Positions 1-55,103 of a DNA stretch of 55,103 nucleotides are shown here, one piece after another. The stretch is from an uncultured Thiotrichales bacterium (lineage in GTDB: Bacteria; Pseudomonadota; Gammaproteobacteria; CAIRSR01), in contig CAIJYR010000052.1 in NCBI GenBank assembly GCA_903824965.1, positions 1 to 55,103 of the forward strand, in the 5' to 3' direction. The position numbers and the translations under genes were made by a program. Position 1 is the stretch's first letter. Every line of letters starts with the position of its first letter. The notes beneath the pieces are model-generated. The model saw only the letters and a program-made list of their open reading frames with translations, did no database searches and had not been told where the DNA came from.

Positions 1-204
1 AGTTACCTTGCACAAATAGCGACGCAAAACGCCCTTGTCGGAGCGTTTACAGCTCACGTAGCCGAACTGCCTGAGCGTATCGGCCATCCCCTCGTAGGCG
101 ACATGGCGATCCGTCAGCGTGAACGAAACGGGATCGCTGCCCGACACGAAGGCTTGTACCTGTGTCAGCGTCTGTAGTCTTTGGGTATGTAGGGTCACGA
201 TCAT
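1..204 (-). CDS. partial transposase/integrase-like N-terminal fragment (runs off window edge)
   Basis: Frame from ATG at 204 reads MIVTLHTQRLQTLTQVQAFVSGSDPVSFTLTDRHVAYEGMADTLRQFGYVSCKRSDKGVLRRYLCKVT without stops to position 1. The '..DKGxxRRYLxKVT' pattern resembles N-termini of some IS481/rve-type transposases. Family recognised by eye only. Confidence 0.45.
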   Translation of the reverse strand, partial: MIVTLHTQRLQTLTQVQAFVSGSDPVSFTLTDRHVAYEGMADTLRQFGYVSCKRSDKGVLRRYLCKVT

Positions 205-341
205 GTATCCATGATCCCAACTCTCGCACCTCCAGGCTCACCTCACGCTGGAAACACACCCTCTCGTTCAGGCTCATCTCACATTGGACAAGGCTCTGTG
301 TGGCTTTCTCTCACACGATACGCTATGCTGATCATGTTTAT

Positions 342-427
342 GCCCGGGTGGCGGAATCGGTAGACGCAGCGGACTTAAAATCCGCCGGCCTCAAGCCGTA
401 CCGGTTCAAATCCGGTCTCGGGCACCA
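342..427 (+). tRNA. tRNA-Leu (anticodon TAA)
   Basis: gcccgggtggcggaatcggtagacgcagcggacttaaaatccgccggcctcaagccgtaccggttcaaatccggtctcgggcacca: acceptor stem GCCCGGG/CTCGGGC, anticodon stem GCGGA/TCCGC with loop CTTAAAA, long class II variable arm, GGTTCAAATCC T-arm, encoded CCA. Confidence 0.95.
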
Positions 428-570
428 ATCGATGATACAGATTGATACTCTCCGTGTAAAAATCGTTTCAAATCCTACGCAGTACAGAATACCCTGAAAC
501 AAAATTGATGCCACAAGTATCAAAAGTGTAGCCTGTATTACGCAGAAATTACACACGAGATTACGCACAA

Positions 571-863
571 GTGGCGTCTATCATCCGGCATTCCAAAGGC
601 TACCGCGTACACGCCTACGTCCACGGCGTGCGGGACTCCGGCACGTTCCGCACCAAGCGCGAAGCGAGGCGTGTGGTACTCGGCACCAACGATGCACCAT
701 TGGGCAATGAGCGGCGCGACCATCCACTGAAGTGAAGGACGATTGGGCCAATCACTGCGAGTGCCACATTGGCGGCGATTTGCTGCTGATCTATTGGGTG
801 GAGGACAGTACCATTCTGAAGTTGATTCGACGACTTGTCCCTGATGGGGGAGACAATCAGTAA
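571..863 (+). pseudogene. decayed integrase N-terminus joined to a frameshifted YafQ/RelE-type toxin remnant
   Basis: Frame 1: MASIIRHSKGYRVHAYVHGVRDSGTFRTKREARRVVLGTNDAPLGNERRDHPLK* (phage integrase arm-binding-like start 'GvRdSGTFrTKrEA', then YafQ-like 'RDHPLK'). Shifted frame from 738: DDWANHCECHIGGDLLLIYWVEDSTILKLIRR, YafQ-like '..W..ecHI..DlLLIY'. Located about 140 bp past the tRNA 3' end. Confidence 0.6.
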
Positions 864-3800
864 TTCTCACGAAGGTAAACAGGTCCAGGCCCCGATCGGT
901 TGTTGTTATAAATACCGAAGGTGGCACGACAAACCGGATCACTGCTCCATGGATAGATACTATACCAATTTCCACGTAAATAACTCAGGTTCGCACCCAC
1001 CAGATTGGTCAGTTGATCGGGTGCGGGGCTATTCGTTGTACTCGTTGTACCCAAATCGACCACCAGATCGACGCTTCCCTCATAATAGATTCCGCCACTT
1101 GGCGTAGGTGGTGTTAAGGTGATAGTGCCACCCCCACCACTGCTACTCGTATTGATGGCAGTTAAATGGCTGCTGTTCATATTCGTTGTGGTGAGACCAA
1201 ACTGATCATTGGTCAACCCGATATTTGCCGTTGTGAAGGTACTGCATTTGTCGTCTGTATTAGACACAAACGTAGTGCCATTCCAGTATTGGAATTGATA
1301 GGGGATGGACAAATTGGCGATGTCTGTACCATAGGTATTGCCCAACCATAGGATCCCGAATCGCATGGCGGTCGTTCCAATGAGTGTACTGGTTGCACTA
1401 ATCGTTTCACCGTCTGTATAGGAAGGTACTGCATAGATCGAGAACGAAGGAAACGAACCTTGTGGTGCGCTAGGTCGATTATAATTGCCGGATGCGGTAA
1501 TGTTCGCAACCCCCTTAGACCAGGTTCCCGTAGGAAGCGCAGTACCTGTAGTGAGCGTTGAAGTCCCGCCGTTCGTGACACTAAAACCGTAATTGCTCCA
1601 TGAGGTGGTACCAAACCCTGCGGCAAATTTGCTTGGATCATAATTGATCGTGGTTTGTCCAATGCCATTTACCGCTGACATCGTAAAACCCATCGTGAAA
1701 TCCTGGCCCATGTAGGTATAAGGTACTGTGCCCGCGCTACAACCGGAGATAAGCTGTGGGGACGTTATTGTAAAATGATCCGGAATAAAACGTCCCAATC
1801 CCAGGATCGGTGAACCAAACATGCAGCCGTACATGCCATTGGTGTGTGTATTGCTGAAATCTGGTGTACACTCAGGGTTGGGTTTTGTTGCATCCACAGC
1901 GGTGAATCCGTCATCATAGACCGCGTTTGCAGCCATGCTTAGGTTGCCAGCATCGAAGTAATTTAAAGAAGCAGTCGCAACCCCTGAAGAGTTGGCTGTT
2001 GTGAAACCGGCAGAACTGATTGCACCCAGAGTCTGGGTGTTTGGCGTTCCTACAGAGATCATTGAGCTACCTGAGGTTAGATTGAATTTGGGTGTTCCGT
2101 CATACCCGGCGATCGCAGTGGCGGTAATGGTCGGCAATTCCGTACCTGCCTTGAATACGGGCGTACCTGTTGTGCTGGTGGCATTGGTCGCTGTCGTTGT
2201 CAACGTGAATTGTGATGGGCGAATGGCAAAATTATCCGAAGAACAGGCATACTGATTACTTCCATAGGTGAGTCGTATCCTTGCGTTGCGTACTGCATTT
2301 GCATCACTGAAGGAAACAGTTCTACGCTGTCCGGCTGAAAATGACGATGAGGTCGTTGTTGATACCAGGGATGCATAACTAGAACAGGTTCCCGTACTCG
2401 CGTCTACAATCTCATATTTTGTCACTGTTTGCGATGTGTTGAACAATGACAATACATCCAGAGTAAAAGAAACACCCGCTAATTTTGTATAAATGGGCGT
2501 GTACGCATTGGCACCCACCTCGATGATGTCAAAAGCACAAATGCTGTACGTGATCGCAGCCGTACAAGAAACTTGTGTGCCAGCATTATTATAACAAAGC
2601 GTTGGATTTACGGCGAGGGGACTGACGGCCGTCGCCCCGATACTCACCGTTTCTGCTGTCGTATCTGAGAGTGTGAGCGTGGCTTGTCCATTGGTGATGG
2701 TGAGTGGACTGGAAGATGACCAAGTCGCATGACCCGTGGTGGATAGGGTGACGTTCACAGGAGCCAAATATAAACTAGAACAATCCGTATTCGCGCAGGC
2801 TTTGATGACGATAGAGGCTGGGTTCGCTGTACAGGCGCTACCAGGCTGAACAATGGCAATGTGATCCAACGTGATGGTTCGGGCACCTAGAATGCTGCAC
2901 ACCGTTAGGTTGCCTACTTGGTGATAATTTGTGGAGCCTCCAGAGGCAGCCGTGAATGAGAGAAGCCAGTTGGTTGGAACAGGATCTTGACTGTTCAAAG
3001 GATCGAGTGCATCAATCGCACTACCGCAACCAGAAATATTGCTTGCTGGACAACCGAGGAGGGTTGTATAACTAGAACCGCCAGTGGTGGTATCACGTTC
3101 TACAGAAACATAGGCGTTGATACCATTCAAATGGTTGACTGTAATACGGTAATGGTACGGCGGATTGGCATTCTGGTTTGCTGTGCCATCGATAATGGGT
3201 GTGAGTGAATTCGTGCCTGCTAGAAAGCGATACCCAGACATACCCGATCCAGATCCACGCATCGATACTGACTCAGGGACGCGCGTGCTCCCATTGTAGC
3301 CATATTGCGTTTGACCGTAGTAACGCCCTTCGGTGGCTGTAGAGTAGTTCCCGTATTCGTCCAATGCCACGCCCAACCAACCACCCGCAAAACCAGGACA
3401 ACCGCCTGTGTTTGTACAATCCGATCCAGGATTGCTTTTTTGTGCAAAGCCCATCGAGCCACCAAAAGCACCTGCTACTGGCGGTACCGAAGCATCGGAA
3501 AGAATAATCCCAATGCCATCCGCACCCGTACCACCATACGCAAAGGCATCGAAATCAATTGATACCTGATTGCCTGCACCAGGAAAGGTCGTGAGAAGGG
3601 TTGCCCAGGTAGCCTCGGCGCCATTGGTGTCTGTGAGTTGTAACCGTTGTGTCGTATTGACCGTTACAATCTGTGGTGTCCAGGCCCCATATTGTTTTCC
3701 AACAGACCAGTTGGCACCTGGCACACCATTGGCACGAGCAAAAGTATCGTGAAAACAGTTATTGATCGATTGACCGATGACAAAATCTCCGAAACCTGCC

Positions 3801-4861
3801 ATGCCCGCGATGTTGGCAATACTGGTCGAGGTACTGGAGGTTGCAGAAGGGGTGATCAGAAACGTCCAGTTGCTGTTGATATATTGATCTGCTAAGAAGC
3901 TCGATGGGTTCGATCCTGTGTCCACATCACTGGATGCAAAAACAAACGTTGCGTTGTAGTTGTTCACATTGCTTGTGGTAAGCGTATCGCCCGTTGCAAA
4001 CAGTGTCCAGTACCGATTCACGTTATGGTTTGTATCGATCTGCGAACTGGCGATTTGTGGATGTGCACTGCCTGTGGTACTTCCTGTGAGTGTCCCACCA
4101 CTGGTAGACGTGATTGTAAGCGTGATCGGTGCATAGGTTGTTCCAGTTCCGACAGGATAGGTACAGGTCGCCGTACCCGCAGCGAAAGTCAATTGCAAGT
4201 TCCCCACAACAAACCCAGTTGTGCGACTGAGGGCGCTTGTACAAGTCCCTGTGATTGCCAGGAGATAAGTGCTTGTGGTAATCGTATTCGCTCCCAGCGT
4301 CAACACACCACTCACGGTCATGTTACCACCCAGGGTGACACCATTCGTATTGCTGATGGTCACATTCGTAAAAGAAGCGGCGCTGCTTGTGCTTTGTGCT
4401 ACCGTACCATTGAATGTCCAGGTGCCAGAACCTTCTGTGAAAGTCCCACTGTTTGAGAAAGTACCACTGAGAGAAACGCTTCCACCATTGCCTGTATAGG
4501 TTCCCCCGTTGGTAAAAGATCCGTAGGAATCCGCGCCCGTAGAACTGGCCGTAAAGGTACCGCTGTTCGTGAGGCTCCCGGTTGTGAGACTGTATTTCGT
4601 ACCGCCGTTGGTTTCGTTCAGTGTACTGCCTGTGTTCACGGTCAGGGACGCTACCGTGGGACTCGTATCCAAGGTGATGTTATTGGCGATGATCACCGTG
4701 TCGCCGGAGGAGGGTACTGCGCCACAGTTCCATCGATTTGCCGTATTCCAGGTGCCGTTGCTTTTGCTGGTGCAAGTCAGCGCCCACACCTCGCTGCACG
4801 CCATCGCAGCCAGCAGCCCTGTGATAAAGTACAAGATGGGTATGATCCAATGACGTTTCAT
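857..4861 (-). CDS. mshQ: MSHA biogenesis protein MshQ-like, DUF6701-type, large secreted Ser/Thr-rich protein
   Basis: About 1334 aa from MKRHWIIPILYFITGLLAAMACSEVWA (signal peptide); C-terminal 'LGLGRFIPDHFTI' typical of MshQ/DUF6701; other msh genes at 13.8-17 kb. Start moved from ORF-track 4969 to ATG at 4861. Confidence 0.75.
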   Translation of the reverse strand: MKRHWIIPILYFITGLLAAMACSEVWALTCTSKSNGTWNTANRWNCGAVPSSGDTVIIANNITLDTSPTVASLTVNTGSTLNETNGGTKYSLTTGSLTNSGTFTASSTGADSYGSFTNGGTYTGNGGSVSLSGTFSNSGTFTEGSGTWTFNGTVAQSTSSAASFTNVTISNTNGVTLGGNMTVSGVLTLGANTITTSTYLLAITGTCTSALSRTTGFVVGNLQLTFAAGTATCTYPVGTGTTYAPITLTITSTSGGTLTGSTTGSAHPQIASSQIDTNHNVNRYWTLFATGDTLTTSNVNNYNATFVFASSDVDTGSNPSSFLADQYINSNWTFLITPSATSSTSTSIANIAGMAGFGDFVIGQSINNCFHDTFARANGVPGANWSVGKQYGAWTPQIVTVNTTQRLQLTDTNGAEATWATLLTTFPGAGNQVSIDFDAFAYGGTGADGIGIILSDASVPPVAGAFGGSMGFAQKSNPGSDCTNTGGCPGFAGGWLGVALDEYGNYSTATEGRYYGQTQYGYNGSTRVPESVSMRGSGSGMSGYRFLAGTNSLTPIIDGTANQNANPPYHYRITVNHLNGINAYVSVERDTTTGGSSYTTLLGCPASNISGCGSAIDALDPLNSQDPVPTNWLLSFTAASGGSTNYHQVGNLTVCSILGARTITLDHIAIVQPGSACTANPASIVIKACANTDCSSLYLAPVNVTLSTTGHATWSSSSPLTITNGQATLTLSDTTAETVSIGATAVSPLAVNPTLCYNNAGTQVSCTAAITYSICAFDIIEVGANAYTPIYTKLAGVSFTLDVLSLFNTSQTVTKYEIVDASTGTCSSYASLVSTTTSSSFSAGQRRTVSFSDANAVRNARIRLTYGSNQYACSSDNFAIRPSQFTLTTTATNATSTTGTPVFKAGTELPTITATAIAGYDGTPKFNLTSGSSMISVGTPNTQTLGAISSAGFTTANSSGVATASLNYFDAGNLSMAANAVYDDGFTAVDATKPNPECTPDFSNTHTNGMYGCMFGSPILGLGRFIPDHFTITSPQLISGCSAGTVPYTYMGQDFTMGFTMSAVNGIGQTTINYDPSKFAAGFGTTSWSNYGFSVTNGGTSTLTTGTALPTGTWSKGVANITASGNYNRPSAPQGSFPSFSIYAVPSYTDGETISATSTLIGTTAMRFGILWLGNTYGTDIANLSIPYQFQYWNGTTFVSNTDDKCSTFTTANIGLTNDQFGLTTTNMNSSHLTAINTSSSGGGGTITLTPPTPSGGIYYEGSVDLVVDLGTTSTTNSPAPDQLTNLVGANLSYLRGNWYSIYPWSSDPVCRATFGIYNNNRSGPGPVYLRENY

Positions 4862-4877
4862 AACAGGAGACCTGCGG

Positions 4878-5948
4878 GTGATGAGGCAACGATGGTTCCT
4901 TTCCGTGTTGGTTGCTATTCTAGCAACTCCCGTGCTGGCGGTGCCGATCGAGGGCACTTTTACGGCCACTCGATCTTGTCCGGCCTACGTTTCCAAGAAC
5001 AAACAGACCAACCCAGACAGTGTCCAAAGCGTGTCCGGAACGATCTATCCCTTGCTGGAGGCGAACCAGGCGGTGAACCCTACCTGGTATCGGGTACGCA
5101 TCCAGGGCGTACAACCTCCAGAGCGATGGATCGATGTGCAGTGTGGCACGGTGAGCACGGGGAACCGCTCTACAAGGGCACCCGGTAGCACCCCAATCGT
5201 GGGGAATCGCTCCACAAGCACACCCAGTAGCACTACGATCACTGCCGGTAGTACCCCAAGCGCCGGAAACGGTGATTGTCATAAGGCTGGATTGGCGGAT
5301 GGGTATGTGCTGGCGGTAAGCTGGCAACCTGCCTTCTGCGAAGTACGCCACGGCACACCAGAATGCAATGCCATGACCCCCCAAGCGTGGGCGGCACACA
5401 ACTTTACCCTACACGGTCTTTGGCCAAACCGTGCCCAGTGCGGAACCGAGTACGATTTCTGCGGACAAGCCTCTGGGCCGAGGGCTTTCTGTACCTATCC
5501 GTCCCTGCCAATCTCGCCCCCCGTAGAACAGGCACTCGAACAGGTGATGCCGAGTGCTGCCGCTGGTTCTTGTCTCCAACGCTACGAATGGTACAAGCAC
5601 GGGACTTGTCAGACAACCTGGAACGTAGACACGTATTTTACCCTTGCTACCACGCTCACACGCCAATTCAATGAAGCTGGCATCTGTGCCTTTGTGACGC
5701 GATCAACGGGTGCGACCGTGGCAACACAGGATTTCCTGAAGGAGATCGACCGCGTCTTGGGGGCTGGTGCCCACGAACGCATGAAATTGACTTGCCATGA
5801 CGGAAACCTAACGGATATTTTCATCGCCTTACCTGCCACTTTGCCCACAACGGCACCATCCCTCCGAACGTTGATCCAACAAGCCAAGTCGGATTTCCGA
5901 TCCAACTGTGGTACAACCTTCAGGGTCGATTCGGTGGATCAGAAATAA
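4878..5948 (+). CDS. secreted ribonuclease T2 family protein
   Basis: CAS motifs FTLHGLWP and EWYKHGTC; signal peptide; N-terminal Cys-containing domain and Ser/Thr/Pro linker. Confidence 0.9.
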   Translation: MMRQRWFLSVLVAILATPVLAVPIEGTFTATRSCPAYVSKNKQTNPDSVQSVSGTIYPLLEANQAVNPTWYRVRIQGVQPPERWIDVQCGTVSTGNRSTRAPGSTPIVGNRSTSTPSSTTITAGSTPSAGNGDCHKAGLADGYVLAVSWQPAFCEVRHGTPECNAMTPQAWAAHNFTLHGLWPNRAQCGTEYDFCGQASGPRAFCTYPSLPISPPVEQALEQVMPSAAAGSCLQRYEWYKHGTCQTTWNVDTYFTLATTLTRQFNEAGICAFVTRSTGATVATQDFLKEIDRVLGAGAHERMKLTCHDGNLTDIFIALPATLPTTAPSLRTLIQQAKSDFRSNCGTTFRVDSVDQK

Positions 5949-5972
5949 GGTATCCTTTGACTTTGGATTAAA

Positions 5973-6084
5973 CCCCTTCCCCTCCAGGGGGAAGGGGCTG
6001 GGGGATGGAGTGGTTTGATCTTGATCTTTATCTTAATTTCTTGATCTTGAAAAAACAAGTCAAGACCAGCCCCCTTTCTTTTTT
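5973..6084 (+). terminator. hairpin CCCCTTCCCC/GGGGAAGGGG plus candidate terminator CCAGCCCCCTTTC-TTTTTT with an alternative pairing partner
   Basis: 10-bp stem 5973-5982/5988-5997. 5991-6001 (GAAGGGGCTGG) can alternatively pair with 6066-6078 (CCAGCCCCCTTTC), followed by T6. Confidence 0.5.
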
Positions 6085-6163
6085 AGTACAAAGTCAAGGT
6101 CTTGTATCTTCAGGCTATCTGCCTGAATAGTTAGAAAAGATAAAATCACATTCGGAGAGTTGT

Positions 6164-7309
6164 ATGAAAATCAAATCGTTTATCATCGTTGGCTTGTTTG
6201 GACGTAAGGATACCATACACATGGATTTTAATGATGACATAAACATCATTACGGGGCGTAATGGATCCGGTAAAACAACCGTATTAAAACTGCTCTGGTT
6301 TATTCTCAGTGGAAATATTTCTCTTGCGCTTAAAGAGATTATCTTTAAGAAAGTCACTCTCGTAACCACGGAGTATGAATTCATCATTGGCCGTACTGCA
6401 CTTCGCACATGCAGAATCGAGTGGACACCCACAGGCGGTGATTTGCACACATTCACATCTTCAATAAATGAGCATGGTGATATTATAGGTAAAGATAAGC
6501 AACGGGAGTTCTCGTCTGTCTTTGAGTCTGGGTTGTCTGTCTTTGAGTCTGGGTTGTCTGTCTTTTTTCCTACATTTCGCAGGATAGAGGGTGGTTTCTC
6601 AATACCATCGGTTCCATATAGTGATACAAGAATATCGTTTAGATCGTTTGGCGCAAGTGGGATTTCAAATGCATTGATAGAAATTTCAGAAAGACTAACA
6701 AATAAGAATCATGTATTCGTGACCTCCTTGAGTACTGCGGATATAGTTTCGCTACTCATGAGTCAGCACACAGATTTATCAGAGAAACGTAATAGACTCC
6801 AAGAACAAGTTTCTAAAAGCATCATCGAGAAAATAAAGGCGTTCAGCTCAAATGAATTGGATGCGCAAAAAGAACCTGCCATGGTTCTGATAGACGAGAT
6901 ACGCATTCAAATTGAGAATCTAGAGAAATCTAGCGAAGGCGTCATGAAACCACTTGAAGTGATGCGCACATTGGTGATGAGATTCCTGAGATACCCAGGC
7001 ATCCAACTTGGTAAGGATATCACCTTCGGTGATGCTGTTGGAGCCATCCATTCAGATGCTCTTTCTGCTGGCGAGAAACAAATGTTAAGCTTCATTGCAT
7101 ACAATGCCTGCTACAAAGACGCCATCATCATTATCGACGAGCCAGAGTTGAGTCTGCATGTCGATTGGCAGCGACTATTATTCCCAACGCTACTCTCTCA
7201 ACATGCTTCTAACCAGTTTGTGGTTGCAACACACTCGCCTTTTATTTATAGCAAGTATCCAGATAAGGAGTTGCAGATTGATTCAGAGCGTGGTGATGAA
7301 GGGGAATAA
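6164..7309 (+). CDS. AAA ATPase (AAA15/AriA-like), putative anti-phage defence component
   Basis: Walker A GRNGSGKTT, signature LSAGEKQM, Walker B IIIIDEPELSLH, H-loop ATHSP; followed 6 bp later by a DUF4435-like gene. Confidence 0.85.
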   Translation: MKIKSFIIVGLFGRKDTIHMDFNDDINIITGRNGSGKTTVLKLLWFILSGNISLALKEIIFKKVTLVTTEYEFIIGRTALRTCRIEWTPTGGDLHTFTSSINEHGDIIGKDKQREFSSVFESGLSVFESGLSVFFPTFRRIEGGFSIPSVPYSDTRISFRSFGASGISNALIEISERLTNKNHVFVTSLSTADIVSLLMSQHTDLSEKRNRLQEQVSKSIIEKIKAFSSNELDAQKEPAMVLIDEIRIQIENLEKSSEGVMKPLEVMRTLVMRFLRYPGIQLGKDITFGDAVGAIHSDALSAGEKQMLSFIAYNACYKDAIIIIDEPELSLHVDWQRLLFPTLLSQHASNQFVVATHSPFIYSKYPDKELQIDSERGDEGE

Positions 7310-7315
7310 ATAACC

Positions 7316-8074
7316 ATGACAAGCGCATCCAGAAACCCTGCCACAGTCGATGAGATAGTAGCCACACTAAAGAAAACGTCGATACCAACGATCATCGTCG
7401 AAGGAAAAGAAGATATGATCGTTTATCGTCGGATAGAAGATCGACTTTCTCATCTGGAAGTGGATTTCTTAGCCGTTGGTGGCAGGGACAAGGTGCTAGA
7501 TATATTTGCACGCAGGTCTGAGATCCCAAAGTCAGTCAAAGTTGCATTTGTGGCAGACCAAGACGTTTGGGTGATGAAAGAGGAGATTCCTGATCTATTC
7601 CGAGATCCTCTGCTGATTTTTACATCCGGTTATTCAATTGAAAATGATATGTACGTAGATGGTGCGCTGTGGGAGTTGCTTTACGGGAATGAGTGTGACG
7701 AATACTCTCAGGAACGTGAAGCATTCATCGAATGGTACGCACTGGCGTTGAGTCGCCATATCGTAGACATGAACCATACTATTTCTCTACATCCTGATCA
7801 TGTACTGAAGCAAGCTCAACGTCCTGCATTGCTTGCTTTGCTACCTAATGAAACTTACCCGACGGCTTTACAAGAAAGAATCAGCAATGACTATCAGCGA
7901 CTGCTCAGAGGCAAGTCGCTCCTTAAGTTGCTTGTCAGACAGCTCAGTCACAAGGATCGAGATCCGCGTCATTCAACGAGGTCTTTGTTAGATCATGCTG
8001 CTGTTCGATTCGGCCCGAATCTGAGGGCAATCATGGAACGGATAGAAATGCTATTTCCGAGCGTACCCCTATGA
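7316..8074 (+). CDS. DUF4435/TOPRIM-like protein (AriB-like), putative defence effector
   Basis: TOPRIM-like 'IIVEGKEDMIVYRRI', 'VAFVADQDVW', and 'FTSGYSIENDMYV' resembling the DUF4435 'YSIEN' motif; operonic with AAA ATPase. Confidence 0.7.
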   Translation: MTSASRNPATVDEIVATLKKTSIPTIIVEGKEDMIVYRRIEDRLSHLEVDFLAVGGRDKVLDIFARRSEIPKSVKVAFVADQDVWVMKEEIPDLFRDPLLIFTSGYSIENDMYVDGALWELLYGNECDEYSQEREAFIEWYALALSRHIVDMNHTISLHPDHVLKQAQRPALLALLPNETYPTALQERISNDYQRLLRGKSLLKLLVRQLSHKDRDPRHSTRSLLDHAAVRFGPNLRAIMERIEMLFPSVPL

Positions 8075-9624
8075 ACAACCTTGCTGGTTTGATTCCTCTG
8101 TTGCCCTGGCTTGCGGCGCTATGGATCGGTGTAGGTTCTTTGCTTGGTCGCAACGTGGGCGAGGCCGGTGAGAACCCGACCGCCAGGGTAGCGATTGGCG
8201 CGGTATTTCTGTCGCTTGTCTTGATGATCTGCTTGGATGGGATGGCGTTGTGGCATGGGACACAGGGCCAGATCCAATTCTTCCCCTGGATGGAGAGTGG
8301 CAACTACCGAGTAATCGTCAGTATGACCCTGGATCCCCTAAGCCTCTCCATGGGCACCCTTGTAGCCCTGGTACTTTGGCTGACCATGGTATTTTCTCGC
8401 CAATACCTGCATCGAGAAGAAGGGTTTCAGCGGTTCTTTGCCATTTTGAGCCTTTTTTCCGGAGCTATGCTGCTCATCGTACTCGCGGGCAATCCGGTGT
8501 TGACGTTCGTGGGCTGGGAGATTGCAGGTCTTTCTTCGTTTTTGCTCATCGGCTATGCCTACGACCGAACCACCGCAGCCACCCATGCCACGCGCGTTTT
8601 TGTTACCAATCGTTTTGGTGATGCTGGGTTTGTCATGGCCATTGCTCTTTCTGTGGGTTGGTTTGGCGATCTGGAATGGCCCGATCTGTTTGGCCATGCG
8701 GGTGTGGCACATCCTATGCAGGTGAGCTTGGTCGTGGGGGGATTCCTACTCGCTGCACTCGCCAAATCGTCTCAGATGCCCTTTGCAGCCTGGCTTGGAC
8801 AGGCTCTGGAGGGGCCAACCCCTTCCAGTGCTGTTTTCTACGGATCGCTGATGGTTCATGCAGGGGTATTCTTGGTATTGCGTCTTGCGCCTCTGCTTGC
8901 GCTTTCACACATTCTGATGACTTGCCTGGTGATACTGGGGTTGCTGACTGCGGCCTATGGGGTACTGTGTGGCCTGGTGCAAAACGACGTCAAGAGTACC
9001 CTCATTTTTTCCACGCAAACACAAATTGGGCTGATGTTTGCCGAATGCGGGGCTGGTTATTTTGAACTTGCGAACCTACACATGCTGGCCCATGCAGGAT
9101 GGAGGGCTTATCAATTCCTCTCGGCACCTGCGTACATGCACCTCCTGGATGGCACAACCACACCACCGGTACCCGCGTGGTTGGCCCGTTTGGTGGGACT
9201 GCACGAGGCGGCCTTGCAGCGTTTCTGGTTGGATGGCCTGAGTGATTATCTGTTGGTGCGTCCCACTCTGGCCATTGCACGAGACCTACAAAATTTTGAC
9301 CTTCATGTGATCAACCCCCTTGTGGGACACTACGGTTCCAGTCAATCGCTAACGCTGGACAAATGGGAAGACAATTTATTGCAGGGGAGCGAGGGCACAA
9401 CGCAACATTTCGCGCAAGGACGCGGCATAATGGGACATGTATTACAAAAACTGTCCTCCTGGTGTCAATGGTTCGAAGCACGGCTCATCATGAGTAGCAG
9501 CGGCGGTCAATTGGCCGATCGATTGCGAATGCTAGGAGAGTACCTACAACGGGTTGACCAATTTCTCGCACAACCCCGCTATTTGTTGCTACTCGTTGTG
9601 CTGACGTTTGTTGTCATTCTATAG
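8071..9624 (+). CDS. NuoL/DabB-like proton-conducting antiporter family membrane protein
   Basis: 'GWEIAGLSSFLLIGYAYDR', 'ALAKSSQMPFAAWLGQALEGPTPSSAVFYGSLMVHAGVFL', 'QNDVKSTLIFSTQTQIGLMF': conserved Glu/Lys antiporter motifs. ATG overlaps upstream stop (ATGA). Confidence 0.85.
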   Translation: MNNLAGLIPLLPWLAALWIGVGSLLGRNVGEAGENPTARVAIGAVFLSLVLMICLDGMALWHGTQGQIQFFPWMESGNYRVIVSMTLDPLSLSMGTLVALVLWLTMVFSRQYLHREEGFQRFFAILSLFSGAMLLIVLAGNPVLTFVGWEIAGLSSFLLIGYAYDRTTAATHATRVFVTNRFGDAGFVMAIALSVGWFGDLEWPDLFGHAGVAHPMQVSLVVGGFLLAALAKSSQMPFAAWLGQALEGPTPSSAVFYGSLMVHAGVFLVLRLAPLLALSHILMTCLVILGLLTAAYGVLCGLVQNDVKSTLIFSTQTQIGLMFAECGAGYFELANLHMLAHAGWRAYQFLSAPAYMHLLDGTTTPPVPAWLARLVGLHEAALQRFWLDGLSDYLLVRPTLAIARDLQNFDLHVINPLVGHYGSSQSLTLDKWEDNLLQGSEGTTQHFAQGRGIMGHVLQKLSSWCQWFEARLIMSSSGGQLADRLRMLGEYLQRVDQFLAQPRYLLLLVVLTFVVIL

Positions 9625-9660
9625 TCGACGCGGTTTTTATGAACCGTCTAGGGAGATTGA

Positions 9661-10200
9661 TCACTGGTGAGAATCTTTTGTGGGCATCTTTGGGTCTGCC
9701 TTGGGGTCTGCCTTGGGTTCAGCCTTGCCGAGCACCTTGGAAAGCTTGAGTTTGACATGCGATAATTCTATATTCGTTGCCTTCAGGCGACCCGCAATAA
9801 CCCTTGCAATGTTGTGAAAAAGAGTAGACAACAAGTTTGGATGTATCTGCTTGAGATGTAATCCTTCAAAATACAGAGCGAGGCAATCACCGACCGCCTT
9901 GATCCTGGCAGAGCGGATTTTCTCATCGAACACGAGCGTCATTTCTCCGAAGCTATCTCCTGCTTCTAGCATAGCGACTTGCTGCCATGTTCCATCGATC
10001 TCTTTCTCCACGGCGGCCTTGCCGGTAACCAAGACATAAAAAGACTCTCCGTAGGCTCCCTCATCAAAAAACAACGCGCCATCTTTTATGGTAACCTTGT
10101 TGGCACAAGAGAGTAGTTGGATTAAATTCTGCTTCTGGATTCCATGAAACAGTTTTACGTTGCTCGCCACTTTGAACAGCAAACCATCTTGATTGCTCAT
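9661..10200 (-). CDS. cyclic nucleotide-binding domain protein
   Basis: 'DEGAYGESFYVLVTGKAAVEKE...MLEAGDSFGEMTLVFDEKIRSARIKA' cNMP-binding signature; no obvious HTH. Confidence 0.8.
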   Translation of the reverse strand: MSNQDGLLFKVASNVKLFHGIQKQNLIQLLSCANKVTIKDGALFFDEGAYGESFYVLVTGKAAVEKEIDGTWQQVAMLEAGDSFGEMTLVFDEKIRSARIKAVGDCLALYFEGLHLKQIHPNLLSTLFHNIARVIAGRLKATNIELSHVKLKLSKVLGKAEPKADPKADPKMPTKDSHQ

Positions 10201-10203
10201 GAA

Positions 10204-10249
10204 TGTCTCCGAGAAACCCCTCCCTTCAGGGCGTGGAGGAAAGGAGACA
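10204..10249 (-). promoter_or_regulatory. 5'UTR stem-loop enclosing a candidate Shine-Dalgarno of the cNMP-binding gene
   Basis: TGTCTCC (10204-10210) / GGAGACA (10243-10249) 7-bp outer stem with inner CCC-TTCA-GGG. On the minus strand GGAGACATTCATG places the SD in the stem. Confidence 0.5.
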
Positions 10250-10411
10250 GCTTGGCGTAACCGTCGGTGCTGTCAACCCATTCGTACTTGCGTGATACAC
10301 GCGCCTTGAAACGTGGGGTTCTTGACCTTTGTTCTACGATATGCTGCTACTATATACTGATTTTTGCCTATCGTTCAACACGTAGACGCTCGTACCCGAG
10401 GAGTGTGACCC

Positions 10412-10999
10412 ATGACGATTCCAGACAATTCTTCCCCGGCCGATGGGTTGTCATCGGTTCTTAGGCAAACGCTGCTTGAGGTCGCGGGGCGTGCCATTGA
10501 TTTTGGTTTGACCCACTGCCAGCCCTTATCCGTAGTTGCAGAGGACTATCCGCCGAGCCTGCGGGAAATGCGTGCCGCCTTTGTGACGTTGCACAGGGAG
10601 GATCGACTACGTGGCTGTATCGGGAGTCTGACACCCCATCGATCATTGGTCATGGATGTAGCCTATAACGCCTATGCAGCGGCTTTCTCGGATCCCCGCT
10701 TCTCCCCCTTAACCCTCCAAGAGCGAGACACGCTGGTGATTCATCTTTCGATTCTGAGTCTTCCGGCACCGATGGTCTTTCGATCAGAAGCCGATCTCCT
10801 GGCGCAAATCCGTCCTGGTGTGGATGGTTTGATCTTGGAAGATCAAGGGCGAAGGGGTACTTTTTTGCCCTCCGTCTGGGAAAGCCTGCCCAATCCGCGA
10901 GATTTCCTAAACCAACTCAAAGGCAAGGCCGGTCTTCCAGCCAACCATTGGTCTAGCACCGTGCGGGTGTCCCGCTACACAACGGAGTCCTTCCCGTGA
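10412..10999 (+). CDS. amrA: AMMECR1 domain protein (AmmeMemoRadiSam system protein A)
   Basis: 'AAFVTLHREDRLRGCIGSLTPHRSLVMDVAYNAYAAAFSDPRFSPLTLQE', 'DGLILEDQGRRGTFLPSVWESL': AMMECR1 signatures. Confidence 0.9.
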   Translation: MTIPDNSSPADGLSSVLRQTLLEVAGRAIDFGLTHCQPLSVVAEDYPPSLREMRAAFVTLHREDRLRGCIGSLTPHRSLVMDVAYNAYAAAFSDPRFSPLTLQERDTLVIHLSILSLPAPMVFRSEADLLAQIRPGVDGLILEDQGRRGTFLPSVWESLPNPRDFLNQLKGKAGLPANHWSSTVRVSRYTTESFP

Positions 11000-12348
11000 T
11001 CGAAAAACCGCTTGACTATGCCATCGTCGGGGGTGGCATTTCTGGGTTGGCGGTAGCGTGGTTTTTGCGCCACCGTGGGCATTCGGTACAAGTCTTAGAA
11101 GCGGCTAATGTGGTGGGGGGAACCCTACAGAGTCAGGTATCTGATGGTTTTCTGGTGGAGCAAGGCCCCAATTCTACGCTAGAAAACACCGATGCCCTAC
11201 GTGTACTCATTGAAGGCGCAGGTTTGGCGTGTGCTCTCCAGGTGGCGAATCCTGCCGGAAAGCGACGTTATATCCTCCGCGATCAGCGACTAGAACCCTT
11301 GCCACTCGGCGTGGGCGCTTTTCTGCGTACGCCGTTGTTTTCGGTGCGCGGTCGGCTGCGTCTCTGCTTGGAGCCATTCATTGGACGAGCAACTGTCGAA
11401 GAGACGGTTGCCTCTTTCGTTCGGCGTCGTTTGGGGCAGGAGTTTCTCGATTGGGCCATTGATCCCTTTATTTCGGGCGTGTATGCGGGTGACCCAGAAA
11501 AACTCTCGGTACGGGCTGCCACCGCCAAAGTGTACGCACTAGAGGCAGAATATGGCTCGTTGATCGGCGGGATGCTCCGAAGGGCGCTCAAGGGCCGGCG
11601 CACTGGACCGACCCCTGCGGGGCGGATGATTGCCTTTGCGGGCGGGATGCAAACGCTCGTGCGCAGTGTAGCCGCTGTACTAGGCTCCGATGTACGCACC
11701 CAAGCCAAGGTCACGGCGTTGCATTTGGGACGCGATGGCCTTTGGCGCTTGCGGATCGCCTCGGATGAGCGGGAGACTTTGGCGCGTCGGGTCGTTCTTT
11801 CCTTGCCTGCGGGTCATGCGGCAGAGTTGCTTGCACCGCTGGCCCCTGATGCCGCGAGTATTCTACGAGGCATTTTCTATCCTGCAGTTGCCTCGGTTGC
11901 ACTGGGATTTCGGCGTGATCAGGTGAGCCATTCCCTGGATGGTTTTGGCTTTTTGGTTCCGCGTCGCTGTGGGGTGGAGACTTTGGGTGCCTTGTTTTCT
12001 TCGTCGCTGTTCCCAGGCAGGGCACCGACGGATCATGTCCTTATTACCGCTTTTCTTGGTGGTGCACGCCATCCGGGTGTGGGAGATTTATCCGAAGAAC
12101 AGATCCTCCAGCGTGTCTTACGAGACATCACACCCATTCTAGGCATTTCCGGATCGCCCGTCTTCCAATCGGTCACAACTTGGCACCGTGCGATTCCGCA
12201 ATATGAGATCGGGCACCTCGAACGCATGGCTACCCTCGATCATCTCTTGGCCGAATGGCCCGGGCTGTACACCCGCGCCAACTGGCGAGATGGCATCTCG
12301 GTTGCGGATTGCGTTCGCAACGCACGGGATTTCGCAGAGAGAGGGTAG
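10996..12348 (+). CDS. hemG: protoporphyrinogen oxidase, HemY-type
   Basis: FAD motif 'YAIVGGGISGLAVAWFLRHRGHSVQVLEA', 'GGTLQS..DGFLVEQGPNS', 'FISGVYAGDPEKLSVRAA', C-terminal 'GLYTRANWRDGISVADCV'. Confidence 0.9.
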   Translation: MIEKPLDYAIVGGGISGLAVAWFLRHRGHSVQVLEAANVVGGTLQSQVSDGFLVEQGPNSTLENTDALRVLIEGAGLACALQVANPAGKRRYILRDQRLEPLPLGVGAFLRTPLFSVRGRLRLCLEPFIGRATVEETVASFVRRRLGQEFLDWAIDPFISGVYAGDPEKLSVRAATAKVYALEAEYGSLIGGMLRRALKGRRTGPTPAGRMIAFAGGMQTLVRSVAAVLGSDVRTQAKVTALHLGRDGLWRLRIASDERETLARRVVLSLPAGHAAELLAPLAPDAASILRGIFYPAVASVALGFRRDQVSHSLDGFGFLVPRRCGVETLGALFSSSLFPGRAPTDHVLITAFLGGARHPGVGDLSEEQILQRVLRDITPILGISGSPVFQSVTTWHRAIPQYEIGHLERMATLDHLLAEWPGLYTRANWRDGISVADCVRNARDFAERG

Positions 12349-12350
12349 GC

Positions 12351-13109
12351 TTACCGCCCTGCGATTGTTCGCAATAGGGCAACATCGACGAGGCGTACGT
12401 TGCCGACGTCACCCGCCAACACCGTGAAGGGTTGATCCGGTTCGCCCAGGTGGTCGAGTACGCAGTAAGCACCTGTAAAATCTTGGCCTTTGGTGTACTC
12501 GTTGATTGTGACCACTACGGGTATCGAGGCAGCGCGGGCAGCAGACACGCCGATGGCAGAATCTTCAAAGCCAACGCACTCAGAAGCATGAACGCCGAGC
12601 CGATCAAGGACATACTGATAGAGGTCTGGGGCGGGTTTTTTTCTGGGCACCATGTCTCCGGTGGCGATACACGCAAACCCATGCCATCCTGACGTGCCGA
12701 GGTTCGCATCCAGCAGTGCTCGGACGTTGTGGGGATTGGTGGTGGTCGCAATGGCGAGGCGCAAACCAGCGGCTTGTGCTTCGCGCAGCAAGCGCAGTAC
12801 CCCCGTGCGCAAGGGAATCCCCTCTGCGCTCACCCGCTCGGCAAAAAAGCGCGTCTTGGCGACATAGAGCTGGGTGATGAGCTGGCTGATATCCGAACGG
12901 TTACGAAAGTCTGGGCGGTAACGATCCACATAGAACCGCATGCGCTCTTTACCACCCGCCACTTGGAGCAGGTCGCCGTAGAGCGCAACCGACCACTCCC
13001 AGTCGAGTCCCGCTTCCGCAAATGCCTGGTTATACGCGACCCGATGGCCGTCGCGTTCCGTGTTCGCAAGGGTGCCGTCAACGTCGCAAATCAGCGTGCT
13101 CAAGGCCAT
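12351..13109 (-). CDS. HAD-family phosphatase, CbbY-like
   Basis: 'LICDVDGTLANTERDGHRVAYNQAFAEAGLDW', 'PRKKPAPDLYQYVLDRLG', 'GFEDSAIGVSAARAA'. Confidence 0.85.
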   Translation of the reverse strand: MALSTLICDVDGTLANTERDGHRVAYNQAFAEAGLDWEWSVALYGDLLQVAGGKERMRFYVDRYRPDFRNRSDISQLITQLYVAKTRFFAERVSAEGIPLRTGVLRLLREAQAAGLRLAIATTTNPHNVRALLDANLGTSGWHGFACIATGDMVPRKKPAPDLYQYVLDRLGVHASECVGFEDSAIGVSAARAASIPVVVTINEYTKGQDFTGAYCVLDHLGEPDQPFTVLAGDVGNVRLVDVALLRTIAGR

Positions 13110-13330
13110 TATGATGACTCCGATACGGGCGGCAGTGGCCTTGTCACCTGAAGAAGCAACGCCTGCGTCTCGGGTGTGATGGGCATCGGTCGATGACCGG
13201 GCATTTGCCGACCGTTCGCGTGGACAATGGCAACGAGGCTCGTATAGGAATCAATCCCAAGCCACCGCATGGCTTCTGCGTGTTCGATGCGCCCTTTTTC
13301 CAATTTGGTCAATAGATCATCTAAGGTCAT
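13109..13330 (-). CDS. conserved-looking small protein of unknown function (73 aa)
   Basis: Same operon direction as flanking genes; TAATG overlap with the CbbY-like gene start. Confidence 0.55.
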   Translation of the reverse strand: MTLDDLLTKLEKGRIEHAEAMRWLGIDSYTSLVAIVHANGRQMPGHRPMPITPETQALLLQVTRPLPPVSESS

Positions 13331-13354
13331 CGAGTTGTCTCTTATTATGCGTCT

Positions 13355-13792
13355 TCAGCTCGCACGTAGACGTACCCGCAAGCGTCGGAAAGTGGCAGGA
13401 TGCACTGCATCGGCCGTCATCACCACCGAACGACGGGAGAACAGCAAAGAAACATCCGGTACCTGAAAAGTCAGCACCACAAGGTACGGATGCACAAAAC
13501 TGCCTGGCATCAAAGCAGCATCACGCACCACGCCATCTGCATAGACCAAGACCCATCCACCATCGCTGCCCCACAGCAAGCGCACCACGGTATGTTTGCC
13601 GCGCAGCAAAACGTGGGTATAGAGTGCATGGATCAAACTCATGGCAATGCCGAGCACGACCCCCACAACGGCCCAAAGGGGTAGGGTCAGCAACGGTACC
13701 AAGGCTAACGTTCCGCCGTGCGCGATCAAGAGGAACAAGGCCAACTGGGGGGAAAACTGTAAATCAATCTGTAATGGTTCGGTGGAGGCCAT
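13355..13792 (-). CDS. YgfX (CptA)-like membrane protein
   Basis: Two hydrophobic N-terminal segments, 'GWVLVYADGVVRDAALMPGSFVHPYLVVLTF', C-terminal 'MTADAVHPATFRRLRVRLR' typical of the YgfX C-terminus. Start moved to ATG at 13792. Confidence 0.6.
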   Translation of the reverse strand: MASTEPLQIDLQFSPQLALFLLIAHGGTLALVPLLTLPLWAVVGVVLGIAMSLIHALYTHVLLRGKHTVVRLLWGSDGGWVLVYADGVVRDAALMPGSFVHPYLVVLTFQVPDVSLLFSRRSVVMTADAVHPATFRRLRVRLRAS

Positions 13793-13827
13793 AGGTACCT
13801 GTGGTGATTTTTCTGTTGCTACCCAGA

Positions 13828-14769
13828 TCAGGGATCGATTCGTAAGGAAGCGCCGAGTGTGAGCAGGCATTCCGCTTGTTGTTCTGCGCTGAGCCATTCA
13901 GGAGAGTCGGCGACCGCACTCAGCTCGAAAAAGGCGTCTAACGCAACGGTAACGACCGAGACCGAGAGGTTGCTTGCCAGATAGGTCTCCAGGCCACACG
14001 CTACAGGAATGAGTGCTAGTACCAATTGTCCAAGGGCTATCGATCGGAACTGTCGATCGAAGTGGTCAATGGTACGTTGTACATCCAGTGCAATGCGCTC
14101 AAACACACGCTCCCGTTGTTCCTCGCTGTTCAGGACAATCTGCGAGAAACCCACATCAATGCGACGTGCAAGGTACAATCCACCGTTGCAGGTAAAAGTG
14201 AGCAGACCACCAGCGGCATCAAAACTCAGCAAGGCGTATCCGCGATCCGGTTCCTCCAGACAGGCCGCCAGGTTACGTTGGGCAAGCTCTGGGATGTCGA
14301 TGACCGATAGCGGAAAGCGTGCATCCTCCAAGAGGATTTGCCGTGCCGCAATCAACGTGTTGTGTGCCACCGCGACATACACACTGGCGGTGCGGGTAGG
14401 ATTGTTGCGATCCTGTGGGACGTGCAAAATATCCAGGGTTGCCGCGTCAACAGGGTAATCAATCTGCTCTTTGATACGCCAACGTACCGCTGCACGTAGT
14501 TCGTCTTCCGCGACATTGGGTGCCTCGACGAGCAATAATTGGTATTCTCCTGCGTTCAGCAGACAAGTGACCTTGTGCTGCCGTACCTGGAGATCACGGG
14601 CCAGGCGCTTGAGTACGGTCGGCGAACCCTCCAGTGTGTGCATTTGGCAGAGGACGATGCGGGGTTTGCCCTCTGGAACGGGCAAAACGTGGGCCACACA
14701 AACCCGATCAGTCCATACTCGAACTGCCAACCACCCTTTTTGTGCTGCTGATCGAGACAAGAACCCCAT
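13828..14769 (-). CDS. mshI: MSHA biogenesis protein MshI-like (PilM/actin-like)
   Basis: 'VEAPNVAEDELRAAVRWRIKEQIDYPVDAATLDILHVP' typical MshI; adjacent to msh pseudopilins. Confidence 0.8.
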   Translation of the reverse strand: MGFLSRSAAQKGWLAVRVWTDRVCVAHVLPVPEGKPRIVLCQMHTLEGSPTVLKRLARDLQVRQHKVTCLLNAGEYQLLLVEAPNVAEDELRAAVRWRIKEQIDYPVDAATLDILHVPQDRNNPTRTASVYVAVAHNTLIAARQILLEDARFPLSVIDIPELAQRNLAACLEEPDRGYALLSFDAAGGLLTFTCNGGLYLARRIDVGFSQIVLNSEEQRERVFERIALDVQRTIDHFDRQFRSIALGQLVLALIPVACGLETYLASNLSVSVVTVALDAFFELSAVADSPEWLSAEQQAECLLTLGASLRIDP

Positions 14770-15253
14770 GGTTCAGCCAACCTCCTGGAAATTGATGGCC
14801 TGGAAATCGCTGGCCTGGAAATCAATGGGATTTACCTTGGTGGAATTGGTGATGATCCTGATTATCATCGCCGTTCTTGCAAGCATGGTCATGCCACGGT
14901 ACCCTGATCAAACTACGTTCAATGCACGCGGTTTCTACGATGCGATGCTGTCTTTGTTGCACTATGCCCAAAAAGCAGCCATTGCACAGCATCGTACAGT
15001 GTGCGTCTCACTTTCGTCCACCGGAGCCAGCATCACCATCGCCAGTGCCTTTCCCTTTATCGGCACTACCTGCGATGGAGGAAACCTAGTCTTGCCAGTC
15101 AGCGTCCCAAAAGCGGGTTCCGGGTTGTCTGCCAACACAACCAGTTTTCAGTTTCTCCCGTCTGGATCCACCAACCAGTCTGCGAATATAGCCATTACGA
15201 TCACGGGAAGCAATGGCATTACCGTGGATGCGGTGACAGGCTATGCGTACTAA
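14768..15253 (+). CDS. mshC: MshC-like type IV pseudopilin
   Basis: Prepilin site G|FTLVELVMILIIIAVLASMVMPR; GspH-like. Start at ATG 14768, overlapping the divergent mshI start. Confidence 0.8.
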   Translation: MVQPTSWKLMAWKSLAWKSMGFTLVELVMILIIIAVLASMVMPRYPDQTTFNARGFYDAMLSLLHYAQKAAIAQHRTVCVSLSSTGASITIASAFPFIGTTCDGGNLVLPVSVPKAGSGLSANTTSFQFLPSGSTNQSANIAITITGSNGITVDAVTGYAY

Positions 15254-15728
15254 AATGCCTTTGCGTGAATTGGGCCTGACCATGATTGAACTCATCATGG
15301 CCATCATGATCATCAGCATCAGCATTGTCGGTATTTTGTCCGTGTTGAGAACCACCACACAATCGAGTGCTGATCCGGTACTGTACAAGCAGGCCATGGC
15401 CATGGCCGACGCGATTCTGGAGGAGGTGATGTCGAAGGCGTACCAGAACCCGGTGGGTGGCTATACCGAGACCAATCCCCAGACTTGTGCGGGTCGCTTG
15501 TTTTACGACGACGTGAGTGATTACAGTTGTTTTGATGGGAGTACATCGAGCAAGGTCATTCAGAGCAATACGACCCTGGGCGGTACGGCCTCGCCGCTTG
15601 TGGGGTACACGGCCACGGTGACGGTGTCTACGGTCACGATGAACGCTCTTCCGATGAAAAAGGTGGTGGTCACGGTAACGGGGGGCGGGATCGTGGTTTC
15701 CTTGGATAGCTACCGATCTAACCTTTAG
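15243..15728 (+). CDS. mshD: MshD-like type IV pseudopilin
   Basis: Prepilin site G|LTMIELIMAIMIISISIVGILSVLR; overlaps upstream gene. Confidence 0.8.
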   Translation: MRTKMPLRELGLTMIELIMAIMIISISIVGILSVLRTTTQSSADPVLYKQAMAMADAILEEVMSKAYQNPVGGYTETNPQTCAGRLFYDDVSDYSCFDGSTSSKVIQSNTTLGGTASPLVGYTATVTVSTVTMNALPMKKVVVTVTGGGIVVSLDSYRSNL

Positions 15729-15729
15729 A

Positions 15730-16644
15730 GTGAATGCGCGAACGATGACCCAGCAGACGGAATACGGTTTTACCCTTGTCGAAGCGTTGATGGTTATTGT
15801 CATCACGGGCATTCTCGCTGGTATGATTGCGGTTTTCATCCGGGTGCCGATGGATAGCTATGTTGCAACCGCTCGCCGCGCTGTACTGACCGATAGTGCC
15901 GATACGGCTGTACGACGTCTCGCACGGGATATTCGCTTGGCTTTGCCAAACAGTATTCGCAATGCCAGCAATAGCACACAGTGCATTGAGTTCATTCCTA
16001 CGAAACTGGGAGGACGTTACCGATCTGCCGTGGACAGTACCAATGGCAATGGTGGGAATGTTCTTGGTTTTACAGGCATTAATACCAACTTTGATATGCT
16101 TTGGCCGAACGATGGATCGCTTCCTTCACAGTATGGCATTGTGGCGGGGGATGTTATTGTGGTCTACAACGATGGAACGGCAAAGGGAAATGCCTATCTC
16201 GGGACAAACGCTATCCAAGTATCCAGCGTTTCAACCGCCACAGCGCCGAACAGTACAACCATCACCTTGGTGAGTACAACGGCGGCTGTTCCTTTTAATA
16301 ACAAACAGTTGACGAGCGCATCCCCTGAGAGTCAATTCCAGGTGATTCCAACACAGACGCATGTGGTATCCTATTATTGCCTGAATAGTACCTTGTATCG
16401 TTATACGCGCACCTTGACTGCTGCATGGCCTCTACCAGCCGATTGCCCAACCATGACGGGGGGTGCCACTGCGGCTGTATTGGCCACGAACGTCAATATG
16501 AGCAATTGCAGTTTCAAATACGATCCCCCAGGATCCAGCACAGGATTGAGCCGATCGGGAATTGTCTCTATCTCGCTTGGCATCACACAATCTGGCGAGA
16601 GCGTCAATTTGTACTACGAAACACACGTAAACAATACGCCATGA
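15730..16644 (+). CDS. mshO: MshO-like type IV pseudopilin
   Basis: G|FTLVEALMVIVITGILAGMIAVFIRVPMDSY; gene order C-D-O-P. Confidence 0.8.
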   Translation: MNARTMTQQTEYGFTLVEALMVIVITGILAGMIAVFIRVPMDSYVATARRAVLTDSADTAVRRLARDIRLALPNSIRNASNSTQCIEFIPTKLGGRYRSAVDSTNGNGGNVLGFTGINTNFDMLWPNDGSLPSQYGIVAGDVIVVYNDGTAKGNAYLGTNAIQVSSVSTATAPNSTTITLVSTTAAVPFNNKQLTSASPESQFQVIPTQTHVVSYYCLNSTLYRYTRTLTAAWPLPADCPTMTGGATAAVLATNVNMSNCSFKYDPPGSSTGLSRSGIVSISLGITQSGESVNLYYETHVNNTP

Positions 16645-17039
16645 ACCGCCTATGCAAGAGAAAGGGGAGGGGGTTTGTCCTGGTATCGGCGGTCTTTCTC
16701 TTGGTCATACTGTCTTCGCTGGGTGTCTTTTTGTTGAGCGTATCCAACACACAGAAACTGACCTCAGCACAGGATATGCAGGGTTCGCGTGCTTACTGGA
16801 TGGCGATCGCGGGGATTCAGTGGGTGGCGGGTGCGATCAATGCCAGTATAACGGGTGCCTGTGCGACCAATACGTTGACTCTGGACGGTTTTAGCGTAAC
16901 CATGACCTGCAAGAACAATGTCTACACCGAGGGTACAACCCCCGTCAACGTCTACTGGTTGACCGCTACAGCCAGCATCGGGGGCATCCCCGGTAGCATT
17001 GCCTACACCGAACGGATGATCACAGTCTTTGATTTCTAG
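16641..17039 (+). CDS. mshP: MshP-like protein
   Basis: MNRLCKRKGRGFVLVSAVFLLVILSSLGVFLLSVSNTQ; ATG overlaps mshO stop. ORF-track start (16425) is upstream and spurious. Confidence 0.75.
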   Translation: MNRLCKRKGRGFVLVSAVFLLVILSSLGVFLLSVSNTQKLTSAQDMQGSRAYWMAIAGIQWVAGAINASITGACATNTLTLDGFSVTMTCKNNVYTEGTTPVNVYWLTATASIGGIPGSIAYTERMITVFDF

Positions 17040-17136
17040 TGATTTCTAGAGGCTTTCTAGCGTCTTCGGCGTGGGTTCATAATTTTGTAACACGGTTGTG
17101 TTCCAATAACCAGTTAGAGATAAGGTAGGCTGCTGC

Positions 17137-18234
17137 ATGAAAACACCCTATTACTTGATTGACGAAGAAAAACTACAGAAGAACCTAGAAGTTGTTCGCA
17201 CCATTCAAGAGTCTTGTGGTGCAAAGTCCGTGTTGGCGCTAAAATGTTTCTCGACCTGGCGCGTCTTTGATTTGATGAGAAAATACCTTGCAGGCACGAC
17301 CAGCAGTTCTCTCTTTGAGGCAAGGTTGGGTTATGAGAAATTTGGGAAAGAAGTCCATGCCTACAGTGTAGGCTTCTCTGACAGCGACATCAAGGCGGTA
17401 CGGAAATTTGCAGACAAAGTGATTTTTAATTCTACTTCACAGCTTCTCCGTTACCACGATGATGTACACGGTTTACAAGTAGGGTTACGAATCAATCCCG
17501 GCATCAGTTATTCCCATTATGATTTGGCCGATCCGGTGCGGCGCTACTCTCGCCTTGGTGTGGCGAATGACGATGAGATCGCAAAAGTGGCTCACTGGTT
17601 GAGCGGACTGATGTTTCATTTTAATTGCGAGAATGGCAATGTAGAGCATTTGATTGCTTCCATCGAACAAATTGGCAAACGCTATGCAACTCTGTTGTCA
17701 GGGATGGCGTGGGTAAGCTTTGGTGGGGGTATTGCCTTTACACAACCAGGATATCCGTTGGATCAGTTATGTGCCGCGCTTAAAACGTTCTCACAGTCGT
17801 TTGGGGTGCAAGTTTATTTAGAACCAGGGGATGCAATTGTGTCAGGGTGTGCGGAACTGGTGACTACGGTGGTGGATGTGGTGCACAACGAAATGGACAT
17901 AGCCATCGTTGATGCATCCGTGGAAGCGCATATGTTAGATCACTTGGTATACCGCACTTCGCCAAGACTCTCCTGGCCAGAACACGGTGACTACAAAACC
18001 CTGGTCGCTGGTCGTACCTGTTTGGCGGGCGACGTGTTTGGCGAGTATTCATTACAAGCGCCTCTGACGGTCGGTGACGAGGTGAGAATCGCAGATGCTG
18101 CAGGATATACTATGGTAAAAAAGAACTGGTTCAATGGCGTTTCCATGCCGTCTATTGTGGTCAAGCGACTCAATGGCCAGATGGAACAGGTTCGATCTTT
18201 TGGGTATGCGGATTTTAAACGAAGTCTCTCCTAG
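17137..18234 (+). CDS. nspC: carboxynorspermidine/carboxyspermidine decarboxylase
   Basis: 'TPYYLIDEEKLQKNLEVV', 'ALKCFSTW', 'FHFNCEN', 'SFGGGIAFT', 'LEPGDAIV': fold type III PLP decarboxylase, NspC-type. Confidence 0.9.
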   Translation: MKTPYYLIDEEKLQKNLEVVRTIQESCGAKSVLALKCFSTWRVFDLMRKYLAGTTSSSLFEARLGYEKFGKEVHAYSVGFSDSDIKAVRKFADKVIFNSTSQLLRYHDDVHGLQVGLRINPGISYSHYDLADPVRRYSRLGVANDDEIAKVAHWLSGLMFHFNCENGNVEHLIASIEQIGKRYATLLSGMAWVSFGGGIAFTQPGYPLDQLCAALKTFSQSFGVQVYLEPGDAIVSGCAELVTTVVDVVHNEMDIAIVDASVEAHMLDHLVYRTSPRLSWPEHGDYKTLVAGRTCLAGDVFGEYSLQAPLTVGDEVRIADAAGYTMVKKNWFNGVSMPSIVVKRLNGQMEQVRSFGYADFKRSLS

Positions 18235-18260
18235 CACACAACAAGAATAGGACAAATGCA

Positions 18261-19595
18261 ATGAAGAAAAATGTGCTGATTATCGGTGCCGGTGGTGTGG
18301 CGCACGTTGCTGCCCATAAAGCCGCCATGAACAATGATGTACTCGGCAATATCTGCATCGCCTCGCGAACGGTCTCCAAGTGTAATGACATTGTGAGCAG
18401 CGTGCATGAGAGAAAACACCTGAAAGACGCTTGTTATACGCTTACAGCACGTTCTTTGGACGCACTGGATATTCCTGCAACGATCCAGTTGATCCGCGAG
18501 ACAAACTCAGAAATCGTAATCAATCTTGGGGCCGCTTTTATCAACATGTCTGTACTAGAAGCTTGTCTAGAAACAGGCGCGGTCTATCTTGATACCGCTA
18601 TCCATGAAGAACCAGACAAAGTTTGCGAGACCCCACCCTGGTATGCTAATTATGAATGGAAACGCAAAGACCGTTGCGCTGCAAAAGGTCTTACGGCCAT
18701 TCTAGGTGTCGGTTTCGACCCAGGCGTGGTCAATGCTTATTGTGCCCTGGCAGTAAAACGCTATTTCGACACAATTGATACCATTGACATCATTGATGTC
18801 AATGCTGGCAGCCATGGTAAATATTTTGCCACCAATTTTGATCCAGAAATCAATTTTCGCGAGTTCATCAAGGTCTGGACATGGATTGATCGGCAATGGA
18901 AAGAGTACCCGACTCATTCGGTCAAGCGGTTGTATGACATGCCAGTCGCTGGGATATGCCCCGTATATCTAAATGGTCATGACGAACTCCATTCGCTGTC
19001 ACAGAATATCGACGCGAACAGCATTCGCTTTTGGATGGGTTTTGGGGATCACTATATCAATGTTTTTACGGTACTGCGGACATTGGGGTTGTTGTCGCAC
19101 TTGCCCGTGATCTTATCCACCGGACAAGAAGTAGTACCGCTCAAAGTCGTGAAGGCCGTTCTACCGGATCCCATGACCTTGGCACCTGGCTATACCGGAA
19201 AAACGTGTATCGGTAATTTTGTCAAAGGTGTGAAGGACGGCAAAGCGCGTGAGGTCTTTATTTATCAGGTCTCGGATCACCATCAGTGCTTTGAGGAAAT
19301 TGGATCGCAGGGCATCAGTTATACGGCAGGTGTACCACCCATCGCGGCGGCTATGCTCGTTGCCCAAGGGATCTGGAATCCGCAGAAAATGGTCAATGTC
19401 GAAGAACTGGATCCAGAGCCGTTTATTGCCATTCTGGATCGCATTGGTTTGCCAACTGAAGTCAAAGAAATTGAACCAGGTAGTGCAGCTTCTTTCGACG
19501 GTACCGTTGGCCCTCTAGAGACGGAGCTTGCCAATTCTACAGCGACGGTCACGGTTTCTGCGGCCAATCCCATGATTGCCCTTCAGAAAAAATAG
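18261..19595 (+). CDS. carboxynorspermidine/carboxyspermidine dehydrogenase (saccharopine dehydrogenase-like)
   Basis: 'MKKNVLIIGAGGVAHVAAHKAAMNND', 'GVGFDPGVVNAYCALA', 'HEEPDKV'; adjacent to nspC. Confidence 0.9.
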   Translation: MKKNVLIIGAGGVAHVAAHKAAMNNDVLGNICIASRTVSKCNDIVSSVHERKHLKDACYTLTARSLDALDIPATIQLIRETNSEIVINLGAAFINMSVLEACLETGAVYLDTAIHEEPDKVCETPPWYANYEWKRKDRCAAKGLTAILGVGFDPGVVNAYCALAVKRYFDTIDTIDIIDVNAGSHGKYFATNFDPEINFREFIKVWTWIDRQWKEYPTHSVKRLYDMPVAGICPVYLNGHDELHSLSQNIDANSIRFWMGFGDHYINVFTVLRTLGLLSHLPVILSTGQEVVPLKVVKAVLPDPMTLAPGYTGKTCIGNFVKGVKDGKAREVFIYQVSDHHQCFEEIGSQGISYTAGVPPIAAAMLVAQGIWNPQKMVNVEELDPEPFIAILDRIGLPTEVKEIEPGSAASFDGTVGPLETELANSTATVTVSAANPMIALQKK

Positions 19596-19608
19596 ATATC
19601 TGATGCGC

Positions 19609-19641
19609 ACCCTCACCGAGTCTTTCTCTATCGGTGAGGGT
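19609..19641 (+). other. intercistronic hairpin ACCCTCACCGA/TCGGTGAGGGT
   Basis: Perfect 11-bp inverted repeat, 11-nt loop, between the dehydrogenase and decarboxylase genes; no T-tract. Confidence 0.6.
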
Positions 19642-19683
19642 TGAGGTGCGTGCGTACTCATTTTGTAGATTGCCGTCACACGG

Positions 19684-20850
19684 GTGGCCACTTTGGATTA
19701 TCTATCGTATTGTTCCTCCCAAGAGTGGGAGGATCTTTTGCGTTTCTCAGAACAGCAAGAAACGCCGTTCTTGGTAATCTTTACAGACAAAGTGCGACAA
19801 AAGTTCGAGCACTTCCGCAGTGGTTTCCCCGCCGCACGGATTTATTACGCTGTGAAAGCCAATCCTGGTACGCCTCTCTTGGCGCTCCTGCGTGATCTTG
19901 GGTCTTATTTTGATGTTGCCTCCATCCATGAGCTAGACCAACTGATCGAGCTTGGGGTCTCCCCCGAACGGGTCAGTTTTGGCAATACCATTAAGAAGAT
20001 CCGACACATTCATGAAGCGTATGAGAAAGGGGTGCGATTGTTTGCCACAGACAGCGAGGCGGATATCCGAAACTTGGCGCAAGCAGCACCAGGATCGCGG
20101 GTATTTTTCAGACTGCTGATGGATGCGGTAACGTCTGATTCCGACTGGCCATTGTCCAAGAAATTTGGTTGTCAGCCGGGTACACTCACCGATCTGGTCG
20201 CATTGTCTGCCGAACTGGACTTGGATCCATACGGGATTTCTTTTCACGTTGGTTCGCAACAACGCGATATTCAGGCATGGGATGCGGCCATCGCTAAGGT
20301 CAGTGGATTGATGGCATTGTTGGCCAAGGCGCAGATTCCCTTACGCGCTATCAATCTCGGTGGCGGGTTTCCGGCAGATTATCTGGTCAAAAGCAATTCG
20401 CTTTCGGTCTATGCGGAAGAAATTAACCATTATTTGCAGAATTATTTTGGATCCGCCATTCCAGAGATATGTCTAGAGCCTGGACGTGGTTTGGTCGGTG
20501 AGTCTGGTGTGCTCGTGAGCGAAGTCGTGTTGATCGCTCGGAAGGCCAAAACCGATCGGAAACGATGGGTCTATACAGATACCGGTGTATTCAATGGTCT
20601 CATGGAAACCTTGGGGGAATCCATCAAGTATCCGATTTATACAAACCGCGCAGGCGCAACAGAGGCAACTATTCTGGCTGGGCCAACGTGTGACAGCATT
20701 GATATTATGTACCAAGAATATGACTATCCGCTTCCGTCGTCCTTGGCCATTGGTGATCGTTTGTATTGGCTTGCGACAGGCGCGTATACGGCTTCTTATA
20801 GTGCCGTTGAGTTCAACGGCTTTCCCCCTTTGAGAACGTATTATTTATAA
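19684..20850 (+). CDS. ornithine decarboxylase-like fold type III PLP enzyme
   Basis: 'IYYAVKANPGTPLLALLRDLGSYFDVASIHEL', 'GISFHVGSQQ', 'INLGGGFPADY', 'LEPGRGLVGE', 'AGPTCDSIDI'. Confidence 0.9.
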   Translation: MATLDYLSYCSSQEWEDLLRFSEQQETPFLVIFTDKVRQKFEHFRSGFPAARIYYAVKANPGTPLLALLRDLGSYFDVASIHELDQLIELGVSPERVSFGNTIKKIRHIHEAYEKGVRLFATDSEADIRNLAQAAPGSRVFFRLLMDAVTSDSDWPLSKKFGCQPGTLTDLVALSAELDLDPYGISFHVGSQQRDIQAWDAAIAKVSGLMALLAKAQIPLRAINLGGGFPADYLVKSNSLSVYAEEINHYLQNYFGSAIPEICLEPGRGLVGESGVLVSEVVLIARKAKTDRKRWVYTDTGVFNGLMETLGESIKYPIYTNRAGATEATILAGPTCDSIDIMYQEYDYPLPSSLAIGDRLYWLATGAYTASYSAVEFNGFPPLRTYYL

Positions 20851-20866
20851 TTTTGGTGGATCAAGC

Positions 20867-20895
20867 ACCCCATGACTTAGCCCATGGGGTATTTT
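20867..20895. terminator. bidirectional-type intrinsic terminator hairpin ACCCCATG/CATGGGGT
   Basis: 8-bp perfect stem followed by ATTTT between convergent genes. Confidence 0.65.
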
Positions 20896-20908
20896 AGCAC
20901 CTTGCCGA

Positions 20909-23900
20909 TCAAGTAGTGTGGAACGGAATCCCCGCCAGATACAGTTTCCCTAAGGTGTTGATCAAAAACTGTTCATCAGGGGTACGCTCATACATGGTAC
21001 GCATTGACGCTACGTTGGTCTTTTTTTGGATTTGCGCAGCAGCGGGGTGTTGTAGCATAAAACTACCCAGGCTCACACCAGGGCCAACCTCCAAGAACAA
21101 CCGATTGCGAGAACCAGCGAACGCTTCGCTCGCCAACAACCGTGCCATCCCATCGGAAAAACGAACGGTATGCCAGGTGTGGCGTGCCCAATACGCAGGG
21201 TCGGTAGCCTCACTCGGACGGATCCAATCCCCTGTGACATTCGATACATAGGGGATCTGCGGGGATTGCAGACGAAACGCGCTCGTCAATTCCAGCAGCG
21301 GTTGGTGTAACGGTTCCAACATCTTGGAATGGAAAGCATGACTGCTTTGCAGTCGGCGACACGGCAGCTCTTGCGCTTTTAGTTTTTCTTGGAGTGCCTC
21401 AATCGCCGCCACCGGCCCTGCAACCACAGATTGGTTCGGCGTACTGAGGATGGCCAACGAAAGATCCTTGCCAAGTCGCGATTGTAAGGCTTGCTCGGTC
21501 AACGGTACTGCCAACATCGCACCAGGGGCAATCGATTCGATCAATTCGGCACGGCGTGCAATCAGTCGTAAGGCATCTTCGAGCGTCATTACGCCGCTTA
21601 AGACCGCCGCATTGTATTCGCCAATGCTGTACCCAATCATTGCGACGGGTCGCACACCCCGCGCCAACCAAAGACGAGCCAACGCATATTCAATGATAAA
21701 AACCAGAGGCTGGCTATGCAGCGTCTGGTTCAGCCGTTCTGTTTGCGGATTGGCCACGGCGGGTGCACGTCCCAACATGGCTCGCATGTCGAAGGCAGGT
21801 TTTGCAGTATCACTCGCGGGTTGTTCTGGTGGATAGAGCACCTCGCGCAGATCGACGCCAACCACAGGGCGCAAATAATCACAGCAATGATCGACGATTT
21901 TCCGAAACAAAGGCTCCGATCGATACAAACCCCGTCCCATCTGAAGATAATGATCCCCCACCCCAGGAAACATGAAAAGAACCGTTGGCGGCTGATCGGG
22001 ACAGTTGGCGCTGATCACCCGTTTGCTGTCACGCTGCTTGAGAATCTCTTCGGCGTCCTGATCGTTCTGATAACTCAACATCAGCCTTCGACCTGTAGGC
22101 GCAGTTTGGCGCAGTGCGTCACGACTCGCACGCAACAACGCATCGGGATCGCTTGTGCATTGCATAGCCAGCCGTTCTCGTTCTGCGAACAAAGCATCTG
22201 CATCCGCCGCCTGACTCAAAAGCAAACGCCAATCGCCACAACGAACCGGATCAATCACTTCCGGTTGCGTGGCCTCTCTGGGTGGGATCGCTTGGGTTTC
22301 GATGGGGGTGGTTTGGGTTTCTGAGGGTGCCTCCGTTGCTGTTTCCACGACCAAGATCGGCGCGGGCGCTTCTGGTGGGGGCACAGGCGTTTGGATCACC
22401 ACAGGAAGCTGCGCTTCGGGTATGGCCGAGGTGACGCTGCTGCGCTGCGCGACCGTCATCGATTGCAGTACAGCCAATTGCTGCATGGTCACACTGCCGA
22501 TCGCCTCCGCAACCAGCCGTAATTGCTGCTCCATCAACTGCGCCAGTGACCATGGCTCCGACGTATGGTGTGCCGTAGATGTTGTGGGTGCCGTGGGTGC
22601 TGGAACGGGGGCCGCTGCTGGTCGCAGAGTCGGTGTCGGTTCGGTGGTTTGGAGGGGAGCAGCCGTCTCTTTTTGGGCGACAACCGTTTCTTGTGTTTCT
22701 TGTACGGGAGCTACCAGTGGTGCCTTCGTGGGTGCCGATTGTGCAGGTTGTGTAGCCTGGTTGTCGCGCCAATACCGATCCGACGCAAACGGATAGGTCG
22801 GTAGATTCACCCACTGTCGCGCATACCCTGCATCAAAACCACGCCAATCCACCGTAGCCCCTTGCAGGTACAGAGTGGCCAAGGTTTCTAAGAGCCAATG
22901 CCAGGGCGTTCCGGCGGGGGTTTCGCCCACCGCTGTCCCAAGAGACAAGGCAAAGTCATAGCCCGTCCCCGTCCCCGTACCCGTCCCAGTCATGGAGGTG
23001 AGGGGTTTACCCACGCCCTCTAGGGTGGTGAGACGTCCACCGTCTCCGTCCAGAAGGGTCAACTGGGGGGAAGTCAGGGCAGGGGTATGGCCCTCTGCAA
23101 GGGCTGCAAAGGCTGCTTCTTGGGTAAGCGCACCCGCAAGCACCGCTGCTGCAGAGCGACCACCCGCAACCCCTTGCACAGCAGAAGGGTGGATACCCCA
23201 TTCCCGCCAAAGTGATGCAAGGACAAGATAGGCCGCAAGTGCGGCTGCTGGTGTGTGCTTTGCCGTATCAGTGGCATACTCGGTGAGCCACTTGCGGCAG
23301 GAAGGGTGATCCGGCAGGCGCGGGATCGGATTCCCCGACAAAATCAACAAGACTCTGGGGGCAGCGCCACGGTTGGATCCCGTGGATCCCGTGGCCCCAG
23401 GAGATCGCGCTGATTCGCGCAAACACGGGTGATCACCCCCTGCCGCAAGTGCCGCAAGTGCTGCGCGTAATTCACCAAGGGTGGCGCAGGTGATCACAGC
23501 ACGCCATGGCAGGTGGCTTCGACCGGCGTTCGCGCTGTAACAGTAATCGGCAAGAGACGGCTCCGGGTTCGCCAGGGCCAAACACTCGACATGCCGTTTT
23601 GCGAGTGTCCGCAACGCGACCAAACTACGCGCCGACAGCGCAAACAAATGCAGGGGTCGCTCTCGTGGGGGGGATTGCGTGTCAGCGGCGCGGGCGGGGG
23701 CTTCTTCTAGCACCAAATGGCCGTTGGTGCCACTGAGACCAAACGAACTTACCCCCGCACGACGGGGAGCGCCGCTGGGTGCAGGCCATGGTTGCAACAC
23801 GGTCGGGACTTGTACCGCAAAACCTTCCCAGGGGATTTTCGGGTTTGGTTTTTGTAAATGCAGATGCGGAACAAACTGCTGATGCTGCAACATCAACACC

Positions 23901-25081
23901 GTCTTGAGGAGGCTCGCAATGGCCGCCGATGCATTTAAGTGGCCAATGTTGGTCTTCACCGATCCAATGCGAAGCGGCTGGTCTGCGGGTCGTTTGCCAA
24001 ACACCGCCCGCAAAGCACCCACCTCAATGGGATCCCCAAGGGGAGTGGCCGTACCGTGGGTCTCGATATATTCCACGCTGTTCGGATCGATTCTGGCACG
24101 CTGCAAGGCATCGCGGACGAGTGCTTCTTGGGCGCTTTCGTTCGGCACGGTCAACCCACCGGAGGCACCGTCGTGGTTGACGCTCGTGGAACGGATCACG
24201 GCAAGGATGGGCTGTCCATCGCGCTGTGCATCGCTCAAGCGACGCAACACCACAACCGCAACGCCCTCCCCAAGCACCAATCCATTGGCACGTGCATCAA
24301 ACGTAAAACAACGACCCTCCGGGGACATCGATTGGGTACGGGCAAAAAAGACCTGCATGGGGGGCGTGAGGTTCAACTGAACGCCTGCCGCCAAGGCTAC
24401 CTCACACTCGCGGTTCCGTAGGGCAGCGACCGCCTGGTGTAATGCGACCAGCGACGAAGAGCACGCCGTATCAATCGTTGACACAGGGCCATTGAAGCCA
24501 TACTGAAAGGCAATCCGCCCTGAAGCAAAACAACCCCCATTGCCCGTACCACTGTAGGCTGTGATGGCACAGGGGTCACCGTTGATCTGCATCGAGCCAT
24601 AATCGTTCTGGCTCATCCCGACAAAAAAACCAGTACGGCTGCCGCGCAATGATTCCGGCGGAATCATGGCCCGTTCCAAGGCGCTCCAAGTCACTTGCAG
24701 GAGCAAGCGTTGACCAGGATCCATTTGCATCGCTTCGCGGGGGGGAATGCCAAAAAACGCCGCATCGAAGCCCGCAACATCCTCGACAAAACCACCATGG
24801 CGGGTGTTGATTTTGCCAGCGGCGTTGGGATTTGGATCAAACCACTGGGCAAGATCCCATCGATCGGGGGGTACCTCACGAATCGCGTCCACGCCATCAC
24901 GCAACAACGCCCAAAAGCGATCGATGTCGGGTGCGTTCGGAAAACGGCAGTCCATGCCCACAATCGCAATCGGTTCTTGGCTTGCTTGCCGAATGCTCTC
25001 TAATTTGCCCTTCAGCTCGCGGATGGTCAACGCCGCACGTTGTAGGGGGGTCATCTCGTCAGTGGCTACGCTCACGCTCAA
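20909..25081 (-). CDS. type I polyketide synthase, KS - degenerate AT - linker - AT, no ACP
   Basis: KS motifs DTACSSS, ETHGTATPLGDP, VKTNIGH. First AT-like region lacks GHSxG (GVAGGRSAAA) but keeps post-AT 'LPTYPFASDRYW'. Second AT has GYSIGE and SHAFHS. C-terminus ends just after AT. Confidence 0.95.
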   Translation of the reverse strand: MSVSVATDEMTPLQRAALTIRELKGKLESIRQASQEPIAIVGMDCRFPNAPDIDRFWALLRDGVDAIREVPPDRWDLAQWFDPNPNAAGKINTRHGGFVEDVAGFDAAFFGIPPREAMQMDPGQRLLLQVTWSALERAMIPPESLRGSRTGFFVGMSQNDYGSMQINGDPCAITAYSGTGNGGCFASGRIAFQYGFNGPVSTIDTACSSSLVALHQAVAALRNRECEVALAAGVQLNLTPPMQVFFARTQSMSPEGRCFTFDARANGLVLGEGVAVVVLRRLSDAQRDGQPILAVIRSTSVNHDGASGGLTVPNESAQEALVRDALQRARIDPNSVEYIETHGTATPLGDPIEVGALRAVFGKRPADQPLRIGSVKTNIGHLNASAAIASLLKTVLMLQHQQFVPHLHLQKPNPKIPWEGFAVQVPTVLQPWPAPSGAPRRAGVSSFGLSGTNGHLVLEEAPARAADTQSPPRERPLHLFALSARSLVALRTLAKRHVECLALANPEPSLADYCYSANAGRSHLPWRAVITCATLGELRAALAALAAGGDHPCLRESARSPGATGSTGSNRGAAPRVLLILSGNPIPRLPDHPSCRKWLTEYATDTAKHTPAAALAAYLVLASLWREWGIHPSAVQGVAGGRSAAAVLAGALTQEAAFAALAEGHTPALTSPQLTLLDGDGGRLTTLEGVGKPLTSMTGTGTGTGTGYDFALSLGTAVGETPAGTPWHWLLETLATLYLQGATVDWRGFDAGYARQWVNLPTYPFASDRYWRDNQATQPAQSAPTKAPLVAPVQETQETVVAQKETAAPLQTTEPTPTLRPAAAPVPAPTAPTTSTAHHTSEPWSLAQLMEQQLRLVAEAIGSVTMQQLAVLQSMTVAQRSSVTSAIPEAQLPVVIQTPVPPPEAPAPILVVETATEAPSETQTTPIETQAIPPREATQPEVIDPVRCGDWRLLLSQAADADALFAERERLAMQCTSDPDALLRASRDALRQTAPTGRRLMLSYQNDQDAEEILKQRDSKRVISANCPDQPPTVLFMFPGVGDHYLQMGRGLYRSEPLFRKIVDHCCDYLRPVVGVDLREVLYPPEQPASDTAKPAFDMRAMLGRAPAVANPQTERLNQTLHSQPLVFIIEYALARLWLARGVRPVAMIGYSIGEYNAAVLSGVMTLEDALRLIARRAELIESIAPGAMLAVPLTEQALQSRLGKDLSLAILSTPNQSVVAGPVAAIEALQEKLKAQELPCRRLQSSHAFHSKMLEPLHQPLLELTSAFRLQSPQIPYVSNVTGDWIRPSEATDPAYWARHTWHTVRFSDGMARLLASEAFAGSRNRLFLEVGPGVSLGSFMLQHPAAAQIQKKTNVASMRTMYERTPDEQFLINTLGKLYLAGIPFHTT

Positions 25082-28000
25082 TACTCGTTCAGGTTGTCAA
25101 ATTCGCTGTTGATCAAGGCTTCTAACTCGGCCTCTGACATAGCACCCACTGCTGCGGCGGTCGCGGAGGGGGTCGCGGGGGGAGGGGGCATTGGCGCAAG
25201 CGGGGGCGGCACAGATTCCGGGGGTGCTGCCTCTTGCAACAACTCAGCCGCAAGAAAATTCGCAAGCGCCGTAATATTTGGATATTTAAACAACAGCGTG
25301 GTGGGCAGGTTTACCGGCAGTGTGTTTTGCAGGGCGTTGCGTAACTCAACGGCCGTGAGTGAATCGATGCCGAGATCAAAGAACCCCGTCTGTTCGTCCA
25401 ACGTTGCAGCACTGCCCCCGATGACCCGTGCGACCTCTTCACGGACGCGCTGACGAAGTGCCTCGCGCTGCTCGTTGTTCGGGAGTGTTCGCAGATGATC
25501 GAGCCAAGTGCTACCGCTGCTTTGGGTCGTCGATACTGTGGGTTGTGTACGCTGAAATGCCTCTAACAAAGGCATGGGTTTCGGCAGTTGCCGAAGCAGG
25601 TTCGGCCAATCGACAGGGGTGACGATCACCTGTCCCTGTTGTCCCCGCAGCATGTCAAACAAAGCGATGCCGTCTTCCGGTCGAATCGCCGCAACCCCTT
25701 GCAAGGTCGCGTGCGCCAGCGCCCCTGTGCGGGCCGCAAGTCCAATGTCCGACCAGGCACCCCAGTTGATGACCAAAGCGGGTAATTGTTGTTGCTGTCG
25801 GTAGCCTGCTAGGTGATCGACGAAGGCATTGGCCGCCGCATAATTCCCCTGGGCGTTTGACCAGAAGACCGAACTGATGGACGAAAACAAGACAAAGAAA
25901 TCGAGCGGCAAAGCGGCCGTTGCTTGGTGTAGATTCCAGGCTCCCAGCACTTTTGGGCCCAATACCGAGGCAAGAGAGGGCCAGTCCATTTTGGACAAGG
26001 GCGTGTTCGTCAGGGTACCCGCTGCATGGACAACGCCCAACAACGGGGGCCGAGGTTGTTGCAAGAGGGTTTGCAAAGCGGTTCCCTCGGTAACATCGAC
26101 AGAAGCCACTTCGACGGTGGCTCCTGCGGCGCGGAGGGCTTCGATCGAGGTTTGTGCGATCTCGCGTGGTGCCGAGCGCCCGATCAACACAAGATAACGC
26201 GCCCCCTGTTCCACAAGACTGCGTGCGACACGAAGTCCAAGATCCCCAAGACCTCCCGTAATGAGGTAGCTTCCCTCGGCACGCAACGGCAGGCGCGGTG
26301 AGGGTGGCTGCGAGGGTTGCCCTGACTGATAGCTTTGCAGACGACTCACAAAGCGCCCGTCGGTGCGCAGGACGATCTGCTCCTCGCCGCCAGATGCCCC
26401 CAAAAGCGCCTGCCACACCCGATCAGCGTTTTCGATAGCACTTTCCCCGATCGGTAGATCGAGGATCACGGGTTGCCGTTGCGGATATTCTGCGGTGGCA
26501 GTACGTACCAGACCGTGCAAGGTCGCTTGGGCAAGGCCGCTCCCCTGGCTCGAAAGCGCAATAGCATCCCGCGTCACGACCCACAGACCACACGATGGGT
26601 CGTTCCCCAATCCTTGTAACGTCTGCAACACGGGCATACAGAGCCGCTCCTGTGCGGCCAACAAAGCCTCCGGCGTGTTCGGCATTTCCTCTTCGTTTTC
26701 GTTCAGCGCATGGAGCAACACAACCCCCTGGAGGGGTTCGGCACTGAGGTCGCCGTCGCTAAGGTGCGGGATGACTCTTGCACGCCCTGCAAAGCGTTCC
26801 GCCAAAGGATCGGCACAACCGCCCTGATCGCCCACGATCAACCAACGGCCATCCTTGAGGTGCGCTGGCAAGGGGACTGCCTGCGCTATGCGTCGCGCAA
26901 GGATGATGTTTTGGCGGAGCAAGGCTTCTTCGTTGTACTGGTCAGGGCCAAGCAAGGTCACGGTGTCAAAACCGTGCTTGGGCAGCGTTTCACGCCACTG
27001 ATCGCTTGTGAAGAGCGGATAATCGGCGCGTAGTGGATCCTGTCCCCTAAAACGCCACCACCCTTCGGTCATGCCAAAGGTCAGATCCAGCCAGCGTTGG
27101 CGGGCCTCTGCTTCCAGGAGCACGAGCATTCCGCCTGGTGCCAATAATTCGGCACAGTGAGAAAGTGTCTCCCCCATCGAACGGGTGGCGTGCAATACAT
27201 TCGCTGCCACAACGATGTCAAATTGGCCCTGTAACGTATCCGGTGGGGTCTTTTCAATGTCCAGCAAACCGTACCGGACAAATGGGTACGTAGCGCCGAA
27301 TTGTTGCTCAGCATGGTGCGTAAAATACTTTGAAATATCCGTAAATAAATAATCACAGCGCCCTGCGGGGAGCAAGGGCAACAACCGACTGGTGGTGCCG
27401 CCTGTACCACCCCCAATCTCTAGGATGCGGATGCCCTGGGTTGCGGGCAACGCCGCGAGTGTTCGACGAACGGCAGATGCCAGCAAATCGTTGATGATGC
27501 GTGCCCCCACCGAATGCTGGTACAGAAGCGTGGTGACGGACAGATCGCCTTCTGGGAACAACAGATGCAGCGGATCGACTTCCCCACGCCAGACACTCGC
27601 AAGAACACTTGCACAACGCTCCAACAGCGTGATCTCCGGCATGGCCGCCGGAAACGCGTCGTGCAACAGAGAGACCGGAGGGGGGGCGTCTGTCCGCAGG
27701 TGGATCATCACCTGCCAGTGATCGGCAACCCGTCGCAGGATGTCTTCTTCTGCGAGAATGCCCAAACAACGCTCGAACAAGGCAAGGAAAGCGTCTTGCA
27801 CCCCGAGTTGCTTGGCAAGAACCGCCGTCGTAAAGACACTGTAGGGGGTCGGCTGCCAACCGTATTGCTGCAGCGCGTGTTGAATCGACTGTGCCGCACG
27901 CTGCTCCAGGCTGTCTAAGAGCGTCGGATAAAACGAGCACGCTGGTAGCGTGAGGCGGGTCTCTTCTGCCAGATCGAGGCCGATCGTCGCAGGAGAACAG

Positions 28001-31000
28001 GGGGGGACGATACCAAACAACGGTTGCTGTTTCCAAGCGATTTGGTACAACCAGGAACCATAGCGCCGCCAGGTGTCGGCGTTGGCATCGACCTGCTGGA
28101 AGCGCAGTCCCCGCACGCTTGCGATCCATTCGCCTTGGTCATCCACCAATTGGATATCCACCACAAACCACGGTACGGAGGATCCCATCGTGTCGGGCCG
28201 TGCGGCAGCGGTGGCCAAGCACCACAGTTGTTGCGGTGGTGGCCGAACACAGTGCAACTGTTCCACGCCGACGGGCAGGTAGCTCGTACCGCGATCGAGC
28301 AGCAAAATACTGGCCGTTTGAAAAGCGCCGTCCAGCAAGACAGGGTGCAGCCGAAACGCGCTTTCGCTCCCATCGCTCCCATCGCTCCCATCACGTAGGG
28401 TTGCAGGGAGTTCTATTCTAGCGAGCACCGCGCCCTCGCTGCGCCAGAGTCCCGTCATGGCTTGGAAGTTTTCACTGTGGGCAATGCCGACCGAGTGCGT
28501 CAGCCGATAATACTCCGAGACGGGGAACGCATCGGGACATCGTAGGCGCATGTCCGCGAGCGCCATGGGCCGTGCAAGCGGGAGCGTCCCTGCCACCAAT
28601 TCGCCTTCGGAGTAGGGCTGCCAACCGGAGGAATCCTCAAGACGGGCATGGATTGTAAAACGGTACCCGCCTGCGATCGGGTGCAGCACCATCTGCACGG
28701 GAAGCGCACGATCCGGCGGCAGTACCAACGCACGATGGATCGTGACCTCCCGCAACCAAGCCCCCTTCGGCAACAAAGTACCCCCCGCCGCGAGTGCCAT
28801 TTCCATGTGTCCCGCTGCGGGCAGGACAATTTGGCCAAAAATCTGGTGGTGTGCGAGAAAGTTCTCTGTGGAGAGATCATTGATAAACAGCGCCCCCCCT
28901 GTCGGCAAGAGGGGCGTCTCTAAGCGATGACCAAGCAGCGGATGGCCGCCTGCTGGGGTGGCCCTGGTCGTGTGGGTCGTGTGGGTCGGCGCTGGTTTTT
29001 CGAGCCAGTACCGTTCGATTTGGAACGGCATATTGGGCAAACGCAACGGGTAGCGTTGACCACCAGCAGATAAGGCCCACGCAGCCGTATCGACCCCCAG
29101 TCGATAGAGTTCTCCGAGGCTCAACAACAACTGTGTCCAAGGTTCAACCCGATAGCGCAAACTCGGCAACCAGTGACAGATCGCCGCAACACCTGCGACT
29201 TCGGCGGCCACCACTCCAAAGGCACTGAGGGTCGGTTTCGGGCCGATCTCGATAAAGGTATCAAACCCATCGGCCAACAGCCGCGCAAGCCCGTCGGCAA
29301 AACGCACAGGCGCTCGAAGGTGGCGACACCAGTAGTCGGGACTGGCGAGATCCGCAGGATCGGCGTACCCACCCGTGAGGTTGGAGAGAATAGGCACGTT
29401 CGGCACAGAAAAACGCATCCGCGCCAGTTCTTCGCGGAAGGCGGGAATCATCGGCTCCACCAGGGGCGAATGAAAGGCGTGCGAAACGCGCAAGGGCTTC
29501 GCTTCGATCCCCTCGGCTTCTAAGAGTGCGATGAACGCAGCGATCGCCGTTTTCGATCCTGCGATGGCGACACTTTCGGGGCCGTTGGTGCCTGCGATCA
29601 CCAAACCGGGGGCAGCCTTTTGATGTTCGATCAGGCGCTGTGCCGTTTCTGCCTCGCTCAAAGGCAGTGCGGCCATGGCACCGGTGGGGCAGTGGGTGGC
29701 GAGCAATCGCCCTCGTGCGCAGGTGAGCCGCAATCCGGCTTCTAGTGTCCATACTCCTGCGACAGTAGCCGCTACCAATTCGCCGACGCTGTGGCCAAGG
29801 AGGGCTTCGGGTTCGATGCCCCAGTGCCGCCACAGTTGTGCCAATGCGTATTCGAGGGCAAACAGCAGCGGTTGTGTATATTCCGTCGCAGAGAGCAGTG
29901 CCTCTGCCTCCGGTGTGGTGCTCGCCTCTGGGGGATACAACAATCCAAGCAGCGAACAACCGAGAAGGGGACTCGCAATGGCCTCACATTGATCCAAGAC
30001 CGCACGAAAATACGGCTCGTGCTCATAGAGCTGACGCCCCATCTGTAGGTACTGTGCGCCCTGACCCGTAAACAAAAAGACAATGCGCGGCGGGGTTGCG
30101 GCGCGTCGGCTGGTTTGGCCCTCGCCTGCTGCCAGTCGGGTCGCTGCTTCGGTTGCGCTCCCGGCGAGCAGGGTCAGGCGGTGGCTATAATGGCCACGAC
30201 CACGGGCCGCTGCAACGCAATAGGCGGGCCAATCTGTATTTGGGATTCTGCGCAAATCCTCGGCTACCCGCTGTGCGAGCGCCTGAAGCCCCGATGTACT
30301 CTTAGCAGACAACACAAGCAACCGAGCGGCGGGCCAGATCGTAGGCGTCCCTGGGGGAATGGGCGTGTCCGCGATGTTGTCCACGGTGTTCGGGGTCGTC
30401 AGGTTGGAGACGATGAGATGGGCATTGGTACCGCTGAAACTGAATGAACTGATACCCGCTATTCGCTCCTGCGGAGGCCAGTCGGTGAGGGTCGTTGGGA
30501 TTGCAACGGGGATCGATTTCCAATCGATGTGGGGACTCGGTTCTGCAAAATTGCGGTGCGGTGGAATATGGCCGTGTTGCACACACAGAATCGCTTTGAT
30601 CAGGCCCGCGATGCCAGCGGCCGATTCTAAATGCCCAAAATTGGTTTTTACCGAGGCCACACAGAGGGGGGTGGTACGCCCCGCAAAGACCATAGCGAGG
30701 GCACCCATCTCGATCGGATCCCCCAAGGGCGTTCCGGTACCATGGGCCTCGATATAGCCAATCTGATCGGGTGTGATCTGTCCGTTGGCCAGGGCAGCGC
30801 GGATGACTTTGACCTGCGATGGCCCATTCGGTACCGTAAGACCCCCGCTTGGGCCATCCTGGTTCACAGCGGAACCACGCAAGAGTGCCAAAATGGTATC
30901 CCCATCGCGCTTTGCGTCGCTCAATCGCTTCAGGAACACGGCGCCTACCCCTTCTCCCCGTGCATAGCCATCGGCGGCGGCGGCGAAGGTCTTACAATGG

Positions 31001-31776
31001 CCATCGGCTGCGAGCATTCTGGCTTTGCAGAAATTGATGTGGGTCTCGGGGCCATAAAAAAGATTGACGCCCGCGCTCAGGGCCATATCGCATTCACCGA
31101 GCCGCAACGCCTGCATCGCAAGATGGGTGGTGACGAGTGAGGAAGAACAGGCCGTGTCAATAATCATGCTGGGGCCAGTAAACCCAAATGTGTACGAAAG
31201 ACGACCCGCCGCAACCCCAAGAGAGGCACCCGTCCCCGAATAGGCAGTGATTCGCGTTGGACTGTCCGACCACAGGGCAGCCCCGTACTCAAAATTGCTA
31301 ATGCCTACATAGACACCCGTGCGACTGCCATACAACGCATTGGCATCGAAACCGCCATTTTCCAGTGCTTCCCAGGTGACTTGGAGCAACAGGCGATGTT
31401 GTGGATCAATCGAATGTGCCTCGCGTGGCGTAATGCCGAAAAAAGCAGGATCAAACGCACGAATGTCCTGTAAAAAACCTGCATAACGGGTATACATCTT
31501 TCCAGGTACATTGGGATCGGGATCATAAAACGCATCTACGTCCCAGCGATCGGGGGGCACTTCGGTGATGCCATCGCGTCCTTCGCAGAGCAGTTGCCAG
31601 AAAGCCTCTGGGGTATGGACTCCGCCTGGAAAACGACACGCCATGGCTACCACAGCGATGGGTTCACGTTGTCCCTGTTCCAATCGGGCCATTTTTTCTT
31701 GCATTTCTTGCAGGGCCAGCAATGCTCGTTTGGTTGGAGAAAGATCCTGTTTCTGAATCGTCATTGAGATCCCCAT
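25078..31776 (-). CDS. type I polyketide synthase, KS-AT-DH-cMT-KR-ACP
   Basis: KS DTACSSS/EAHGTGTPLGDP/KTNFGH; AT GHSVGE; DH HHQIFGQIVLP and HPVLLDGAFQ; MT ILEIGGGTGGT; KR ITGGLGDLG; ACP GIDSLTAVELRN. Stop/start overlap with the downstream PKS gene. Confidence 0.97.
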   Translation of the reverse strand: MGISMTIQKQDLSPTKRALLALQEMQEKMARLEQGQREPIAVVAMACRFPGGVHTPEAFWQLLCEGRDGITEVPPDRWDVDAFYDPDPNVPGKMYTRYAGFLQDIRAFDPAFFGITPREAHSIDPQHRLLLQVTWEALENGGFDANALYGSRTGVYVGISNFEYGAALWSDSPTRITAYSGTGASLGVAAGRLSYTFGFTGPSMIIDTACSSSLVTTHLAMQALRLGECDMALSAGVNLFYGPETHINFCKARMLAADGHCKTFAAAADGYARGEGVGAVFLKRLSDAKRDGDTILALLRGSAVNQDGPSGGLTVPNGPSQVKVIRAALANGQITPDQIGYIEAHGTGTPLGDPIEMGALAMVFAGRTTPLCVASVKTNFGHLESAAGIAGLIKAILCVQHGHIPPHRNFAEPSPHIDWKSIPVAIPTTLTDWPPQERIAGISSFSFSGTNAHLIVSNLTTPNTVDNIADTPIPPGTPTIWPAARLLVLSAKSTSGLQALAQRVAEDLRRIPNTDWPAYCVAAARGRGHYSHRLTLLAGSATEAATRLAAGEGQTSRRAATPPRIVFLFTGQGAQYLQMGRQLYEHEPYFRAVLDQCEAIASPLLGCSLLGLLYPPEASTTPEAEALLSATEYTQPLLFALEYALAQLWRHWGIEPEALLGHSVGELVAATVAGVWTLEAGLRLTCARGRLLATHCPTGAMAALPLSEAETAQRLIEHQKAAPGLVIAGTNGPESVAIAGSKTAIAAFIALLEAEGIEAKPLRVSHAFHSPLVEPMIPAFREELARMRFSVPNVPILSNLTGGYADPADLASPDYWCRHLRAPVRFADGLARLLADGFDTFIEIGPKPTLSAFGVVAAEVAGVAAICHWLPSLRYRVEPWTQLLLSLGELYRLGVDTAAWALSAGGQRYPLRLPNMPFQIERYWLEKPAPTHTTHTTRATPAGGHPLLGHRLETPLLPTGGALFINDLSTENFLAHHQIFGQIVLPAAGHMEMALAAGGTLLPKGAWLREVTIHRALVLPPDRALPVQMVLHPIAGGYRFTIHARLEDSSGWQPYSEGELVAGTLPLARPMALADMRLRCPDAFPVSEYYRLTHSVGIAHSENFQAMTGLWRSEGAVLARIELPATLRDGSDGSDGSESAFRLHPVLLDGAFQTASILLLDRGTSYLPVGVEQLHCVRPPPQQLWCLATAAARPDTMGSSVPWFVVDIQLVDDQGEWIASVRGLRFQQVDANADTWRRYGSWLYQIAWKQQPLFGIVPPCSPATIGLDLAEETRLTLPACSFYPTLLDSLEQRAAQSIQHALQQYGWQPTPYSVFTTAVLAKQLGVQDAFLALFERCLGILAEEDILRRVADHWQVMIHLRTDAPPPVSLLHDAFPAAMPEITLLERCASVLASVWRGEVDPLHLLFPEGDLSVTTLLYQHSVGARIINDLLASAVRRTLAALPATQGIRILEIGGGTGGTTSRLLPLLPAGRCDYLFTDISKYFTHHAEQQFGATYPFVRYGLLDIEKTPPDTLQGQFDIVVAANVLHATRSMGETLSHCAELLAPGGMLVLLEAEARQRWLDLTFGMTEGWWRFRGQDPLRADYPLFTSDQWRETLPKHGFDTVTLLGPDQYNEEALLRQNIILARRIAQAVPLPAHLKDGRWLIVGDQGGCADPLAERFAGRARVIPHLSDGDLSAEPLQGVVLLHALNENEEEMPNTPEALLAAQERLCMPVLQTLQGLGNDPSCGLWVVTRDAIALSSQGSGLAQATLHGLVRTATAEYPQRQPVILDLPIGESAIENADRVWQALLGASGGEEQIVLRTDGRFVSRLQSYQSGQPSQPPSPRLPLRAEGSYLITGGLGDLGLRVARSLVEQGARYLVLIGRSAPREIAQTSIEALRAAGATVEVASVDVTEGTALQTLLQQPRPPLLGVVHAAGTLTNTPLSKMDWPSLASVLGPKVLGAWNLHQATAALPLDFFVLFSSISSVFWSNAQGNYAAANAFVDHLAGYRQQQQLPALVINWGAWSDIGLAARTGALAHATLQGVAAIRPEDGIALFDMLRGQQGQVIVTPVDWPNLLRQLPKPMPLLEAFQRTQPTVSTTQSSGSTWLDHLRTLPNNEQREALRQRVREEVARVIGGSAATLDEQTGFFDLGIDSLTAVELRNALQNTLPVNLPTTLLFKYPNITALANFLAAELLQEAAPPESVPPPLAPMPPPPATPSATAAAVGAMSEAELEALINSEFDNLNEY

Positions 31777-31807
31777 CGATATCCGTCTTGTTTTTTAGTG
31801 GATTGGT

Positions 31808-33745
31808 TTACTGGCCAAATAATTTTGGGAGATTCTGGCTTTTTAGAAAATTCTTCAGGGCGTTGGCTGCTTTCCCGTTGGCGAGTGCGTCTACATCGGG
31901 ATGAAAGCGCAGTGCCTCCCATGATCCATCGACGATCATGGGGATGGCGAGGCCGCTGTTTTCTTTTTCCTTGTCCTTGGTGGCACCCTGTCCTTCTAGG
32001 CTGGTCACAAGTTTAGGCTCTATCCGGTAATTGACCATGCGTTTAGGGAGATCGATGCTGCCCGCTCCGGTGACGCGCAACAAGGGCGATTGGATCGTCA
32101 AATCGGGGTTCGTAACGATCCCATCGACGATCGAGAACGATCCTGTGCACTCGGAGAAATCAGTTTTTTGGGGGGGTGCATCGGGTGCAAACGCAGAGGT
32201 GATGTTGCGTGCTATCGCGGCGAGGTTGATCCCTCGAAGTGCACCATTCAGAAAGGTCACGGAACCCTTGCCACTCAGAGAAGAGACGAGGGAACGCTCG
32301 CTCCCGCCGTGACCCGCGAGTTGCAATTCAAGGTTGGCAAGTCCTTCGAGTCGGTTGAAGCCGAAGGCGGCCAGGAAGGTTTCCGCCCGTACACCGCTTA
32401 GCGAAAAGTGTGCGGTGGCGCCAAGTTCCTCTTGTGTGCCATTTTGTGTGGCATCGAGGGTAATTTGTCCGACACCATGACCCTGGTAGAATGCCATGTC
32501 GGTGAGATCCGTTGTGAGGTGTCCACCGTGGAGTGCTACAGTCAGTGTACTCCGTCCGACTTCGAGCCTATGCACTTTGAGTGCGGCCGCATTGAGTGTG
32601 AGATCGGCTTCTATGGCCTGAAGGGGGGAAGCGTCTAGGACGTTGTCGCTCCAGTCTGTGTCCGGGTGCTTTGCCGATTCTGTACGTCCTGGGGTATCTG
32701 AGCGTTCTGCAGGTTCGGGTATGCTTTCCGGTGTTAGATATGGATTGAGGTCGAGGGTCTCTAGGTTGAGCCGACCTGTGAGGGTTGGCCGTGTGCCTGC
32801 GGTGGTAGCGGTGGTAAGCGATAGTTCCCCCGTTGCTTTGGTTGTGTCAAGAGAGAGCGTAGCGGTGGTCAGATCCATACGGCTGGTACTCGTTCTCACC
32901 TTGGCTTGTACCGAGAGTGGGCCAAGACCAGTGCCGGCAAAAACCACGGGCTTCGTGCTAACCCACTCGATGAGTGATCGCAGGGAGGGGGAGGACGCTT
33001 TGATCGCACCGACCAGGGTGCTGCCTACCTCTCCTGTGAAGGCGATCTGCACCGGTTGCGCGGTGATCCGAACCTCTGCCGCGCTTACGTGGCCTTCGAT
33101 CAGTGCGCGTGGTTTCGAGAGGATCAGTTCGAGTGCGAGAGTTTGACCATGCCAGGTCAATCCGCCCTTTGCGCTCAGCGGTTCGTCTAATCGGTTGAGC
33201 ATCAATAGGAGATTGATGTCATCAATGGTCTCGGTGGTGCCCTGGTGGTTGAGGTAGGTGATTTTACCACCCGTGATGCGCACATCGCCTAATCGCATCT
33301 CGCGAACCTCAGAGGTCTTGGGTGTGTTGTCAACGGTTGTATGCGCTGTTTTGGTTGATTCGCCCAATACCCAATTACCGCGCCCTGTCTCATCGACCTC
33401 TAGTGCGATGATCGGATCACGGAGGACGAAGCCATCGACTTCGATCTTTCCGGAGAGGAGCGGCCACAATTTTATTCTGGCATCGATACCACCGATTCGG
33501 ATCAACTCATGCGATCGAAAACCAGATGGATTGGACAGCGACGCTTTGGATAACTGTATGCCAAGTGTTGGAAGAATCGAAACCGTAACCTTGCCATCCA
33601 TGACGAGATCACGTCCGGTAATTTTCTTTACGTGTGCCACCAGCTGGGTCTTTATCCGTTCTATCGGAATCATTGCTGGTATTGCGACCATGCTTAGGAA
33701 CAATGCGGCCACGATGACTGCCATAACGACCGTGATTTTCTTCAC
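31808..33745 (-). CDS. AsmA family protein
   Basis: N-terminal TM plus 'IPIERIKTQLVAHVKKITGRDLVMDGKVTVSILPTLGIQLSKASLSNPSGF', C-terminal 'GSIDLPKRMVNYRIEPKLV'. GTG start at 33745 preceded by GGAGGT. Confidence 0.85.
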   Translation of the reverse strand: MKKITVVMAVIVAALFLSMVAIPAMIPIERIKTQLVAHVKKITGRDLVMDGKVTVSILPTLGIQLSKASLSNPSGFRSHELIRIGGIDARIKLWPLLSGKIEVDGFVLRDPIIALEVDETGRGNWVLGESTKTAHTTVDNTPKTSEVREMRLGDVRITGGKITYLNHQGTTETIDDINLLLMLNRLDEPLSAKGGLTWHGQTLALELILSKPRALIEGHVSAAEVRITAQPVQIAFTGEVGSTLVGAIKASSPSLRSLIEWVSTKPVVFAGTGLGPLSVQAKVRTSTSRMDLTTATLSLDTTKATGELSLTTATTAGTRPTLTGRLNLETLDLNPYLTPESIPEPAERSDTPGRTESAKHPDTDWSDNVLDASPLQAIEADLTLNAAALKVHRLEVGRSTLTVALHGGHLTTDLTDMAFYQGHGVGQITLDATQNGTQEELGATAHFSLSGVRAETFLAAFGFNRLEGLANLELQLAGHGGSERSLVSSLSGKGSVTFLNGALRGINLAAIARNITSAFAPDAPPQKTDFSECTGSFSIVDGIVTNPDLTIQSPLLRVTGAGSIDLPKRMVNYRIEPKLVTSLEGQGATKDKEKENSGLAIPMIVDGSWEALRFHPDVDALANGKAANALKNFLKSQNLPKLFGQ

Positions 33746-33788
33746 AGACGACCTCCAGATTCTAGAGTACACGCTTGTCAGCTTTCCC

Positions 33789-33805
33789 CCTCTCCGGAGG
33801 AGAGG
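33789..33805. repeat. short palindrome CCTCTCC-GGA-GGAGAGG, REP/terminator-like
   Basis: Perfect 7-bp stem with triloop in the intergenic region. Confidence 0.45.
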
Positions 33806-33860
33806 AGTTTGAGGGAGAGGCGGATACTGTTTTTGATGCTGTTTTTAGTGGGTAATTGAA

Positions 33861-35261
33861 TCAAAGAGTCTGAATTGCAAGCTCCTGATCCCCAAAAGTC
33901 GTGCTGTTTAGAAACTTGAGTTCGTGTTTTTCCTTGTCAAAAATCGGTGTATTTTCATCATACGGGTGCATAAGTGTATCTCGATCAGCGCGAATGGCTT
34001 GTTCAATGGCACTCGGATCAACAATGCCTCGTTCAAAAAGTCTTACACGGAAAGCAACCAAGGCACGTAGGGCCAACAAATTATCCCGCCTGACGAAAAA
34101 AGAAAAGAGGCTAGGGTAGGCAGTTGCGAGTAACCAGTGTCCTGTCAGATTGCGCAATTTAAATCCAGTCACTTGTTCTACGGCGTTCGTTTGTGCATCA
34201 ACAATCGCATCGTGATACGCGGATCCTGAGACTCCATTCGCATGAATCCACCGATCCATCGCACTTGCGCATTCATTCGCCGTGGTGTTGAAAAGCAAAA
34301 ATGCCCTGCTCCATGCTGAGCCAGCGACACCGCCCAAATCGTCTAATAATGCATTCTTATAGTCTTTATTTTCTTTCATGATCAAGAGTGCAGCGATGAT
34401 GACCCGTTCTTCCAATGCTATGCTTGGTTCCAAACTGGTCACCTCTTTTGGCAATGGTGCTAACATTTCGGAAATACGATCAGCATGTGCTTTGGCAGGT
34501 TCAGGATGACGCAACAAGTATTGGTTGATCAGTCTATACCGTGTGCTGAGGTTATGGGTGGCCACTGTTTTATCGGCAAAGGCTACATCCCCTTGGAGTT
34601 GGCGTGTATGAAAGGCAATCTCACGTGCCATTTGATCCATTGCTTCGTCGTGGCGGCCCTCCTTTGCAGCCAATGCAAAGCGAATCCCAGAAAGGATAAT
34701 CCAACCGTTTGGAGAGGGGCTACTGTAGGATGATAGGGAATAATCGGGGCGCCAAGGTTCCTGGTACTCAGTATAGCTTACTGCTTTGTCAGCACGTTCG
34801 AGTGTGACGCTACCTTTTTGCAGTATGCTATGAGCCGCATCAGGATTAGCATCGACCCATCCGAAAAGGCAGCGTGCAAGGTCATCATTGGGTGGTTTAC
34901 AGGGTAACGATCCCTGATCCTCTTTACGCTTTTCTTTGTTAATGGCTAAACCGCTGGTAGAGAGGCTGGTTTTCGATACCTTATCGACTGCCAACACTGC
35001 GTCAAACCAACGTTGCCCCCACGCATTCGGATCCTGATCTTCTGGCCCTACAACGCCGATCCATGCAAAATAACCGTTGTGTGCAGCCTCCACGGTGGAT
35101 ACTGGTTTTGCACTGAGAAGCGTTTCTACACGGGGTGAGAGGGGATCATCCTTAAGATTGATCAAGAACAATATACAGTAGCACATCACTGGCAGAGCGA
35201 TCAGAACGGCCGACGCTAAGCCGAAAACGCGGAGTGCTATTGAGAAATGACGATTGACCAT
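33861..35261 (-). CDS. hypothetical membrane-anchored protein (466 aa)
   Basis: Long ORF with N-terminal TM; no family recognised. Confidence 0.7.
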   Translation of the reverse strand: MVNRHFSIALRVFGLASAVLIALPVMCYCILFLINLKDDPLSPRVETLLSAKPVSTVEAAHNGYFAWIGVVGPEDQDPNAWGQRWFDAVLAVDKVSKTSLSTSGLAINKEKRKEDQGSLPCKPPNDDLARCLFGWVDANPDAAHSILQKGSVTLERADKAVSYTEYQEPWRPDYSLSSYSSPSPNGWIILSGIRFALAAKEGRHDEAMDQMAREIAFHTRQLQGDVAFADKTVATHNLSTRYRLINQYLLRHPEPAKAHADRISEMLAPLPKEVTSLEPSIALEERVIIAALLIMKENKDYKNALLDDLGGVAGSAWSRAFLLFNTTANECASAMDRWIHANGVSGSAYHDAIVDAQTNAVEQVTGFKLRNLTGHWLLATAYPSLFSFFVRRDNLLALRALVAFRVRLFERGIVDPSAIEQAIRADRDTLMHPYDENTPIFDKEKHELKFLNSTTFGDQELAIQTL

Positions 35262-35485
35262 CGCGGTTCCTGTCTCGGGGTAGATCTAAACACCTTTTAG
35301 CCTGTCCATCCAATTATACACAACTGGAGCCTATTCCCGAAAGCTACTGACTTTACGAGACAGAGCAGGCACATTGTAGCAAACTGCGGTACAGCAGGGC
35401 GCTGAGGGCGTTCACGCCTCTCGTGAGGGGTTGATTACGACACTGATAATAGTAATACTTTTTATACTCACAATGAGTGCCAACA

Positions 35486-35628
35486 CGTCAACCACCCCGC
35501 CTGAAGGCGGGGCTGAAGCTGTGTTGCCCCCTTGTCGAGGGAGCCACAGCGATCGATACTGACGATACTGATGAGGTGTGTGTCATTAGACCCGTAAGGG
35601 CTGACAGTCGGGAAAGACCGACACCGTC
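35486..35628 (+). ncRNA. candidate structured RNA (HEARO/IscB omega-RNA-like or IS-derived), without iscB
   Basis: Nested perfect stems: CCCCGCC/GGCGGGG (35495-35512), GCTGTG/CACAGC (35518-35550) with inner CCCT/AGGG, TGTCA/TGACA (35581-35606) enclosing CCC-GTAA-GGG (GNRA loop), GTCGG/CCGAC (35607-35622). Confidence 0.5.
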
Positions 35629-35653
35629 TATGGGTTTACTCGGAAAACAAATC

Positions 35654-36823
35654 ATGCCACAAGCACTAGAATTCTTCGACAGCACAAGCATCGATCCAGG
35701 AAGCAAAGGTTTCTCAGGTGCCGTATTCGATGGGCGCTATCTCTATTTTGTGCCCATGATGAACGGCCATCATCAATTCTCTGGTCAAGTGACCCGTTAC
35801 GATACGCAGGGGGATTTCACAGACCCAACCCATTGGACAGTCTTTAACACAGCCACGGTGAACCCAAACAGTCGTGGTTTTACCAATGGCTTCTTCGATG
35901 GACGCTACCTGTATATGATTCCATGGCATCACGATCGTCACCATGGCCAGGTCACTCGGCTCGATACCCAACAAGATTTCCATCACCCCAATGCTTGGGA
36001 TTTTTTTGATCTACAAAAAAGCATCAGCACCGCTCGCGGTTTTGTGAGTGGTTGTTATGATGGACGTTATCTCTATTTAGCACCCTCCTACCTAGAATGG
36101 AATGTCTACCACGGAACCATGGTGCGTTACGACACCACTGCCCCCTTCTTCTCCACGGACAGCTGGGAAGCGTTCGATAGCCAATCTTTGTCTCCCCTCT
36201 GTCGTGGCTTCCACTCCGCAGTGGCCAGCAACGATTTTATTTACTTCGTGCCCTATGTCCGAGAAAACCGTGATTATCATGGACTCTTGGTGCGTTACCA
36301 GCGCAGTGGCAGATTTTCTGATCCGGCCAGTTGGCAGAGGGTTGATCTAAAAACATTGAACCCTCGTGGCTGCGGATTCGTGGGGGGGTGTCACGATGGA
36401 CCGTATCTCTATCTTGCACCCTATTTCGACGGAAAAGGCCGTTTCGGACAAGTGGCCCGCTATGACAGCACAAAACCGCTCGACGACGCCGATGCTTGGC
36501 AGTTCTTTGACACTGTATTGGTTCATCCGGACAGTCGTGGCTTTTTTGGTGCCTTGATCCACAGTGGATTTGTGTATTTCATTCCGCATTGCAAAGCAGA
36601 AGGGATTTACCACGGGCAGATAACACGCTACGACCAAAGCAAGCCCTTCCTGGATCCAACCGCCTGGTCTGTGCTGGATACGGCCATAGATCATCCCATG
36701 AGCAAGGGCTACATCGGTGGCACCGTTCTGGGGGACTTTCTTTACATGGCACCCTACGAAACCGCCCCGGCAGTCCACAGTGGGCTGATCGCCAAAGTCA
36801 ACCTGAACCTGTTCCTCCCCTGA
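35654..36823 (+). CDS. seven-repeat beta-propeller-like protein
   Basis: Seven repeats of about 55 aa with consensus SRGFxxGxxDGRYLYxxPxxxxxHGQVxRYDTxxxFxDPxxWxxFD; N-terminal 'ALEFFDSTSIDPG' supplies the strand missing in the last repeat. Confidence 0.8.
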   Translation: MPQALEFFDSTSIDPGSKGFSGAVFDGRYLYFVPMMNGHHQFSGQVTRYDTQGDFTDPTHWTVFNTATVNPNSRGFTNGFFDGRYLYMIPWHHDRHHGQVTRLDTQQDFHHPNAWDFFDLQKSISTARGFVSGCYDGRYLYLAPSYLEWNVYHGTMVRYDTTAPFFSTDSWEAFDSQSLSPLCRGFHSAVASNDFIYFVPYVRENRDYHGLLVRYQRSGRFSDPASWQRVDLKTLNPRGCGFVGGCHDGPYLYLAPYFDGKGRFGQVARYDSTKPLDDADAWQFFDTVLVHPDSRGFFGALIHSGFVYFIPHCKAEGIYHGQITRYDQSKPFLDPTAWSVLDTAIDHPMSKGYIGGTVLGDFLYMAPYETAPAVHSGLIAKVNLNLFLP

Positions 36824-39146
36824 GAACCGTCGTCATGTAGCGGCAGCGAGGAAATTGGGAGCAACCGCGAAAGACTTCGCCTGCATAGGGGCCTTGCCGC
36901 GCCATCCGTTGTACGAGATACCCCTGTTGACACTGTGGGCATCGATCGCCTGTTGGCGTTTGTGGGAGGGCGGCAGGGGTGATAAGAAGCGTCGGCACTG
37001 GGGGTTCGGTGGCACGGCGAGTTCGCTTATGCGGCACAGGAGGAGCAGAATTCGCTTCCACAGGGGTAGGCGTTTGCGCGGCACGGCGGATACGCTTGCG
37101 TGGCACGGCAGCATCGGCGTCCGTGGACGCTGCAGCGGTGCGGCGGGTGCGCTTTCGTGGTGTGGCGTCTGCGGGGTTCGCCTCCATAGAAGTAGGGTTA
37201 GGCGCTTGCGCGGCACGACGGGTACGTTTGGGTGATGCAACGGGTTCGGGGTCTGTTTGTTTGCGCAACGGCGTTTGCGCAACGGGCATAGACGCCGCGA
37301 CCGCCTGTTTGCCCAAGAGACCCATCGGTACCTGACCGGACTTTACCGTGGCGACCATTTCCCCTACCCAACGGGTTTGACGCTCCAAGAACGACCCAAG
37401 CGACGCCTCCCCACGAGCGATCTCGTCCAACCCCTGCTCCCAAAGCGCCGTCGTAGTCGGACTTTTGACCGCATCGGGCAGCGCATCCACCAGTGCTCGC
37501 CCCGCCGATGTACTCAACAGGGTGCGCTGTTTTTCACGCACCAAAAAGCCCCGTTTTAACAGCGTTTCGAGGATGCCTGCACGGGTTGCCTCTGTACCGA
37601 TTCCAGAAGTCTCTTTCAGAACCTTTTTGAGGGCAGGGTCGGCTACAGTACGACCCACATTCTTCATGGCGGCAATCAGGGTGCCCTCGGTATACCGCGC
37701 AGGGGGGCGCGTCTTTTTGTCGGAGAGGGTGGCCTCCAAAAGCGTGACCGCATCCCCAATCGCCATCGGTGGCAGCACCGCTTCTTCTTCCTCGCCTGGA
37801 GCCTCCCCCCCTAGCACAGTCCGCCATCCAAGCACGCGCATCATGCGCCCTGTGGTGCGAAAAGGGGTTTCTTTGACCTCCACTTCCACCTCGGTATGAT
37901 CGTATTCGTAGTCTGGGTAAAACTGCGCAAGATAGCGCCTTCGGATGAGGTCATAGAGGCGTGTCTCATTGACGTTCATGCGTGCCACATCGACACGGGC
38001 GTTGGTCGGGATGATGGCATGGTGGGCCGTGATCTTGGCATCCTCCCAAGCACGCGATCGCAGGGCAGGATTGGCTTGCTGCACAAGCACTGCGAACCCT
38101 GGATCAGACGTCTTGAGCATCGCTAAGACCGCTGCCACCTCCTTGTGCTGACTTTCCGGCAGGAAAGAGCAATCAGTACGTGGGTAGGTTGTCGCCTTGT
38201 GGGTCTCATAAAGCGACTGTGCCGTATCCAACACCAACTGCGCACCCATTCCCCAACGCAACGAGGCTGTCTGTTGCAGTGTCGAGAGCGCAAAGGGCAA
38301 CGGTGGGCATTCTTTTACCCGCCGCGTCTCGGCTTTGGTCACGCATCCGGTTGCGCCGGATACGCGTTGAACGACCTCGGCGGCAACCGCTCGTTGCAGA
38401 CAACGCCCCTCTGTATCCGCGACTGCCTCGGGTGGTACCCAGCGTGCACGGAAGCGATCAGCGCACTTCGCGAGCAGAAACAGGCCCATCACCTCGAAAT
38501 AGGCAACAGGTACGAATGCCTCGATCGTGCGATCACGATCCACGATCAGGGCAAGGGTGGGTGTCTGCACCCGACCAACGGACAACACGCCCTCATATCC
38601 GGCACTTTGTCCCACGAGCGTATAGGCGCGGGTGAGGTTCATCCCGACGAGCCAATCCGCACGTGTACGCCCTAAGGCCGCTTGCCACAACGGTTCGGTT
38701 TTTATACCTGGCAGCAGCGCACCGAGTGCTTTGCGGATGCTTGCGTCGTCGAGCGCGGAAAGCCACAGACGTTGCACGGGGCCGTGCCAGCGTGCGAGGG
38801 TCATGACCTCTCGTGCGATCAATTCGCCCTCCCGATCGGCGTCGGTTGCGATGATCACCTCGCTGGCTTCTCGGAGGAGGGTTTGGACGATCTTGAATTG
38901 TGCGCTGCCCCTTGCGGTGACCGTCATGCGCCACTCCGTCGGGACAATGGGAAGGGTCGCAAGACTCCAACGCTTGAAGCGAGGGTCGTAACCATCCGGT
39001 GGGACGAGTTCCAAAAGATGTCCGTAACACCAAGTGACTACGGTAGCATCCCCCAGCAGACAACCATCCCCTTTTTGTCGTGCCCCAAGGACTCGCGCAA
39101 TGTCACGGGCTTGAGAAGGTTTCTCGCAGAGATAAAGACAGCTCAC
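36798..39146 (-). CDS. topB: DNA topoisomerase III with basic repeat tail and C-terminal zinc ribbon
   Basis: 'LYLCEKPSQARDIARVLG', 'ATDADREGELIAREV', 'GYEGVLSVGRVQTPTLALIVDRD', 'TTYPRTDCSFLP', 'CPQCQQGYLVQRMARQGPYAGEVFRGCSQFPRCRY'. Confidence 0.95.
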   Translation of the reverse strand: MSCLYLCEKPSQARDIARVLGARQKGDGCLLGDATVVTWCYGHLLELVPPDGYDPRFKRWSLATLPIVPTEWRMTVTARGSAQFKIVQTLLREASEVIIATDADREGELIAREVMTLARWHGPVQRLWLSALDDASIRKALGALLPGIKTEPLWQAALGRTRADWLVGMNLTRAYTLVGQSAGYEGVLSVGRVQTPTLALIVDRDRTIEAFVPVAYFEVMGLFLLAKCADRFRARWVPPEAVADTEGRCLQRAVAAEVVQRVSGATGCVTKAETRRVKECPPLPFALSTLQQTASLRWGMGAQLVLDTAQSLYETHKATTYPRTDCSFLPESQHKEVAAVLAMLKTSDPGFAVLVQQANPALRSRAWEDAKITAHHAIIPTNARVDVARMNVNETRLYDLIRRRYLAQFYPDYEYDHTEVEVEVKETPFRTTGRMMRVLGWRTVLGGEAPGEEEEAVLPPMAIGDAVTLLEATLSDKKTRPPARYTEGTLIAAMKNVGRTVADPALKKVLKETSGIGTEATRAGILETLLKRGFLVREKQRTLLSTSAGRALVDALPDAVKSPTTTALWEQGLDEIARGEASLGSFLERQTRWVGEMVATVKSGQVPMGLLGKQAVAASMPVAQTPLRKQTDPEPVASPKRTRRAAQAPNPTSMEANPADATPRKRTRRTAAASTDADAAVPRKRIRRAAQTPTPVEANSAPPVPHKRTRRATEPPVPTLLITPAALPQTPTGDRCPQCQQGYLVQRMARQGPYAGEVFRGCSQFPRCRYMTTVLRGGTGSG

Positions 39147-39292
39147 AAACGCACACTCCCATCAGTGACCAAATCAGTGACCAAGCGGGTCCACCATAGC
39201 ACACATGGCTTAGCCCTGTGGCATTTGACTATCCCAAAGGGTGTATGCTATAAGCACAAACGATGGCGTTGTGTGGGTATTGACGACGGACG

Positions 39293-39922
39293 ATGGACAG
39301 CATTGTGGTTTCTCTGGCACCAAATAAAAACATCCCACAAAGGACTACGGTGTTGTTCGTGTGGGTGGGCGCTGTGCTGATGACTACCGGGGTGGTAGCT
39401 GCGACTCTGGGGGGCGATCGTCTGCCGGGCGTTTGTGCGGGCTGTCACGGGGAGGAGGGTGTAAGCGCGGGTTCTGCGACCCCGACCATTGCCGGTACAA
39501 AAACAGAGACGTTCGTTCAGCGCATGAGGGATTTTAAGACAGGCAATCGAACGGCTACCCTTATGGATCGGATTGCGAACGGTTATACGGACGATGAAAT
39601 CGGACGCATGGGAGAATATTTCAGCAAGCGGCCTTTTGAGCGTGCACAACAACCAACAGATAGGGCCATGGCCGAGCGAGGAAAGCACTTTGCTGAGCAA
39701 TACTGTGCCTCCTGTCATGAAGAGGCAGGTACTGTGGATGATGGTAGGCCGGGTATTCTTGCGGGACAATGGTTATCCTATCTACGGTTTCGCTTGGAAG
39801 ACTATCGATTGGGCGTCGATCGTATCCCAAAAAAAATGAGGCTGGGTATTGAATCGATTCTGCACGAAGCGGGTGTGGAAGGTCTGGAGAGTGTGCTGCA
39901 ATTTTATGCAAGCCAAAAATAA
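39293..39922 (+). CDS. fccA: diheme cytochrome c, flavocytochrome c heme subunit-like
   Basis: Two CxxCH motifs (CAGCH, CASCH); directly upstream of an FccB-like gene with TAATG overlap. Confidence 0.85.
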   Translation: MDSIVVSLAPNKNIPQRTTVLFVWVGAVLMTTGVVAATLGGDRLPGVCAGCHGEEGVSAGSATPTIAGTKTETFVQRMRDFKTGNRTATLMDRIANGYTDDEIGRMGEYFSKRPFERAQQPTDRAMAERGKHFAEQYCASCHEEAGTVDDGRPGILAGQWLSYLRFRLEDYRLGVDRIPKKMRLGIESILHEAGVEGLESVLQFYASQK

Positions 39923-41244
39923 TGGCTGAGGAGTCTGTGGAGCTAGGCATGTCCAACGTAACCAGGCGGCAGTTTTTACAGTGGACGGCTGCTGTGGGTA
40001 CCACTGGATTTCCTTTGACTGGGAGGGGTAGTTCGGGACGTGTTGTCGTGATCGGCGGTGGTGTGGGGGGAATCACAGCAGCAAAGTCCATCAAAAAGGC
40101 CGCACCTTCCCTGAACGTTATCCTGGTAGAACAGAAAAAACACTATTCCGCCTGTTTTATGAGCAACGAGGTTTTGGCACACAGTCGTTCTTTGGAGTCC
40201 CTGCGGTTTACGTACGATGGCCTTTGGAAATATGGCATCACCGTCGTAAACCAATCTGCAGTTGCCATCGATGCAGCCGTACACAAAGTCATTCTAGAGG
40301 GAGGGGCGGTACTGGAATACGATCGCCTAATCGTATCTCCTGGGATCGATCTTCGCTACGATGTGATTGTCGGTTATAACAGGCGCGTCGCTGAGAAATT
40401 GCCACATGCCTGGACTTCGGGAGACCAGATCGGCTTGTTGCGCACACAGCTCGAAGCCATGCAAGACGGTGGTACCGTCTTGATTGCAGCGCCTAAGAAT
40501 CCCTTTCGCTGTCCCTCGGCACCCTATGAGCGAGCCAGCCAAATCGCTTGGTATCTCCAGCGTTATAAACCAAAATCAAAAATCATTCTCCTGGATGCCA
40601 AGGAAATATTCTCACAACAAGCATTGTTTATGGAAGCGTGGAGGGCGTTGTATGGGTTCGGCACACAGAATAGCCTCATTGACTGGCATCCTGCCTCTGA
40701 AGAGGGCACCGTCACGCGGGTTGATCCTGATGCGATGGCTGTGTATTCCGGTGAACTCGATACGGTGACAAAAGGAGCAGTCATCAACCTCATCCCACCA
40801 CAAATGGCAGGCATGATTGCAAGAACCAGCGGTCTGACCGATGATACGTATTGGTGTCCTGTGAACAAAACGACCTTTGAATCCACGAAGGCAAAAGATG
40901 TTCACATCCTGGGGGATGCGTGCAACGCACAGGACATGCCAAAATCGGCTTACTCGGCTGCTTCACAGGCCCAGTGTGTGGCCGCTGTGGTAGTATCCGC
41001 CATGAGCGGTGTTGGGGAAATACCTCTGTTTACACACCTCAATGCCTGTTATAGCATCCTCGGCCAAGACTGGGCCATTTCGACCGTTGGCGTGTATCGT
41101 TCCAATAGCACGGGCACGATCCTCCAATCCGTCGAAGGATCAGGCGGAACGTCTTCGCCGGGTGCAGGCGCTACGCAACGCAAACATGCGGTTGAGTATG
41201 CCCACAGTTGGTACCAAAACATCACCCACGCACTATTCACCTGA
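39922..41244 (+). CDS. fccB: flavocytochrome c sulfide dehydrogenase flavoprotein subunit
   Basis: Tat-like 'TRRQFLQWTAAVG', FAD motif 'VVVIGGGVGGITAAKSIKK', 'YSACFMSNEVL', 'PKNPFRCPSAPYERASQIAWYL', 'HILGDACNAQDMPKSAYSA'. Confidence 0.9.
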   Translation: MAEESVELGMSNVTRRQFLQWTAAVGTTGFPLTGRGSSGRVVVIGGGVGGITAAKSIKKAAPSLNVILVEQKKHYSACFMSNEVLAHSRSLESLRFTYDGLWKYGITVVNQSAVAIDAAVHKVILEGGAVLEYDRLIVSPGIDLRYDVIVGYNRRVAEKLPHAWTSGDQIGLLRTQLEAMQDGGTVLIAAPKNPFRCPSAPYERASQIAWYLQRYKPKSKIILLDAKEIFSQQALFMEAWRALYGFGTQNSLIDWHPASEEGTVTRVDPDAMAVYSGELDTVTKGAVINLIPPQMAGMIARTSGLTDDTYWCPVNKTTFESTKAKDVHILGDACNAQDMPKSAYSAASQAQCVAAVVVSAMSGVGEIPLFTHLNACYSILGQDWAISTVGVYRSNSTGTILQSVEGSGGTSSPGAGATQRKHAVEYAHSWYQNITHALFT

Positions 41245-41273
41245 ACGATTCACCTGAACGATTCACCTGAACG
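41235..41273 (+). repeat. 3 x 13-bp perfect tandem repeat (attcacctgaacg) spanning the fccB stop codon
   Basis: Copies at 41235-41247, 41248-41260, 41261-41273. Confidence 0.95.
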
Positions 41274-41428
41274 TAAGGAGGTCAGCACACAGAGAGAACG
41301 CTAGTGGATGGAAGGGACAACCAGTCCCCTAGAACCAACCGCAGCAAAATTGCTTGGGGTGCCTGTGGCTCTGGCGGTTTTTGCTGTTTGTTATTCTCGA
41401 TGGCTTCTACCTTGTTAAAGAGAGATCT

Positions 41429-42871
41429 ATGGCCAAGACAGTCATTCTGGGTGCCGGATTCGCCGGCCAATACGCCGCAATTGTTCTGAAAGACGCCCTC
41501 AAGGGGAAGGGCAACCACGAAGTGGTTGTGGTGTGTCCCGTCACCAAGTTTACCTTCATTCCATCGCTGATTTGGGTGGGCGTTGGTCAAATGGACGTCA
41601 AAAAGACTCAATTCGATCTACTGCCAGTTTATAAGCGAGAGGGTATCTCGTTTGTGCATGGATTGGCCACTGAGATACATCCAGACGAGCGGTATGTGAT
41701 CGTAGAACCAAAAGATGGTGCTGGAAAAGATCCTGTCCGCGTTGATTATGATTATTTGATCAATGCGACTGGTCCACATCTGAATTTTGCTGCAACGCCT
41801 GGATTGGGCCCTGATGGTGGTTACACTCAGTCGATCTGCACCCCAGACCACGCCGAACACACCGCAAAGAAATATCTGGAATTGGTGAAGAAATTAGAAA
41901 AAGGGGAGCGTGCGTCGGTTGTCGTGGGTACCGGACATGGTACTTGTACGTGCCAGGGCGCTGCCTTCGAGTTTATCGCACAAATCCACAATGATCTCAA
42001 AGATCGCGGTCTACGCAACCAAGTAGACCTTAAGTGGATCTCCAATGAACCGCAGCTTGGGGATTTCGGAATCGATGGATTTGAAACAAAGATGATGATG
42101 GGGTCTATCCTGTTTACAGCGAACGATATGGCCGAGGCACTGTACACAGAATACAACATCCAAGTACAGCTCAGAAGCCACGTGAGCAGTGTTGATGAAA
42201 AATTCATCCACACCGAAGACGTGGAAGGCAATATCAATAAGATACCATATGATTTTGCCATGCTGATTCCGCAATTCAAGGGCAAAGCGATTCGCTATCT
42301 TGACAAAGACGGCAATGATTTGGCAGGAAAATTGCTAAATCCAGCAGGGTTCATGAAAGTGGATGCGGTATACGGTAAACCGTATCCCGAACTGGATGGC
42401 CCAGATTGGCCTAAAACATACCAAAATCCCCTCTACAAGAACATGTTCGCAGTAGGCATTGCTTTTGCTCCCCCTGGACCTGCCTCCAAACCCATGAGCA
42501 CACCGAGTGGTGCTGTGGTTTGTCCCGCACCTCCTAGAACGGGGTATACGGCTGAATTGACTGCCAAAGCAGCCGCGCTAAACATCGTGGACATGATCGA
42601 GGGACGTGAGATCAGCCATACCGCCTCCATGGCAGAAACACCTGGCATGTGCATTGCTTCCCTGAAAGGTTCTATTACCAGTGGATCAGGGTGCACCATT
42701 GGCATATATCCAATCGTGCGCGATCGCAAGCGTTATCCGGAGGGCAATGGGCGTGATATGAATGCAACAACGCTGGATATGGGTCTTGCGGGTGCGTGGA
42801 TTAAGAAAGGGCTGCATCACGCATTCTTGTACAAGTTGAGCGCCAAACCCATGTGGAAATACATGCCCTAA
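41429..42871 (+). CDS. sqr: sulfide:quinone oxidoreductase
   Basis: 'MAKTVILGAGFAGQYAAIVL', 'INATGPHLNFAATPGL', 'VVGTGHGTCTCQGAAFEF', C-terminal 'WIKKGLHHAFLYKLSAKPMWKYMP'. Start reset to the ATG with an AAGAGAG RBS. Confidence 0.85.
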   Translation: MAKTVILGAGFAGQYAAIVLKDALKGKGNHEVVVVCPVTKFTFIPSLIWVGVGQMDVKKTQFDLLPVYKREGISFVHGLATEIHPDERYVIVEPKDGAGKDPVRVDYDYLINATGPHLNFAATPGLGPDGGYTQSICTPDHAEHTAKKYLELVKKLEKGERASVVVGTGHGTCTCQGAAFEFIAQIHNDLKDRGLRNQVDLKWISNEPQLGDFGIDGFETKMMMGSILFTANDMAEALYTEYNIQVQLRSHVSSVDEKFIHTEDVEGNINKIPYDFAMLIPQFKGKAIRYLDKDGNDLAGKLLNPAGFMKVDAVYGKPYPELDGPDWPKTYQNPLYKNMFAVGIAFAPPGPASKPMSTPSGAVVCPAPPRTGYTAELTAKAAALNIVDMIEGREISHTASMAETPGMCIASLKGSITSGSGCTIGIYPIVRDRKRYPEGNGRDMNATTLDMGLAGAWIKKGLHHAFLYKLSAKPMWKYMP

Positions 42872-42900
42872 CCCCCCCTGGTGTACAAAGAGAAATCAGC

Positions 42901-43014
42901 ATGAAATACATTATTAGCAATACAGACAGACGTATGCAGCGCAACGTGGTTTGGCAGTTCATTCGCTTTATGTTGCTTGGATTGAGCTTCGCAAAGCTGA
43001 CCAAGCATAAGTGA
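42901..43014 (+). CDS. small ORF (37 aa) downstream of sqr
   Basis: MKYIISNTDRRMQRNVVWQFIRFMLLGLSFAKLTKHK; AGAGAAA upstream of ATG; amphipathic/hydrophobic core; lies before a terminator. Confidence 0.4.
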   Translation: MKYIISNTDRRMQRNVVWQFIRFMLLGLSFAKLTKHK

Positions 43015-43023
43015 TGAACCGTT

Positions 43024-43050
43024 CCCCCTCGGGCAGCACGCCTGAGGGGG
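43024..43050. terminator. intrinsic terminator hairpin CCCCCTC/GAGGGGG
   Basis: 7-bp perfect outer stem plus inner GGC/GCC between convergent sqr and queA. Confidence 0.65.
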
Positions 43051-43055
43051 ATCTT

Positions 43056-44078
43056 TCAGGCGGCTGTTACAAACATTGCATCCCCATAACTGAGGAAGCG
43101 ATAGCTTTGTACAATGGCATGCTGGTAGGCGGCCATGACCCGCTCGTAACCGCCAAAGGCACACACCAGCATCAATAGGCTGGATTCGGATACGTGGAAA
43201 TTCGTGACCATGGCATCCACGGTATAGAACCGATCGCCAGGATACAGAAAAAGATCCGTTTCACCCCGGAAAGGACGCAGTTCTCCCGTGCGGGAAGCAC
43301 TCTCTAAGGCACGTACACTCGTGGTTCCGACCGCGACGACCCGTTTGCCGTGTGACCTTGCATCGCGCACTGCCAGAACCGTTTCATCCGATATGTCCAC
43401 CCATTCGCTGTGCATCCGATGTTCTGCGAGGTTGTCTACCCGCACCGGCTGAAAGGTGCCTGCGCCTACGTGCAATGTGACATAGGCGATCTGAACACCC
43501 TGCCGGGTAAGCCGATCGATCAGCGTTTGATCAAAGTGCAATCCGGCGGTAGGTGCAGCGACGGCACCAGGGTGTTGTGCATACACCGTTTGGTATCGAT
43601 TCCGGTCTAGCGATTCGTCGGGACGCCGAATGTAGGGGGGGAGGGGTGTGTGCCCGATTTCGTCCAGGATCGCAGACACAGGGCGCGAGTCGTCGAAGTG
43701 CAATTCAAACCGTTCCTCCGAACGTGCTCGTACCTCTACCGCAATACCTCGCTCCAAAAAGAAACGATGGCCAGGACGCAGTGCTTTGCCACCCCGCACC
43801 AGGGCAAGTACCCGGTTCCGATCCAAGATTCGATCCACCAAGACCTCAACACGACCCCCGCTTGGTTTGTGACCGAAGAGCCGCGCCGGAATCACCCGTG
43901 TGTCATTGAACACCAACAAATCCCCTGCGTTCAGCAGTTCCGGCAGTGCTAAGAAAGCACGATCCTCACAACGATCACGAGCACTGTCGACAACCAACAG
44001 GCGATCGCTACCTCGTTCTGCAGGGTATTGGGCAATGAGGTGTTCGGGTAACGCAAAAGAGAAATCACTGCGACGCAT
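43056..44078 (-). CDS. queA: S-adenosylmethionine:tRNA ribosyltransferase-isomerase
   Basis: 'MRRSDFSFALPEHLIAQYPAERGSDRLLVV', 'FNDTRVIPARLFG', 'APTAGLHFD', 'LHVGAGTFQPV', 'VGTTSVRALES'. Confidence 0.95.
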   Translation of the reverse strand: MRRSDFSFALPEHLIAQYPAERGSDRLLVVDSARDRCEDRAFLALPELLNAGDLLVFNDTRVIPARLFGHKPSGGRVEVLVDRILDRNRVLALVRGGKALRPGHRFFLERGIAVEVRARSEERFELHFDDSRPVSAILDEIGHTPLPPYIRRPDESLDRNRYQTVYAQHPGAVAAPTAGLHFDQTLIDRLTRQGVQIAYVTLHVGAGTFQPVRVDNLAEHRMHSEWVDISDETVLAVRDARSHGKRVVAVGTTSVRALESASRTGELRPFRGETDLFLYPGDRFYTVDAMVTNFHVSESSLLMLVCAFGGYERVMAAYQHAIVQSYRFLSYGDAMFVTAA

Positions 44079-44148
44079 GGAGTACCTGATTTCTGAGGGG
44101 TTTCGGGAAAGGATGGCCTTTTGACTTGTCATCCTTTTCTGGCGCTTC

Positions 44149-44157
44149 TGCTATAAT
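44149..44157 (+). promoter_or_regulatory. extended -10 promoter element TGCTATAAT upstream of the NuoM-like gene
   Basis: Perfect TGnTATAAT; would place the TSS near 44164 and favour a start codon downstream of 44161. Confidence 0.5.
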
Positions 44158-44265
44158 ACGTTGATAAGCCATCTGGTACCATGGCTGTATAGCTTCATGG
44201 CTTTGGTTTACGCATTGCGATGGGATTGGCTTATTCGTTGTCACCGTATTGAGAAGACCTCCGTT

Positions 44266-45705
44266 TTGAATACACTCACCGTCTTGTTGCTGCTCCCTCT
44301 CTCTGGGGCGCTCTTAGTAGGGTTGATTCCCCGGCGCTTTGAACGGTGGATTCGGTCGATCGCGCTTGCTACCTCGGCGATCGCTGTGTTCGTCGCGATC
44401 GACGTTTTGCGTCGTTTTGATCCCAGCACCGGAAATCTCCCCATCCTCGAACCCCTCCTAGGGCAATACTACGCCCTTGGGGTCGATGGGCTCTCTCTTC
44501 CCATGGTGTTGCTCGCAGTCGGGCTTTGTTTGGTAGCACTGCTTGCCTCCACAACCATTCAGGAACAAATCAAAAGCTATTACCTCTCGATGCTGTTGCT
44601 GGAGTCTGCTATTTTGGGGGTGTTTCTGACACAGGATTGGTTGTTCTTTTATATCTGCTGGGAACTGACCATCCTACCGCTCTTCTTCCTCATCAACCGT
44701 TGGGGGGGGAAGCGTCGTTTGCAGGCTGCGCTGAATTTTATTCTCTACACGATGGGTGGATCGGTCTTCATGCTCATTGCACTGCTCATTGCCTTCGATA
44801 AAGCCGGGGTGCATACCTTCACGATGCAAGACATGACCCAGGGACTGCATGCACTGCCGCGTGAGATCCAGATACCCATTTTTCTCGGTTTGTTGGTCGG
44901 TTTTGGGGTGAAAATGCCGATTTTTCCGCTGCATGGTTGGATTTCACTCGCGCATGTCGAAGCGCCTAGCCCCGTCAGTATCTTGCTGTCCGGCATTTTG
45001 CTCAAAATGGGATCGTATGGCTTGCTCCGTGCTTCTGCGATGCTCCCCCAGGCTTTGGTGGCCATGCAGGACGTGTTGGCAGCCTTGGCACTCATTGGTA
45101 TGCTCTATGGCGGCCTGCTTGCGTGGCGGCAGAGCGATCTCAAAGCCATGGTTGCTTATTCTTCGGTCAGCCATATGGGGGTCGTGTTGTTGGGCATTGC
45201 GACCCTTAAGGAGGCGGGTGTAACGGGTGCTGTCCTGCAGATGGTCGCCCATGGCATTGTCGCCGGTTCTCTTTTTTTGCTCCTGGGGAGCCTGTACCAC
45301 CATACACACACCCGAGAGGTAAGTCAGTACGGGGGCCTGATGCAGACGACACCGCGTTTTGCCCTTTTGACCACGCTCGCCTTTGCAGGGGCCGTGGGGA
45401 TTCCAGGCACCTCTGGTTTTATTGCCGAACTGCATGCTCTCGTGGGTGTGTTTGAACGCTGGGGTTGGTTGGCCTTGTTGCTCAGCGCGGGCATGATGAT
45501 CAGCGCCGTATACGCGGTGCGCACGGTAGGGCGGCTCTTCACCGGCCCCCTGCGTGTAGGCATGGAAGCTGTGCCCGATCTCCGCCACCATGAACTGCTC
45601 GCAGCGGGTTTGCTCGCGGCTGCCATCACGGTGCTTGGGGTATCCCCTTATCCCTTGTTACAGTTGGTGATCCCGTACACACTGCATTTTCTGGATCAGT
45701 TCTGA
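44266..45705 (+). CDS. NuoM/DabB-like proton-conducting membrane transporter
   Basis: 'FYICWELTILPLFFLINRWGG', 'GVKMPIFPLHGWISLAHVEAPSPVSILLSGILLKMGSYGLLR', 'AYSSVSHMGVVLLGI'. TTG start at 44266 with GAGAAG upstream preferred over TTG 44161. Stop overlaps dabA start. Confidence 0.85.
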   Translation: MNTLTVLLLLPLSGALLVGLIPRRFERWIRSIALATSAIAVFVAIDVLRRFDPSTGNLPILEPLLGQYYALGVDGLSLPMVLLAVGLCLVALLASTTIQEQIKSYYLSMLLLESAILGVFLTQDWLFFYICWELTILPLFFLINRWGGKRRLQAALNFILYTMGGSVFMLIALLIAFDKAGVHTFTMQDMTQGLHALPREIQIPIFLGLLVGFGVKMPIFPLHGWISLAHVEAPSPVSILLSGILLKMGSYGLLRASAMLPQALVAMQDVLAALALIGMLYGGLLAWRQSDLKAMVAYSSVSHMGVVLLGIATLKEAGVTGAVLQMVAHGIVAGSLFLLLGSLYHHTHTREVSQYGGLMQTTPRFALLTTLAFAGAVGIPGTSGFIAELHALVGVFERWGWLALLLSAGMMISAVYAVRTVGRLFTGPLRVGMEAVPDLRHHELLAAGLLAAAITVLGVSPYPLLQLVIPYTLHFLDQF

Positions 45706-48700
45706 TGCACGCACCCGAACCTCCTGCCAGCCAGACGCGCCGAGAACGGTTGTTGAATGCGGTGCGCCACTTAGAACACGTTTTGCCAGGACAGGCACCC
45801 ATTCGGGATTTCGTCCACCACAACACAGTGCACGGTTTCCAAGATCGACCTTTCCCAGAGGCATTGCGCGAGGTTCATGCGATCACGGGGATTGCCGGGT
45901 ATCTTCCCATCGCACGCTTTCGGGCCTTGTTGCAGGAGGGACGTATTGCCCTTTCTGACGTCCTGGAAGTCTTGGCGGAGGCGCCCTCTTTGGGGTGTTC
46001 TGAGGCTTTAGGGCCACTGACACGGGGGGAGGTGTATCGGGTGTGTCTGCTCACGGAGATTCCCTCCCTCACTGCCGCACAGTTGGTGTGGCACTTGGAG
46101 GAGCGGCAAGCCCACACGGTCTTTCAACCTGGTGTTGGGGAGGAGATGAGAGACACGTTGCGCAAGAAATCTCCTGACCAATCCGATGCAATGCTTTTGG
46201 AGGATCTCTGGTATGCCTGCCTGGAAGTGTTGGGTGTTGCGTCTTCTGTGGGCCATGTAGAAAGCTTGCTGGATCTGACTTCTGATCATGCACAGCAGTT
46301 GCTTGCACACCTGGAAAAAGAGGATGCCGGACAACAAAAAACCCGCCGCAAGATCAAACACCTTGCACAGCATATTCTGCATGAATGGCTGCAACGCATT
46401 GGCCGTGATCTGACCTTGGGCGGTGCCTTACGAGCACTGACCGGCCAAGATCTGTTGGCGCAACACCGAACCTATTTGATACGGCATTTGGCGAGTTTCT
46501 TGGATCAGGGACTCTCACCGTGGCCACTCCCAGCGCGTCAAAAAGGTTTTTATAGTGCTTGGAAAGAAAGCGCACAACGCGATCTGGCCCCTGTGTTCGA
46601 GGAACTCCCCACCTGGCGTGAGACCCTGGAAGCCCTCCCCTCCGGGGCCGTAGAAGCCGTAGAACACTTGCTCTCAGCGTTGGCGCTGCCCGAAGCATTG
46701 TGGCCAGGATACCTAGAACGGCTTGCGTTGGAATTGCCTGGTTGGTCAGGGATGGTGATGTGGCGCAGTCTGCGGCCTGGCTATCAGGGGCTTACCCCAG
46801 AACGCGTGGACATGATGGAGTACCTTGCGGTACGGCTTGCGTTGGAGCGGATTTTTGCACAACGCCTGTGCCGTACAGAGTGGGGTATAGAGCCGAGTGT
46901 AGAATCGCTGCGCACCTATTTTGAACAGGCTCACGCGGAATTGTTGGGTCGCTGGATGCTTTTGAACGCCCCACTGCCGGATTATCTGTCGAGTCGTATT
47001 CAACCGTTGCTAGAACGCCCCTCGTCGATCGCGGTGAGACAAGAGGAAGAATGGTGGGCTGTAGCCCCCATGATTGTGGCCTGGCAGTTCTATTCCGCTG
47101 GAGAGCGTATCCACGCACACAGTGCACACCGTCATGGCTGGCCCTTGTTTATGCTGGCGCAGCATCTAGGCTTGAGTGCCCGTGAAATACGCAATGGGGA
47201 CAGTAATTTCGCGTGGTCTTTGCTGAAAACCATGGCCCGCCTAGAGGCCGATACCGTAGGATACCTCTGGTTACAGGCCTACGAGCGCCACTACCACCAA
47301 CAGATTCTCGGGGCGATTGCAGGCAACCATGGACGGGGTCGTTGGGCCACACGTTCTGCTGCGCCCACGGCTCAACTGGTTTTTTGCATGGACGATCGGG
47401 AGGAGGGATTTCGTCGCCACGTAGAGGAGCGCAACCCTACCCTAGAGACCTTAGGGGCGGCGGGTTTCTTTGGCGTGCCGATGTATTGGCAAGGACTAGA
47501 CGAGGAGAGGGCGACAGCGTTGTGTCCGATCGTCGTGACACCCGCTCATACCGTGAAAGAGGTCTCTGGGCACCATGAAAGTCCCCTGTACACCCGACAC
47601 AGGCGGGGTCTTGCATGGCGGCGTGGCTTACAGCATCTTTTTTTCCGCCGAACCCACAGAGGATGGTTGGGCAGTACCCTTTTGACCCTCATCGGTGCAC
47701 CGGGTGCGCTTGTTGTGTTGGTGGGCAAGGTGCTGGCACCCTTGGCGACGGGCCGTGCGATCGCGTTTCTGCGTCAGAAAGGGGAGGGGACTGTACCCAC
47801 CACGCTCACGCTTTCTGCCCCCGACAGCGCACCTCCGGCTACGTCTGAGCATCCCCGTCTTGGTTTTACCGACGCCGAACAAGCTATCCGTGTAGAAGGC
47901 TTGTTGCGCACGATAGGACTCACGCGTGGTTTTGCACCGTTGGTCGTGATCGTGGGGCATGGATCGAGCAGCCAGAACAATCCACATCGGGCCGCCTACG
48001 ATTGTGGGGCTTGTAGTGGACGCCATGGTGGGCCGAATGCGCGGGTTTTTGCAGCCATGGCCAACCGTCCCGAAGTACGGACGCTTTTGTACGAACGAGG
48101 GATTACAATTCCAGAAAGCACTTGGTTCCTAGGTGCAGCGCACGATACCGCGAGTGAAGCGATCGGTTGGTACGATCAGGATCAGATACCGGATCGTCTG
48201 CGCGGTGCTTGGACTGCCTTGCAAGCGGATCTGGCGGAAGCGTGTGCTCGATCGGCCCAGGAGCGTGCCCGACGACTGGCCTCGGCACCACACCGTCCTA
48301 CTCCCCCTCAGGCATTGGCGCATGTGGCGGGACGGGCCATGGATTTTAGCCAAGCCCGTCCAGAACTCGGTCATGTGACCAATGCCGTTGCCGTAATTGG
48401 GCGTCGTTCCGTGACCCAAGGGGTCTTTTTTGACCGCCGGATGTTCCTCATTTCGTATGACCCGACGGAGGATCCCGATGGGCGTATTGTGGAAGGGATT
48501 TTACTTGCAGCAGGGCCGGTCGGTGCGGGCATTACCCTGGAATATTATTTCTCCACAGTCGACAGTGAGCGGTTTGGGTGTGGAAGCAAAGTCACGCACA
48601 ACCTGACGGGCTTTCTCGGTGTAATGGAAGGCACCAGTTCTGATTTGCGTACCGGCCTACCACGTCAGATGACCGAGATCCACGAAGCCATGCGGCTTTT

Positions 48701-48989
48701 GATCATCGTTGAGCAGCAACCGGACATTCTGACTGCACTCTATGAGCGACAACCCATTCTCCGCGAACTGGTAGGCAATGCGTGGATTCATCTCGCTGCC
48801 AAGGAACCAGAAAGCGGTATCCTGCACCGGTTTCGACCGGGTGTCGGTTGGACAGTGTGGTACCAAGATCCCAACGCGCCTCCCTTGCCTTGTGTGAATG
48901 CTTCGCCAGAATGGTTTATGGGACACAAGGGGCCACTCACCCCTGCACTCATTCGGCAACCTGTGCCTCAGCAACCTGTGCCTGCGTAG
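45705..48989 (+). CDS. dabA: DabA-like (DUF2309) inorganic carbon transporter subunit
   Basis: 'LEHVLPGQAPIRDFVHHNTVHGFQ', beta-CA-like 'QLVFCMDDREEGFRRHVEE', 'VVIVGHGSSSQNNPHRAAYDCGACSGRHGGPNARVFAAMAN'; coupled to an antiporter-like gene. Confidence 0.9.
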   Translation: MHAPEPPASQTRRERLLNAVRHLEHVLPGQAPIRDFVHHNTVHGFQDRPFPEALREVHAITGIAGYLPIARFRALLQEGRIALSDVLEVLAEAPSLGCSEALGPLTRGEVYRVCLLTEIPSLTAAQLVWHLEERQAHTVFQPGVGEEMRDTLRKKSPDQSDAMLLEDLWYACLEVLGVASSVGHVESLLDLTSDHAQQLLAHLEKEDAGQQKTRRKIKHLAQHILHEWLQRIGRDLTLGGALRALTGQDLLAQHRTYLIRHLASFLDQGLSPWPLPARQKGFYSAWKESAQRDLAPVFEELPTWRETLEALPSGAVEAVEHLLSALALPEALWPGYLERLALELPGWSGMVMWRSLRPGYQGLTPERVDMMEYLAVRLALERIFAQRLCRTEWGIEPSVESLRTYFEQAHAELLGRWMLLNAPLPDYLSSRIQPLLERPSSIAVRQEEEWWAVAPMIVAWQFYSAGERIHAHSAHRHGWPLFMLAQHLGLSAREIRNGDSNFAWSLLKTMARLEADTVGYLWLQAYERHYHQQILGAIAGNHGRGRWATRSAAPTAQLVFCMDDREEGFRRHVEERNPTLETLGAAGFFGVPMYWQGLDEERATALCPIVVTPAHTVKEVSGHHESPLYTRHRRGLAWRRGLQHLFFRRTHRGWLGSTLLTLIGAPGALVVLVGKVLAPLATGRAIAFLRQKGEGTVPTTLTLSAPDSAPPATSEHPRLGFTDAEQAIRVEGLLRTIGLTRGFAPLVVIVGHGSSSQNNPHRAAYDCGACSGRHGGPNARVFAAMANRPEVRTLLYERGITIPESTWFLGAAHDTASEAIGWYDQDQIPDRLRGAWTALQADLAEACARSAQERARRLASAPHRPTPPQALAHVAGRAMDFSQARPELGHVTNAVAVIGRRSVTQGVFFDRRMFLISYDPTEDPDGRIVEGILLAAGPVGAGITLEYYFSTVDSERFGCGSKVTHNLTGFLGVMEGTSSDLRTGLPRQMTEIHEAMRLLIIVEQQPDILTALYERQPILRELVGNAWIHLAAKEPESGILHRFRPGVGWTVWYQDPNAPPLPCVNASPEWFMGHKGPLTPALIRQPVPQQPVPA

Positions 48990-49758
48990 CGGTTTTTGCG
49001 ACCACCGCAAGCCCGTGCATCACCAGGTTTGCCTCATATTCCACCACCCCGTTGAGCAACGGCAACGCAAGGGCCGCATCCCCGCCCGTGAGTAGGATCG
49101 TGACTGCGCCGGAGAGTTCCCGAGACAGATCCGCCACCACGCGATCGATCAGCGCAACCACGGCGTACAGGGTGCCCCCAGCAACAGCACTGCCCGTATC
49201 AACGGCAAGCAAAGAGGCACCCGCACCGCTTGTGTACCGAATTTGCGCCGTACCCGCAACGAGGGCGTGACGCATCATCCTGATCCCGGGAACAATCAGA
49301 CCACCGAGGTGGGTATTGTCCGCAGAGAGGGCATCGATCGTCACAGCAGTACCACAGTCTACGACACACAAATGCCCATGCGAGCGTCTTGCCGCTCCTA
49401 CCAGCGCAGCCCAACGATCGGCACCCAGGCGGGTAGGATCACGGTAGGCATTTTTGACCCCGTACCCTTGCGCCTCTGGGCGTAAAAACGAGACCTCTAG
49501 CTGCCAGGTAGCCTGTGTCCAGTCGCATAGGTCTTTTGCCAGTGCATCCCCCCCCACGTTCGACGCCACAATGCGGGTTGGGCGGGTTGGTGACAGTCCT
49601 CTCCAACAAGTCTCGGCAACGCTGCCAATGCCTTCTGGACGGTAGACACGGGAACCCACGCAGGTCAACGTATCCTCATCGTCACCACGATCGTCACCAC
49701 GATCGTCAAGAGTCGCCCATTTGACCGCAGAATTACCGATGTCTAACAAGAGGATCAT
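48949..49758 (-). CDS. coaX: type III pantothenate kinase
   Basis: 'MILLLDIGNSAVKWA', 'GADRWAALVGA', 'VVDCGTAVTIDAL', 'GGLIVPGIRMMRHAL'. Confidence 0.95.
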   Translation of the reverse strand: MILLLDIGNSAVKWATLDDRGDDRGDDEDTLTCVGSRVYRPEGIGSVAETCWRGLSPTRPTRIVASNVGGDALAKDLCDWTQATWQLEVSFLRPEAQGYGVKNAYRDPTRLGADRWAALVGAARRSHGHLCVVDCGTAVTIDALSADNTHLGGLIVPGIRMMRHALVAGTAQIRYTSGAGASLLAVDTGSAVAGGTLYAVVALIDRVVADLSRELSGAVTILLTGGDAALALPLLNGVVEYEANLVMHGLAVVAKTATQAQVAEAQVAE

Positions 49759-49764
49759 CGAGAC

Positions 49765-50655
49765 CTAGCCAGGATACACGCCGGTAGAAAGATAACGATC
49801 GCCACGATCACAGGCGATGACGACAATGACTGCGTTTTGTACGGTTTGTACCAAACGCAACGCAGCGGCACACGCACCCCCCGAAGAAATCCCCACGAAA
49901 ATGCCTTCCTTGGCCGCCAAGGCGCGTGTAGTGTCTTCGGCTTCTTGTTGACTCACGTCCAGGATGCAATCTACACGGGTAGGATCGTAAATGCGCGGAA
50001 GATAGGCAAGGGGCCAGCGCCGAATCCCTGGGATCTGGGAACCCTCGGTGGGTTGCACACCAACAATCTGGATGGCAGGATTTTGTTCCTTGAGGTAGCG
50101 AGACGTTCCCATGATAGTGCCGGTCGTGCCCATGCTGCTTACGAAGTGTGTGAGGCTTCCGCCGGTGTCGCGCCAGATTTCCGGGCCGGTTCCTTCGTAG
50201 TGCGCGGCTGGGTTGTCGGGATTAGAAAACTGATCCAACAGGCGGCCTTTTCCCTGAGACACCAGCGTTCGTGCCAGATCGATGGCAGCTTCCATGCCAC
50301 CCGCTGCTGGGGTCAATAGGATCTCAGCACCCAAGGCACGCATCACCGAACGGCGCTCCACGCTCATGTGTTCCGGCATGACAAGCACCATGCGATACCC
50401 CCGCACACTCGCAGCCATGGCCAAGGCAATGCCGGTATTGCCGCTGGTCGGTTCGATTAGGGTATCGCCGGGTCGGATTTCGCCACGTTCTTCGGCGCGT
50501 CGAATCATGGACAAGGCAGGTCGATCTTTGACCGAGCCTGCGGGGTTGTTGCCTTCGAGTTTTAGTAGAATACGGTTGGATGGACTGTCCAACAGGCGTT
50601 GCAAACACACAAGCGGTGTGTTGCCAATGGTGTCTTCAAGGGTGGAAAAGTGCAT
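49765..50655 (-). CDS. cysM: cysteine synthase B
   Basis: 'IGNTPLVCLQRL', 'EGNNPAGSVKDRPALSMI', 'PTSGNTGIALAM', 'FVSSMGTTGTIMGTSRYLKE', 'GISSGGACAAAL'. Confidence 0.95.
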   Translation of the reverse strand: MHFSTLEDTIGNTPLVCLQRLLDSPSNRILLKLEGNNPAGSVKDRPALSMIRRAEERGEIRPGDTLIEPTSGNTGIALAMAASVRGYRMVLVMPEHMSVERRSVMRALGAEILLTPAAGGMEAAIDLARTLVSQGKGRLLDQFSNPDNPAAHYEGTGPEIWRDTGGSLTHFVSSMGTTGTIMGTSRYLKEQNPAIQIVGVQPTEGSQIPGIRRWPLAYLPRIYDPTRVDCILDVSQQEAEDTTRALAAKEGIFVGISSGGACAAALRLVQTVQNAVIVVIACDRGDRYLSTGVYPG

Positions 50656-50759
50656 GGCATCGTGGATCGTTTGGTGTGTGTGGATCGGGCAAAATAAAAT
50701 TGCTCTGTGCGTCCGTTACTTTTACCCTTTGCTTTTACCAACAAGGTCGGGAGACGACG

Positions 50760-51167
50760 ATGTGTAGTGGTAGACGGCTAGCGGTTGGTGCACTGTTGTA
50801 CGTGGCATGTGGTTGGCTCGTCGGTTGTTCCGCAGACACAACACCCCGAACCACGGAAGTCAGTTATCGCAAGGACGTGCGCCCCATTCTGGACTCCTTT
50901 TGTGTGGATTGTCATCTCCCTACCAACCAGGATCGCACGGCTGGCATGGGATATATGCGAAGTCAGTTTAGCGTGGAAACCTACGAAAGCATCATGCGGG
51001 GTACAAAATTCGGTCTTATGATCAAACCAGGCGATCCTGCGGGAAGTACGCTCATGGGTACCATCAGCAGCAGCGGTGATCAGCGACATCACGGCAGGGG
51101 GCCGATCCCCGAAAAGGATGCTAGTATCCTACACAATTGGATAGCACAAGGCGCAAAAAACAATTGA
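50760..51167 (+). CDS. lipoprotein with a CxxCH motif (planctomycete-type cytochrome c-like)
   Basis: Lipobox-like LVGCS; 'VRPILDSFCVDCHLP'; 'MIKPGDPAGSTLMGTI'; 'ILHNWIAQGA'. Start set to ATG 50760. Confidence 0.7.
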   Translation: MCSGRRLAVGALLYVACGWLVGCSADTTPRTTEVSYRKDVRPILDSFCVDCHLPTNQDRTAGMGYMRSQFSVETYESIMRGTKFGLMIKPGDPAGSTLMGTISSSGDQRHHGRGPIPEKDASILHNWIAQGAKNN

Positions 51168-52837
51168 TGCAGCGATGGTTTCTCTTATTGGGTTGTTTCC
51201 TGGGCACTGCTGTGGTGGCAGCCGTTTGGATGTGGGACGGGCAGTTGGTGGCGTTGCCTGATCTGACGAGTGGGCGTTTCGATTGTGTTTCTTATTCGCC
51301 TCCTTCGATCCTGCGTTCTGTCGATGGTGCTCCGCGTGCGTCGGTGTCGGTCGCTGTGATGGAAGCCGACTTGCGAGTGATGGCGCATATCACGCGCTGT
51401 ATTCGGACCTACTCGGTTGCACGCAACATGGATCAAGTGGTACCGATCGCAGCGCGGTTGGGGATGAAGGTGCTGTTGGGAGTATGGATATCACGCGAGG
51501 AAGAAAGCGGGAACGCCGAAATCAGGCAAGCAGCAACCATGGCCAACGCCTACCCAGAAACTGTGCGTGCCATTGTGGTCGGCAATGAGGCGATGATGCG
51601 CTGTGATGTGTCCGAAGCACGGCTCGCAGCCTATCTCCAGTACGCCCGTACTTTAACACACACCCCCCTGACAGTTGCCGAGATCTGGCGTTTCTGGTTG
51701 TATCACCCGCAGTTGGCCTCCTCGGTGGACTTTATTACCCTCCATATTCTGCCCTATTGGGAAGATGAACCGACCTCAGTGGATCAATCGCTTGCGTCCG
51801 TTGAACAGATCATGATGCACTGTCAGGAACGTTTTGCTGGCAAACCGCTCCTGATCGGTGAGATTGGCTGGCCTAGTCTTGGGCGGCCCCACCGCGATGC
51901 TGTACCAGGGCGCATTCAACAAGCGCAGTTTTTGCGCACATTGGCCACACTCGCTGCATCGCATGGTTGGGCGTACAACGTCATTGAAGGGTTCGATCAG
52001 CGATGGAAGCGGGACAGTGAGGGGACGGTTGGGGGGGCTTGGGGTGTGTTTACGGAGGAGGGTGTCCAGAAATTTCCGTTGCGTGGCCCCGTCAGTGACT
52101 GTCCCGAGTGGAGGTCTGAGTTTCTGTTGTCGGTCGCTTTGGGTGCGTTGGGATGGGTGTGGCTTTTCTGGAAAGGGGCCGCACGATCGAACCTGCGTGG
52201 TGCGGTCGCTGCCCTGATCACGCCTTTTTTGGGCGGCTTGCTTGTGATGCAAGCAGATTTTATGTTGCAAACAACACTTGGCATCACCGATTGGGTGCTT
52301 GGCTTTTTGGGTCTTGTCCTTTCTGTTTTGCTGGCGGGATTGCTGGTGCGGGGTTTCGCACTGGGCATATGGCCCACTCTGCCCGCCTTGGGTAGCGTGT
52401 TGGATGCCCTTTTTCGTTCCTCTCCTGTGATAGAAGAAGAACGCATAGACCAATGGCAATGGTTTGGGCTGATCTATCTCGTTCTATTGATCGGTGCTGC
52501 TGGGGTTGGGTTGGCACTTGCGTTGGCGTTTGCACATTCCCATCGAGACTTTCCTGTGGCGGTCTTTTTATTACCTGCCTTGGCATTCCTTGCCTTTGGT
52601 TGTGCCAATCGATTCCAGGTCGAACCAGGCTATGTACCACGAGAAGAAAGCTGGTTGGGTATTTTGTTCCTAGTGCTGGCCTTTGGTGGCTGGATGAATG
52701 AACGCTTTCTGAATCCGGTTGCTGTACAGTGGGCGGTGGTACTTGTGCTGTTCGCCATTCCCTTGCTTGGGAAGATGGTCGTTTTTTACGATCGTAAAAG
52801 ACCAACTCATCGGTACTCCGCAAGACGCACGACTTGA
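51167..52837 (+). CDS. GH17-like beta-(1,3)-glucanase-type domain fused to multi-TM region
   Basis: 'FDCVSYSPP', 'IRTYSVARNMDQVVPIAARLGMKVLLGVWIS', 'IVVGNEAMMR', 'LIGEIGWPSLGR', then several TM segments. ATG overlaps previous stop. Confidence 0.75.
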   Translation: MQRWFLLLGCFLGTAVVAAVWMWDGQLVALPDLTSGRFDCVSYSPPSILRSVDGAPRASVSVAVMEADLRVMAHITRCIRTYSVARNMDQVVPIAARLGMKVLLGVWISREEESGNAEIRQAATMANAYPETVRAIVVGNEAMMRCDVSEARLAAYLQYARTLTHTPLTVAEIWRFWLYHPQLASSVDFITLHILPYWEDEPTSVDQSLASVEQIMMHCQERFAGKPLLIGEIGWPSLGRPHRDAVPGRIQQAQFLRTLATLAASHGWAYNVIEGFDQRWKRDSEGTVGGAWGVFTEEGVQKFPLRGPVSDCPEWRSEFLLSVALGALGWVWLFWKGAARSNLRGAVAALITPFLGGLLVMQADFMLQTTLGITDWVLGFLGLVLSVLLAGLLVRGFALGIWPTLPALGSVLDALFRSSPVIEEERIDQWQWFGLIYLVLLIGAAGVGLALALAFAHSHRDFPVAVFLLPALAFLAFGCANRFQVEPGYVPREESWLGILFLVLAFGGWMNERFLNPVAVQWAVVLVLFAIPLLGKMVVFYDRKRPTHRYSARRTT

Positions 52838-53874
52838 CGTCGTGCGCCCCAATCGCCAGGGTGAGGCTCAAAAACACCCGCGCATGGTGCCTGGCATTGG
52901 GTACAGAGGCCGTCCTTTGTCAGATTCCAGGTTGATATCTGGTATCCGGTGCGTCCAATGAGTCGCTGACCACAACGGTGGCAATGGGTCGAGCCGCTCT
53001 TTGTATCTGCAATGTTCCCTGCATACACGTACCGTAAACCGTTTCGGCGGGCGATGTCACAGGCGCGGAAAAGCGTATTCGCGGGGGTGGGTGGTTTGTC
53101 CTGCATCTTCCAAGCAGGGTGAAAGGCACTGAGATGCAGAGGCGTATCGACCCCCAAGTGTTCGCGGATCCAGGTGGTCATGGCGTTTAGTTCTTGATCG
53201 GTGTCATTTTCGCCAGGAATGAGCAGGGTCGTGATCTCGAACCAGACAGTGGTTTCGCGCCGAAGGTATTCCAGGGTTTCTAGGACGGGTTGCAGGTGAG
53301 CGCCTGTCAGTCGGTGGTAAAAATTCTCTGAAAAACTTTTGAGATCCACATTGGCCGCATCCATGTGCCGATAAAACTCGGCTCGCGGATCCGCGTGCAC
53401 ATACCCTGCTGTGACCGCAACCGATCGCACCCCCTGTTCACGACAAGCGATCGCAACATCGATCGCGTATTCGTGAAAGATCACCGGATCGTTATAGGTA
53501 TAGGCAACACTCCGACACCCCAACCGCTTGGCAGCCAACGCAATGGTTTCTGGGGTGGCGGCGTCGGCGAGGGTGTCCATTTCTCTCGATTTGCTGATGT
53601 CCGAGTTTTGGCAAAACTTGCAGGTCAGATTGCAACCCGCTGTCCCAAATGATAAAATGGGCGTTCCTGGCAAAAAATGGTTAAGCGGTTTTTTCTCGAT
53701 GGGGTCGATGCAAAAACCACTCGAACGACCATAGGTGGTCAGAACAATGCGCCCCTCCTGGTTCGCTCGCACGAAGCACAATCCCTGCTGTCCCTCGTGG
53801 AGTGCGCACTCACGAGGACATAGGGTACACTGAATGCGCCCATCCCCGCGTAACGACCAATACCGCGTGGGCAC
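52807..53874 (-). CDS. amrS: AmmeMemoRadiSam system radical SAM enzyme
   Basis: 'CTLCPRECALHEGQQGLCFVRAN', radical SAM 'GTAGCNLTCKFCQNSDISKS', 'AYTYNDPVIFHEYA'. The 54327 ORF start is not credible; likely GTG at 53874, N-terminus uncertain. Confidence 0.9.
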   Translation of the reverse strand: MPTRYWSLRGDGRIQCTLCPRECALHEGQQGLCFVRANQEGRIVLTTYGRSSGFCIDPIEKKPLNHFLPGTPILSFGTAGCNLTCKFCQNSDISKSREMDTLADAATPETIALAAKRLGCRSVAYTYNDPVIFHEYAIDVAIACREQGVRSVAVTAGYVHADPRAEFYRHMDAANVDLKSFSENFYHRLTGAHLQPVLETLEYLRRETTVWFEITTLLIPGENDTDQELNAMTTWIREHLGVDTPLHLSAFHPAWKMQDKPPTPANTLFRACDIARRNGLRYVYAGNIADTKSGSTHCHRCGQRLIGRTGYQISTWNLTKDGLCTQCQAPCAGVFEPHPGDWGARRQVVRLAEYR

Positions 53875-53940
53875 AACGTGGGTGTTTCGAGGGTTCGTAA
53901 TCGATTTCTCCCCAAAGATCAACACAGAGTGGTGGCGTGT

Positions 53941-54726
53941 ATGAATACGATACGTACTGCTGCGGTGGCTGGGCTGTTTTATCCCGCTGATCCTGGCGAA
54001 CTGCGTGCCCTGGTGACGGATCTGTTGCGCCAGGCAAAACCCGCCGGAGAGATTCCCAAAGCTCTGATAGCACCCAATGCGGGTTACGTGTACTCCGGCC
54101 CGATTGCTGCGACGGGCTACGCGACTGTGGCCCCCGCACGGGAGACGATCAAGCGTGTCGTCCTGTTGGGGCCAGCCCATCGGGTAGGTTTTGCGGGGTT
54201 GGCGCTGTCGAGTGCCGCTTTTTTTGCAACGCCGCTTGGCAAAGTGACCGTAGACCCCTCGGCCCGTCAGGAACTCGCGGATTTTTCCAAAGTGGTGGTT
54301 TTGGATCAAGCCCACGCCCTGGAGCACAGCCTAGAGGTTCACCTGCCCTTTTTGCAAGTGCTTTTGGAGGCGTTTACCCTTGTGCCGTTGGTGGTGGGGG
54401 ACGTTGCCTATGAAACCGTTGCGGAGGTGATTGAGCGGCTGTGGGGTGGCCCAGAAACGCTCGTTGTGATCAGTTCCGATCTGAGCCATTACCAGGACTA
54501 CGATACCGCCCGCCGACTCGATGCCGCAACGTCGCAGGCCATCGAAGCCTTATCCCCCACAAGCATTCATCACGATCATGCTTGTGGGCGTACCCCCATC
54601 AATGGACTGTTGACGGTAGCACGTCGGAGGGGAATGTCTGCGCGAACCCTGGATCTACGCAACTCAGGAGATACCGCCGGAACCCGCGACCGCGTAGTGG
54701 GCTATGGAACGTATGCTTTTTTATGA
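53941..54726 (+). CDS. amrB: MEMO1-family protein (AmmeMemoRadiSam system protein B)
   Basis: 'RTAAVAGLFYPADPGELRALVTDLL', 'KALIAPNAGYVYSGPIAATGYA', 'LLGPAHRVGFAGLALS', 'VVISSDLSHYQDYDTARRLD'. Confidence 0.95.
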   Translation: MNTIRTAAVAGLFYPADPGELRALVTDLLRQAKPAGEIPKALIAPNAGYVYSGPIAATGYATVAPARETIKRVVLLGPAHRVGFAGLALSSAAFFATPLGKVTVDPSARQELADFSKVVVLDQAHALEHSLEVHLPFLQVLLEAFTLVPLVVGDVAYETVAEVIERLWGGPETLVVISSDLSHYQDYDTARRLDAATSQAIEALSPTSIHHDHACGRTPINGLLTVARRRGMSARTLDLRNSGDTAGTRDRVVGYGTYAFL

Positions 54727-54831
54727 GTATCGCCCTTTCTTCCAGGAGAATGTGCAAGAAATTAATGACACACAACAAGAAACTGCGCACCTCTTTTTTG
54801 ATCCAAATTCAAACTAACGTACCCAAACGAC

Positions 54832-54960
54832 TTATGAAGCATCCTCCTTCTTAACCCGTTCTCGCACGATCCGAATACCCTCGAATGGTTTTAAATTGCC
54901 ATTCAAACGCTCACGCACAATATGGAGTTCTATGATTCTGTCGTGCGACTCTGATTTCAT
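54832..54960 (-). CDS. small ORF (42 aa), possibly a remnant
   Basis: MKSESHDRIIELHIVRERLNGNLKPFEGIRIVRERVKKEDAS; GAGAG upstream of ATG; no family recognised. Confidence 0.3.
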   Translation of the reverse strand: MKSESHDRIIELHIVRERLNGNLKPFEGIRIVRERVKKEDAS

Positions 54961-55024
54961 TTTCTCTCGAGGAGCACATGGAGCGAAGCGTAGTGCGACG
55001 AGCCCCGCGTAGCCGTGAGGGCCG

Positions 55025-55073
55025 TACGTTTTGTCGATGTCCGCAGCCGTATCGCGGGCTGAGACAAAACGTA
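55025..55073. repeat. long stem-loop TACGTTTTGTC...GACAAAACGTA with inner CAGCC/GGCTG
   Basis: 11-bp perfect inverted repeat (55025-55035/55063-55073) with a nested 5-bp stem. Confidence 0.7.
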
Positions 55074-55103
55074 AGGCAACCGAGCACGGCGTAAAGCCAT
55101 TTG

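Follow-up and report, generated by a model that had tools for sequence, protein, structure and literature searches.

A HEARO-derived element at the start codon of a propeller gene and its relatives at gene starts in an uncultured Thiotrichales bacterium

Directly in front of a beta-propeller gene of an uncultured Thiotrichales bacterium lies a stretch of DNA with several predicted stem-loops. What is this putative RNA, and why does it end exactly where the gene begins? The window, i.e., the whole stretch of DNA analyzed, comprises 55,103 nucleotides (nt). A preliminary description of its sequence had proposed an orphan HEARO/IscB omega-RNA, a transposon relic, or a cis-regulatory RNA at this site.

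Structure and identity of the element

The highly structured RNA proposed for this site was borne out: positions 35487-35653 (+) were filled by a fold with a minimum free energy (MFE) of -65 kcal/mol, compared to -50.8 +/- 4.3 kcal/mol for dinucleotide shuffles (z = -3.3), and none of 200 shuffles was as good. All stem-loops expected from the preliminary description were found (Table 1). Its borders, 35486-35653, were close, the element ending right before the propeller start; the 5' end (GTCAACC...) lies one base later. The direct repeat that it had pointed out is present as two copies of CGATACTGA, a duplication seen in the window copy only, since the siblings compared carry at most one unit. 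The GGTGT...ACACC closing pair had to be given up, because it is absent from the MFE structure. In many other copies in the genome, GGTGTG pairs with an upstream CACACC, which the window copy has lost (it has CACAGC). Matches to sR16, sR55, and SNORD15 from Rfam were far below their cut-offs and were rejected as chance. No sigma-70-type promoter was found in front of the element on the + strand.

When scored with the Rfam HEARO model (RF02033), the window copy reached 13.9 bits (E = 1.4), below the gathering cut-off of 83 bits. Used alone, this model would misleadingly have spoken against the HEARO identity: the window genome (3.22 Mb) contains 39 matches, five of them above the cut-off, and the best sibling copy reaches 113.5 bits. 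Moreover, blastn revealed homologues of the window element at more than 40 places in its own genome (E down to 1.5e-17). Its start is up to 93% identical to the element start of genome copies (5' hairpin), and its second half is 74-97% identical to the conserved 3' core over 35 to 120 nt (about 75-78% over about 110 nt). In an end-to-end alignment to a consensus written by hand from complete genome copies, the 5' end and its hairpin were followed by a gap that removes about 150-180 nt of scaffold, by the core up to 35625, and by a much-shortened tail. Homology is firm up to 35625, erosion is seen in the tail (35626-35653), and the 3' border is flush with the propeller start codon.

The 39 HEARO matches and the direct homology support the proposed orphan HEARO/omega-RNA or transposon relic, two options that amount to the same thing for this element, and settle its identity. 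The window copy shares sequence homology with accepted HEARO members, lacks a complete guide scaffold, and is followed by the propeller gene in the place of an IscB ORF. Because the scaffold is incomplete, we filed it as a relic or non-autonomous derivative and not as a functional omega-RNA. The element is a reduced, non-autonomous HEARO copy that has probably ceased to function as a guide RNA. The stated absence of an IscB ORF is true of the window; the genome, however, holds two IscB-like loci, both of them disrupted. In copy C51, which ends like the other copies, the 3' part holds an IscB ORF with a frameshift; in the other IscB locus, C247, one piece is inverted and a stop is present. A Y1 TnpA was not found in the window genome.

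Covariation, another check named at the outset, was detected in the core. Across 37 distinct copies, 93% of the cells of the two core hairpins were paired, compared to at most 53% in slid controls, and three pairs showed double changes. One of these changes is borne by the window copy, which has GTCGG/CCGAC in place of GCCGG/CCGGC. Since the copies are closely related, this evidence is modest.

Table 1. Features of the HEARO-derived elements and the propeller gene in the window
Feature	Position	Strand	Basis or remark
Whole HEARO-derived element	35487..35653	+	Alignment to genome-copy consensus; blastn to >40 genome places; weak RF02033 match from 35487
5' end hairpin CCCCGCC-TGAA-GGCGGGG	35495..35512	+	Fold; also in complete copies
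GCTGTG...CACAGC stem	35518..35550	+	Fold and consensus alignment; partners differ from those in complete copies (re-formed)
Tandem duplication of CGATACTGA (9-nt unit, two copies)	35554..35571	+	Seen only in the window copy
Core hairpin ACCC-GTAA-GGGC	35590..35601	+	Conserved in 37 distinct copies
Core hairpin GTCGG-GAAAGA-CCGAC	35607..35622	+	Double (compensatory) change compared to most copies
GGGTTTACTCGGA, probably what remains of the family 3' end GGGTTTCTCGGAGACATTG; weak GGA Shine-Dalgarno	35632..35644	+	Motif scan
Propeller gene, 389 aa	35654..36823	+	G001 and G002 orthologues begin at this residue with ATGA; weak Kelch match
Second HEARO remnant, 126 nt, GTCAAGAACCCC...GGTTTCTCGGAGACATTC	10201..10326	-	Flush with ATGA of a cyclic-nucleotide-binding gene

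Element ends and gene starts in the window genome

Complete copies of the family are about 350-395 nt long. They consist of GTCAACCACCCCCGCC...GGCGGGGG...GTTGACC, the omega-RNA scaffold, the core GCCCGTAAGGGCTGACAGCCGGGAAAGACCGGC, GACGG...CCGTCTCC, a terminal hairpin, and GGTTTCTCGGAGACATTG, which is flush with ATGA. From this full length, the copies span down to remnants with little beyond GGTTTCTCGGAGAC-N4-ATGA. Identity in 35 coreless gene-start copies was 0.86-1.0 at positions -19 to -5 and mostly 0.3-0.75 further upstream, although part of this contrast is due to ascertainment, because these copies were found through the 3' motif. When the core was used to find copies, a fuzzy search within 200 nt still recovered the 3' motif in 37 of 44; contig ends cut two of the remaining seven. 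The second remnant in the window (Table 1) adjoins a gene for a protein of 179 aa (9664-10200, - strand). In some copies (L009, L011, and L004, corresponding to G000:C110, C185, and C175, and others), the CACACC...GGTGTG hairpin is swapped for an unrelated GGGGCC-GTAA-GGCTCC, an exchange of one stem-loop module inside the omega-RNA.

The 19-nt 3' end GGGTTTCTCGGAGACATTG occurs 98 times in 3.2 Mb with up to 3 mismatches, compared to 2 occurrences of the reversed control. ATGA follows in 87 cases, and another ATG in four more. A frame of at least 100 aa is opened at this position by 72 of 97 scorable ends, compared to 23.6% of random ATGA sites in the same DNA (p = 1e-25). GGAG is located exactly 6 nt before the ATG in 70 of 71 ends; as the ends were sought by a motif containing GGAG, this fixed spacing shows the precision of the border and is not an independent enrichment. 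All of 20 downstream proteins, hand-picked for looking recognizable, matched NCBIfam models and are products of host genes, and nearly all matches began near the first residue. These proteins are RpoN, NusA, ribonuclease G, AccC, TrpS, PyrE, IscR, ribosomal protein S8, GcvH, acyl carrier protein, NuoK, CyoC, a DUF494 (Smg) protein, MetH, PtsI, thioredoxin, YbgC, PrpD, an ABC ATPase, and CysQ. The genes for NusA, S8, and acyl carrier protein are normally essential.

When the flanks of copies with both ends were joined (window genome and G003, see below), an upstream in-frame stop was present within 30 codons in 27 of 36 ORF-opening cases, compared to 134 of 566 random ORF-opening ATGA sites, as would be expected for true gene starts and not for mid-gene insertions. 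No enrichment of native Shine-Dalgarno (SD) sequences was seen in the left flanks: an SD of at least 4 nt was present at 7 of 25 gene-start copies and 3 of 10 other copies in the window genome, and at 4 of 11 and 6 of 11, respectively, in G003. We therefore do not claim that insertion split native SDs from their ATGs, although the single cases C39 and C201 look convincing in this respect.

By its position flush with the propeller ATG, the window copy belongs to this gene-start series; alone, it is just one decayed family member. Its 3' tail bears only a weak resemblance to the family end (whole-tail shuffle p about 0.1). A string like GGGTTTACTCGGA stands within 30 nt upstream of 3 of the 1706 ATGs in the window. 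A third, loose motif in the window precedes an ATG at about 7317 (-); with a frame of only 23 codons behind it, it was rejected as chance. With its eroded 3' end, in which only a weak GGA is left, a present ribosome-binding role of the window copy is plausible, and this is the least certain step of our reading.

Related genomes as a natural control

The propeller orthologues in G001, which belongs to the same genus as the window genome, and in the family-level relative G002 (71% identity) begin at the residue that matches ATG 35654, with in-frame stops just upstream, which marks 35654, and not 35477, as the true start of the gene. Conserved coding in the upstream frame (start 35477), which would have spoken against an RNA, is therefore not seen. 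The gene start in these relatives reads ATGACGCAAGC, that is, the ATGA target, and neither carries a HEARO element at the gene. At the same start codon in the window, the insertion border now reads ATGC. Conservation at the same gene across species, by which a cis-regulatory RNA would be recognized, was thus not found.

The spread of HEARO among these genomes is very uneven, with at least 47 copies each in G002 and G003 (the latter also a family-level relative) and none in G001, which lacks IscB as well. G002 and G003 harbor IscB genes of 392-469 aa together with Y1 transposases. RRXRR and HNH domains were confirmed in one IscB of G003, and contig C351 of G002 carries HEARO, IscB, and TnpA together. 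The copies in G003 are near-identical and presumably young; they end with CTCGGGGACACTG followed by ATGA, and 15 of 32 are located at ORFs of at least 100 aa. In G002, the end is CTCGCGGGCATTTG followed by GTGA, it has no SD, and 0 of 34 copies are at such ORFs, a control that is imperfectly matched because G002 differs in the target as well as in the SD. The outer stem of the end varies on both sides between genomes (GTCTCC/GGAGAC, GTCCCC/GGGGAC, and GCCCGC/GCGGGC; the first two were folded), which argues for selection on a transposon-end structure, whereas an SD is present in only two of the three versions. This pattern fits selection for translation-driving ends after insertion, or a targeting bias toward them. 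That gene starts account for a larger share of the older, eroded copies in the window genome would favor selective retention.

Contig scans beyond these genomes returned the exact end only from Burkholderiaceae and one alphaproteobacterial MAG; five of the six ends there lead into an open frame, and an Rfam HEARO match is absent. In Pararobbsia/Paraburkholderia (L262, L263, L265, L266, and L267), CCTGAAGGCCGAGGTTTCTCGGAGACACTG followed by ATGA stands alone before apparent gene starts. Read by eye, the adjoining DNA on the opposite strand of L262 and L267 resembles the start of a TnpB-type gene, and TnpB elements may share this end.

A model of leader replacement and its alternatives

We consider it highly probable that a HEARO-derived element inserted at the ATGA start of the propeller gene and supplied a ribosome-binding site, and that its remnant is now fixed as the 5' leader while the rest is decaying. 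A HEARO element consists of the transposon ends and the omega-RNA of an IscB/IS200-IS605-type transposon, and the window copy was probably moved by TnpA in trans. Its target ATGA would be the start codon of the propeller gene, placing the element where the 5' leader of the gene must be. Landing there would shift the old leader away and supply a new ribosome-binding site (GGAG 6 nt upstream of ATG), and for this reason start-codon landings would be tolerable. If the SD of the element is used for translation, the host gene would then depend on the last approximately 20 nt of the element. The guide scaffold and the pairing arms would be free to decay, resulting in the series from copies of approximately 390 nt to bare 20-nt remnants; in the window copy, the guide-RNA function would already be lost. 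The model starts from what was observed: the identity of the family, its genome-wide series, the positions and spacing of the ends, the element-free orthologues, and the broken IscB loci. The low Rfam score of the window copy counts against it, as do the weak 3' tail together with the change of ATGA to ATGC, and the lack of both left-flank SD enrichment and a Y1 TnpA in the window genome.

Alternatively, the element could have been exapted as a regulator, with the SD of complete copies (GGAGAC) pairing with the upstream GTCTCC and thereby switching translation of the host gene on or off, the window copy being a compact version. The GTCTCC arm overlaps the GACGG...CCGTC hairpin, so that switching could perhaps occur via IscB or another binder. 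The two-sided changes of the outer stem between genomes and the intact core hairpins of the window copy, one of them with a double change, would suit such a regulator. However, the stem is also present in the SD-less version of G002, where it is explained as a transposon-end structure; the GTCTCC arm is missing in 20 of 72 gene-start copies (about a quarter, one-mismatch search); the window copy lacks this arm too; and the relatives have no element at the propeller gene. We regard this explanation as unlikely. Also doubtful, on a larger scale, is a genome-wide translation module, in which dozens of host genes, including normally essential ones, would use HEARO-supplied ribosome-binding sites and be co-regulated by the SD-sequestering stem of complete copies (GTCTCC:GGAGAC, overlapping GACGG:CCGTC), possibly once under the control of IscB.

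It is very improbable that the window element is still an active orphan omega-RNA that draws its guide from the flank before 35487 and directs an IscB in trans: its family membership and the IscB genes of intact length in G002 and G003 would allow this, but the window copy has lost about 150-180 nt of scaffold and both IscB-like loci of its genome are broken. There is next to no chance that the fold is accidental or the N-terminal coding part of a 448-aa ORF, since, although the frame is open from 35477, the homology to more than 40 copies elsewhere speaks against it and the starts of the orthologues, with their upstream in-frame stops, already contradict it.

Leader replacement by a HEARO-derived element would build on known components. 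HEARO elements with ATGA/GTGA borders were reportedly described by Weinberg in 2009, and Altae-Tran in 2021 is said to have found many stand-alone, ORF-less omega-RNA loci in Ktedonobacter racemifer, a likeness to the many ORF-less loci in the window genome. The Ktedonobacter loci are not known to be linked to start codons. With HEARO RNA (RF02033) and IscB omega-RNA, the window element shares the GTCAAC 5' end with its hairpin, the GTAA and GAAAGA core hairpins, and sequence homology, and the family in its genome shares ATGA at the 3' border with HEARO RNA; unlike HEARO RNA, the window copy is without most of the scaffold and without an ORF, scores below the Rfam cut-off, and stands exactly at a host start codon. 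In titles and abstracts of the open literature, we found no report of HEARO ends located systematically at start codons with a supplied SD. In Borrelia, orphan IS605 stem-loops lie at the 3' ends of lipoprotein genes (PMC2775950). There, too, IS200/IS605-type end structures stand beside host genes with no transposase, but at gene 3' ends, whereas the ends described here lie at start codons and bring a ribosome-binding site. The ATGA adjoining the insertion fits the NTGA target-adjacent motif measured for IsrB (DtIsrB) (PMC9581776), which counts for the model; in contrast to the IsrB/IscB OMEGA nucleases, a guide function of the window copy is unlikely, and the motif doubles as a start codon.

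With its target ATGA read as ATG-A, the element appears to use the start codon itself as its landing site. A transposon that enters a gene usually damages it; with a correctly spaced ribosome-binding site at the element end, landing before an essential gene would be survivable. If true, the model would explain how about a hundred ends are tolerated in one genome and why the remnants shrink toward the translation signal. The genes for NusA, ribosomal protein S8, acyl carrier protein, and others would then represent a natural experiment in leader replacement, and the OMEGA target-adjacent motif would be connected to gene starts by a testable link.
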